Source of the DNA: Brevundimonas sp.
GTDB lineage: Bacteria > Pseudomonadota > Alphaproteobacteria > Caulobacterales > Caulobacteraceae
Assembly: GCF_024711105.1 (NCBI RefSeq)
Contig: NZ_JANJTL010000044.1
Location: 1 to 40,973, forward strand
Direction: 5' to 3'
Length of the DNA: 40,973 bases
The notes under the pieces are model-generated. The model ran no database searches. It was not told the origin of the DNA and worked only from the letters and a program-made list of their open reading frames with translations. The position numbers and the translations under genes are program-made. Positions 1 through 40,973 of the stretch are shown one piece after another (within the stretch, counting starts at the first letter, position 1; every line of letters begins with the position of its first letter).

Positions 1-16
1 CAGTTCACGTCGAGGA

Positions 17-2467
17 TCAGAACTCGAAGCGCAGGGTCGCCGAGACGGACCGCGGCGCGCCGATCGAGGCGGTGCGGTTGCCCGATTCCGCCGTCGAGAT
101 GTTCGCCAGGTAGTCTTCGTCGAACAGGTTCTGGACGTTGACCTGGAGGAACATGCCCTCGCGGATCGCGTCCATGCTCCAGCGAGCGTCGAGATCGACC
201 ACCGTGTAGGACGGGGTGGCCTCGTCGTTCACCAGGTTGGTCCAGCGCTCGTCGACGTACTTGGCCTGGGCGCCCAGGGTCAGATCGCCGAAGTCGTATT
301 CACCGCGGAGCGCCCACTGGAGTTGCGGGACTTCCGGCAGCTCGTTGCCGGCCGTGGCGAAGGTGCCGCCCGAGGTGTTCGGGATGTTCGACTCGATTTC
401 CGTCTGGATCCACGAGGCCGAGGCGAAGACCGAGAAGGCGTCCGTCACCTGGTAGCCGATCTGGCCATCCCAGCCCCAGCGCGAGATCTCGCCCGCGTTG
501 ATGCTGTAGGCGATGGTCGACAGGTCGGGCAGGGTCTCGAAGCCGCGAACGATGAAGTTCTCGAAGTCGGTCCGGAAGATCGAGGTCGCCACGATCAGGT
601 CACCGCCGGCGTAGCGGTAGCCGAGGTCGTAGTTGCGGCTGCGCTCCGGATCCGGATTGGCCGGGACGCGGTCATAGAGGTCGTCCGTCCGCGGGGCCGA
701 CAGGTTCTCGGCGTAGCTGAAGAAGGTCGTGTGGCCGGGAGCGAACTCCCAGGACGCGCCGATGTTCGGCAGGATCGCGTCATACTCGCGGGTGAAGCTG
801 ACCGGAGCGCCGGCGGTGGCCGAGGCGCCGGCGCTGACCAGCGGCGGAACTGGACGCTGACGGGAGCACCAGGCGTTGAAGGTGTCCGTCTGCCAGCAGT
901 AGTTGTTCAGCTCGCGCTCGAAGAAGGGCGCGCGCACGCCGATGTTCAGGCGAACGGTGTCGTCCATGAAGCTGCCGCTGTACTCGACGGCGAACTGGTT
1001 GAGCAGGGCGATCGACTGGCGGTTGCGCTCCTGGAAGTAGTCGCCGTCGCGGGTCAGCACGACGCGGCCATAGCCGTCCTTTCCGCCGAACACGTTCTCC
1101 GGATCGCCGTTGGTGTCGAGGTAGCCGAACTCCGAGGTCTGGCGGTGGTTACCACGGTCCCAGGTATAGGCGAAGCGGACCCGGTGATCGTCGGTGATGT
1201 CCCAGATCAGCGAGCTGTTGACGCTGTAGCGGCGGGTGTTGGTGTTGGACGGCGAGTACAGCTTGATCCGGTCGAGGATGTCGCCGTCGCCGTTCAGGTC
1301 CACGCCGGTCGCCGTCGGCATCAGCGGGTTGAAGAAGGTGCCCTGCAGGCGCTGGTCGGTTTCCTCGACGTTGGTGATGCCGCCGCCGTTGGCCAGGACG
1401 TACTGGAACGTCGGGTCGATCGTCAGCGTCAGGCTGTCCGACAGGGTGAAGCGCGACTGACCCCGGATGTTACCAGTGTTAGAAGGGTTGATCGCGTAGT
1501 TGTAATAGAACTGGCAGCCCGGGTTGGCGGCGTTGTTGCCCTGGTCCTGACGGGTGCCGCCGACCGGCGCCAGCAGGGTGCAGGTGTCGGTGTTCGGCGT
1601 CGGGCTGATCGTGCCCGGGACGAACGGGGCGCTGTCGCCGTTGAAGGCGTCGACGCTGGCGTTCGTGTAGAAGTGGTTGCGGTTCTCGTTGTAGTGGAAC
1701 GCCACCGACAGGAAGTCGCCGTTGTCACCCAGCGGCTGCCAGATGCGGGCGTTGTACTGATCCTTGATCAGCTCGCCCGGACCGCGGAACTGGTCGTATT
1801 CGGTGTGCGAATAGGCCGCCCACATGCGGGTGCCCCACGGGCCCAACTCGCCGGTTTCGCCGAGCAGGAAGATGCGGCGGTAGTTGAACGAACCGATCGA
1901 CGGCTGGATGGCGATCATCGGGTCGACGCCCGGACGGCGGGTGACCATGTTGATCGTGCCGCCGGTGGCCGAAGCGGTCGGGCTGTCGACGTCGGTGGTG
2001 CCCTGGTTGACCGACACGCGGTCGAACAGTTCGGGATCGACCTGCTGGTTCGAATAGATCTGATAGTTGCCGGTGTCGTTCAGCTGGATGCCGTCGAGGT
2101 TCAGCGAGATGCGCTGGGCGTCGAAGCCGCGGATGGTGATGTCACCGCCCGATCCGCCGTAGGCGTCCTGGTTGTTGAAGGTCACGCCCGGCAGGATGTT
2201 CAGCGACTGCAGGACGGTCTGACCCGGCTGCTGGGTCTCGAGGTATTCCTGGGTCAGGGTCGAGCGCGCGCGGGTGACGGTCTCGGCGACCGCCAGGCCG
2301 TCGACGTTGGCCGGGCCGCGGGCGCCGGTGACGACCACTTCGCCGACCGTGGTGGTGTTTTCTTCGAAGGTTTCCGAGCCGGTCGACTGGGCCGACGCGG
2401 CGGTGGCCGCCAGGACGCCGCCCACCAGGGCGGTCGTGGCCCAGAAGGCGCGCTTGAGGTTGTTCAT
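17..2467 (-). CDS. TonB-dependent outer membrane receptor
   Basis: This 816-residue protein is an outer-membrane gated porin for energised uptake of a scarce nutrient; the substrate cannot be told from sequence. Residues 1-26 form a signal peptide ending in AASA-Q. A TonB-box-like EVVVTG follows at about residue 43, then a plug domain with the usual LQSLNILPGV and ITIRGF motifs, a long beta-barrel rich in aromatic alternation, and a C-terminal Phe. The open frame extends upstream, but the ATG at 2467 is chosen because it puts the signal peptide at the N-terminus. The gene diverges from a glycosyltransferase gene, with about 225 bp between them. I saw no siderophore or cobalamin genes nearby and no recognisable riboswitch upstream. 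The family call is secure; the ligand is unknown. Confidence 0.93.
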   Translation of the reverse strand: MNNLKRAFWATTALVGGVLAATAASAQSTGSETFEENTTTVGEVVVTGARGPANVDGLAVAETVTRARSTLTQEYLETQQPGQTVLQSLNILPGVTFNNQDAYGGSGGDITIRGFDAQRISLNLDGIQLNDTGNYQIYSNQQVDPELFDRVSVNQGTTDVDSPTASATGGTINMVTRRPGVDPMIAIQPSIGSFNYRRIFLLGETGELGPWGTRMWAAYSHTEYDQFRGPGELIKDQYNARIWQPLGDNGDFLSVAFHYNENRNHFYTNASVDAFNGDSAPFVPGTISPTPNTDTCTLLAPVGGTRQDQGNNAANPGCQFYYNYAINPSNTGNIRGQSRFTLSDSLTLTIDPTFQYVLANGGGITNVEETDQRLQGTFFNPLMPTATGVDLNGDGDILDRIKLYSPSNTNTRRYSVNSSLIWDITDDHRVRFAYTWDRGNHRQTSEFGYLDTNGDPENVFGGKDGYGRVVLTRDGDYFQERNRQSIALLNQFAVEYSGSFMDDTVRLNIGVRAPFFERELNNYCWQTDTFNAWCSRQRPVPPLVSAGASATAGAPVSFTREYDAILPNIGASWEFAPGHTTFFSYAENLSAPRTDDLYDRVPANPDPERSRNYDLGYRYAGGDLIVATSIFRTDFENFIVRGFETLPDLSTIAYSINAGEISRWGWDGQIGYQVTDAFSVFASASWIQTEIESNIPNTSGGTFATAGNELPEVPQLQWALRGEYDFGDLTLGAQAKYVDERWTNLVNDEATPSYTVVDLDARWSMDAIREGMFLQVNVQNLFDEDYLANISTAESGNRTASIGAPRSVSATLRFEF

Positions 2468-2692
2468 GGATAGATCCCCGAGTTCGGCCATAAGCGGCCA
2501 CGAGGCGGACCGAAGACGGCCGCCGATGCACAGGGCGTTTAGCGCCCCCCGATCGAAATGTTGGCGACAAGTATGTGACAGGCGTGTGACAGTCGCCCGC
2601 CGTGGCGGCGGAACCACACCGAGCCGCGCACCCCGTGATTTTCTTGCCGCGCTGGCCTATAGCGGCCCTTCCGCAGCGAGGAGGCGCGCCGC

Positions 2693-4237
2693 GTGAGGCC
2701 AGCGAGCGTCGATATTTCAGTGGATAAGCGTGGGGACGCCTGGCGCGTGGCGCTCGTCCTGACGCTGGCGCTCACCCTGGCCCGGCTCGTCGCCCTGTTC
2801 CTGACCCCGCTGGAGCTCTACCCGGACGAGGCGCAATACTGGCTTTGGTCGCGGGATCTGGCGTTCGGCTATTATTCCAAGCCGCCGATGCTGGCCTGGC
2901 TGATCGGGCTCACGACCGCCATCGGCGGCGACGGCGAGGCCTGGGTGCGGCTGTCCTCCCCCCTCCTGCACGCCGGCACGGGCCTGATCCTGTTCGAGGT
3001 CGGGCGAAGGTTGCACGGGCCCCGGGTCGGCCTGTGGTCCGCCGTCTTCTATGCGCTGATGCCCGGCGTGCAGCTCTCGGCGGGCGTGGCCTCGACCGAC
3101 GCGCCTCTGCTGTTCTTCGCCGCGCTCGGCCTGCTGGCCTATGTGGCGTTTCTCGCCGGCCCCTCGATGCGCCTGGCCGCCGCCTGCGGCCTTGCCGTGG
3201 GCGCCGCCTTCCTCAGCAAGTACGCCGCCCTCTACATCCTGCTGGGGGTCGGGCTTCACCTGATCTGGTCGCCCCAGGCCCGGACGTGCTGGACCTGGGG
3301 CCGGGCCCTCGGCGCCGTAGCGGGTCTGGCGCTCGTGGCGGCGCCCAATCTGGTGTGGAACGCGCTGAACGACTTCTCCACGGTCAGTCACACCGCGGAC
3401 AACGCCAATTGGCGCTGGGACGACCTGTTCCATCCGGTCGAGATGATCGAGTTCCTGGCCTCGCAGCTGATGGTGCTGGGGCCCGTACCCTTCGTCCTGC
3501 TGATCCTGGGCGCGTTCGCTGCCCTGCGCGCGCGGGCAAGCACGCCGGAGGCGGATCGCCTGCTGCTGAGCCTGGCGGTTCCTCCGGTCCTGCTGGTCAC
3601 GGTGCAGGCGCTGCTGTCGCGGGCCAACGCGAACTGGGCGGTCATCGCCTATGCGCCGGCCGTTGTTCTGGTCGCGGCCTGGCTGTTGCGCGACCACAGG
3701 CCGCGTCTCCTCTGGGGCGCGATCGCCTTCCAGGCGCTGGTCGCCGTCATGGTGCTGGTGCTGGCGATCTGGCCGCCGCTGGCCGACCGTATCGGGCTGG
3801 GCGGCGCCTTTAAGCGCGTGCGCGGCTGGGAGACGAGCGCCCACCGCATCCTCGACGCGGCCGAGGCTCAGGGCCCGCGCACCGTGGTCGCCGCGGACGA
3901 CCGCTTCCTGTTCAACAGCCTGGCCTACTACGGCCGCGACCGCCTCGCCGGCGACGATGCGCCGATCCTGAGGATGTGGGTCCGCGAGGCCTCGGCGAAC
4001 AACCAGGCCGAAGCGACCTCTCCGCTCACGCCCGAGCTCGGCGACCGGGTGCTGCTGGCGTCCACGGAGGTCCGGTTCCGGCATGAGTTCGTCGCCGACT
4101 TTGCGAGTTTCTCGGGCTGGCGAGACGTGTCGGTCCGCCTCGATCCCAGCCGCACCCGCGACGTGGCCGTCGGCCTGGGCCGGGGGTTCGCCCCCCGCCC
4201 GCGGGATCCCGTCACCGGCCTGCCCACACCGCCCTGA
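2693..4237 (+). CDS. GT39-family (ArnT/PMT-like) membrane glycosyltransferase
   Basis: This 514-residue polytopic inner-membrane protein has the fold of dolichyl/undecaprenyl-phosphate sugar transferases. The first membrane segment (about residues 18-38) is followed by the PDEAQYW motif, whose acidic pair is the catalytic mark of this family, and by YYSKPPMLAW. Around ten hydrophobic segments follow, then a soluble C-terminal part of about 120 residues. Known relatives move sugars from polyprenyl phosphate onto lipid A, glycans or proteins on the periplasmic side. The start is a GTG at 2693 with a strong GAGGAGG ribosome site at 2678-2684. Its 3' end overlaps the convergent msrA-like gene by 26 bases. 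The acceptor is not predictable. Confidence 0.85.
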   Translation: MRPASVDISVDKRGDAWRVALVLTLALTLARLVALFLTPLELYPDEAQYWLWSRDLAFGYYSKPPMLAWLIGLTTAIGGDGEAWVRLSSPLLHAGTGLILFEVGRRLHGPRVGLWSAVFYALMPGVQLSAGVASTDAPLLFFAALGLLAYVAFLAGPSMRLAAACGLAVGAAFLSKYAALYILLGVGLHLIWSPQARTCWTWGRALGAVAGLALVAAPNLVWNALNDFSTVSHTADNANWRWDDLFHPVEMIEFLASQLMVLGPVPFVLLILGAFAALRARASTPEADRLLLSLAVPPVLLVTVQALLSRANANWAVIAYAPAVVLVAAWLLRDHRPRLLWGAIAFQALVAVMVLVLAIWPPLADRIGLGGAFKRVRGWETSAHRILDAAEAQGPRTVVAADDRFLFNSLAYYGRDRLAGDDAPILRMWVREASANNQAEATSPLTPELGDRVLLASTEVRFRHEFVADFASFSGWRDVSVRLDPSRTRDVAVGLGRGFAPRPRDPVTGLPTPP

Positions 4238-4829
4238 GCCGCTCCGCCCGCCGGCAGCCCACGCTGTAGGCCTGGTAGCGGGCGGGATTCCGCCGCGCGA
4301 AGTCCTGATGATAGGCCTCGGCCGGCCAGAAACGCCGGGCCGCGCGCACCGGAGTGACGAAGCGATCCGCGCCGATGACGCGCACCGCCGCCCGCCGCGA
4401 GGCCTCCGCGATCGGCCTCTGGCTCTCGGTGGCGTAGACGGCTGAGACATAGGACGGGCCCTGATCGCAGAACTGTCCGTCCGCGTCGGTCACGTCGATC
4501 ATCCGCCAGAAGCGGTCCACCAGCTGGCGGTAGGTCACCCGCCCGCTGTCGTAGGTGACCCGCACCGCCTCGACGTGACCGGTGCCGCCGCGCACCACCT
4601 GGGCGTAGGACGGGTCGCTGACATGGCCGCCGGTGAAGCCGGACTCGGCCTCGATGACTCCGTCGATCTGCTCGAAGTTGCGCTCGATGCTCCAGAAGCA
4701 GCCGCCGGCGAACACGGCGGTGCGCTCTTCGCCGCGAAGGGGCTGGCGCGGCCGCTCGCTCTGGGCGCGGGTGTCCGAGCAGGCGGCCAGCGCCACGAGG
4801 ACGGCGACGACGGCGGCGGGAAGTCTCAT
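4212..4829 (-). CDS. msrA: peptide-methionine (S)-S-oxide reductase, lipoprotein form
   Basis: This 205-residue enzyme reduces methionine-S-sulfoxide in oxidised proteins. Residues 1-17 form a lipoprotein signal with lipobox LAAC (Cys17), so the enzyme is predicted to be anchored in the cell envelope rather than cytosolic. The catalytic GCFW motif is at residues 43-46 (Cys44), GHVE at 84-87, the YHQDF motif at 173-177, and a likely resolving Cys192 near the C-terminus. The acidic motif region reads FCDQGPSY in place of the more usual GNDxGxxY, which is a modest deviation. The ATG at 4829 is chosen over an upstream in-frame start because it begins the signal peptide and has GAGG just upstream. 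It is convergent with the GT39 gene. Confidence 0.92.
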   Translation of the reverse strand: MRLPAAVVAVLVALAACSDTRAQSERPRQPLRGEERTAVFAGGCFWSIERNFEQIDGVIEAESGFTGGHVSDPSYAQVVRGGTGHVEAVRVTYDSGRVTYRQLVDRFWRMIDVTDADGQFCDQGPSYVSAVYATESQRPIAEASRRAAVRVIGADRFVTPVRAARRFWPAEAYHQDFARRNPARYQAYSVGCRRAERLRAVWAGR

Positions 4830-4963
4830 GGGAACCTCGCGGGGGACCCCGAAGCTACGTCCGGCGGACACGCGCGGACGCGTCGCATCCTACACCCGCT
4901 TGCCATGCGGGAACGCCCGCATTAGGAAGCGCGCTCGCTCTGACCGGGCCCGCCCGGTACGCC

Positions 4964-5053
<90 letters not shown>

Positions 5054-5146
5054 TCCCCTGACATGAGTCCCAGACGCACTGGACCGCCTCTGGGCGGCAG
5101 GGGAGGCGGGACGCGGTGCGGCCGTTGCGGAATCGGCGATGCGACC

Positions 5147-5530
5147 TCAGAGCTCGGCGAGCGCCGCTTCGAGCTGTTGGCCGACCGCGCGGGCGTGCTC
5201 CAGCAATGCCGGGTTATCCACCGCCGCCATGGACGCGGCAGGATTCACCACCGCGACCTCGACGCTCTGGTCTGTCTGCTGGACGATGACGTTGCAGGGC
5301 AGCACGACGCCGATGTGGGGCTCCATCTCCAGCGCCTGGTGGGCCATGGTCGGGTTGCAGGCGCCCAGGATGCGATAGGGGCGGAAGTCCTGGCCGATCT
5401 TGGCCTTGAGCGTGCCGGTGACGTCGATCTCGGTCAGGACGCCGAAGCCGTGGCGGGCCAGGGCCTCGCGGGTGCGCTCGATCACCTCCTCAAAGGCGCC
5501 GGGCACGCGGCGCGCATGGAAATAGGTCAT
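5147..5530 (-). CDS. DUF302-domain protein
   Basis: This 127-residue soluble protein matches the DUF302 family along its whole length. Two cysteines, Cys58 (in LGACNP) and Cys79 (in VLPCNV), stand in the conserved core. The family has no firmly assigned reaction, but members often lie beside sulfur-oxidation or redox genes. The ATG at 5530 overlaps the TGA of the upstream ArsR-type gene as ATGA, and AGGAG lies just upstream; this start is preferred to one 36 bases earlier. It is the last gene of a four-gene minus-strand operon (adaptor, pump, repressor, DUF302). A role in thiol or persulfide handling is inferred only from the neighbours and the cysteines. Confidence 0.85.
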   Translation of the reverse strand: MTYFHARRVPGAFEEVIERTREALARHGFGVLTEIDVTGTLKAKIGQDFRPYRILGACNPTMAHQALEMEPHIGVVLPCNVIVQQTDQSVEVAVVNPAASMAAVDNPALLEHARAVGQQLEAALAEL

Positions 5531-5874
5531 GGCTTGTCTCCTGAAGGCTTGCCGAAGATCTCGCACAGCAGCCCGATCACCCGGGCCGCGGCCGGGTCGG
5601 CGATGCTGTAGTAGACGGTCTGGGCCTCACGCCGGGGCGTGATGACGCCCTCCTCGCGCAGGCGCGCCAGATGCTGGGAGCAGGCCGACTGCGACAGGCC
5701 GGCGAAGGCGGCCAGCTCGCTGACCGCGGACTCTCCGTCGCTGAGCCGGCACATGAGCATCAGCCGCTGCTCGTTGGCGAACAGCCGCATCAGCCGCGCG
5801 GCCGGGGCGGCCTGGGCCTCCAGCCGGGCGAGCGCCTCCGGCGTGGCGGCGGCGGGCAGTCGGGCCTGGGTCAT
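5527..5874 (-). CDS. ArsR/SmtB-family repressor, BigR/SqrR-like
   Basis: This 115-residue winged-helix repressor has its recognition helix in SQSACSQHLARLREEG (residues 61-76) and a beta-wing with AQTVYYSI (84-91). Cys42 (in LMCRL) and Cys104 (in GLLCEIFG) match in position the redox pair of BigR, YgaV and SqrR (about residues 41 and 107), which form a disulfide or polysulfide bridge with reactive sulfur and then release DNA. Metal-binding motifs of the ArsR or SmtB type are absent. Its TGA overlaps the DUF302 start and its ATG overlaps the pump stop, both as ATGA. The likely target is the repeat-rich promoter at 10119-10155, so the operon should be autoregulated. The sulfur-sensing role is inferred from the cysteine pair and the divergent sqr. 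Confidence 0.87.
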   Translation of the reverse strand: MTQARLPAAATPEALARLEAQAAPAARLMRLFANEQRLMLMCRLSDGESAVSELAAFAGLSQSACSQHLARLREEGVITPRREAQTVYYSIADPAAARVIGLLCEIFGKPSGDKP

Positions 5875-8800
5875 GCGGCGGTCTCCTCGGCGGCGGTGTC
5901 GCCCCCCTTCAACGCCACATAGATCGCCGGGATCACCAGCACCGTCAGCAGCGTCGAGGACATCAGCCCGAACAGCAGCGAAATCGCCAGTCCCTGGAAG
6001 ATGGGATCGAACAGGATCACCGCCGCCCCGATCATGGCCGCCAGCGCGGTCAGCAGGATCGGCTTGAAGCGGATCGCGCCGGCCTCAAGCAGCACGTCCT
6101 TCAAAGGCCGCCCGGTCTTGCGGGCGTGCTCGATGAAGTCGACCAGGAGGATCGAGTTCCGCACGATGATGCCAGCGAGCGCGATGAAGCCGATCATGGA
6201 GGTGGCGGTGAAGGGCGCGCCGAACAGCATGTGGCCGATCACGATGCCGATCAGGGTGAGTGGGATGGGCGTCAGGATCACCAGCGGGAGGCGGAAGTCC
6301 CGGAACTGGGCGACCACCAGGATGTAGATGCCGACCAGCGCCACGCCGAAGGCCGCGCCCATGTCGCGGAAGGTCACCCAGGTGATCTCCCATTCGCCGT
6401 CCCACAGGACGGTCGGCCGGCTTTCGTCGTCGGGCTGGCCGTTGAGGCGGACCTCGGGCTCGGGCAGGTCGCTCCAGTCCTCGGCCCGGATCGCGCCGTC
6501 CACCGCCAGAATGCCGTAGATCGGCGCCTCGTAGCGGCCGGCAAGCTCGGCCATGACCATCTCGGCGTCGCGACCATCCCGACGATAGACCGGATAGCTG
6601 GCCAGTTCGCTGCGGGCCTCGACCACCTCGCCCAGCTCGACCAGCCGGGGGGCGCCGTCGAGGGTGGTCACCGCCACGGGCAGGGTGGCCAGGTGCTCGC
6701 TCCAGGTGCGTTCGGACTGGGGCAGGCGCACGGCGATCTCCACCGGCGTGCGTCCCTCGTCGCGCGCGGCGTAGCCCAGGGTCGAGCCGCCCATCAGGGC
6801 CGCGACCGTGTCGTGCACCTGACGCTCCTGCAGTCCGAACCGCTCGATCCGCTCGCGCAAGGGCGACAGCCGCAAGGTCGGCCGGCGCTCGCCGAAGCTG
6901 TTGTCGACGTCGACGATCGACGGCTCGGCGCGGAAGATCGCCTCGAGGCGACGGGCGACAGCGCGGCGCGTCTCGGCGTCGGGCCCATAGACCTCGGCCA
7001 GCAGGGTGGCCAGCACGGGCGGTCCGGGCGGGGCCTCGACGACCTTGAGCGAGGCGCCGTCCGGCAAGGCCAGCTCGGCCAGCCGCTCGCGCAGGTCGAT
7101 GGCGATGGCGTGGCTGGCGCGGTCGCGCTCGCCCTTGTGGCTAAGCATCACCGCCAGGTCGCCCTGCTCGGGCCGCTCGCGCAGGAAGTAGTGCCTGACG
7201 AGGCCGTTGAAGTTGAAGGGGGCTGCGGTCCCGGCATAGCTCTGGATGGCCACGACCTCGGGAACCGACTGCGTCAGGGCCGCGGCCGCCGCCAGGGTGC
7301 GTTCGGTGACTTCCAGGCTCGTGCCCTCGGGCATGTCGAGCACGACCTGGAGTTCGGATTTGTTGTCAAACGGCAGCAGCTTCACCGGCACGGCGCGCAT
7401 GCCGAACATCGACATGGCGAGCAGCGTCGCGACCCCAACAGCGCCGAGGAACATCCAGGCGCTGCGGCGCGTGCGGATGACCCTGCTGGCCCAACGCCGA
7501 TAGAGCCGTCCGATCCAGCCTTCGCTCTCCCCGTGGTCATGGCCGGCGGCCAGGGCGCGGCGCGCCAGCCGGATCATCAGCCAGGGCGCCAGCACGACGG
7601 CCACGAAGAAGGAGAAGACCATGGCCGCCGAGGCGTTCACTGGAATCGGCGCCATGTACGGGCCCATCAGGCCGGAGACGAACAGCATCGGCAGCAGCGC
7701 CGCCACCACCGTCAGGGTCGCCACGATGGTCGGATTGCCCACCTCGGCCACGGCCTCCACGGCGGCCTCGGCCCGGCTGCGTCCGTCGTTCATGGCCCAG
7801 TGCCGGGCGATGTTCTCGATGATGACGATGGCGTCGTCCACGAGGATGCCGATCGAGAAGATCAGGGCGAACAGACTGACCCGGTTGATGGTGTAGCCCA
7901 TCAGGTGCGAGGCGAAGAGCGTCAGCAGGATGGTGGTCGGGATGACCACGGCGGTCACCGCCGCCTCCCGCCAGCCGATGGCGAAGCCGATCAGGACGAC
8001 GATCGAGACGGTGGCCAGGCCCAGGTGGAAGAGCAGCTCGTTGGCCTTCTCATTGGCCGTCTCGCCGTAGTCGCGCGCGATCACGACCTCGAGGCCTTCG
8101 GGGATCAGCGAACCGCTGAGCTGGTCGAGCCGCGCATGCAGGTCGCGCGACAGAACCACGGCGTTGGCGCCGGGCCGCTTGGCGACGGCGACGCTGACGG
8201 CGGGCGTGCGGCTCCACCCCGCTTCGCCGCGCGCATAGTGAGCGACCCGCGCCTGGTCCTCGCGCGGCGCCAGGACGACATCGGCCACGTCGCGCAGATA
8301 GACGGGCTGGCCCGTGACCGAAGAGACGGTGAGCAGCGAGGCGTCCTCGGGCGTGCTTAGCCGCTCGCCGATCCTGAGGGCCGTGGCGGAACCCTCCTCG
8401 CGCACCACGCCGGCGGGGAAGCTGCGGTTCGCCTGGCTGACAGTCTCGAGCAGGGACGACAGGGGGACGCCACGCAGGCTCATGCGGGCGGGGTCCGGCT
8501 CGACGCGGATTTCAGACGGTCGGCCGCCGACGATGAAGGTCTGGCCGACATTGTCGACCTTGGCGATCTCGGCGCGGAGGCGCACGGCGACCTCGTAGAG
8601 GGCCTGATCGCTCCAGCGGCCCGCCGCTTCGGGGGACGGCGTGAGGGTCAGGACCAGGGCCGGCACGTCGTCGATCCCCCGGGTGGTGATGATCGGCTCG
8701 CTGACGCCCACGGGAATGTCGCCGTAGTTGGCGCGGATGCGTTCGTGCACACGTACGGCGGCGTCGTCCGGGTCCGACCCCACCTCGAAGCGGGCCGTCA

Positions 8801-9086
8801 CCATCACCCGGTCGTCCTCGGCCTGGGTGTAGACGTGCTCCACCCCGTCGATGCTGTTGACGATGGCCTCAAGCGGCTCGGCGACCAGTTCGACAGCGTC
8901 CGACGCGTTGAGGCCGGGGGCGGCGACCATCACGTCCACCATGGGCACGCTGATCTGGGGCTCTTCCTCGCGGGGGATGCTGAGCAGCGCCATCAGGCCC
9001 ACGGCGATGGCCGCCAGCAGCATCAGGGGCGTCAGGGGAGAGTTGAGGGTCGCCTGCGTCAGGCGACCGGACAGGCCCAACCGCAT
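5871..9086 (-). CDS. RND-family efflux permease
   Basis: This 1071-residue inner-membrane transporter is of the proton-driven RND family (AcrB/MdtB type). It has an N-terminal membrane helix, two large periplasmic domains, and the proton-relay Asp pair in the fourth helix (Asp417-Asp418 in GILVDDAIVIIEN). The C-terminal half repeats the fold, ending with the usual FDPIFQGLAISLLFG stretch. The start overlaps the adaptor stop as TGATG, with GGAGG seven bases upstream. There is no outer-membrane factor gene in the operon, so a TolC homologue from elsewhere would be needed. The substrate is unknown; co-operation with a persulfide-type repressor and divergent sqr suggests a sulfur-derived or thiol-linked compound, but a drug or metal substrate is not excluded. 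Confidence 0.93.
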   Translation of the reverse strand: MRLGLSGRLTQATLNSPLTPLMLLAAIAVGLMALLSIPREEEPQISVPMVDVMVAAPGLNASDAVELVAEPLEAIVNSIDGVEHVYTQAEDDRVMVTARFEVGSDPDDAAVRVHERIRANYGDIPVGVSEPIITTRGIDDVPALVLTLTPSPEAAGRWSDQALYEVAVRLRAEIAKVDNVGQTFIVGGRPSEIRVEPDPARMSLRGVPLSSLLETVSQANRSFPAGVVREEGSATALRIGERLSTPEDASLLTVSSVTGQPVYLRDVADVVLAPREDQARVAHYARGEAGWSRTPAVSVAVAKRPGANAVVLSRDLHARLDQLSGSLIPEGLEVVIARDYGETANEKANELLFHLGLATVSIVVLIGFAIGWREAAVTAVVIPTTILLTLFASHLMGYTINRVSLFALIFSIGILVDDAIVIIENIARHWAMNDGRSRAEAAVEAVAEVGNPTIVATLTVVAALLPMLFVSGLMGPYMAPIPVNASAAMVFSFFVAVVLAPWLMIRLARRALAAGHDHGESEGWIGRLYRRWASRVIRTRRSAWMFLGAVGVATLLAMSMFGMRAVPVKLLPFDNKSELQVVLDMPEGTSLEVTERTLAAAAALTQSVPEVVAIQSYAGTAAPFNFNGLVRHYFLRERPEQGDLAVMLSHKGERDRASHAIAIDLRERLAELALPDGASLKVVEAPPGPPVLATLLAEVYGPDAETRRAVARRLEAIFRAEPSIVDVDNSFGERRPTLRLSPLRERIERFGLQERQVHDTVAALMGGSTLGYAARDEGRTPVEIAVRLPQSERTWSEHLATLPVAVTTLDGAPRLVELGEVVEARSELASYPVYRRDGRDAEMVMAELAGRYEAPIYGILAVDGAIRAEDWSDLPEPEVRLNGQPDDESRPTVLWDGEWEITWVTFRDMGAAFGVALVGIYILVVAQFRDFRLPLVILTPIPLTLIGIVIGHMLFGAPFTATSMIGFIALAGIIVRNSILLVDFIEHARKTGRPLKDVLLEAGAIRFKPILLTALAAMIGAAVILFDPIFQGLAISLLFGLMSSTLLTVLVIPAIYVALKGGDTAAEETAA

Positions 9087-10105
9087 CAGCGCGCCTCCGC
9101 CGGCAGGACCACGTCGCCTTCGGCGAGGCCGGAGAGAACCTCGACCCGTCCGTCCGGTAGGTCGGGGCCCAGCTGGACCGGCGCTTCGACCGCCACGCCG
9201 CCGGGGCCGACGGTGCGGACGTAGTCGATGCCAAACCGGGTCGCGACGAATCGCCGGGGAATGGCGATGGCCTGCCGCTCCCCGAGAGACAGCCTCACCT
9301 CCAGGCGCTGGCCGACGCCGCGCTGGTCCAGCCCGGTGACCGCCACGTCGGCCACGACGCGGCCGGCCGTCGCCGCCGGATAGATCTGGGTGATGACGCC
9401 GCCCTCGTTCAGGCCAGCGATCTCGACCGTCTGACCCAGCCCCAGGGCGCGGCCCTGGGCCTCCGGGACCTCCAGACGCACCACGAGCGGTCCGGCGGTG
9501 ATGGTGGCCACGGACTGGCCGGGGGTCACGACCGAGCCCTCCGGCACGTCGGCGGTGAGGACCTGGCCCGCCGTCGGCGCCAGTATGCGCCCCTGGGTTC
9601 CCAGCTCCGCGGTGGCCGCCCGCTGGGCGCGCGCCGCGCGCGCCTGGCCCTCGGCCGCCTCATAGGCGGCGCGCGACTGGTCCAGTCGGGCCTGGGCGTA
9701 GATTCCCTGGTCGAACAGGGCCTGAATTCGCGACAGGTCCGCGCGCGCCCGTCCGGCCTCGGCCTCGGCCGCCGCGACGAGCGCCTCCTGGGCCGCGGTC
9801 TGCAGGCCGATGCGGTCATCGACGACCACCCCGATCAACTGGCCCTCGCGCACGAGATCGCCCTCGCGGACGTTCAGGCGGACCAGCACGCCGCCGATCC
9901 GGGCGCGCGCTTCGCCCAGGTCGCGCGACGCTATGACGGCGGGGACCGCCTTCGTGTCGGGAATGGCCGCGCGCGTGACCGTCAGCCGCTCGCCTTCGGC
10001 CACGGCCGGCGCCGGCCCCGCGTCCTCATGACGCCCGCAGCCAGCCAAGGCCACGGTCCCGAAGACCAGTCCCACAGCGACCACGCTGGCGGAGAATGTG
10101 CGCAC
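9086..10105 (-). CDS. RND periplasmic adaptor (membrane fusion) lipoprotein
   Basis: This protein of about 339 residues is the adaptor that links the RND pump to an outer-membrane channel. A lipoprotein signal ends in the lipobox LAGC. A biotinyl-lipoyl half (GGVLVRLNVREGDLV), an Ala/Arg-rich alpha-helical hairpin, a second lipoyl half and a beta-barrel follow. Start choice: an in-frame ATG at 10120 would leave only about six bases after the predicted promoter start and has no ribosome site. The GTG at 10105 has GGAG (10112-10115) six bases upstream and gives a 21-base leader, so it is preferred. It is the first gene of the operon, overlapping the pump start by one base. Confidence 0.88.
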   Translation of the reverse strand: MRTFSASVVAVGLVFGTVALAGCGRHEDAGPAPAVAEGERLTVTRAAIPDTKAVPAVIASRDLGEARARIGGVLVRLNVREGDLVREGQLIGVVVDDRIGLQTAAQEALVAAAEAEAGRARADLSRIQALFDQGIYAQARLDQSRAAYEAAEGQARAARAQRAATAELGTQGRILAPTAGQVLTADVPEGSVVTPGQSVATITAGPLVVRLEVPEAQGRALGLGQTVEIAGLNEGGVITQIYPAATAGRVVADVAVTGLDQRGVGQRLEVRLSLGERQAIAIPRRFVATRFGIDYVRTVGPGGVAVEAPVQLGPDLPDGRVEVLSGLAEGDVVLPAEAR

Positions 10106-10118
10106 GAGCGGCTCCATC

Positions 10119-10155
10119 ATTAGCTTGCGCTAATATTAGGAGATGCTAAATCTCC
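10119..10155. promoter_or_regulatory. Overlapping inverted repeats: likely ArsR-type operator
   Basis: Perfect inverted repeat ATTAGC-TTGC-GCTAAT lies at 10119-10134. A second, TTAG-N6-CTAA, lies at 10136-10149, nested with GGAGAT-N5-ATCTCC at 10139-10155. They cover the start region, -10 and spacer of the leftward pump promoter, where a repressor would block polymerase. This AT-rich block stands out in GC-rich surroundings. The ArsR-type protein encoded in the same operon is the obvious candidate to bind. Confidence 0.7.
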
Positions 10156-10160
10156 TGCAA
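10133..10160 (-). promoter_or_regulatory. Sigma70-type promoter of the adaptor-pump operon
   Basis: On the minus strand TTGCAG (10160-10155) and TAATAT (10138-10133) are separated by 16 bases. Transcription would start near 10126, which supports the GTG start of the adaptor at 10105. The -10 element is embedded in the inverted repeats described for the operator. Confidence 0.6.
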
Positions 10161-10198
10161 GCCCCGCCTGAGGGTTGGTCCGTCGCGGTCTCCCCACC

Positions 10199-10212
10199 TT
10201 GATCCAGGTCAA
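10199..10212 (+). promoter_or_regulatory. FNR/FixK-type box upstream of sqr
   Basis: TTGATCCAGGTCAA matches the FNR/FixK consensus TTGAT-N4-ATCAA at nine of ten positions, and the flanking bases extend it to CTTGA-N6-TCAAG. Its centre lies about 41 bases before a start near 10247, the usual activating position, and that places the sqr leader at about 23 bases if translation starts at 10270. This suggests oxygen- or redox-dependent activation of sqr by a regulator not necessarily in this window. Confidence 0.72.
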
Positions 10213-10269
10213 GGCCGCCGGCGCCGGCTGGCCCGAGGCTGAGGGGTGTGGACATGGATGGAGGTTGGC

Positions 10270-11556
10270 GTGACCAAGCCCGTCGTCGTTGTGCTCGGAG
10301 CCGGTCTCGGCGGCGTCATAGCCGCCTATGAAATCCGCCAGGTCCTGGGGGATCGCGCAGAGCTGGTCGTGGTGTCGAAGGGCGACACCTTCCACTTCAC
10401 CCCCTCCAACCCCTGGGTCGCCGTCAACTGGCGAAAGCGCGACGCGATCGAGGTGTCCCTGCCGCCGGTCATGGCCCGCAAGGGAATCCGGTTCATCGGC
10501 CAGGGCGCCCGCAAGGTCGATCCCGCCCATAGCCGGCTGGAGCTCGATGACGGCCAGGTCCTGGCCTACGACTACCTGGTAATCTCGACCGGGCCCGAGC
10601 TGGCCTTCGACGAAATCCCGGGACTCGGTCCGGACGGCAACACCCAGTCGGTCTGCCACGTCGGCCACGCCGTCGAGGCCAGCGACGCCTTCGCCGAGTT
10701 GGTGGCCAACCCCGGTCCGATCGTCGTCGGGGCGGTCCAGGGCGCGTCCTGCTTCGGGCCGGCCTATGAGTTCGCGATGATCCTGGACACCGAGCTGCGC
10801 CGCCGTCGGGTGCGCGATCGGGTCCCCATGACCTTCGTTACCTCCGAGCCCTATGTCGGCCACCTGGGCCTGGACGGCGTCGGCGACACCAAGGGCCTGC
10901 TCGAAAGCGAGATGCGCCAGCGGCACATCAAGTGGATCACCAATGCGCGTGTCACCTCGGTCGACCCCGGGCTGATGCACGTCGAGGAGGTCGGCGGCGA
11001 CGGCCAGGTCAAGGCTACGCACGACCTGCCCTTCAAGTTCTCGATGATGCTGCCGGCCTTCCGGGGCGTCGAGGCGGTGCGCGGCGTCGAGGGTCTGACC
11101 AATCCGCGCGGCTTCATCCTGGTGGACAAGCACCAGCGCAACCCGACCTATCCGAACGTCTTCGGCGTCGGGGTCTGCATCGCCATTCCGCCGACGGGCC
11201 CGACGCCGGTGCCGGTCGGGGTGCCCAAGACGGGCTTCATGATCGAGAGCATGGTCTCGGCCACGGCCGCCAACCTGGAGCAGCTGATCGCCGGCAAGGC
11301 GGCGACTCATGAGGCGACCTGGAACGCCATCTGCCTGGCCGACTTCGGCGACGGCGGCGTGGCCTTCATGGCCCAGCCTCAGATCCCGCCGCGCAACATC
11401 AACTGGTCGGCCAGCGGCGGCTGGGTCCACGCCGCCAAGATCGCGTTCGAGAAGTACTTCCTCCACAAGGTCCGGTCGGGCCAGAGCGAGCCGATCTACG
11501 AGAAGCTGGCCCTCGACCTGATCGGCGCGCCGAAGCTGCGCCAGACCGTCCACTGA
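10270..11556 (+). CDS. sqr: sulfide:quinone oxidoreductase, type I
   Basis: This 428-residue flavoprotein oxidises sulfide and passes electrons to membrane quinone, producing polysulfide or persulfide. The N-terminal FAD motif is GAGLGG. The three catalytic cysteines of type I enzymes are all present: Cys129 (QSVCH), Cys161 (GASCFGPAYEF) and Cys355 (NAICLADFG). The spacing fits the Acidithiobacillus enzyme (128, 160, 356). The C-terminal amphipathic part (WVHAAKIAFEKYF) should bind the membrane. The GTG at 10270 is preferred because GGAGG (10260-10264) lies five bases upstream; in-frame GTG 10246 and ATG 10258 are alternatives. It diverges from the RND/ArsR operon and is followed by a DUF2892 gene. 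Likely a detoxification or electron-donor route. Confidence 0.93.
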   Translation: MTKPVVVVLGAGLGGVIAAYEIRQVLGDRAELVVVSKGDTFHFTPSNPWVAVNWRKRDAIEVSLPPVMARKGIRFIGQGARKVDPAHSRLELDDGQVLAYDYLVISTGPELAFDEIPGLGPDGNTQSVCHVGHAVEASDAFAELVANPGPIVVGAVQGASCFGPAYEFAMILDTELRRRRVRDRVPMTFVTSEPYVGHLGLDGVGDTKGLLESEMRQRHIKWITNARVTSVDPGLMHVEEVGGDGQVKATHDLPFKFSMMLPAFRGVEAVRGVEGLTNPRGFILVDKHQRNPTYPNVFGVGVCIAIPPTGPTPVPVGVPKTGFMIESMVSATAANLEQLIAGKAATHEATWNAICLADFGDGGVAFMAQPQIPPRNINWSASGGWVHAAKIAFEKYFLHKVRSGQSEPIYEKLALDLIGAPKLRQTVH

Positions 11557-11573
11557 CAACCGGAGCCGCCGCC

Positions 11574-11780
11574 ATGAACGTCGACAAGGCCGTGTTCGTC
11601 TTCGCCGGGCTGATCGTCCTGACCAGCGTGGCGCTCGCCCGCTGGGTCAATCCCGCCTGGATCCTGCTGGCTGTCTTCGCCGGCCTCAACATGATCCAGG
11701 CCGCCTTCACCGGCTTCTGTCCGGCGGCGATGGTGTTCAGGCGACTGGGCTGCAAGCCGGGAACGGCTTTCCCCTCGTAA
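11574..11780 (+). CDS. DUF2892 small membrane protein
   Basis: This 68-residue protein has two hydrophobic helices (about 7-23 and 28-46), followed by GFCP and a second Cys (Cys49, Cys60). It matches the DUF2892 family, also seen as the membrane part of YgaP-type rhodaneses. It starts 17 bases after sqr, with GGAG upstream, so it is probably co-transcribed. The usual rhodanese domain is missing here. Members are common beside sulfide oxidation genes, and a role in sulfur handling at the membrane is inferred from that. Confidence 0.85.
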   Translation: MNVDKAVFVFAGLIVLTSVALARWVNPAWILLAVFAGLNMIQAAFTGFCPAAMVFRRLGCKPGTAFPS

Positions 11781-11890
11781 AGAGATCAGTCTCGTCCGGA
11801 GTGACCGGTCAGCGCCGAACGGTTTCGCCGCCGGCGGCGTCCGGGGGCACTTTGGAGCGGCCTGGGCGTTAGCGTGCGGAGGAGACTCCC

Positions 11891-12085
11891 ATGCACCCAC
11901 GCCAAACTTCGCCCAGTAAGACGACGCACGTTGAAAGCCCGCTTGAGACGGTGGCGGAGGTGCTGCGCCGCGAGGCTGATCCGAACGATCCCATGACCGA
12001 AGAGGCGGCGGTGAAGGCCATCGGCCGGGTCTTGGGGATCCAGCCCAAGGCGCCGCGGGACCCGTACAAGAAACCTCTGGGCTGA
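11891..12085 (+). CDS. small hypothetical protein
   Basis: A 64-residue hydrophilic protein, rich in Glu, Pro and Lys, with no membrane segment. The ATG has a good GGAGGAG ribosome site eight bases upstream, and the frame uses codons like its neighbours. I do not recognise the family. An antisense frame of similar length covers the same bases but lacks a ribosome site. It lies between the sulfide locus and the stress-promoter cluster; no clear promoter was found. Confidence 0.55.
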   Translation: MHPRQTSPSKTTHVESPLETVAEVLRREADPNDPMTEEAAVKAIGRVLGIQPKAPRDPYKKPLG

Positions 12086-12102
12086 AGCTCCAGCGTCGCC
12101 GT

Positions 12103-12279
12103 TCAGGAACGGGCGGCCGCTGTTTCGCGCGCGATCACCCGAATCAGGCAGGCGGCCGCCGCCGCGCGCGTGGGTGCTTCTCCCGAGATCGGATGGGGCA
12201 CGCCGTCACGGCGGGCGGCCTCCCAGCGCCACGTCGAGCCGACCTGGGCGATGGTCCAGAGAAATCCTTGGGACTGCAT
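12103..12279 (-). CDS. small hypothetical protein with an EcfG-type promoter
   Basis: A 58-residue protein, short enough to be missed by common length cut-offs. It holds a TWRWEAARRDG segment and an alanine-rich helix (TRAAAAACLIRVIARETAA). Short proteins with a WRW segment followed by an alanine-rich helix are, from memory, widespread in alphaproteobacteria and have no known function. Support comes from a consensus EcfG-type promoter whose CGTT lies 30 bases upstream of the ATG, pointing in the right direction. The ribosome site is weak. Expression under general stress is inferred from the promoter. Confidence 0.68.
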   Translation of the reverse strand: MQSQGFLWTIAQVGSTWRWEAARRDGVPHPISGEAPTRAAAAACLIRVIARETAAARS

Positions 12280-12308
12280 GACGGCGCGCCTGTGAGTTGG
12301 AGTCGCTG

Positions 12309-12334
12309 AACGTCAGACGCGACCCAATCGTTCC
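12309..12334 (-). promoter_or_regulatory. Sigma-EcfG-type promoter (minus) for the 58-aa gene
   Basis: Read on the minus strand, GGAAC (12334-12330), 17 bases, then CGTT (12312-12309). This is the consensus of the alphaproteobacterial general stress sigma factor. It lies back to back with another such promoter at 12376-12401. Confidence 0.75.
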
Positions 12335-12375
12335 GGAAACGGCGCAGGTTCAATGGGTTGGATCACGCGGGTCGC

Positions 12376-12401
12376 GGAACCGCGACGCGGGCGCGACCGT
12401 T
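12376..12401 (+). promoter_or_regulatory. Sigma-EcfG-type promoter for the heme-oxygenase-like gene
   Basis: GGAAC (12376-12380), 17 bases, then CGTT (12398-12401). It ends 30 bases before the ATG at 12432, which argues for that start rather than the longer open frame beginning at 12297. Confidence 0.75.
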
Positions 12402-12431
12402 CTAGGGGCCTTCCCAAGTCACAGGCGCGCG

Positions 12432-13394
12432 ATGACCCTCGTCAGCTTTCCCCAGGCCTCGCAGGGCGCTGGACACCGTCTCGATCCCGAAGCCTTCCAC
12501 CGACGCCTGGCCCGATGGAACCACCGGCGCCTGGACCCGACTACGCCCCACGACGGCTGGGCGGCGGACGCGCGCGCCGATGCGGAGATGACCCTGGTCG
12601 AGGGCGCTTGGGTCGAAGCCTTCCGCCAGGAGATCGCGCCGCTGGTCGCCGAGGCGCCGTCCGACGTCGAAGGCTTTATTGCCTGGTTCGAGGCCCTGAT
12701 AGACACCGGTCCCGGCCAGAATGACCCGCTCTTTCCCTGGCTGGCCGAGGAAGCGTCGCTTGAGGAAATGCGCTGGTTCCTGCTCCAGGAAGTGGCCGGC
12801 GAGGCGGGCTTCGAGGACCTGGTCGCTATGGCCCAGGTGAAAATGCCGACGCGGCCCAAGCTCGAGCTGGCCCGCAACTACTGGGACGAGATGGGCCGCG
12901 GTAACGAAGGCGGCATGCACGGGCCGATGCTCGATAGGCTGGCGCGTGCGCTGGACCTGCATCCGACCCTGGACGGCACCGTCTGGCCTTCGCTGGCGCT
13001 AGGAAATTGCCTGGTCGCCTTCGCGACGACCCGACGTTACGCCTATCACGCCCTGGGCGCGCTGGGCGCCGTCGAGCTTACCGCCCCCTGGCGGGCCGCC
13101 CATGTCGCGGCGGGCCTGAAGCGGCTGGGCGTCGGCCCGGAGCGGAAGTACTTCGCCCTGCACGCCACGCTGGACGTCGAGCATTCGAAGGCCTGGAACG
13201 CCGAAGTCCTGCGGCCTCTGATGGAGCAAGATCCGAGCCTCGGTCGATCGCTGGCGGAAGGCGCCGTCATGCGGCTGCTGTCCGGGGCCCGGTGCTTCGA
13301 AGCCTATCGCGCTGTGCTGTGGTCGAGGGTCCCCAACGTGCGAGCCCCGGGCCTGATCCTGATCGAGCCTTCTAGAGAAACCCCAGCCGCTTGA
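12432..13394 (+). CDS. iron-containing redox enzyme, heme-oxygenase-like fold
   Basis: This 320-residue, mainly helical protein resembles the heme-oxygenase-like diiron oxidase group (Haem_oxygenas_2, iron-containing redox enzyme family). Candidate metal ligands are Glu120/Glu124, Glu153 and His163 (in WDEMGRGNEGGMHGPM), and Asp248 and His251 (in HATLDVEHSKAW). Characterised members carry out oxidative N- or C-C bond chemistry, but the reaction here is unknown. The ATG at 12432 is chosen because the EcfG-type promoter ends just upstream; the ribosome site is weak. The 3' end overlaps the convergent HAD gene by 23 bases. The promoter suggests induction in general stress. Confidence 0.78.
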   Translation: MTLVSFPQASQGAGHRLDPEAFHRRLARWNHRRLDPTTPHDGWAADARADAEMTLVEGAWVEAFRQEIAPLVAEAPSDVEGFIAWFEALIDTGPGQNDPLFPWLAEEASLEEMRWFLLQEVAGEAGFEDLVAMAQVKMPTRPKLELARNYWDEMGRGNEGGMHGPMLDRLARALDLHPTLDGTVWPSLALGNCLVAFATTRRYAYHALGALGAVELTAPWRAAHVAAGLKRLGVGPERKYFALHATLDVEHSKAWNAEVLRPLMEQDPSLGRSLAEGAVMRLLSGARCFEAYRAVLWSRVPNVRAPGLILIEPSRETPAA

Positions 13395-13860
13395 GCTCGG
13401 CGATAGAAGTTCGTGCGTCGCGGTGGTGAATGAAGACGCCGCCTTCGGACTCCCAGAGGTGGCGGTACTTGTCGCGGTCGTCGACCAGGGCGTCGCCGGG
13501 GTGGCAGTGCTCACGCTTCAGGGCGGCCGAGGTGGTGATGACCTCCACGCCGGGGAAGTGGCGAGCGGCCCATCTGCGCTTCTGCGGCTCGGCCCATTTC
13601 CCGCGCGGCAGGCCCGTGAGGATGACGGGGTCGGTACGCCGCACCGCTTCGTAAAGCTCCATGGCGTCCGGCAGCAGCGGCAGGGTGTCGAAGAAGTCCG
13701 GGGCCGAGGCCAGTCTGGCCCAGAAACGGCCGAGGCCAAAGCGGCGCTCGAACCGGTCCGGTGTCATGCCCAGCACGGCTTCGGCCCCCGCGTCGAAGTC
13801 GGCCAGCACGCCGTCGCAGTCGAGATAGATGCGGGGCTGGTCGCGGGCGGGTCTGGGCAT
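13372..13860 (-). CDS. HAD-superfamily phosphatase (5'-nucleotidase NT5C-like)
   Basis: This 162-residue protein has the HAD catalytic motif DCDGV (nucleophile Asp14, acid Asp16), motif II Thr82 in ILTGLP, a Lys near 115, and the acidic motif LVDDRDK (127-131). It resembles 5'-deoxynucleotidases, which remove phosphate from nucleotides, and also the HAD partners of RNA-repair proteins. It begins one base after the stop of the 2H-like gene, so the two are translated from one message behind a small hydrophilic gene with an EcfG-type promoter. Substrate (free nucleotide or RNA end phosphate) cannot be settled from sequence. Confidence 0.85.
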   Translation of the reverse strand: MPRPARDQPRIYLDCDGVLADFDAGAEAVLGMTPDRFERRFGLGRFWARLASAPDFFDTLPLLPDAMELYEAVRRTDPVILTGLPRGKWAEPQKRRWAARHFPGVEVITTSAALKREHCHPGDALVDDRDKYRHLWESEGGVFIHHRDARTSIAELKRLGFL

Positions 13861-13861
13861 G

Positions 13862-14224
13862 TCAGAACGCCGCCGGAACCAGAGTCACCGGCATGGGATC
13901 GAGCTCGCGCCAGCCCCGCTCCCGCAGCACGTCGTTGCTCTCCCTGGCCGAGCGTCCGGAGCCGAGCGACCAGGTGATGTGATAGGTCGAGCCGTCGGGC
14001 CGGTCGGTCTCGCCGTCGATGGCGACGACGAGGGCCTGGACGCCGCCATGGTCATCGGTCGCGCCGACGATCTCGGCGTTCACGGCGCGTGGGAGGGCCT
14101 CGTCGGGGCCGGCGCCGGCGCGGAGCGTCACATGATCGGCCACGACCCTGTCATAGGCAGGCGGGATCAGGGCGAGAAGCGCGTCCCGCTCGCGGCGATC
14201 GAGCTTCCAGCCGAGGACGCGCAC
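13862..14224 (-). CDS. 2H phosphoesterase-like protein
   Basis: A 120-residue protein with two short motifs, H31-V-T33 (ADHVTL) and H82-I-T84 (YHITWSL), about fifty residues apart. Paired HxT motifs are the mark of 2H phosphoesterases, which cut 2',3'-cyclic phosphates or related bonds in RNA. The N-terminal GWKLD and IPPAYDRVVADHVTL resemble the 2H domain of Swiss-Army-Knife RNA repair proteins, as far as I can recall them. It starts with GTG at 14224, one base after the preceding gene's stop, and is followed after one base by a HAD phosphatase. The fold is inferred from motifs only, so moderate confidence. Confidence 0.62.
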   Translation of the reverse strand: MRVLGWKLDRRERDALLALIPPAYDRVVADHVTLRAGAGPDEALPRAVNAEIVGATDDHGGVQALVVAIDGETDRPDGSTYHITWSLGSGRSARESNDVLRERGWRELDPMPVTLVPAAF

Positions 14225-14225
14225 C

Positions 14226-14471
14226 CTATTGGCGGTTGTCGCGCTCGTGGCGCTTCTCCTCGGAGCTGGCCTGGCGGTCGCGCTTGCCTTCGGGCGTGTG
14301 GCGGGAGTGGATGTCGGGCTCCCCGCCGCCGCCGGAAATCTGCGAGCGCGGGCTGAGATGATCCGGCGCGTCGGCGTCCTTCACGACCGGATCGGCCCGG
14401 GGCTCATTGCGGTCCTGGTGGCTGGAGCCGGGGCCGCCCCAGCGGTCGGTTTCGGCGTTCTTGTCGGGCAT
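14226..14471 (-). CDS. small hydrophilic stress-type protein
   Basis: An 81-residue, highly charged, probably disordered protein (rich in Asp, Arg, Ser, Gly and His), without hydrophobic segments. The ATG has a strong AAGGAGG ribosome site five bases upstream, and an EcfG-type promoter lies directly before it. It resembles in composition the two small proteins near 28.5-29.1 kb. It heads an operon with the 2H-like and HAD genes, each one base apart. No family known to me; a stress-related role is inferred from the promoter. Confidence 0.8.
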   Translation of the reverse strand: MPDKNAETDRWGGPGSSHQDRNEPRADPVVKDADAPDHLSPRSQISGGGGEPDIHSRHTPEGKRDRQASSEEKRHERDNRQ

Positions 14472-14494
14472 GGAATCCTCCTTCTGGTCAGGCG

Positions 14495-14520
14495 AACGAG
14501 GGCGGGCCACGCTTCGTTCC
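14495..14520 (-). promoter_or_regulatory. Sigma-EcfG-type promoter of the small-protein/2H/HAD operon
   Basis: On the minus strand GGAAC (14520-14516), 17 bases, then CGTT (14498-14495). A start near 14487 would leave a leader of about 16 bases holding the AAGGAGG ribosome site. Confidence 0.75.
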
Positions 14521-14582
14521 GCCCCGTCGGCTTGACACCGGCCCCGGGCCGGGCTCCGAACGTGCGACGGAGGCGGTGACAC

Positions 14583-16301
14583 GTGATCGAACGCAGCGAA
14601 ACCAGCCGGGCCTCCCCGCCCGAAGAGGTCCGGGGCCTGGGCGGCGGCAATCTCGCGACCCGGCTGGCCGCGGGTATGCTGCGGTGGGGGCATCCGCGCT
14701 CGCCGGCGCCGCGCACCGCGGCCTTCATCGCCGTCAGCCTGGCCTGGCTTGTGCTGGGGGTGATCGGCTGGAGCCAGTGGCGCGAGACCCCGCTGGGCGC
14801 CGACACGCCGGGCGACTTCATCTATCTGTCCCTGTGGATGCTGACGGCGCAGGGGGACGTGGCGGGCGAGACCCTGCCGCTGACGCTCGATCTGGCGCGG
14901 TGGTTCGGGGCGGCCATTCCGCTGCTCGGCGTGCTGTTCCTGGCCGCGCGCCAGATCGGCGACACCCTGGCGCTCAGCCTGATCCAGCTGTGGGGCGCGG
15001 GGCATCTGGTCATCGTGGGCGAAGGCCGGGGCGCCGTGGAGGCCGCCGAGGCCGGGCGCGCTGAGGGGGCGGCCGTGGTCCTGATCGACGCCGACATCGG
15101 CGAGGCCGAGATCGAGGACCTGAACCAGCAGGGCGTGCTGGTCGTCCGCGACGACCTGCGCGCCTCGGCCCGCAAGGCGGCGCTGGGCCGCGCGCGCCGG
15201 GCGGTGGTGGTCAGCACGCGCCCGACGGTGGCTCTGTCCCTGGCCCGTCGGGCCGCCGAGGTGATGGCGCCTTCGGCCGATCTGCACGTCCAGGTCGAGG
15301 AACCAGACATCCTTGAGATGATGCGCCAGTCCGCCGCGCGGCACGCGGGCGACGGACCCGCGCCGAGACCCTTCTCCCTGGCGGAGGCGGCCGCCCGGCG
15401 GGCGCACGAGGAACTGCGGCTCTGGGATCGGCCCGGCGATGGGCTGCACGTCGCGGTTCTCGGCGCCGGCCCGTTCTCGGAGGGCATGGCGAGGCTGGCG
15501 CTTTCGCTGGGATGGCGGGTCGGCCGCGTCCCGCCGCGGGTGACCCTGTGGGACCCGGACGGCGCCCTGCGCGACCGCTGGAGCCGCATGGCCCCGGGCG
15601 TGCTCGTAGATCTCTCCGCCGTCTATGACAGCCCGCCGTTCCGCGTCGATTTCTCGACGGCGCCGTCGGTCGGAGCCTTCCTGACGGAGACGGAGGACGC
15701 AACCGCCTGGGTCGTCGAGGAGGACGTCGGCCAGGCCTGCGCGGCCGCGCTGATGGCGTCGCGGCTGGAGCGCGGTCCCGTGGTGGTCGTCTCCGGCGAA
15801 CGTGAACTGGAGCTGATGCTGACGGGCGTGGAGACGGCGGTGCGGGGCTTCGCCGCGGGGCTGGAGGCCGCCATCCTGCCGTTCACCGACCGGCTCGCCC
15901 AGCAGTTGCACAAGGCCTACGAAGCGCGGGGCCAGGAGGGCTACATCCTGGTCGGCTCGGGCGACAGCGGCGTCAAATGGTCGATCCTGCCCGAGTCGAT
16001 GTGGGCGGCGAATCGCGCGGCGGCCGGCCATGTGGCGGTCAAGGTCGCCGACGCAGACGCCGCGGGCGCCGATCCGCGCGAGGACCGGGCGCTGCTCGAC
16101 CGCATGGCCGAGGTGGAGCATGAGCGCTGGTGCGCCGAGCGCCTGCTGAACGGTTGGCGGCCCGGCCCTGCGCGGGACAACGCCCGCAAGCTGCATCCCG
16201 ACCTCAAGGGCTGGTCGGCGCTGGACGAGCCCGGCCGCGACAAGGACCGCGACGGGGTGATCGACGCCTTCCGCGTGGCTCGGCCGCGGCCGCGCCCCTA
16301 G
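14583..16301 (+). CDS. RyR-domain protein with channel-like and RCK-like domains
   Basis: This 572-residue protein starts with GTG, with GGAGG nine bases upstream. Membrane helices lie at about 45-65 and 106-124. Between them a pore-helix-like stretch holds TAQGD where potassium channels have TVGYG. A TrkA/RCK-type Rossmann domain follows (HLVIVGEGRG at 141-150, LIDAD at 167-171), then a second Rossmann-like domain from about 288 (VAVLGAGPFSEG). The C-terminus (about 508-562) is an RyR domain: EHERWCAERLLNGWRPG, then ARKLHPDL and DKDRDGVIDAF. Bacterial RyR domains are thought to sense ligands, possibly nucleotides. The protein may be a ligand-gated channel or a membrane sensor with a dead pore. 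It diverges from the EcfG-type operon and ends convergent with the Crp-type gene. Confidence 0.82.
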   Translation: MIERSETSRASPPEEVRGLGGGNLATRLAAGMLRWGHPRSPAPRTAAFIAVSLAWLVLGVIGWSQWRETPLGADTPGDFIYLSLWMLTAQGDVAGETLPLTLDLARWFGAAIPLLGVLFLAARQIGDTLALSLIQLWGAGHLVIVGEGRGAVEAAEAGRAEGAAVVLIDADIGEAEIEDLNQQGVLVVRDDLRASARKAALGRARRAVVVSTRPTVALSLARRAAEVMAPSADLHVQVEEPDILEMMRQSAARHAGDGPAPRPFSLAEAAARRAHEELRLWDRPGDGLHVAVLGAGPFSEGMARLALSLGWRVGRVPPRVTLWDPDGALRDRWSRMAPGVLVDLSAVYDSPPFRVDFSTAPSVGAFLTETEDATAWVVEEDVGQACAAALMASRLERGPVVVVSGERELELMLTGVETAVRGFAAGLEAAILPFTDRLAQQLHKAYEARGQEGYILVGSGDSGVKWSILPESMWAANRAAAGHVAVKVADADAAGADPREDRALLDRMAEVEHERWCAERLLNGWRPGPARDNARKLHPDLKGWSALDEPGRDKDRDGVIDAFRVARPRPRP

Positions 16302-16990
16302 GCGTTTCCTCCGGTCTCCAGCTGCTCCATGACCTGGTTGATGGCGCGGTAGCAGTCACACGAGGCGCGTTCGAGCTCGGGGCGGTCCACGATCTCGATG
16401 GCGCCGCGCTTGCGGCGGATCAGGCCGCGTTCCTCGAGAAGGGCCGAGACCTCGCTGACGGTGGCGCGGCGGACGGCCAGCATGTCGGCGACGCTCTGTT
16501 GCGTGAGGTGCAGTGTCGGGCTCTCCACCCGGTCCTGCAGCATCAAGAGCCAGCGGGCGAAGCGCTCCTCAAGCCGGTGCTCGGCGTTGCAGGCCGCGAT
16601 CTGCTGAACCTGGGCGAAGAGCATTTCCGTATGCCGCGCGATCGCCTCGCGCAGCCGCGGACTTTCGGCCAGCGCTTCGGAGAAGGCCCCCGCCTCGATG
16701 CAGCTGGCCAAGCCGTCCGTCTGGGCCACGGCGCGCGTCATTGCCCCTCCGTTCAGGGGGCCGCAGGTGGCGCCGACCAGGCCCTCGGCGCCGATCACCG
16801 CGGTCTCGACCGCACGGCGTTCGACGAGGGTCAGAAGCGAGATCGCGCCCCGGGTCGGAAACCAGACCGCCTCGGACGCCGCGCCGGCCTCGTGCACGAC
16901 CTGGCCGCGCTCGAAGGCGTGCGGCTGAAGGTGCGGCTTGAGCCGGGCCTGGTCCTCCGCGTCGAGCGACGCCAGCCAATGGTTCTGCAT
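16298..16990 (-). CDS. Crp/Fnr-family transcription regulator
   Basis: This 230-residue regulator has an N-terminal cyclic-nucleotide-binding-type beta-roll (about 20-125), a dimer helix (130-155) and a C-terminal helix-turn-helix (about 163-190, [20 protein letters not shown]). The N-terminal cysteine cluster that holds the Fe-S centre in FNR is absent, and the recognition helix differs from that of FNR/FixK, so it is probably not the protein that reads the TTGAT box upstream of sqr. The ATG at 16990 has GGAG seven bases upstream; a TTG five codons earlier is less likely. An EcfG-type promoter precedes it. The last four bases overlap the end of the RyR gene. Confidence 0.9.
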
Positions 16991-17020
16991 CTCCTCGCTC
17001 CACAAGCGTTACCGTTCCAG

Positions 17021-17045
17021 AACGCCACGCTTCGAACCGCGTTCC
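17021..17045 (-). promoter_or_regulatory. Sigma-EcfG-type promoter of the Crp/Fnr-family gene
   Basis: On the minus strand GGAAC (17045-17041), 16 bases, then CGTT (17024-17021), 30 bases before the ATG at 16990. The plus strand of the same stretch also reads AGAAC-N16-CGTT (17019-17043), one base off consensus, so the site could act in both directions. Confidence 0.72.
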
Positions 17046-17130
17046 GTCCGCGTCTCGACAGTCGCCAAGCGCCGGCGGCTTCCGCGCGGCCGCGCAACGC
17101 GCTAGGCGACGCAGAGCGAGGGAGAGTCCG

Positions 17131-17433
17131 ATGGACCGTTCGAGAGTGGATGCGGATGCGGCGCTGCGGGAGTTTCCCGACTGGTCGCGGGCCGAGGGAC
17201 AGCGCGAGGCTATCGCGCGCACGTTTCGGTTCAAGGACTTCAACGCGGCCTTCGGCTTCATGAGCCGCGTGGCGCTTCTGGCCGAGAAGATGGACCACCA
17301 CCCGGAGTGGTCGAACGTCTACGACCGGGTCGAGGTGCTGCTGACCACCCATGACGCCGGTGGCGTCACCGCCCTGGACGTGAAGATGGCGCGTTTCATG
17401 GACGAGACCGCCGACCAGATGGGTGGTCGCTGA
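17131..17433 (+). CDS. phhB: pterin-4a-carbinolamine dehydratase
   Basis: A 100-residue protein of the PCD/DCoH family, which dehydrates 4a-hydroxytetrahydrobiopterin to recycle the pterin cofactor of aromatic amino acid hydroxylases. The active-site motif EKMDHHPEW is at 52-60 (His55, His56), with a further His74 in TTHDAGG. The ATG has GGGAGAG upstream. Its stop overlaps the start of the SDR gene as TGATG. No hydroxylase gene is in view, so the pterin partner is unknown. Confidence 0.93.
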
Positions 17434-18215
17434 TGGCCGGCCGGGTCGAAGGCAAGGCGGCGCTGGTCACCGGCGCCGCCCAGGGGCTGGGCGAGGCCAT
17501 CGCCCGCATGCTGGCCCGCGAGGGCGCGAAGGTCGCCCTGACCGACCTCAACGCCGACAAGGCGGCGGCGGTGGCCGAGGACATCAACCGCGAACGGCCG
17601 GGCGCCGCCTTCGCCTATGCGCACGACGTGACGTCTGAGGACCAGTGGGCCGAGGTGCTGGACCGCGCCGTGGCCGACATGGGCGGCCTGTCGATCCTGG
17701 TGAACAACGCCGGCATCGGCTGTGATTTCGTGACCGTTGAGAACGACACGCTCGAGAACTGGCGACGGGTCCAGGCCGTGAACGTCGAAAGCGTCATGCT
17801 GGGCTGCAAGCACGCCATGCCGCATCTGCGGGCCTCGGCGCCGGCGTCGATCGTCAACATCTCCTCGATCGCGGGACTGGTCGCCGCGCCGAACATGGGC
17901 GCCTACAACGCCACCAAGGCGGCGGTCTGGCTCTATTCCAAGACCGTCGCGCTGGAGGCGGCGCGGGCCGGCTGGAACGTGCGCTGCAACTCGGTTCACC
18001 CGGTCTTCATCAAGACGCCGATCCTGGATCCCTTCGTGGCCATGGCCGGCGGCGATGAGGAGCTGGCGCACCAGAAGCTGATGCGTGGGATTCCGCTCAA
18101 GCGGATCGGTGAGCCTGACGACGTGGCCTATGCGGTGCTGTACCTGGCTTCGGACGAATCCAAGTTCGTCACGGCCACCGAGCTCAAGGTCGATGGGGGC
18201 CTGTCGGCCCAGTAG
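17433..18215 (+). CDS. short-chain dehydrogenase/reductase
   Basis: A 260-residue classical SDR: cofactor motif TGAAQGLG (13-20), NNAG (91-94), and the Ser/Tyr/Lys catalytic residues at Ser144 or 145, Tyr158 and Lys162 (YNATK). Asp39 after the second strand favours NAD over NADP. It resembles cyclohexanol or 3-alpha-(20-beta)-hydroxysteroid dehydrogenases, but the substrate cannot be assigned. It is coupled to the pterin dehydratase by a one-base overlap. Confidence 0.9.
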   Translation: MAGRVEGKAALVTGAAQGLGEAIARMLAREGAKVALTDLNADKAAAVAEDINRERPGAAFAYAHDVTSEDQWAEVLDRAVADMGGLSILVNNAGIGCDFVTVENDTLENWRRVQAVNVESVMLGCKHAMPHLRASAPASIVNISSIAGLVAAPNMGAYNATKAAVWLYSKTVALEAARAGWNVRCNSVHPVFIKTPILDPFVAMAGGDEELAHQKLMRGIPLKRIGEPDDVAYAVLYLASDESKFVTATELKVDGGLSAQ

Positions 18216-18219
18216 GCGA

Positions 18220-18618
18220 TCAGCTGACCAGAATGGTTCCCAGCAGCACCCGGGCGCCCGACCGGCCGAGGGTGCGGTCGACCGCGGCCTGAAGCTCTCG
18301 CGCCAGGCGGTCGGCGTCCGGCGCGTGGCCGGGCAGCAGGCCGGCGCCGAATTCCCGCAGGCTCTCGGTGAGCGCGGCGCGCAGCCTCGGCTGGGCCTGG
18401 GCGGCCTGGCTGCGGAGCGCCTCGTCGTGGACGTCGATGCCCGCCTCCACCGACAGGACCCCCCGGCGCCCGGCCGACCGGACGATCGTCGCCGTCAGGG
18501 TCGGGAACCGGGTGTAGCTGGGCTGGCTGGAACTCGACGAGGAGGGCCCTCCCGCTCGCGCCACAGTGGGCGCGGCGGCGATGGCCAGGGTCAAGGCGAG
18601 GGCGTCTCTGCGGCGCAT
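18220..18618 (-). CDS. secreted hypothetical protein, possibly FliL-like
   Basis: A 132-residue protein with an N-terminal export signal. MRRRDALALT carries twin arginines and is followed by a hydrophobic run and cleavage near ARA-GG, so Tat export is possible. A short serine run (SSSSSS) comes next. The C-terminal half is an amphipathic region ending ARVLLGTILVS, which resembles the C-terminus of FliL-type proteins. No flagellar genes are nearby. The function is unknown and the FliL comparison is weak. Confidence 0.7.
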   Translation of the reverse strand: MRRRDALALTLAIAAAPTVARAGGPSSSSSSQPSYTRFPTLTATIVRSAGRRGVLSVEAGIDVHDEALRSQAAQAQPRLRAALTESLREFGAGLLPGHAPDADRLARELQAAVDRTLGRSGARVLLGTILVS

Positions 18619-18653
18619 GGGCGGACCATGCCGCCCGGCCGTTGACGTTCGGT

Positions 18654-19658
18654 TTACGCTGTCGCCACCGCCATCGGCTGAAGATCAAGCACCGCGAACA
18701 GGGCGGCGTCCTCGTCCTCTTCCGGATTGGGCGTGGTCAGCAGGCGACCGCCGACGAAGATGGAGTTGGCCCCGGCCAGAAAGCACAGGGCCTGCATCTC
18801 GCGGCTCATGGCCTCGCGGCCGGCCGACAGGCGCACCATCGACTTCGGGCAGACCAGCCGCGCCACCGCCACGGTGCGCACGAACTCGATCGGGTCGATC
18901 GAGCCCTCGACCTGGACCTTGTCTCCGAGGGGCGTCCCCGCGATGGGCACGAGCGCATTGACCGGCAGGCTGTCGGGATGAAGCGGCAGGGTCGCCAGCG
19001 CATGCAGCAGGCCGGCGCGATCACGGCGCGCCTCGCCCATGCCGACGATGCCGCCGCAGCAGGTCTTCATGCCGACGTCGCGCACGGCCTGAAGCGTATC
19101 CAGCCGGTCCTGATAGGTCCGGGTGGTGACCACCTCGCCATAGTACTCCGGCCCGGTGTCGAGGTTGTGGTTGTAGAAATCGAGCCCGGCGTCCTTGAGC
19201 GCCGTCGCCTGATCCGGCGTCAGCATGCCGAGCGTCGCGCAGGTCTCCAGGCCCAGCGCCTTGACCTCCGAGATCATGGCCTGGAGCCGCGGCAGGTCTC
19301 GGTCCTTGAGCTCGCGCCAGGCCGCGCCCATGCAGAAGCGGTCCGCGCCGCCGGCCTTGGCCGCGCGGGCCTCGGCCAGGACGGTTTCCGTCTCCATCAG
19401 CCTGGAGGCCTTCAGGCCCGTCTTGAAGTGCGCCGACTGGCTGCAGTAGCCGCAGTTCTCGGCGCAGCCTCCGGTCTTGACCGAAAGCAGGCGCGACAGC
19501 TGGACCTGGCTCGGATCGAACCAGCGGCGGTGGACCTCGGCGGCTGCGAAGACCAAGTCCATGAAGGGCCGGGCGAACAGGGCCTCGACCTCCGCCAGCG
19601 TCCAGTCGTGACGCGGCTCGGCGGGGTCTCGGACGCGGGCTGTCGTTCCGTCGGCCAT
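18654..19658 (-). CDS. bioB: biotin synthase
   Basis: This 334-residue radical-SAM enzyme inserts sulfur into dethiobiotin, the last step of biotin synthesis. The Cx3Cx2C cluster motif is at Cys65, Cys69 and Cys72 (CAENCGYC). Conserved NHNLDT and the [10 protein letters not shown] segment, which supplies a ligand region for the [2Fe-2S] cluster, are also present. Length is normal. The ATG overlaps the terC stop by one base (TGATG), so it is translationally coupled to a metal-transport-type gene and not to other bio genes. Confidence 0.96.
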
Positions 19659-20455
19659 CAGTGAACCGTCGGCCCCTTGGCCGCCTGACGCTTCCTGGCC
19701 ATCATGTTCAGGCCCTCGACAAGGGCCGAGAAGGCCATGGCGGCGTAGATGTAGCCCTTGGGCACGTGCACGCCGAAGGCGTCGGCGATCAGCACCATGC
19801 CGATCATCAGGAGGAAGCCCAGCGCCAGCATGACCACGGTCGGGTTCTTGTTGATGAAGTCAGCCAGCGGGTCGGCGGCCAGCAGCATGACCGTCACGGC
19901 GGCGATCACCGCCACCACCATGATCGGCAGGTGATCCGTCATGCCGATCGCGGTCAGGATCGAGTCGATCGAGAAGACCAGATCCAGCAGGATGATCTGG
20001 AAGATCGCCGCGCCGGCGTTGTTGATGATGACGTCCTTCTTGTCGAGCAGGTCGTGGTTCTCGCTGGGGACCGGATCGACCGTGTGGTGGATTTCCTTGG
20101 TCGCCTTCCACACCAGGAACAGGCCGCCGGCCAGCAGGATCAGATCCTTCCAGCTGAAGGCCGTCTCGAAGGCCGGTTCGCCGTGCTCGCCGATCGGGCC
20201 GACCAGACCCAGGTCGAACACCGTCGCGGTCAGGCCGACCAGCCAGGCGATGATCGACAGCAGCGCCAGACGCATGATCAGGGCCAGGCCGATGCCGATG
20301 CGGCGGACCCGCTGGCGCTGATGCTCGGGCAGCTTGTTCGAAAGAATCGAGATGAAGATCAGGTTGTCGATCCCCAGCACCACCTCCATCACCACCAGGG
20401 TGACGAGCGCCGCCCAGGCGGCGGGATCGGAAAGAAGGGGAAGGATCGAGTCCAT
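19658..20455 (-). CDS. TerC-family membrane protein
   Basis: A 265-residue polytopic membrane protein of the TerC family. The two family motifs, each with acidic residues within membrane helices, are visible: [12 protein letters not shown] (about 24-35) and [12 protein letters not shown] (about 157-168). Members export manganese or help metallate secreted proteins. I looked for a yybP-ykoY manganese riboswitch in the leader and saw none. It is first in a two-gene operon with bioB. Confidence 0.92.
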
Positions 20456-20558
20456 CGGTCGGGGGCTCCACGAGCGTCTGCGGCCAGGTCGGCGCCTTGT
20501 TAGGGGCGGGCGTCAGGCCGCGCAACGGAAACGACGCGCTTTGCCGGACCCGCATCGG

Positions 20559-20585
20559 TTGCTCCTGCGAAACTTCGGTGCTATC
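20559..20585 (+). promoter_or_regulatory. Possible promoter of the atp operon
   Basis: TTGCTC (20559-20564), 15 bases, then GCTATC (20580-20585), resembling the Caulobacter housekeeping pattern TTG...GCTA. Transcription would start near 20592 and give a leader of about 130 bases that contains the hairpin at 20600-20632. Confidence 0.35.
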
Positions 20586-20599
20586 AGGCGCCCGGCTTC

Positions 20600-20641
20600 C
20601 GACGGGGCGGTCCGAAAGGGTCCGTCCCGTCGTGTGCTTTT
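20600..20641 (+). other. Long GAAA-tetraloop hairpin in the atp leader
   Basis: The arm at 20600-20613 pairs with 20618-20632 to form about 14 base pairs with one bulged T (20621), one internal G-U pair and one G-U near the loop, closed by GAAA (20614-20617). TGTGC and four Ts follow (20638-20641). It could be an intrinsic terminator or attenuator on the plus strand, or an mRNA-stabilising element ahead of atpH. Confidence 0.55.
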
Positions 20642-20722
20642 CCAAGCATATCAAGCCCTTAGCGGAGGTGAGCGATCACCCCCGATTTTGACCCGAACGC
20701 TGTTCCTTTAGGCGGACCCAAA

Positions 20723-22817
<2,095 letters not shown>

Positions 22818-22838
22818 TCCAGAGAGACCCAAGCCGTC

Positions 22839-25278
<2,440 letters not shown>

Positions 25279-25288
25279 TCTCGGAGAC

Positions 25289-26266
25289 ATGAGCGGGCCA
25301 GATGTCATCATCGGCCTTGCCTGGGTCGGCGCCGTAGCCGGCCCACTGATCGCAACGGTTCTGGTGCGGCGCCTTCTTCGCGGAAGGCGCCGTTTCCTTG
25401 CCTGGACGCTGGTCGGCCTGTCGGCCGCGGCGTGGGTCCTCGGGGTTTGGGCCTTTCTGGCGGAACCAGCCACCTTGACGGTTCGCCATGTCGTCGTCGA
25501 AAGTGATCGGTGGCGCGGTCCGCCACTGCGGATCGGCCTCATCTCGGACACCCACGTCACGTCGCCCCATGTCGACGCCCGCCGCGTTCGGCGCGTGGTC
25601 GAACAGATGAACGCCGAACGCCCCGACGTCGTCGTGCTGCTCGGCGACTATGTGGGCGGCCATTTGCCGTCGCACGTCCGCTCGGCCGCGGAACGCGATC
25701 AAATTCTCGCGGGCCTCACAGCCTTCGGTCAGCTGTCCGCGCGGTACGGTGTCTTCGGCGTGCAGGGCAACCACGATTCCTGGTTTGACGAACTCTCGAC
25801 GGCCGACGCCCTAGAGCGCGCAAACGTGGTGGTCCTGGAGAACCGGGCGACCGTGATCGAGCGTGCTGACGGGTCCTTTTGGATCGCCGGCCTGGCCGAT
25901 CTCTACTCCCGACGGCACACTGCCTCGGTCGACGCCGCCCTCGCCGACGTTCCCCAAGACGCCCCGGCGCTACTGCTGACCCACTGGCCAGACCCCTTCG
26001 ACGAGGTTCCGTCCCGCGTCGCGCTCACCCTGGCCGGACACACCCACTGCGGCCAGGTGAATCTACCGGTCCTCGGCCGCCTGATCCATGCATCTGCGGG
26101 ATCGGCGAGATGGCAGTGCGGCCTGTATCAGGAGGGTGGGCGGCAGATATTCGTCACGGGCGGCGTCGGCGTCTCGATCCTCCCTGTGCGCTTCAGGGCG
26201 CCGCCGGAGATCGTCATCCTGACCCTGCGATCCCCGACGCTTGCCTCAGGCGTCGCCCCCCACTAG
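25289..26266 (+). CDS. membrane-anchored metallophosphoesterase
   Basis: A 325-residue protein with two N-terminal hydrophobic segments (about 7-28 and 38-60) and a calcineurin-like phosphoesterase domain. All metal motifs are present: DTH (in LISDTHV), GDYVGG, GNHDSW, a His in LLTHWPD and GHTHCGQV. It resembles YaeI/YkuE-type enzymes, which hydrolyse phosphodiesters or lipid-linked phosphates at the membrane surface. It lies ten bases after atpD and ten before atpC, inside the ATP synthase operon. GGAG is only two bases from the ATG, so translation may be weak or the start slightly different. The substrate is unknown. Confidence 0.88.
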   Translation: MSGPDVIIGLAWVGAVAGPLIATVLVRRLLRGRRRFLAWTLVGLSAAAWVLGVWAFLAEPATLTVRHVVVESDRWRGPPLRIGLISDTHVTSPHVDARRVRRVVEQMNAERPDVVVLLGDYVGGHLPSHVRSAAERDQILAGLTAFGQLSARYGVFGVQGNHDSWFDELSTADALERANVVVLENRATVIERADGSFWIAGLADLYSRRHTASVDAALADVPQDAPALLLTHWPDPFDEVPSRVALTLAGHTHCGQVNLPVLGRLIHASAGSARWQCGLYQEGGRQIFVTGGVGVSILPVRFRAPPEIVILTLRSPTLASGVAPH

Positions 26267-26276
26267 GAAGCGCGCC

Positions 26277-26546
26277 ATGGCTGACAAACTCAACTTCTCT
26301 CTGGTCGCGCCCGAGCGCGAGGTCTTCTCCGGCCAGGTCGATCAGGTCGACGCCCCCGGCGTCGAGGGCGACTTCGGCGTCCTGCCGAACCACGCGCCCT
26401 TCATGACGGCGCTGCGCGAAGGCGCGATCACCGTCCACATCGGCGCGAACCGCCGCGTCTTCTCGGTCAAGGGCGGCTTCGCCGACGTGACTCCGCAAGG
26501 CCTGACCATCCTCGCCGAAGAAGCCTCGGAAGCCGGCGCGGCCTGA
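26277..26546 (+). CDS. atpC: F1F0 ATP synthase subunit epsilon
   Basis: This 89-residue subunit of the F1 central stalk has the conserved beta-sandwich N-terminal domain (VAPEREVFSG, GDFGVLPNHAPF). The C-terminal helical hairpin found in many bacteria is lacking; the shortened form is common in alphaproteobacteria. GGAAG stands ahead of the ATG. It is separated from atpD by the phosphoesterase gene. Confidence 0.96.
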   Translation: MADKLNFSLVAPEREVFSGQVDQVDAPGVEGDFGVLPNHAPFMTALREGAITVHIGANRRVFSVKGGFADVTPQGLTILAEEASEAGAA

Positions 26547-26613
26547 GCCGCTCCCGGCCGGCTACCTCGGGAAGCCTGCTGACTCCTGAGAACAAATCAG
26601 GCACAAGGCGGCG

Positions 26614-28479
26614 GTGACCGCCGTGGCTCTCCGAACAGCTTCAGCCCTCTCCGACGCGCGCGCCCTGCTGCGCGAGGTGTGGGGGCATGAAGATTTCCGG
26701 GGGCTGCAGGCGCCGATCGTGGAGGCGGTGCTGGCCGGGCGGGACGTGCTGGCAGTGCTGCCGACAGGCGGGGGCAAGAGCGTCTGCTACCAGGTCCCGG
26801 CGATCCTGCGGCCCGGGCTGGGACTGGTGGTGTCGCCGCTGATCGCGCTCATGGCCGACCAGGTAGAGGCGCTGCGCCAGCAGGGCGTGGCCGCGGCCCG
26901 GCTGGATTCCGGCGTGGCGCCCGAGGCCCGGGCCGAGATCTGGCGGGCGGCCAAAGCGGGAGACCTGGACCTGCTCTATGTCTCGCCGGAAGGCCTGGCT
27001 CAGCCGCACATGATCGAGCGGCTGGCGGGGCTGAGCCTCAGCCTGATCGCCATCGACGAGGCGCACTGCGTCTCACAGTGGGGCCACGACTTCCGGCCGG
27101 ACTATCGCTCGCTCGGACGGCTGGCCGAGCTGTTCCCCGGCGTGCCGCGGATCGCCGTGACCGCCACCGCCGACGCCCGGACGCGCGAGGACATCGCCCG
27201 CTCGCTCAGGCTCGAGCACGCCCAGGTCTTCGTCGACACCTTCGCGCGGCCGAACCTGCAGCTGTCGGCGGTGCGCAAGGAGGCCTCGACCCGCGCCCGC
27301 ACCGAGGCGCAGGTGCTGGAGCTGGTGGCGCGCAGGCGGGGCCTGTCCGGCGTCGTCTATTGCGGGGCGCGCGAGACCTGCGACCGGCTGACCGAGGCGC
27401 TGACGGCCGCCGGCGTCAACGCCATCGCCTATCACGCCGGCATGGGCGCCGAGGACCGCGACCGGCGGCTCAGCAGCTTCCTGGCCGAGGACGGGGCGGT
27501 GATGGTGGCGACCATCGCGTTCGGCATGGGCGTCGACAAGGCGGACGTCCGCTTCGTCATCCACGCCGATCCGCCGGGCTCGATCGAGGCCTACTGGCAG
27601 GAGGTCGGCCGCGCAGGCCGCGACGGCGACCCGGCCGAGGGGATCACCCTGTATGGCGCCTCGGACATCGCCTGGACGCTGCGGAGGCTCGACGGCCGGC
27701 CCATGCCCGACGAGGTCAAGGCGGTGCAGGTCCGAAAGGCCCGCCAACTCTACGCCATGCTGGACGGGGTCACCTGCCGGGCCCAGGCCGTGCGGCGCTA
27801 TTTCGGCGAGACGGACGCGGACCCTTGCGGTGTCTGCGACATCTGCGGCGATCCGCCGGAACTCGTGGACGCCAGTGTCCAGGCCCAGAAGGCGCTCGCG
27901 GCCGTGCAGCGCCTGGGCGGCCGCTTCGGACGCGGACGGGTGATCGACCACCTGACCGGCCGCACCAAGGAGCCGCAGGCCTGGGAGACGGCGCTGTCGA
28001 CCTGGGGCGTGGGTTCTGACACCTCGCCGCGCGGCTGGCGCGACGTGATCGACCAACTGCTGTTTCAGGGCCTGCTGGTCGAGGCGCCGAACGACGGCAA
28101 GCCGATCCTGCAGCTCGGCGACCCCGATGGGGTTCGCGCCGTCTATCGCGGCGAACAGGCCGTCCGCACCCGGCGGGCGCCGGAGGGCCTCGATCCGTCG
28201 ACCCGCTCAGGCAATCCGCGCCGGCGGGGCCGGTCGGCGCCGGCCGAAGCCCTGTCGCCCGAGCTGCGCGAACGGTTCGAGCGGCTGCGCGCCTGGCGCC
28301 GGGACCGCGCCGCCGAGCAGAAGGCGCCGCCCTATGTCATCTTCCAGGACCGGACCCTGCTGGAGATCGCGAGCCGGCGGCCCACGACGCTCGACCAACT
28401 GGCGCGCATTCCCGGCGTCGGCCAGGCCAAGCTGCAACGCTACGGCCCGGGCGTGCTGGAAGCGCTGTCGGGAGACTGA
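26614..28479 (+). CDS. recQ: ATP-dependent DNA helicase RecQ
   Basis: This 621-residue 3'-5' helicase acts in recombination and fork repair. Walker A is PTGGGKS, the DEAH box lies in IDEAHCVSQWGHDFRPDY, and motif VI is QEVGRAGRDG. A zinc-binding cysteine region follows (CGVCDICGD, about residues 406-414), then the winged RQC part. The C-terminal HRDC domain (about 550-620) contains IPGVGQAKLQRYGPG. The start is GTG. A basic linker (RSGNPRRRGRS) precedes HRDC. Upstream there is only a short CCTGA/TCAGG inverted repeat. Confidence 0.96.
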   Translation: MTAVALRTASALSDARALLREVWGHEDFRGLQAPIVEAVLAGRDVLAVLPTGGGKSVCYQVPAILRPGLGLVVSPLIALMADQVEALRQQGVAAARLDSGVAPEARAEIWRAAKAGDLDLLYVSPEGLAQPHMIERLAGLSLSLIAIDEAHCVSQWGHDFRPDYRSLGRLAELFPGVPRIAVTATADARTREDIARSLRLEHAQVFVDTFARPNLQLSAVRKEASTRARTEAQVLELVARRRGLSGVVYCGARETCDRLTEALTAAGVNAIAYHAGMGAEDRDRRLSSFLAEDGAVMVATIAFGMGVDKADVRFVIHADPPGSIEAYWQEVGRAGRDGDPAEGITLYGASDIAWTLRRLDGRPMPDEVKAVQVRKARQLYAMLDGVTCRAQAVRRYFGETDADPCGVCDICGDPPELVDASVQAQKALAAVQRLGGRFGRGRVIDHLTGRTKEPQAWETALSTWGVGSDTSPRGWRDVIDQLLFQGLLVEAPNDGKPILQLGDPDGVRAVYRGEQAVRTRRAPEGLDPSTRSGNPRRRGRSAPAEALSPELRERFERLRAWRRDRAAEQKAPPYVIFQDRTLLEIASRRPTTLDQLARIPGVGQAKLQRYGPGVLEALSGD

Positions 28480-28480
28480 C

Positions 28481-28505
28481 GGAACGGCCGCGCCGCGGGG
28501 CGGTT
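28481..28505 (+). promoter_or_regulatory. Sigma-EcfG-type promoter for the 56-aa gene
   Basis: GGAAC (28481-28485), 16 bases, then GGTT (28502-28505). It lies immediately after the recQ stop and 21 bases before the ATG at 28527. The same pattern occurs again at 28703-28727. Confidence 0.68.
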
Positions 28506-28526
28506 GTCTCCGGACAGGAGGCCGCC

Positions 28527-28697
28527 ATGACCGACAAGCTGCAGACCGAAGGCCGCAAGGAAAACGCCGCCGAGCCGCTGGGCGAGAAGAAGGGCGTGTC
28601 GTCGAACTCCGAGGTCGAGAAGACCGGTGACAAGGGACCACGCAACGCCGGCCCCGATGGGCCCGATCCGACCGAGGCCTCCGACGTCGTCCGCTAG
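28527..28697 (+). CDS. small hydrophilic hypothetical protein
   Basis: A 56-residue protein, rich in Lys, Glu, Gly and Asp, with no hydrophobic segment; short enough to be missed by usual cut-offs. The ATG has AGGAG six bases upstream and an EcfG-type promoter before that. The codon pattern is that of a real GC-rich gene. Probably disordered. A stress-protective or regulatory role is inferred from the promoter only. Confidence 0.78.
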   Translation: MTDKLQTEGRKENAAEPLGEKKGVSSNSEVEKTGDKGPRNAGPDGPDPTEASDVVR

Positions 28698-28702
28698 CGC
28701 CC

Positions 28703-28727
28703 GGAACCGACCCGCGTTCAGCCGGTT
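28703..28727 (+). promoter_or_regulatory. Sigma-EcfG-type promoter for the 109-aa gene
   Basis: GGAAC (28703-28707), 16 bases, then GGTT (28724-28727), with the same spacing and -10 as the promoter one gene upstream. It lies 30 bases before the ATG at 28758. Confidence 0.7.
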
Positions 28728-28757
28728 GCCCTTGTGACCGACCGAAAGGAGAGGCCC

Positions 28758-29087
28758 ATGCCGCACCAGAACGTCCACGCCGGAAAGGCGACCGCCCAGA
28801 ACAGCGCCGTTTCCTCGGGCCAGCCCAACGACAAGGGGCGCGAGCAGAACGAAGCCGTCCGCCCCGAGCCCTCGAGCTATGTCGCCGAAGACCATCGCGA
28901 TGCCTCCCTCGCGGCGCCGGCCGCCGGCGAGATGCCGGACTACATGGACGAGGGCGACGCGCTCGGCGAACCCGACGTCCAGCAGGGCGGCAACCACACC
29001 ATGCGCCCGTATCGGACCGAGAAGCTGCAGCAGCAGGGCTCCAAGACGCGCGCCGCCAACAAGCGGATCGTCAAGGGCCAGGCCTGA
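28758..29087 (+). CDS. small hydrophilic hypothetical protein
   Basis: A 109-residue, charged and Gln/Asn-rich, probably disordered protein. The ATG has AAAGGAGAGG upstream; a GTG eight codons earlier is less likely. It has its own EcfG-type promoter although it closely follows another small gene with the same kind of promoter. No family known to me. It resembles the 56- and 81-residue small proteins of this window in composition, not in alignable sequence. Confidence 0.82.
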   Translation: MPHQNVHAGKATAQNSAVSSGQPNDKGREQNEAVRPEPSSYVAEDHRDASLAAPAAGEMPDYMDEGDALGEPDVQQGGNHTMRPYRTEKLQQQGSKTRAANKRIVKGQA

Positions 29088-29093
29088 GGCGAG

Positions 29094-29170
29094 TGGCGAC
29101 CCCGGGGTGACTCGAACACCCGACCTCCGGTTTAGGAAACCGCTGCTCTATCCTGCTGAGCTACGGGGCC
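29094..29170 (-). tRNA. tRNA-Arg (anticodon CCT)
   Basis: On the minus strand the acceptor GGCCCCG pairs with CGGGGTC (one G-U), followed by discriminator G and encoded CCA (29096-29094). The anticodon stem and loop CGGTTTCCTAAACCG gives anticodon CCT at 29136-29134, and the T-arm holds GTTCGAGTC. Length 77. The first 23 bases of the tRNA are also the last codons of the small gene upstream. Confidence 0.96.
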
Positions 29171-29345
29171 GCGAAGGCGGGTGTTTAGCCCCTCCCGCGC
29201 GGCCGAGCCAAGCGGCGATCCCGCTGAGGATGCTGCCGACGCCCTGGGTGGCGGCCCCGACCAGCATGCCGTCGCGTAGCGCATGCGAACGGCGGAGCTC
29301 CTCGCGGAACCGCTCCTGCTCGTCCGGCGGTGTTGCCTGACCCAT
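29148..29345 (-). CDS. small hypothetical protein overlapping tRNA-Arg
   Basis: A 65-residue protein with a charged N-terminal helix (DEQERFREELRRSHALRDG) and one hydrophobic helix (about 27-48, GMLVGAATQGVGSILSGIAAWL). The ATG at 29345 has a strong GGGAGGAG ribosome site six bases upstream. The last seven codons and the TAG stop lie inside the 5' part of the tRNA-Arg gene on the same strand, so the C-terminus is dictated by tRNA sequence. No family known to me. Confidence 0.65.
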   Translation of the reverse strand: MGQATPPDEQERFREELRRSHALRDGMLVGAATQGVGSILSGIAAWLGRAGGAKHPPSRPRSSAG

Positions 29346-29544
29346 GGCGCTCCTCCCGAAGCCCACGAAAACCAGCGTTTCTCGGGAAGTGTCAGGCCAA
29401 TCCCTCGCGGACGCAATTGTGGTTAATCGGCACGCAGATACAACATCTTGCGGCGAACAAAGCCGGAAGATCGGCGAGTCAGTGATTCGGTCATGCTCTG
29501 TTCCCGCGCCGTTCCGCAGGGTCGGCGGACGCCGTTAATCCGTC
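29346..29544. other. Intergenic region without a firm gene
   Basis: This 199-base stretch has a lower GC content than its surroundings. It holds a 23-codon minus-strand frame (29494-29423, arginine-rich, ending in LYLRAD) that lacks a good ribosome site, so it is not called as a gene. The region probably contains the promoter for the small gene at 29345. No repeat or terminator was seen. Confidence 0.4.
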
Positions 29545-30912
29545 TCACCAGCGCCGGCGACGGGCCGCCAGGACCCCCTGCAGCTCCGCGACGAAGGCTT
29601 CGTGGTCGGCCAGCGCCGGGTCCTCCACGGCGGCCGCGAGGGTCTCGGCTTCGGCGATCAGGCCCTGGATCTCGTCGGTGACCCCCGAACCCAGGGCCGC
29701 GAGCGCCAGGGCCCGGCGGCGCAGGAGGATCAGGGCCGCGGCCGGATAGCGGCCGGCGAGACGTGAGGCCCAGAGCGGCACGTCGTCGTGGGCGCCGCGG
29801 ATCTCTCCGGTACGAGCCTGGACAAGTTCCGCGGCCTGCAGCAGCGCCGGCCAGGCCATCAGGAAGGCGAGCCCCTTCATGGCGTCGGGGTGCGCCGCCG
29901 CCAGGTCGAAGGCGCGGTCGAGCGCCACCACGTCCTCGAAGTCGGGCAGCCGCGCCAGAAGGACCCGCAGGTCCTCGGCCGACAGGGTGCGTTCGAACAT
30001 GGCCCAGCGCGCGGCCTCGGCCTCCTCGGCGCGGCCCTCGGCCTCGAGCACGGCGACCTCCGCCTCCAGCCAGGCGTCGGGCGGCCGTTCCGGATCGGGC
30101 TCCCGGCGGTTCCAGCGTGACGGCGGCGGGGCGACCGGGCGCGAGGCTTCCAGCGCGATCCGGGCTTCGGCCGCGCGGCCGGCGGCGGCGAGGCGGCGGG
30201 CCATCTCGGCGCCCGTGTCGGGCTTTCGCTGGTCCTCGTCGGGGATGGACAGCATCCAGGCGTCGAGGTCGCCGCTGCGGTCCGCGAGCTTGCGGACGAC
30301 CAGGGCGAGCTTGCCGGTCGGGCGGGGACGGCCCCGGGTGAGGTCGGCGAGCAGCCGCGCGGCCAGTTCGGGGCTGAGATCGCCCGCGCCGCGCCCGACC
30401 CAGGAGGCCCACTGGTTCAGCCGCGTCGACAGAGCCTCGACCAGCACCGGCGCGGCGATGTCCGGCCCGGCGCGCGAAGCGAGCGAAGCGAGGTCCGCCG
30501 TCGCCGCGTCGAACAGGACCGGCAACTCGCCCTTGGCGTCGCTGACACGCACGCTAAGCGAAGGATAAAGGTCGAACCAAGCGACGATCCGGTCGAAGGC
30601 CAGGCGGACGTCGAGCCCGGCCAGACGCTCCGCGATGACACGCCTGAGCGCCTGAAGCTCGCTGAGCAGGGCGGGCCGCTTGCGCCAGGACACCCGCGCG
30701 CGGCTGGCGGCGATGGTGGTCAGGCGCTTGTCGATCTCGAGCGCCAGGTCGCCCGGCCCGACCTCGGCGGCGAGCTCCATGCGCAGGCGGCGCTTGAACG
30801 CGGGAGACTCCGCGCCCGCCTCCATCAGCAGCTCGGCCAGGCGCTCGGCGCCGAGCGCGGCCAGGTTGGCGGCGGAGACGGACTTCTTGGGGGCGGCGGG
30901 ACGCTTGGCCAT
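29545..30912 (-). CDS. DUF6880-like protein, TPR-like helical
   Basis: A 455-residue, largely helical protein rich in Ala, Leu and Arg, with many two-helix units that resemble tetratricopeptide repeats. It starts with a basic tail (MAKRPAAPKKS). It appears to match the DUF6880 family, whose function is unknown. The ATG at 30912 is chosen over a GTG 17 codons upstream, which would place the start almost in the tRNA-Lys gene and lacks a ribosome site. Confidence 0.75.
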   Translation of the reverse strand: MAKRPAAPKKSVSAANLAALGAERLAELLMEAGAESPAFKRRLRMELAAEVGPGDLALEIDKRLTTIAASRARVSWRKRPALLSELQALRRVIAERLAGLDVRLAFDRIVAWFDLYPSLSVRVSDAKGELPVLFDAATADLASLASRAGPDIAAPVLVEALSTRLNQWASWVGRGAGDLSPELAARLLADLTRGRPRPTGKLALVVRKLADRSGDLDAWMLSIPDEDQRKPDTGAEMARRLAAAGRAAEARIALEASRPVAPPPSRWNRREPDPERPPDAWLEAEVAVLEAEGRAEEAEAARWAMFERTLSAEDLRVLLARLPDFEDVVALDRAFDLAAAHPDAMKGLAFLMAWPALLQAAELVQARTGEIRGAHDDVPLWASRLAGRYPAAALILLRRRALALAALGSGVTDEIQGLIAEAETLAAAVEDPALADHEAFVAELQGVLAARRRRW

Positions 30913-30979
30913 CAGGTCGCGCCCAGCGCGCGCGAAGGCGCCGGCCCGGCCGAAGACGCACACCGATGGAAGGAGAAAA

Positions 30980-31055
<76 letters not shown>

Positions 31056-31189
31056 ACGGCCCTTCGGACGGAGAGGCGTCCGGCGGGGGCGCTCCACATA
31101 CAGATGAAGGCACGCTTCCGCAAGGGCGCGCGACGCGCAATAGTGGCCGGTCAGGAAAGCCGGCGACTCGCCGGGGACGGGGGAGTTTC

Positions 31190-32614
31190 ATGGCGTTCTG
31201 GAACCGGCGCAGACCGATCGACACGATTGCGCATCGGGAAGGCCCGGCGCTCAAGCCCACGCTGAGCTGGCCGCACCTCATCGCACTCGGCGTGGGCGCG
31301 ATCGTCGGCACCGGCATCCTGACCCTGATCGGGGTCGGCGCGGGGCTGGCGGGTCCGGCGGTGCTGATCAGCTTCGGCCTGGCCGGCCTGGTCTGCGCCT
31401 GCGCGGCCCTGGCCTATGCCGAACTGGCGACCATGATGCCGGCGGCAGGCAGCGCCTACGCCTATTCCTATGCGGCGCTCGGCGAGCTGATCGCCTGGAT
31501 CGTCGGCTGGAGCCTGATCCTGGAATATTCGCTGGTCGTCTCGGCGGTCGCGGTCGGCTGGTCCGGCTATTTCGTCGGCTTCTGGAACGGCCTGGACGGC
31601 GCGGCCTTCGAGGCCCTTCGCATTCCCGCGGCGCTTGCGGCCGGGCCGCACGTCGAGGGCGGGCTGGTCAACCTGCCGGCCATCTTGATCATCGCGGTGG
31701 TCACGGGCCTGCTGCTGCTGGGCACGCGCGAGAGCGCCACCATCAACGCCATCCTGGTGGTCATCAAGGTCGCGGCCCTGGTCGGCTTCATCGCGCTGGC
31801 CCTGCCCAGCTTCGATGCGGCGAACTTCACGCCCTTCATGCCCAACGGCTTCGGCGCGCCCTTCGTGCAGACGGGGGTGATGGCCGCCGCCGCCATCATC
31901 TTCTTCGCCTTCTACGGCTTCGACGCCATCTCGACGGCGGCGGAGGAGACCAAGCGGCCGGAGCGGGACCTGCCGATCGGCATCGTGGGGGCCATGCTGG
32001 TCTGCACGGCGCTCTACATGGTGGTGGCGGCCGTCGCGATCGGAGCGCGGCCGGTGGCCAGCTTCGCCGAGAGCACCGAACCGCTCGCGTTAATCCTGCG
32101 CGACCTCGGCCAGGACACGGCGGCCAAGTGGCTGGGCGCCTCGGCGGTGATCGCGCTTCCGACGGTGCTGCTCGCCTTCCTGTTCGGCCAGAGCCGGATC
32201 TTCCTGGGCATGGCGCGTGACGGCCTGCTGCCCACCGGCCTGGCGCGCATCTCCAACCGCGGCGTGCCGGTGGTGGTGACGGTCTTCACCGCCATCGTGG
32301 TCAGCATCCTGGCAGGCGTCATGCGGCTGGACGAACTGGCGTCGCTGGCCAACGCCGGGACGCTGGCGGCCTTCGCGGCGGTGGGCGTCTGCCTGATGGT
32401 GCTGCGCCGCACCGAGCCGAACCGGGCTCGCCTGTTCCGCGCGCCGCTCGCCCCGCTGGTGGCCCTGATTTGCGTGGTCGGCTGCGTGATCTTCTTCTTC
32501 AGTCTCAGGACCTCGACCCAGCTGTGGTTCCTGGTCTGGAATGCGGCGGGCCTGCTCATCTACTTCGCCTGGGCGGCGTGGAACTCGCGGCTGGCCCGGG
32601 AAGGACGGGCGTAG
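31190..32614 (+). CDS. APC-superfamily amino acid permease (CAT type)
   Basis: A 474-residue inner-membrane transporter with about 12 hydrophobic segments. The first helix holds the substrate-site motif GAIVGTGILTLIG, typical of the APC superfamily, and the FAFYGFDAIS segment in helix 6 is typical of cationic amino acid transporters. A GGGGGAG ribosome site lies upstream of the ATG. Likely imports basic or other amino acids with protons; the substrate is not certain. An Hpt gene follows five bases later. Confidence 0.9.
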   Translation: MAFWNRRRPIDTIAHREGPALKPTLSWPHLIALGVGAIVGTGILTLIGVGAGLAGPAVLISFGLAGLVCACAALAYAELATMMPAAGSAYAYSYAALGELIAWIVGWSLILEYSLVVSAVAVGWSGYFVGFWNGLDGAAFEALRIPAALAAGPHVEGGLVNLPAILIIAVVTGLLLLGTRESATINAILVVIKVAALVGFIALALPSFDAANFTPFMPNGFGAPFVQTGVMAAAAIIFFAFYGFDAISTAAEETKRPERDLPIGIVGAMLVCTALYMVVAAVAIGARPVASFAESTEPLALILRDLGQDTAAKWLGASAVIALPTVLLAFLFGQSRIFLGMARDGLLPTGLARISNRGVPVVVTVFTAIVVSILAGVMRLDELASLANAGTLAAFAAVGVCLMVLRRTEPNRARLFRAPLAPLVALICVVGCVIFFFSLRTSTQLWFLVWNAAGLLIYFAWAAWNSRLAREGRA

Positions 32615-32618
32615 AGCC

Positions 32619-32972
32619 ATGGCCCGGCGCGACCTGTCCGGCGCGCTCGACGTCGAGGTGCTGGAGCGCTTCACCCAGGGCGACGTGGGAGTGATGGACG
32701 AAGTGCTGGGCCTGTTCCAGGAGCAGGCGGGGATGTGGTCGGCCATGCTGGACGCCCGAGAGGCCGGCTGGCGGGACGCCGTTCACTCCCTGAAGGGTTC
32801 GGCCGCCGGCGTCGGCGCCCACGACCTGGCTCAGGCCTGCGCGTCGGCCGAGACGGCGGAGAAGGAGCTGCTGCCCGCCCGCCTGGGCGCCGTCCACGAC
32901 GCGCTTGACCGCACGCTGGCTGATGTCGCCGCCTTCCGTCACGAGCTGGCGCTGCGAAGCCTCAGGGGCTAG
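32619..32972 (+). CDS. histidine phosphotransfer (Hpt) protein
   Basis: A 117-residue four-helix Hpt protein. The phosphorylated histidine is His56 in AVHSLKGSAAGVGA. Such proteins relay phosphate between hybrid kinases and response regulators. It follows the permease by five bases, but no kinase or regulator is nearby, so it is an orphan relay. Its stop overlaps the convergent SDR stop in the sequence CTAG. Confidence 0.9.
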   Translation: MARRDLSGALDVEVLERFTQGDVGVMDEVLGLFQEQAGMWSAMLDAREAGWRDAVHSLKGSAAGVGAHDLAQACASAETAEKELLPARLGAVHDALDRTLADVAAFRHELALRSLRG

Positions 32973-33820
32973 TCCGCCAGCAGGCTCTCCAGGCCCTCGC
33001 GCCAGGTCGGAAAGGCGGGACGCCAGCCGAGTTCGGCCTTGGCGCGGGCGTTCGAGACGCGCTTGGAGTCGAGGTAGAAGCCGCGCATGGCCTCGCTGAC
33101 GGAGGGGTCGGACAGGTCCGTCTCGGGCGGCAGGGGCAGGCCCATGCGGGCGGCGGCGGCCTCGAGCACGGACTCGGCCGAAGCCGGATCGTCGTCGGTC
33201 AGGTTGTAGATCGCGCCGGCCCGCGGCCGGGCGAGCGACGCGAGGATGCCCGACGCCGCGTCCTCGACATGGATGCGGTTGAAGACCTGGCCGGGCTTGC
33301 GCACCGGTCGCGCCGTGCCTTCCCTGAGCCGGTCGACCGCCGAGCGCCCCGGGCCATAGATGGCCGGCAGGCGGAACACGTGGATAGCCAGACCTTCCTG
33401 CGCACCGAGGTCGAGCCAGCCGCGCTCGGCGGCCACGCGCCGGGCGCCGGGGATGGTGGCGGCGTTCAGGGCCGATCCCTCGTCGACCCAGCTTCCGCCC
33501 CGGTCGCCGTAGACGGCCGTGGAGGAGACATAGCCGATCCACCGGCCACGCCAGCCCTTCAGGTGCGGCGCGAGCGCGATCAAGCCCGGGCAGCCCTCGG
33601 CGCCCGGAGGGGCGGTGACCAGGATGGCGTCGCTCTCCGCGACCGCCGCGGCCATGGCCGCGCCGTCGTTGGGATCAATGGCCGGCGCGCCTTCGCTGGC
33701 GAGCATCTGCCGGCGCTCCGGATCACGCGCGGTGACGCGGATGGACCAGCCGTCGGCCCGCAGGCGACGCGCCACGGCCTCGCCCAGATACCCCAGCCCA
33801 AACACCAGCATCGTCGGCAT
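32969..33820 (-). CDS. NAD(P)-binding SDR/epimerase (YeeZ-like)
   Basis: A 283-residue extended-SDR protein. The N-terminal Rossmann motif FGLGYLGEAVARRL (about 7-20) and YVSSTAVYGDRGG match the YeeZ-type group, which lacks the usual YxxxK catalytic pair. The role is unknown. It is divergent from the epimerase-like gene by 78 bases, and the two may share a control region. Confidence 0.85.
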   Translation of the reverse strand: MPTMLVFGLGYLGEAVARRLRADGWSIRVTARDPERRQMLASEGAPAIDPNDGAAMAAAVAESDAILVTAPPGAEGCPGLIALAPHLKGWRGRWIGYVSSTAVYGDRGGSWVDEGSALNAATIPGARRVAAERGWLDLGAQEGLAIHVFRLPAIYGPGRSAVDRLREGTARPVRKPGQVFNRIHVEDAASGILASLARPRAGAIYNLTDDDPASAESVLEAAAARMGLPLPPETDLSDPSVSEAMRGFYLDSKRVSNARAKAELGWRPAFPTWREGLESLLAD

Positions 33821-33898
33821 GACCCTGGCCTAGCGAGCGTCGCCCAACCGGGCAAGCCGGGCGTCGACAGCCGCGCGGCCTGGGCCTAGGAAGCCGAC

Positions 33899-34864
33899 AT
33901 GACCGTCATCGTCACCGGCGCGGCCGGCTTCATCGGGATGCACGTGGCCGAACGCCTGCTGGAGCGGGGCGAGACGGTCGTCGGCGTGGACAATTTCAAC
34001 ACCTACTACGACCCGGCCCTGAAGCCGGCGCGGGCGGAGCGGCTGGAGCGTCATCCGGCGTTCCGCATGGTCCGGATGGATATCGCCGAGGCCGAGGCCT
34101 TCGAGGCGCTGGTGCGCGAGACGGGCGCGAAGCGGATCGTCCACCTCGCCGCCCAGGCGGGGGTCCGCTACTCGATCGAGAACCCCTTCGCCTATGAGCG
34201 GGCCAACCTGGCTGGGCACTTGAGCGTGCTGGAGGCCGCCCGGCGCACCGAAGCCGAGCACCTCGTCTACGCCTCGTCCAGCTCGGTCTACGGTGACCGC
34301 CCGTTGGCGGGCCAAGGCTTCTCGGAGGACGACCCGACCGACAGCCCGGTGTCGCTCTACGCCGCGACAAAGAAGGCCAACGAGCTGATGAGCGCCAGCT
34401 ACGCCAACCTCTACGGCATTCCGCAGTCGGGCCTGCGCTTCTTCACCGTCTATGGGCCGTGGGGCCGGCCGGACATGGCTTATTTCAGCTTCACCCAGAA
34501 GATCCTCGCCGGAGAGCCGATCGAGGTCTTCGGCGAGGGCCGGATGGCGCGCGACTTCACCTATGTCGACGACATCGTGGACGGCATTATCGGCGTGCTG
34601 GACTGCCCGGCCGAGCCGCAGGCGCCGCGGGTGCTGAACATCGGCGACAGCCGGCCCGTCGGGCTGATGGACATGATCTCGACGCTGGAGGCCGCGCTCG
34701 GCCGCGAGGCGATCAAGGTCTTCCGCCCCATGCAGCCCGGCGACGTGACGGCCACCTATGCGGACGTGGCGAAACTGAACGCGCTGACCGGCTATGATCC
34801 GAAGGTGAAGCTGGAAGACGGCATCCCCCGCTTTGTCGAATGGTACCGCGGCTTCTACGGCTGA
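33899..34864 (+). CDS. NAD-dependent epimerase, UDP-glucuronate 4-epimerase-like
   Basis: A 321-residue extended SDR. NAD motif GAAGFIG is at 7-13, then GVDNFNTYYD, the serine-rich SSSSVYG, and the catalytic Tyr154 and Lys158 (YAATKKANE). The sequence is closest in my reading to UDP-glucuronate 4-epimerases, which make UDP-galacturonate for polysaccharide or lipopolysaccharide. AGGAAG precedes the ATG. No other polysaccharide genes adjoin it, so the pathway is inferred only. Confidence 0.88.
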   Translation: MTVIVTGAAGFIGMHVAERLLERGETVVGVDNFNTYYDPALKPARAERLERHPAFRMVRMDIAEAEAFEALVRETGAKRIVHLAAQAGVRYSIENPFAYERANLAGHLSVLEAARRTEAEHLVYASSSSVYGDRPLAGQGFSEDDPTDSPVSLYAATKKANELMSASYANLYGIPQSGLRFFTVYGPWGRPDMAYFSFTQKILAGEPIEVFGEGRMARDFTYVDDIVDGIIGVLDCPAEPQAPRVLNIGDSRPVGLMDMISTLEAALGREAIKVFRPMQPGDVTATYADVAKLNALTGYDPKVKLEDGIPRFVEWYRGFYG

Positions 34865-34867
34865 CCT

Positions 34868-34894
34868 TCTCCTCCCCACGCGGTGGGGAGGAGA
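34868..34894 (+). repeat. Perfect 12-bp inverted repeat after the epimerase gene
   Basis: TCTCCTCCCCAC (34868-34879), loop GCG, then its exact complement (34883-34894). No T run follows. It may act as a factor-assisted terminator or be a copy of the short dispersed intergenic palindromes found in Caulobacterales. Confidence 0.6.
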
Positions 34895-34902
34895 CGCGGC
34901 CC

Positions 34903-34930
34903 TTGAGCCCCGCTGATCCGCCGCTATAGT
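34903..34930 (+). promoter_or_regulatory. Housekeeping-type promoter of the oxidase subunit IV gene
   Basis: TTGAGC (34903-34908), 14 bases, then GCTATAGT (34923-34930), fitting the Caulobacter sigma73 pattern TTG(aca)...GCTAnAwC. AGGAG at 34955-34959 and the ATG at 34968 follow. Confidence 0.55.
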
Positions 34931-34967
34931 CCGCGCGCTTTCGACGCCCCTATCAGGAGACTCCCGC

Positions 34968-35213
34968 ATGGCCGGGCCCGCCTCGCACAACGACCAGGAC
35001 TACCATCGCGGCGAGATGGACATCTCCGAGCAGACCTCGACCTATGCCTTCGTCATGGGCCTGACCAAGTGGGGCGCGCTGGCCACGGCGGTGATCATCG
35101 CCTTTTTCACCATCTGGCTCTATCCGCGCGGCGACTTCTTCGGGGCGGCCTTCGTGGCCTTCGTCCTGCTGGTCGCGGGCATCTTCCTGCTGCGTAGCAA
35201 GAAGACCCACTGA
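34968..35213 (+). CDS. aa3-type cytochrome c oxidase subunit IV
   Basis: An 81-residue small subunit of the bacterial aa3 oxidase. The N-terminal DYHRGEMDISEQ is the family mark, followed by two membrane helices (about 35-52 and 56-74). AGGAG lies eight bases before the ATG. Its role in the complex is accessory. In alphaproteobacteria this gene often lies beside the transhydrogenase genes; here two DUF4360 genes on the other strand stand between. Confidence 0.9.
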   Translation: MAGPASHNDQDYHRGEMDISEQTSTYAFVMGLTKWGALATAVIIAFFTIWLYPRGDFFGAAFVAFVLLVAGIFLLRSKKTH

Positions 35214-35216
35214 GCC

Positions 35217-35879
35217 TCATTCCGAGGTGAGCTCGTCAACCGGGCTCAGGCGCTCCGGGCGGGTGCACGGCCTCAGATCGAACCGATAGCGAAGCGCGCC
35301 GGCCGCGCCCTGATCCAGCGTGTCCAGGGCCACCATGGCCTGCGCCTGTGAACCGCCGGTCTGAAGCGTCAGGCTCGCGTCGATGGCCAGCAGGGGAACC
35401 CCGCTGTCGCAGCCTGCCCGGCGCAGCTGTCCCGGAGGCAGGCGGTCGGTGAAGGCGAAGTCGCTGTTGTAGCGGCCCTGGAGCCGGCGGTTGAAGCGCG
35501 GCGCGCGATTGCCGCGCCCCACCTCATAGTCGACCGAGAGTTCCGCCGACTGGCGCTGGGCCAGGCTGGCGAAGCCTCGATAATCCACCGTGGTCAGGCC
35601 CAGCGAATAGCCCTCCGGCGCCGCCAGCGGGATGGCGATCCGGCAGGTGGTGCGGACGGTCTGGGCCCGGCCGCCTTGCGCGGCCTCGGCGGAGAAGTCG
35701 TGGAACAGGACACTGATGCTGGTCCCGTCCGGCGAACGGACCACCGTATAGGCCCCTTCCGGACAGGCGTTCTGGACGACGGCGGGCGGGGTCGGGCGAC
35801 CCCGGGCCTGGGCCTGGACCTCTCCGGCGGGGAGCGCGGTGGAGGCCATGAGCGCGACGAGCGCGGCCGATCTGATCAT
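35217..35879 (-). CDS. secreted DUF4360-like protein (copy 1)
   Basis: A 220-residue exported protein. The signal peptide covers about residues 1-24 (ends VQAQA). The mature part has four cysteines in the contexts NACPEG, TTCRIA, AGCDSG and RPCTRP, matching in order those of its neighbour, and an APEGYSLGLTTVDYRGF core. It seems to be a DUF4360 member, a family of small secreted beta-rich proteins of unknown role. The ATG at 35879 begins the signal peptide. About 24% identical by eye to the next gene, so probably an old duplication. Confidence 0.78.
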   Translation of the reverse strand: MIRSAALVALMASTALPAGEVQAQARGRPTPPAVVQNACPEGAYTVVRSPDGTSISVLFHDFSAEAAQGGRAQTVRTTCRIAIPLAAPEGYSLGLTTVDYRGFASLAQRQSAELSVDYEVGRGNRAPRFNRRLQGRYNSDFAFTDRLPPGQLRRAGCDSGVPLLAIDASLTLQTGGSQAQAMVALDTLDQGAAGALRYRFDLRPCTRPERLSPVDELTSE

Positions 35880-35931
35880 GGTGGAGTTTCCTTCTTGAGA
35901 GATCGGCCGCGCGGCCGCCTTGGTCATTGGC

Positions 35932-36534
35932 CTAGCGGCACCGGCGCCATTGCAGGTGGTAGACGAGCGCCGCGTTGACGTCCTGGGAGTCGACGGTGGC
36001 GATGGCGTCCGCGCCGCCGCGGGTCTGGACGCGCATCGAGGAGTTGGTGCGCAGGATCACGTCTTCACCACAGGCCGACCAGGTGACGGCCGAGGCGACG
36101 AGCGTGTTGTTCAGCAGGAAGTCCGAATCCAGCGACCCGTTGAAGGTGCGGGTGAACATCGGACCGCGCCGGCCGGCGAAGAAGTATTCGACGTTGAACT
36201 GGGACGAGGCCCCGCGCGGAAGCATGTTGTAGCCGCGGTAGTCGATCTCCAGGACCGAGACGCTGTAGCCCTGGGGCACATGCACGGGGATGGCGATGTT
36301 GCAGCTCTTGCGGTCGAAGCTGCGACCGACCGACTGGCCGGCCTCGACGACGTACTGGTCGAACAGCAGGCTGAGCGAGGTGTTGTCCGGGCTGAGGGCG
36401 GCCGAGACCGATCCGGCGGGACAGCCGGTTCCGCCATAGGCGGGCTGGCCGAGGCTGACGCCGGACTGGGCGTGGGCGGCGCCGGCGGCGAGCGCCATCG
36501 CGGCGGCGGCGGTGGAGAGAACGAGGGCTTTCAT
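35932..36534 (-). CDS. secreted DUF4360-like protein (copy 2)
   Basis: A 200-residue exported protein with a signal peptide at about 1-22 (ends AHAQS). The core VPQGYSVSVLEIDYRGYN parallels copy 1, and the four cysteines (TGCPAG, KSCNIA, SACGED, RRCR) match those of copy 1 in order and spacing, suggesting two conserved disulfides. It is upstream of copy 1 on the same strand by 52 bases, so they may be co-transcribed. Function unknown. Confidence 0.8.
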   Translation of the reverse strand: MKALVLSTAAAAMALAAGAAHAQSGVSLGQPAYGGTGCPAGSVSAALSPDNTSLSLLFDQYVVEAGQSVGRSFDRKSCNIAIPVHVPQGYSVSVLEIDYRGYNMLPRGASSQFNVEYFFAGRRGPMFTRTFNGSLDSDFLLNNTLVASAVTWSACGEDVILRTNSSMRVQTRGGADAIATVDSQDVNAALVYHLQWRRCR

Positions 36535-36723
36535 CGTTGGTGATCCGTTGATCGAGCATCGCCCCGACGGCGACGATCGGAGCCTCGCCGTTTCGCCCTG
36601 AACGCGTTTTGAGGGGGTCGGTCAGCCGCCGTTCACCAAGCTGAACCGTACGCAAGGCGGACCTTTACGGCCCTTGCCGAACGCGCCTAACGTCGCCTCT
36701 GGTCTGAACGGACGGAGGCGCCC

Positions 36724-37857
36724 TTGGCCGTCGTGATCGCCACCACCCGAGAACGGCGCGCGGACGATCCGCGCGTGGCGATCACGCCCGAGACGGCCAG
36801 GAAGCTGATCGGCCTGGGGGCCACGGTGCGCGTCGAGGCGGGCGCGGGCTCAGGCTCCTCCTATCCCGACAGCGAGTACCAGGCCGCGGGCGCGGAGATC
36901 GCGCCGGACCTGCGTCGCGCGCTGGATGGGGCCGATATCCTGTTCAAGGTGCGCGGACCGACGGCCCAGGAGATCAGCGCGCTGAAGCCCGGCGCGACGG
37001 TCGTCGCCCTGCTGGACGCCTATCGCGAGACGGACACGGTCCAGGCGCTGGCCAAGGCGAACCTGTCGGCCTTCGCCATGGAGTTCGTGCCGCGCATCAC
37101 CCGCGCCCAGGTCATGGACGCCCTGTCGTCCCAGGCGAACCTGGCCGGCTATCGCGCCGTGATCGAGGCGGCCTACGCCTATTCCAAGGGCTTCCCGATG
37201 ATGATGACGGCGGCGGGCACGGTCGCCGCCGCCAAGGTCTTCGTCATGGGCGCGGGCGTCGCGGGGCTGCAGGCCATCGCTACGGCTCGCAGGCTGGGCG
37301 CGGTCGTCACCGCCACCGACGTGCGGCCGGCGTCCAAGGAGCAGGTCGAGAGCCTGGGGGCCAAGTTCGTCGCCGTCGAGGACGACGAGTTCAAGGCCGC
37401 CGAGACCGCCGCCGGCTACGCCAAGCCGATGTCGGCCGAGTACCAGGCCAAGCAGGCCGAACTGACTGCCGGCCACATCGTGAAGCAGGACGTGGTCATC
37501 ACCACCGCCCTGATCCCCGGCAGGCCCGCGCCGCGCCTGGTCACCGCCGCCCACATCGCCTCGATGAAGCCCGGCTCGGTCATCGTCGACCTGGCCATCG
37601 AGAACGGCGGCAACGTCGAGGGCGCCAAGCTGGGCGAGGTGGTGACCACCCAGAACGGCGTGCAGATCGTCGGCTGGGCCAACCTGCCGGGCCGGATCGC
37701 GGCGGATGCGTCCGCGCTCTACGCCCGCAACCTGTTCGCCTTTGCCGGCCTGCTGCTGAAGGACGGCGCGGTCGCGCCGGACCTGGAGGACGAGATCCTC
37801 AAGGCGGCCCTGGTCACCCACGGTGGGGCCGTGGTGCATGAGGGGGTGAAGGGGTGA
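36724..37857 (+). CDS. pntAA: NAD(P) transhydrogenase subunit alpha, part 1
   Basis: This 377-residue soluble NAD(H)-binding domain I belongs to the proton-pumping transhydrogenase, which makes NADPH from NADH. The Rossmann motif GAGVAGL is at 176-182, and RITRAQVMDALSSQANLAGY at 124-143 is the standard interface. It starts with the rare codon TTG at 36724, supported by GGAGG (36714-36718) five bases upstream; no ATG or GTG fits better. The stop overlaps the next start as GTGA. Confidence 0.95.
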   Translation: MAVVIATTRERRADDPRVAITPETARKLIGLGATVRVEAGAGSGSSYPDSEYQAAGAEIAPDLRRALDGADILFKVRGPTAQEISALKPGATVVALLDAYRETDTVQALAKANLSAFAMEFVPRITRAQVMDALSSQANLAGYRAVIEAAYAYSKGFPMMMTAAGTVAAAKVFVMGAGVAGLQAIATARRLGAVVTATDVRPASKEQVESLGAKFVAVEDDEFKAAETAAGYAKPMSAEYQAKQAELTAGHIVKQDVVITTALIPGRPAPRLVTAAHIASMKPGSVIVDLAIENGGNVEGAKLGEVVTTQNGVQIVGWANLPGRIAADASALYARNLFAFAGLLLKDGAVAPDLEDEILKAALVTHGGAVVHEGVKG

Positions 37858-38108
37858 TCCTTCGGCGACTTGTCCAAATAGCGGGGTGGGGTCTCCTTCT
37901 TGGCCTGCCGCTTATGGGCGTATGGGATGTCGGGAAGGACATGGCGTACGAGCTGAGGTTTGGGCCGCGCTACTCGGCATGGGAAGTCGCGCGGGAGATC
38001 ATCGTTCGGTGGCCGCAACTCCTGATTCCTGCGCTGGTTGGAATGGGTGGCGGCGGCATCTGCCTGCTGATCGCGGACATCCATGAGCGGCTGGAGCGGC
38101 GTGGGTGA
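37854..38108 (+). CDS. small membrane protein within the pnt operon
   Basis: An 84-residue protein with two predicted helices (about 6-24 and 53-73), starting with GTG inside the pntAA stop (GTGA). I do not recognise it. Its base composition is less GC-rich and its codons looser than in the flanking pnt genes, so it may be a later arrival. It overlaps the next small gene in the same way. It could be an accessory factor of the transhydrogenase or a passenger. Confidence 0.65.
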   Translation: MILRRLVQIAGWGLLLGLPLMGVWDVGKDMAYELRFGPRYSAWEVAREIIVRWPQLLIPALVGMGGGGICLLIADIHERLERRG

Positions 38109-38314
38109 AACAACCGTTGCGCCATCCCCTGCATCTCCTAGCCATCGTCGGCGGCCTTGCCGCCTTCGCGGTCGGCTTCTGGACTGGCTACTCGGACAAC
38201 CTCCTGATCTTCCCGCTCGGCCTCGCCTTCATGTCGGCGGTGGACCTCGCCCGCCGCCTGGGCCTCGAGCCGCCGAACGACCCCGCCGCGTCGCATAACC
38301 GAAAGGGCCTCTGA
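38105..38314 (+). CDS. small membrane protein within the pnt operon
   Basis: A 69-residue protein with two hydrophobic helices (about 9-27 and 31-50) and a basic, polar tail. It starts with GTG overlapping the previous stop (GTGA) and ends overlapping the pntAB start (TGATG). No family recognised. Tight coupling in both directions supports that it is translated. Confidence 0.65.
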   Translation: MKQPLRHPLHLLAIVGGLAAFAVGFWTGYSDNLLIFPLGLAFMSAVDLARRLGLEPPNDPAASHNRKGL

Positions 38315-38631
38315 TGGACGTCGATCCCACCATCTTCCGCCTGGCGATCTTCGTGCTGGCGATCTTCGTCGGCTACTACGTGGTCTGGTCGGTTACGCCC
38401 GCCCTGCACACGCCGCTGATGGCGGTGACCAACGCCATCTCCTCGGTGATCATCGTCGGCGCCCTGATCGCGGCGGCGGCGTCCTTGAGCGCAGCCGAAG
38501 GCCAGAACGCCTGGATCTCAAAGGGCGCGGGCGCGGTGGCGGCGGCGCTGGCCGGGGTGAACATCTTCGGGGGCTTCCTGGTCACCCAGCGGATGCTGGC
38601 CATGTACAAGAAGAAGGCGAAGCCCGGTTGA
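38314..38631 (+). CDS. pntAB: NAD(P) transhydrogenase subunit alpha, part 2
   Basis: This 105-residue membrane part of the alpha subunit has three hydrophobic helices (about 8-28, 35-57, 69-92). The conserved LHTPLMAVTNAISSVI motif is the hallmark. It forms the proton channel with PntB. Coupled to both neighbours by overlaps. Confidence 0.95.
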   Translation: MDVDPTIFRLAIFVLAIFVGYYVVWSVTPALHTPLMAVTNAISSVIIVGALIAAAASLSAAEGQNAWISKGAGAVAAALAGVNIFGGFLVTQRMLAMYKKKAKPG

Positions 38632-38912
38632 CCGGCGACGTCCTTCCATGGGTCGGGCTGGTTTCCTGGTGCGTGACGGGCGTGGGCCTGGCGCTGTTCC
38701 TGATGAGCTGGTTCGGCAAGGGCGACCCGATCCGCAAGCAGCGGCTGTCGGACTGCGGCATGGCCCTGATCTTCGCGGCGGTGCTGACGCGCGTGATCAT
38801 CAATCCGGACCGCGGCCCGCTCGACTGGGTGCTGGGCGCCGTGTCGCCGATCTTCATCCTGGCCGCCATCTGGCGGCTGAGCCGGACGCAACCCTCGGGG
38901 GACGTTGAATGA
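38628..38912 (+). CDS. small membrane protein between pntAB and pntB
   Basis: A 94-residue protein with three hydrophobic stretches (about 6-27, 43-58, 65-84). It starts with TTG inside the pntAB stop (TTGA) and ends inside the pntB start (ATGA). No family recognised. Its GC-rich codons resemble those of the pnt genes, unlike the 84-residue neighbour upstream. Confidence 0.7.
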   Translation: MTGDVLPWVGLVSWCVTGVGLALFLMSWFGKGDPIRKQRLSDCGMALIFAAVLTRVIINPDRGPLDWVLGAVSPIFILAAIWRLSRTQPSGDVE

Positions 38913-40324
38913 CCGCCTCGATCGCCGCCCTCGCCTATCTGGTCGCAGGCGTCCTGTTCATCCTTAGCCTGCGCGGCCTGTCGAGCCCGGAGACGAGCCG
39001 AAAGGGCAACCTCTACGGCATGATCGGCATGGCCCTGGCGGTCGGCACGACGCTGCTGGTCCTGTGGGGCGAGGGCCTTCTGGACCTGACGACGCTGGGC
39101 CTGATCGGCGGGGGGATCCTGGTCGGCGGCCTGGTCGGCGGGGTCATCGCGCGCAAGGTGGCCATGACCCAGATGCCGCAGCTGGTCGCGGCCTTCCACT
39201 CGCTGGTCGGCCTGGCCGCCTGCCTGGTGGCGGTGGGCGCGGTCTATGCGCCGGCCGCCTTCGGCATCGGCACGCCGGACGGCGGCATCAAGACCCTGTC
39301 TATCATCGAGCTGAGCCTAGGCGTCGCCATCGGGGCCATCACCTTCACCGGCTCGGTGATCGCCTTCGCCAAGCTGAACGGCAATATGAGCGGCGCGCCG
39401 ATCCTGCTGCCCATGCGGCACCTGATCAACATCGGCCTGGCGCTGGGTCTGGTGCTGCTGATCGGGGTGATGATCGGCTCGGGCGGGACGGCGACCTGGG
39501 CCTTCTGGGGCGTATTCATCCTGGCGCTGGTGCTGGGCGTGACCCTGATCATCCCGATCGGCGGGGCCGACATGCCGGTCGTGGTGTCGATGCTGAACAG
39601 CTATTCGGGCTGGGCGGCGGCGGCGCTGGGCTTCACGCTCGAGAACATCGCCCTGATCATCACCGGCGCCCTGGTCGGCAGCTCGGGCGCCATCCTCAGC
39701 TACATCATGTGCAAGGGGATGAACCGCAGCTTCATCTCGGTGATCCTCGGCGGCTTCGGCGGCGAGACGTCCGGCGCGGCCGGCGGGGCGGTCGAGACGC
39801 GTCCGGTCAAGCAGGGCTCGGCCGACGACGCCGCCTTCATCATGAAAAACGCCTCCAAGGTCATCATCGTCCCCGGCTACGGCATGGCGGTGGCCCAGGC
39901 CCAGCATGCGCTCAGGGAGATGGCCGACAAGCTGAAGGAGGAAGGCGTCGAGGTGAAATACGCCATTCACCCCGTCGCCGGCCGCATGCCCGGGCACATG
40001 AACGTGCTGCTGGCCGAGGCCAACGTCCCCTATGACGAGGTCTTCGAGCTGGAGGACATCAACTCCGAGTTCAGCTCCTGCGACGTGGCCTTCGTCATCG
40101 GCGCCAACGACGTCACCAACCCCGCGGCCAAGACCGACCCGCAGAGCCCCATCTACGGCATGCCCATCCTCGACGTGGAGAAGGCCGGCACGGTGCTCTT
40201 CATCAAGCGCGGCATGGGCAGTGGCTATGCCGGCGTCGAGAACGAGCTCTTCTTCCGCGACAACACCATGATGCTCTTCGCCGACGCCAAGAAGATGGTC
40301 GAGGGGATCGTGAAGGGGCTTTAG
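38909..40324 (+). CDS. pntB: NAD(P) transhydrogenase subunit beta
   Basis: This 471-residue protein has membrane domain II (about eight helices in residues 1-260) followed by the NADP(H)-binding domain III. VIIVPGYGMAVAQAQ (about 314-328) is the dinucleotide motif, and HPVAGRMPGHMNVLLAEANVPYD and IGANDVTNPAAK are classic. With PntAA and PntAB it couples proton flow to NADPH formation. The 3' end overlaps the convergent lipoprotein gene by four bases. Confidence 0.97.
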   Translation: MTASIAALAYLVAGVLFILSLRGLSSPETSRKGNLYGMIGMALAVGTTLLVLWGEGLLDLTTLGLIGGGILVGGLVGGVIARKVAMTQMPQLVAAFHSLVGLAACLVAVGAVYAPAAFGIGTPDGGIKTLSIIELSLGVAIGAITFTGSVIAFAKLNGNMSGAPILLPMRHLINIGLALGLVLLIGVMIGSGGTATWAFWGVFILALVLGVTLIIPIGGADMPVVVSMLNSYSGWAAAALGFTLENIALIITGALVGSSGAILSYIMCKGMNRSFISVILGGFGGETSGAAGGAVETRPVKQGSADDAAFIMKNASKVIIVPGYGMAVAQAQHALREMADKLKEEGVEVKYAIHPVAGRMPGHMNVLLAEANVPYDEVFELEDINSEFSSCDVAFVIGANDVTNPAAKTDPQSPIYGMPILDVEKAGTVLFIKRGMGSGYAGVENELFFRDNTMMLFADAKKMVEGIVKGL

Positions 40325-40638
40325 TCGTCTGCGTCGATCGTCTCGTCGCAAGTCGCCACGCCCGAGGAGCCTCTGATCTGGCAGTCGCGGCCGCATTCGA
40401 ATGTCGGATTGCCGCTGTCGCCCCCGGCGATCGCTTCGCGTCTTCCAGGCACATACAAGTGGGATTGAACGGCCTCTCGTCCCGCGAGCAGACACATATC
40501 TCGATCAAAGCCGGGCGTGATGACGGCGAACCCGCTTTGCCCGCTTGGATAGACGAAAAGTGTCCAGTCGCCCGGCTTATCGCATCCGGCAGACACCAAG
40601 CTCAGCGTAGCGATGGCAATAGGTCTCAGGGCCAGCAA
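40321..40638 (-). CDS. cysteine-rich lipoprotein, hypothetical
   Basis: A 105-residue protein with lipobox VSAGC (Cys19) and four more cysteines (Cys49, Cys82, Cys86, Cys97), which may form two disulfides in the envelope. It starts with TTG at 40638, with AGGAGG (minus strand, 40651-40646) seven bases upstream. Family not recognised. The lower GC of this gene compared with pntB may point to a different origin. Confidence 0.65.
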   Translation of the reverse strand: MLALRPIAIATLSLVSAGCDKPGDWTLFVYPSGQSGFAVITPGFDRDMCLLAGREAVQSHLYVPGRREAIAGGDSGNPTFECGRDCQIRGSSGVATCDETIDADD

Positions 40639-40710
40639 CCACGTTCCTCCTCGGGAGTCCGCTCTGCCGTCTGTCTATCGCAAGGCGACCCTCAACGCTA
40701 AAGCGCTGCG

Positions 40711-40973
40711 GTGACCGCTACTGCAGCCTCTCCCGCCCAGCCCCGCTTCCTCGCGCTCGACAGCCTGCGGGGCATATTGGCGCTGTTCGTGGTGCTGTTT
40801 CACCTGCCGGTGGACAGCCATGTGCGGGACCTGCCGCTAGTCATGCACGGCTATCTGTTCGTGGACTATTTCTTCGTCCTGTCCGGCTTCGTGATCGCCC
40901 ATTCCTATGGAACGCGGATCGGAGACGGGCGGCAGGGCCGCGACTTCCTGATCAAGCGCGTGGCGCGGGTCTG
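40711..40973 (+). CDS. acyltransferase 3 family protein, cut by the window edge
   Basis: The first 87 codons of an OafA/YrhL-type acyltransferase, which adds acetyl or other acyl groups to cell-surface sugars. LDSLRGILALFVVLFHL (about 17-33) and YLFVDYFFVLSGFVIAHSYG (about 51-70) are family hallmarks. It starts with GTG at 40711; the 3' end is outside the window. The frame is open to the last base. Confidence 0.88.
   Translation, partial: MTATAASPAQPRFLALDSLRGILALFVVLFHLPVDSHVRDLPLVMHGYLFVDYFFVLSGFVIAHSYGTRIGDGRQGRDFLIKRVARV

Follow-up and report, generated by a model that had tools for sequence, protein, structure and literature searches.

The window, i.e., the whole stretch of 40,973 nucleotides analysed here from contig NZ_JANJTL010000044.1 of Brevundimonas sp., contains between positions 5147 and 11780 a minus-strand operon for a periplasmic adaptor, an RND permease, an ArsR-type repressor and a DUF302 protein, which faces the genes of a type I sulfide:quinone oxidoreductase (SQR) and a small membrane protein (Table 1). 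This arrangement, put forward in the original prediction, agrees with the coordinates of the open reading frames and with the Pfam families DUF302, HTH_5 (ArsR), ACR_tran (RND), HlyD_3 (adaptor), Pyr_redox_2 and YgaP-like_TM (PF11127, the DUF2892 of that prediction), all scoring above the gathering threshold. The operon genes overlap by 1, 4 and 4 bases, as had been described, and the divergent gap, previously given as about 165 bases, measures 149 bases from the sqr start to the first possible start of the adaptor (10120) or 164 bases to its likelier start, GTG 10105, preceded by GGAG. An outer-membrane factor gene, also reported as missing, is indeed absent between 5147 and 11780; the triABC and mexJK operons are likewise not known to include it, and among the relatives of the pump it is encoded nearby in 10/28 same-order loci and in 19 of the named loci (best 80 of 591).

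Table 1. Coordinates of the genes and putative regulatory sites at the locus
Feature	Position	Strand	Evidence
DUF302 protein (start ATG 5530, 127 aa), final gene in the pump operon	5147..5530	-	PF03625, 88.5 bits
ArsR-type repressor, SqrR/BigR/HlyU/YgaV group	5527..5874	-	PF01022
RND efflux permease, 1071 aa, zero cysteine	5871..9086	-	ACR_tran, 496 bits
Periplasmic adaptor (membrane fusion protein), lipobox-like LAGC	9086..10120	-	RND_mfp TIGR01730, 121.2 bits (cut-off 94.9)
Putative operator 1, TTAG-CTTGCG-CTAA	10120..10133		TTAG-N6-CTAA match
Putative operator 2, TTAG-GAGATG-CTAA, 16 bp from operator 1	10136..10149		TTAG-N6-CTAA match
FNR/FixK-type box TTGATCCAGGTCAA	10199..10212		Single match in the window versus 0.03 expected
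Type I sulfide:quinone oxidoreductase, 428 aa if started at GTG 10270; frame open from GTG 10246	10270..11556	+	3sz0, E 2e-145
YgaP-like transmembrane protein (DUF2892), 68 aa, Cys49 and Cys60	11574..11780	+	PF11127, 40.1 bits

Among the possible sqr starts, GTG 10270 is preceded by the best ribosome site (GGAGG at 10260-10264), and the sqr product is aligned by phmmer over residues 1-420 with 3sz0, which we take to be the type I SQR of Acidithiobacillus ferrooxidans. The full-length match and the three matched, presumably catalytic cysteines (Cys 129, 161 and 355 counted from GTG 10270; window codons 10654, 10750 and 11332) place the enzyme in type I. The DUF2892 gene begins 17 bases past sqr. 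In the permease, D417 and D418, invariant in a 13-sequence alignment, form the proton-relay aspartate pair and presumably correspond to the TM4 pair D407/D408 of AcrB. Permease orthologues of at least 59% identity occur in 29 of 101 genomes (own genome counted), the next best among the matches listed having 37%; in a reduced tree of 79 permeases, 38 clade members stand together with a support of 0.987, and the control L059 sits with the distant L240 inside a wider group. The closest solved structures include 6vej (presumably TriC), MexK, CmeB and MexB; TriC and MexK are among the best matches, yet only distant relatives, and we know of no sulfur linkage of their group. The NCBIfam multidrug subfamily HAE-1 does not accommodate the permease, since RND_permease_2, still the top-ranked family, gives 422.6 bits at a cut-off of 1250. 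The 106 clade members average 0.43 cysteines per permease, as compared with 1.29 for the 21 controls and 1.9 for 20 distant members, which is a weak sign because RND permeases are poor in cysteine anyway.

The neighbourhood survey of this RND clade bore out the anticipated linkage to sulfur genes, and linkage, cysteine pair and operator were all found to recur in other genomes. Thus, sqr adjoins the pump in 25/28 same-order loci and in 54 of the named loci (best 80 of 591), whereas sqr, DUF2892 and rhodanese were all absent from 21 control loci with other RND pumps, picked from the permease homologue listing, in which ArsR occurred once. The proportion of 54/80 overstates the general rate of sqr, because the named loci were found with an alignment of members mostly having sqr nearby, are the best 80 of 591 and include several close kin (e.g., Bradyrhizobium). 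Named locus L061 and same-order locus L035 apparently come from one strain. A fairer estimate comes from the class sample of 385 genomes, where the pump was present in 11 of the 14 genomes with type I sqr at 1.1 expected (Fisher p 3e-11), the distance between the two being below 2 kb in nine, 9 kb in one and across different contigs in one. Seen from the pump, 10/30 genomes of this sample had type I sqr at most 10 kb away on the contig of the pump, and 19/30 had no type I sqr (E <= 1e-100). The coupling of SQR to an RND pump, as originally proposed, therefore stands as a recurrent linkage, not as a strict one; the pump keeps company with ArsR and DUF2892 oftener than with sqr, and its substrate may not be an SQR product. 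Depending on the locus, sqr diverges from the pump, precedes it in the same orientation or follows it, which favours selection over frozen synteny. Beside the pump, DUF2892 was found in 25/28 same-order loci and DUF302 in 10/28, and the named loci (best 80 of 591) held DUF2892 in 70, rhodanese in 38, thioredoxin in 22, TauE in 12, the cytochrome bd subunits in 9 and 10 and DUF302 in 5; rhodanese, thioredoxin, TauE and cytochrome bd belong to sulfur metabolism or to the tolerance of sulfide. None of ArsR, sqr, DUF2892 and rhodanese was seen in 6/20 class loci, 7/80 named loci (best 80 of 591; four on short stretches) and 10/20 distant permease loci.

The best solved relatives of the repressor are 13ct/6o8l (E 2e-21), named in PDB as Transcriptional regulator, ArsR family, and presumably SqrR of R. 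capsulatus, followed by HlyU, NolR, YgaV and BigR, which assigns it to the SqrR/BigR subgroup. It is not BigR itself by the equivalog model NF040642 (68.7 bits, cut-off 155), under which the repressors of Paracoccus denitrificans (best family BigR) and pISP1 also remain, with 85.9 and 80.1 bits. The cysteine pair of SqrR is C41/C107. Of the repressor cysteines Cys42 (codon 5749-5751), Cys65 (5680-5682) and Cys104 (5563-5565), the first matches this pair, and Cys104 lies four residues before the second canonical position, which holds no cysteine here. Of the 97 loci having an ArsR match within 5 kb, 93 encode at least one ArsR with a pair of the SqrR/BigR kind, the second cysteine being four residues early in at least one ArsR in 47/97 and in the canonical column in others; these counts are of tblastn matches to the window repressor, so that unlike repressors are missed. 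In sHdrR, the conserved pair is Cys50/Cys116 (part of PMC12423496). A heavy-metal exporter of the CzcA/CusA type under a metal-sensing ArsR, with sqr as a bystander, would suit the ArsR/SmtB label of the repressor and the copper-type P-type ATPase gene in 6 of the named loci (best 80 of 591; one member checked). Nevertheless, such a function is highly improbable given the repressor cysteines at or near SqrR-type positions, the linkage to sqr and DUF2892 far above control, and the score of the permease with the HME model TIGR00914, 275.2 bits versus a cut-off of 701.45.

The two putative operators between the divergent arms were the only TTAG-N6-CTAA sites in the 2.69 Mb assembly, with 0.02 expected in the window; the reversed control was also found twice in the genome, therefore only their placement is informative. 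This form is present in just 16/106 loci. The related palindrome ATAT-N12-ATAT was found in 57/102 upstream regions, against a mean of 0.88 and a maximum of 3 in 100 block shuffles, and in one and none at the spacings 11 and 13, respectively; its exact form is missing from the other 45/102, from the window and from pISP1. Repeated ATAT-N12-ATAT sites are spaced by 16 bp in L076, L081, L084 and L134 and by 18 bp in L108. The P. denitrificans locus (L263, 21 kb) has the ATAT palindrome once, 53 bases before the Blh/BigR-type operon MBL-DUF2892-YeeE-DUF6691-sulfurtransferase and not directly before the pump, as the RND pair follows 2 kb further on; the MBL protein gives 570.6 bits with the dioxygenase part of Blh (cut-off 625). 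That system shares with the window the ArsR group, DUF2892 and a palindrome in front, but differs by the form of the latter, the window having the TTAG-N6-CTAA variant, and by the output, i.e., a dioxygenase and YeeE-type transporters instead of sqr and an RND pump.

Upstream of sqr lies a TTGAY-N4-RTCAA motif, which we take to be an FNR/FixK-type box; there are 11 in the genome and one for the reversed control. The site is a promoter box with a predicted role in the FNR/FixK regulon. A sigma-70-like promoter was looked for in 9900-10500 without a match. Low oxygen might be the main signal instead of sulfide, through an FNR/FixK anaerobic response with ArsR as a secondary brake, and the box recurs upstream in close relatives. 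Four other boxes of the genome are flanked by ftrB and the gene of a NarK-like transporter (below cut-off) or by moaA and the gene of a solute-binding protein. The B. diazoefficiens genes bll5771, bll5772 and blr5777, whose order fits locus L080 with ccoG included, are induced in microoxia (PMC6515984), in keeping with the sulfide-response module proposed below and, for the first two, with a low-oxygen signal as well. However, the same source marks the genes outside the direct FixK2 regulon, and the strict box is found in 15/102 upstream regions versus 57 for ATAT-N12-ATAT, which makes a leading role of oxygen unlikely.

To our knowledge, no RND pump has an established sulfur substrate, and none was met in those parts of the literature that were searched. 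The sqr-RND link itself is real, widespread and already glimpsed in print, thus the novelty that the original prediction assumed for a sulfur-linked RND pump holds only in part. According to parts of PMC5358917, the sqr-RND operon Dsui_3440-3443 of Azospira suillum PS, composed, like the window, of RND permease, SQR and RND adaptor, is highly expressed under H2S and has a fitness effect in Bar-seq, and deletion of the whole operon did not slow H2S oxidation; it is therefore dispensable for the oxidation itself, and export of metal sulfides was suggested by the authors. It differs from the window by the organism and the gene order given, and the word ArsR is absent from the main text (PMC5358917). 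The search with the permease of L230 (Frateuria terrea) returned no Azospira protein among the 120 matches listed. RND pumps adjoining sulfane-sulfur ArsR regulators take up one sentence in section 2.1 of PMC12423496. E. coli YgaVP, as described in part of PMC9774250, also joins a SqrR/BigR-like ArsR to a YgaP protein, the ygaV mutant being more sensitive to antibiotics, but the operon is without sqr and RND pump (PMC9774250), and the YgaP-like protein of the window lacks the rhodanese domain that YgaP has.

Computation establishes the set of genes and its recurrent linkage, the paired cysteines, the palindromes and the FNR-type box, and the locus is probably a sulfide/sulfane-sulfur response module under one dithiol-repressor switch, with the repressor chemistry modelled on SqrR, BigR and SoxR and with a presumed co-induction of both arms. 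The repressor, of the SqrR/BigR type with Cys42 paired to Cys104, would sit on the two adjacent palindromes and repress both divergent arms; the conversion of sulfide to polysulfide or persulfide would bridge the two cysteines by sulfur and take the repressor off DNA, and sqr-DUF2892 and adaptor-RND-arsR-DUF302 would be induced together, with extra induction at low oxygen by a factor of the FNR/FixK type. SQR would transfer electrons from H2S to quinone, producing polysulfide, and the YgaP-like protein may handle sulfane sulfur, as rhodanese and thioredoxin may do in other genomes. The pump would clear a product from the periplasm or membrane via an outer-membrane channel encoded elsewhere, the most likely cargo being a hydrophobic sulfane-sulfur species, such as long polysulfide, S8 or organic polysulfide.

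Regarding the cargo, there are nearly even chances that the regulon is the same but that sulfide induces a general or multidrug exporter, removing quinones, metal-sulfide complexes or other toxic products of sulfide poisoning instead of sulfane sulfur itself. The multidrug permeases MexK, CmeB and MexB among the best solved relatives, the many pump loci that keep ArsR and DUF2892 without sqr, and the other RND transporters of Azospira that rise under H2S (part of PMC5358917) are consistent with it, but no NCBIfam multidrug or CusA/CzcA model reaches its cut-off, and the common neighbours are sulfur-relay genes, not drug genes. A sulfur substrate is a tentative proposal, with sulfane-sulfur export as the leading guess. 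Its extension to the Alphaproteobacteria RND clade and sulfur-linked Gammaproteobacteria relatives is still more doubtful; these pumps would be dedicated sulfane-sulfur exporters (polysulfide, S8, low-molecular-weight persulfides) serving as an SQR/persulfide outlet under a dithiol repressor, whose second sensing cysteine would be shifted by one turn of the helix in Caulobacterales and Sphingomonadales.

The disposal of SQR-made polysulfide and S8 at the bacterial membrane is poorly known, and a recurrent, also plasmid-borne, module with a defined promoter and repressor offers a clean experimental handle. By linking an efflux pump to low oxygen and to exposure to sulfide, the module also bears on the H2S-raised antibiotic tolerance treated in part of PMC9774250. 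The idea of a genome having no other outlet for sulfane sulfur was rejected, as relatives of the P. denitrificans MBL protein (E <= 1e-20) occur in 34/46 genomes, own included. The own-genome protein scores 362.9 bits (cut-off 625) with the NCBIfam model for the dioxygenase part of Blh; with this relative encoded elsewhere in the genome, export is therefore not the sole outlet.

The six genes of the module lie on the window where the original prediction had placed them, as confirmed by open reading frames and Pfam, with minus-strand overlaps of 1, 4 and 4 bases, and 17 bases separate sqr from the gene of the YgaP-like membrane protein (DUF2892, PF11127), both on the plus strand. The sqr product was assigned by phmmer to type I sulfide:quinone oxidoreductases (SQR; match 3sz0, E 2e-145). 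The closest solved relatives of the repressor are of the SqrR/HlyU/NolR/YgaV/BigR group, with a score under the NCBIfam BigR cut-off, and the top solved matches of the permease include 6vej and MexK, with scores under the cut-off of every NCBIfam RND model listed.

Neighbouring genes and predicted sites of the module in the window
Feature	Position	Remarks
PMSR (peptide methionine sulfoxide reductase) gene	4212-4871	signal-like N-terminus; just past the DUF302 gene
tRNA-Ser	4964-5053	just past the DUF302 gene
Putative operators TTAG-N6-CTAA	10120-10133 and 10136-10149	2 in the window vs 0.02 expected
FNR/FixK-type box TTGATCCAGGTCAA	10199-10212	1 in the window vs 0.03 expected; predicted from motif
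Haem_oxygenas_2 family protein (iron-containing redox enzyme)	12432-13394	downstream of DUF2892

In our judgement, comparative genomics makes a strong case that this pump clade is coupled to a regulon for sulfide or sulfane sulfur. The expected linkage of the RND clade to sqr in other genomes was borne out, sqr being found at 25 of 28 same-order loci, at 54 of the named loci (the best 80 of 591) and at none of the 21 control RND loci, hand-picked from the orthologue survey of 101 genomes, which also had no DUF2892 or rhodanese gene and a single ArsR gene. The other neighbours at the same-order loci were ArsR (26), DUF2892 (25), rhodanese (15), outer-membrane factor (OMF, 10), DUF302 (10), thioredoxin (7) and TauE (1); of the three loci without sqr, L032 and L048 are on short contigs, and L057 has its complete 19 kb stretch. 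Among the same 80 named loci, ArsR was present at 71, DUF2892 at 70, rhodanese at 38, thioredoxin at 22, OMF at 19, TauE at 12, CydB at 10, CydA at 9 and DUF302 at 5, and ArsR, sqr, DUF2892 and rhodanese were all absent from 7. The order and orientation of sqr relative to the pump differ between loci. A gene of the carboxymuconolactone decarboxylase family is a frequent neighbour as well (19 of these 80; for example, L075 4312-4701).

Of 385 sampled genomes of the class, 30 have the permease clade (E <= 1e-150), one of them (G441) by a full-length match of 45% identity, and 14 have type I sqr (E <= 1e-100); the two occur together in 11 genomes vs 1.1 expected (Fisher p 3e-11, uncorrected for kinship among genomes), at most 2 kb apart in nine, 9 kb apart in one and on separate contigs in one. 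Since 19 of the 30 pump genomes have no type I sqr, the pump is not tied to this type alone. At 20 class loci without linked sqr, DUF2892 was found at 13, ArsR at 12 and rhodanese at 2, with none of ArsR, sqr, DUF2892 and rhodanese at 6. In Paracoccus denitrificans PD1222, a different FAD enzyme (L263 12672-14021) is encoded just past the pump and weakly matches the type III SQR model (204 bits, cut-off 525); therefore, other SQR types may replace type I sqr in some loci.

Among the matches listed for 101 genomes (own and 100 relatives), a permease orthologue of at least 59% identity was found in 29, the next match having 37% and the rest at most 32% identity; among named organisms, Peiella sedimenti has the closest permease (96%). 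At the loci of 20 distant permeases (about 38-47% identity), at least one of ArsR, sqr, DUF2892 and rhodanese was near in 10, and sqr in 3. Seven of the 10 distant loci without these four genes (L223-L229) form one sister group in the permease tree; none of the sulfur neighbours looked for was found around these permeases, which have 43-45% identity and long open frames of about 1200-1310 codons. The permease gene is in separate frames or bears an in-frame stop at L058 (G013), L151, L159 and L200, from either assembly error or decay. Of the 47 plasmid records that match the permease at E <= 1e-150, 33 have no less than 60% identity, and the pump on the conjugative plasmid pISP1 of Sphingomonas sp. 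MM-1 is surrounded by sqr (72% identical), rhodanese, OMF, DUF2892, ArsR and cytochrome bd genes. This locus (L265) carries cydABX and cydD with the module, and an integrase gene about 1 kb away.

A reported operon of Azospira suillum PS (Dsui_3440-3443) comprises an unknown gene, efflux pump, SQR and RND adaptor, is highly expressed under H2S with fitness P of 0.0001-0.0005, and its deletion left the H2S oxidation rate unimpaired, the export of metal sulfides being suggested by the authors (PMC5358917). RND pumps adjoining regulators of the window repressor's type are described in another report (PMC12423496). As candidate substrates of the pump, a sulfane-sulfur species on the one hand and a general cargo or metal sulfides on the other appear about equally likely.

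An ArsR match within 5 kb of the permease was found at 97 of 108 loci, and at 93 of these 97 at least one ArsR has the first cysteine (window C42) and a second one at either of two columns, namely that of window position 108, where SqrR canonically has it, or the one four residues before (window C104); the pair is missing at L071, L072, L094 and L133. By reading of the alignment, the early position seems to dominate in Caulobacterales and Sphingomonadales, and the cysteine should still point to the same side of the last helix, because four residues are about one helical turn. By homology, the repressor would likely act by the mechanism of its relatives. The window repressor and 12 others, two of which come from one strain, have a third cysteine (Cys65 in the window, codon 5680-5682) in the helix-turn-helix segment SQSACSQHL; on the alignment, these sequences appear to belong to the Brevundimonas-like group.

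The TTAG-N6-CTAA pair of the window constitutes all such sites in the 2.69 Mb assembly, and their place rather than number is informative, because the reversed control pattern likewise has two sites. The pattern occurs at 16 of 106 loci, its distance upstream of the projected start of the adaptor gene being 14-43 bases at 10 loci and 348-394 bases at 6, and the half-sites were absent from the upstream regions at any other spacing of 0-20. The related palindrome ATAT-N12-ATAT was found in 57 of 102 upstream regions (block-shuffle mean 0.88, maximum 3), with 1, 0 and 29 at spacings 11, 13 and 14, respectively. Its exact form is absent from the window and pISP1; an inner part is common to both window sites and the close relatives' ATATTAG-N6-CTAATAT, and a 16 bp site repeat in several loci matches the spacing of the two window sites. 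In the 21 kb P. denitrificans locus, the sole ATAT-N12-ATAT lies 53 bases before the Blh-like operon of the pump cluster, not directly before the pump.

The strict FNR/FixK box was found in 15 of the 102 upstream regions (shuffle mean 0.12, maximum 1), and TTGA-N6-TCAA in 26 (0-3 at other spacings). Genome-wide, there are 11 sites of the FNR/FixK type vs 1 for the reversed control. Apart from the window site, three of them fall in the region separating ftrB from a NarK-like transporter gene (below cut-off), and one is flanked by moaA and the gene of a solute-binding protein. A study of Bradyrhizobium diazoefficiens reports that microoxia raises bll5771, bll5772, blr5777 and blr5778, which are outside the direct FixK2 regulon (PMC6515984). 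The order at the B. japonicum locus (L080), i.e., RND, adaptor, ArsR, sqr, thioredoxin, DUF2892, DUF302 and the confirmed ccoG, agrees with the bll5771-blr5778 numbering, and from gene order alone we infer that bll5771 is a member of the pump clade.
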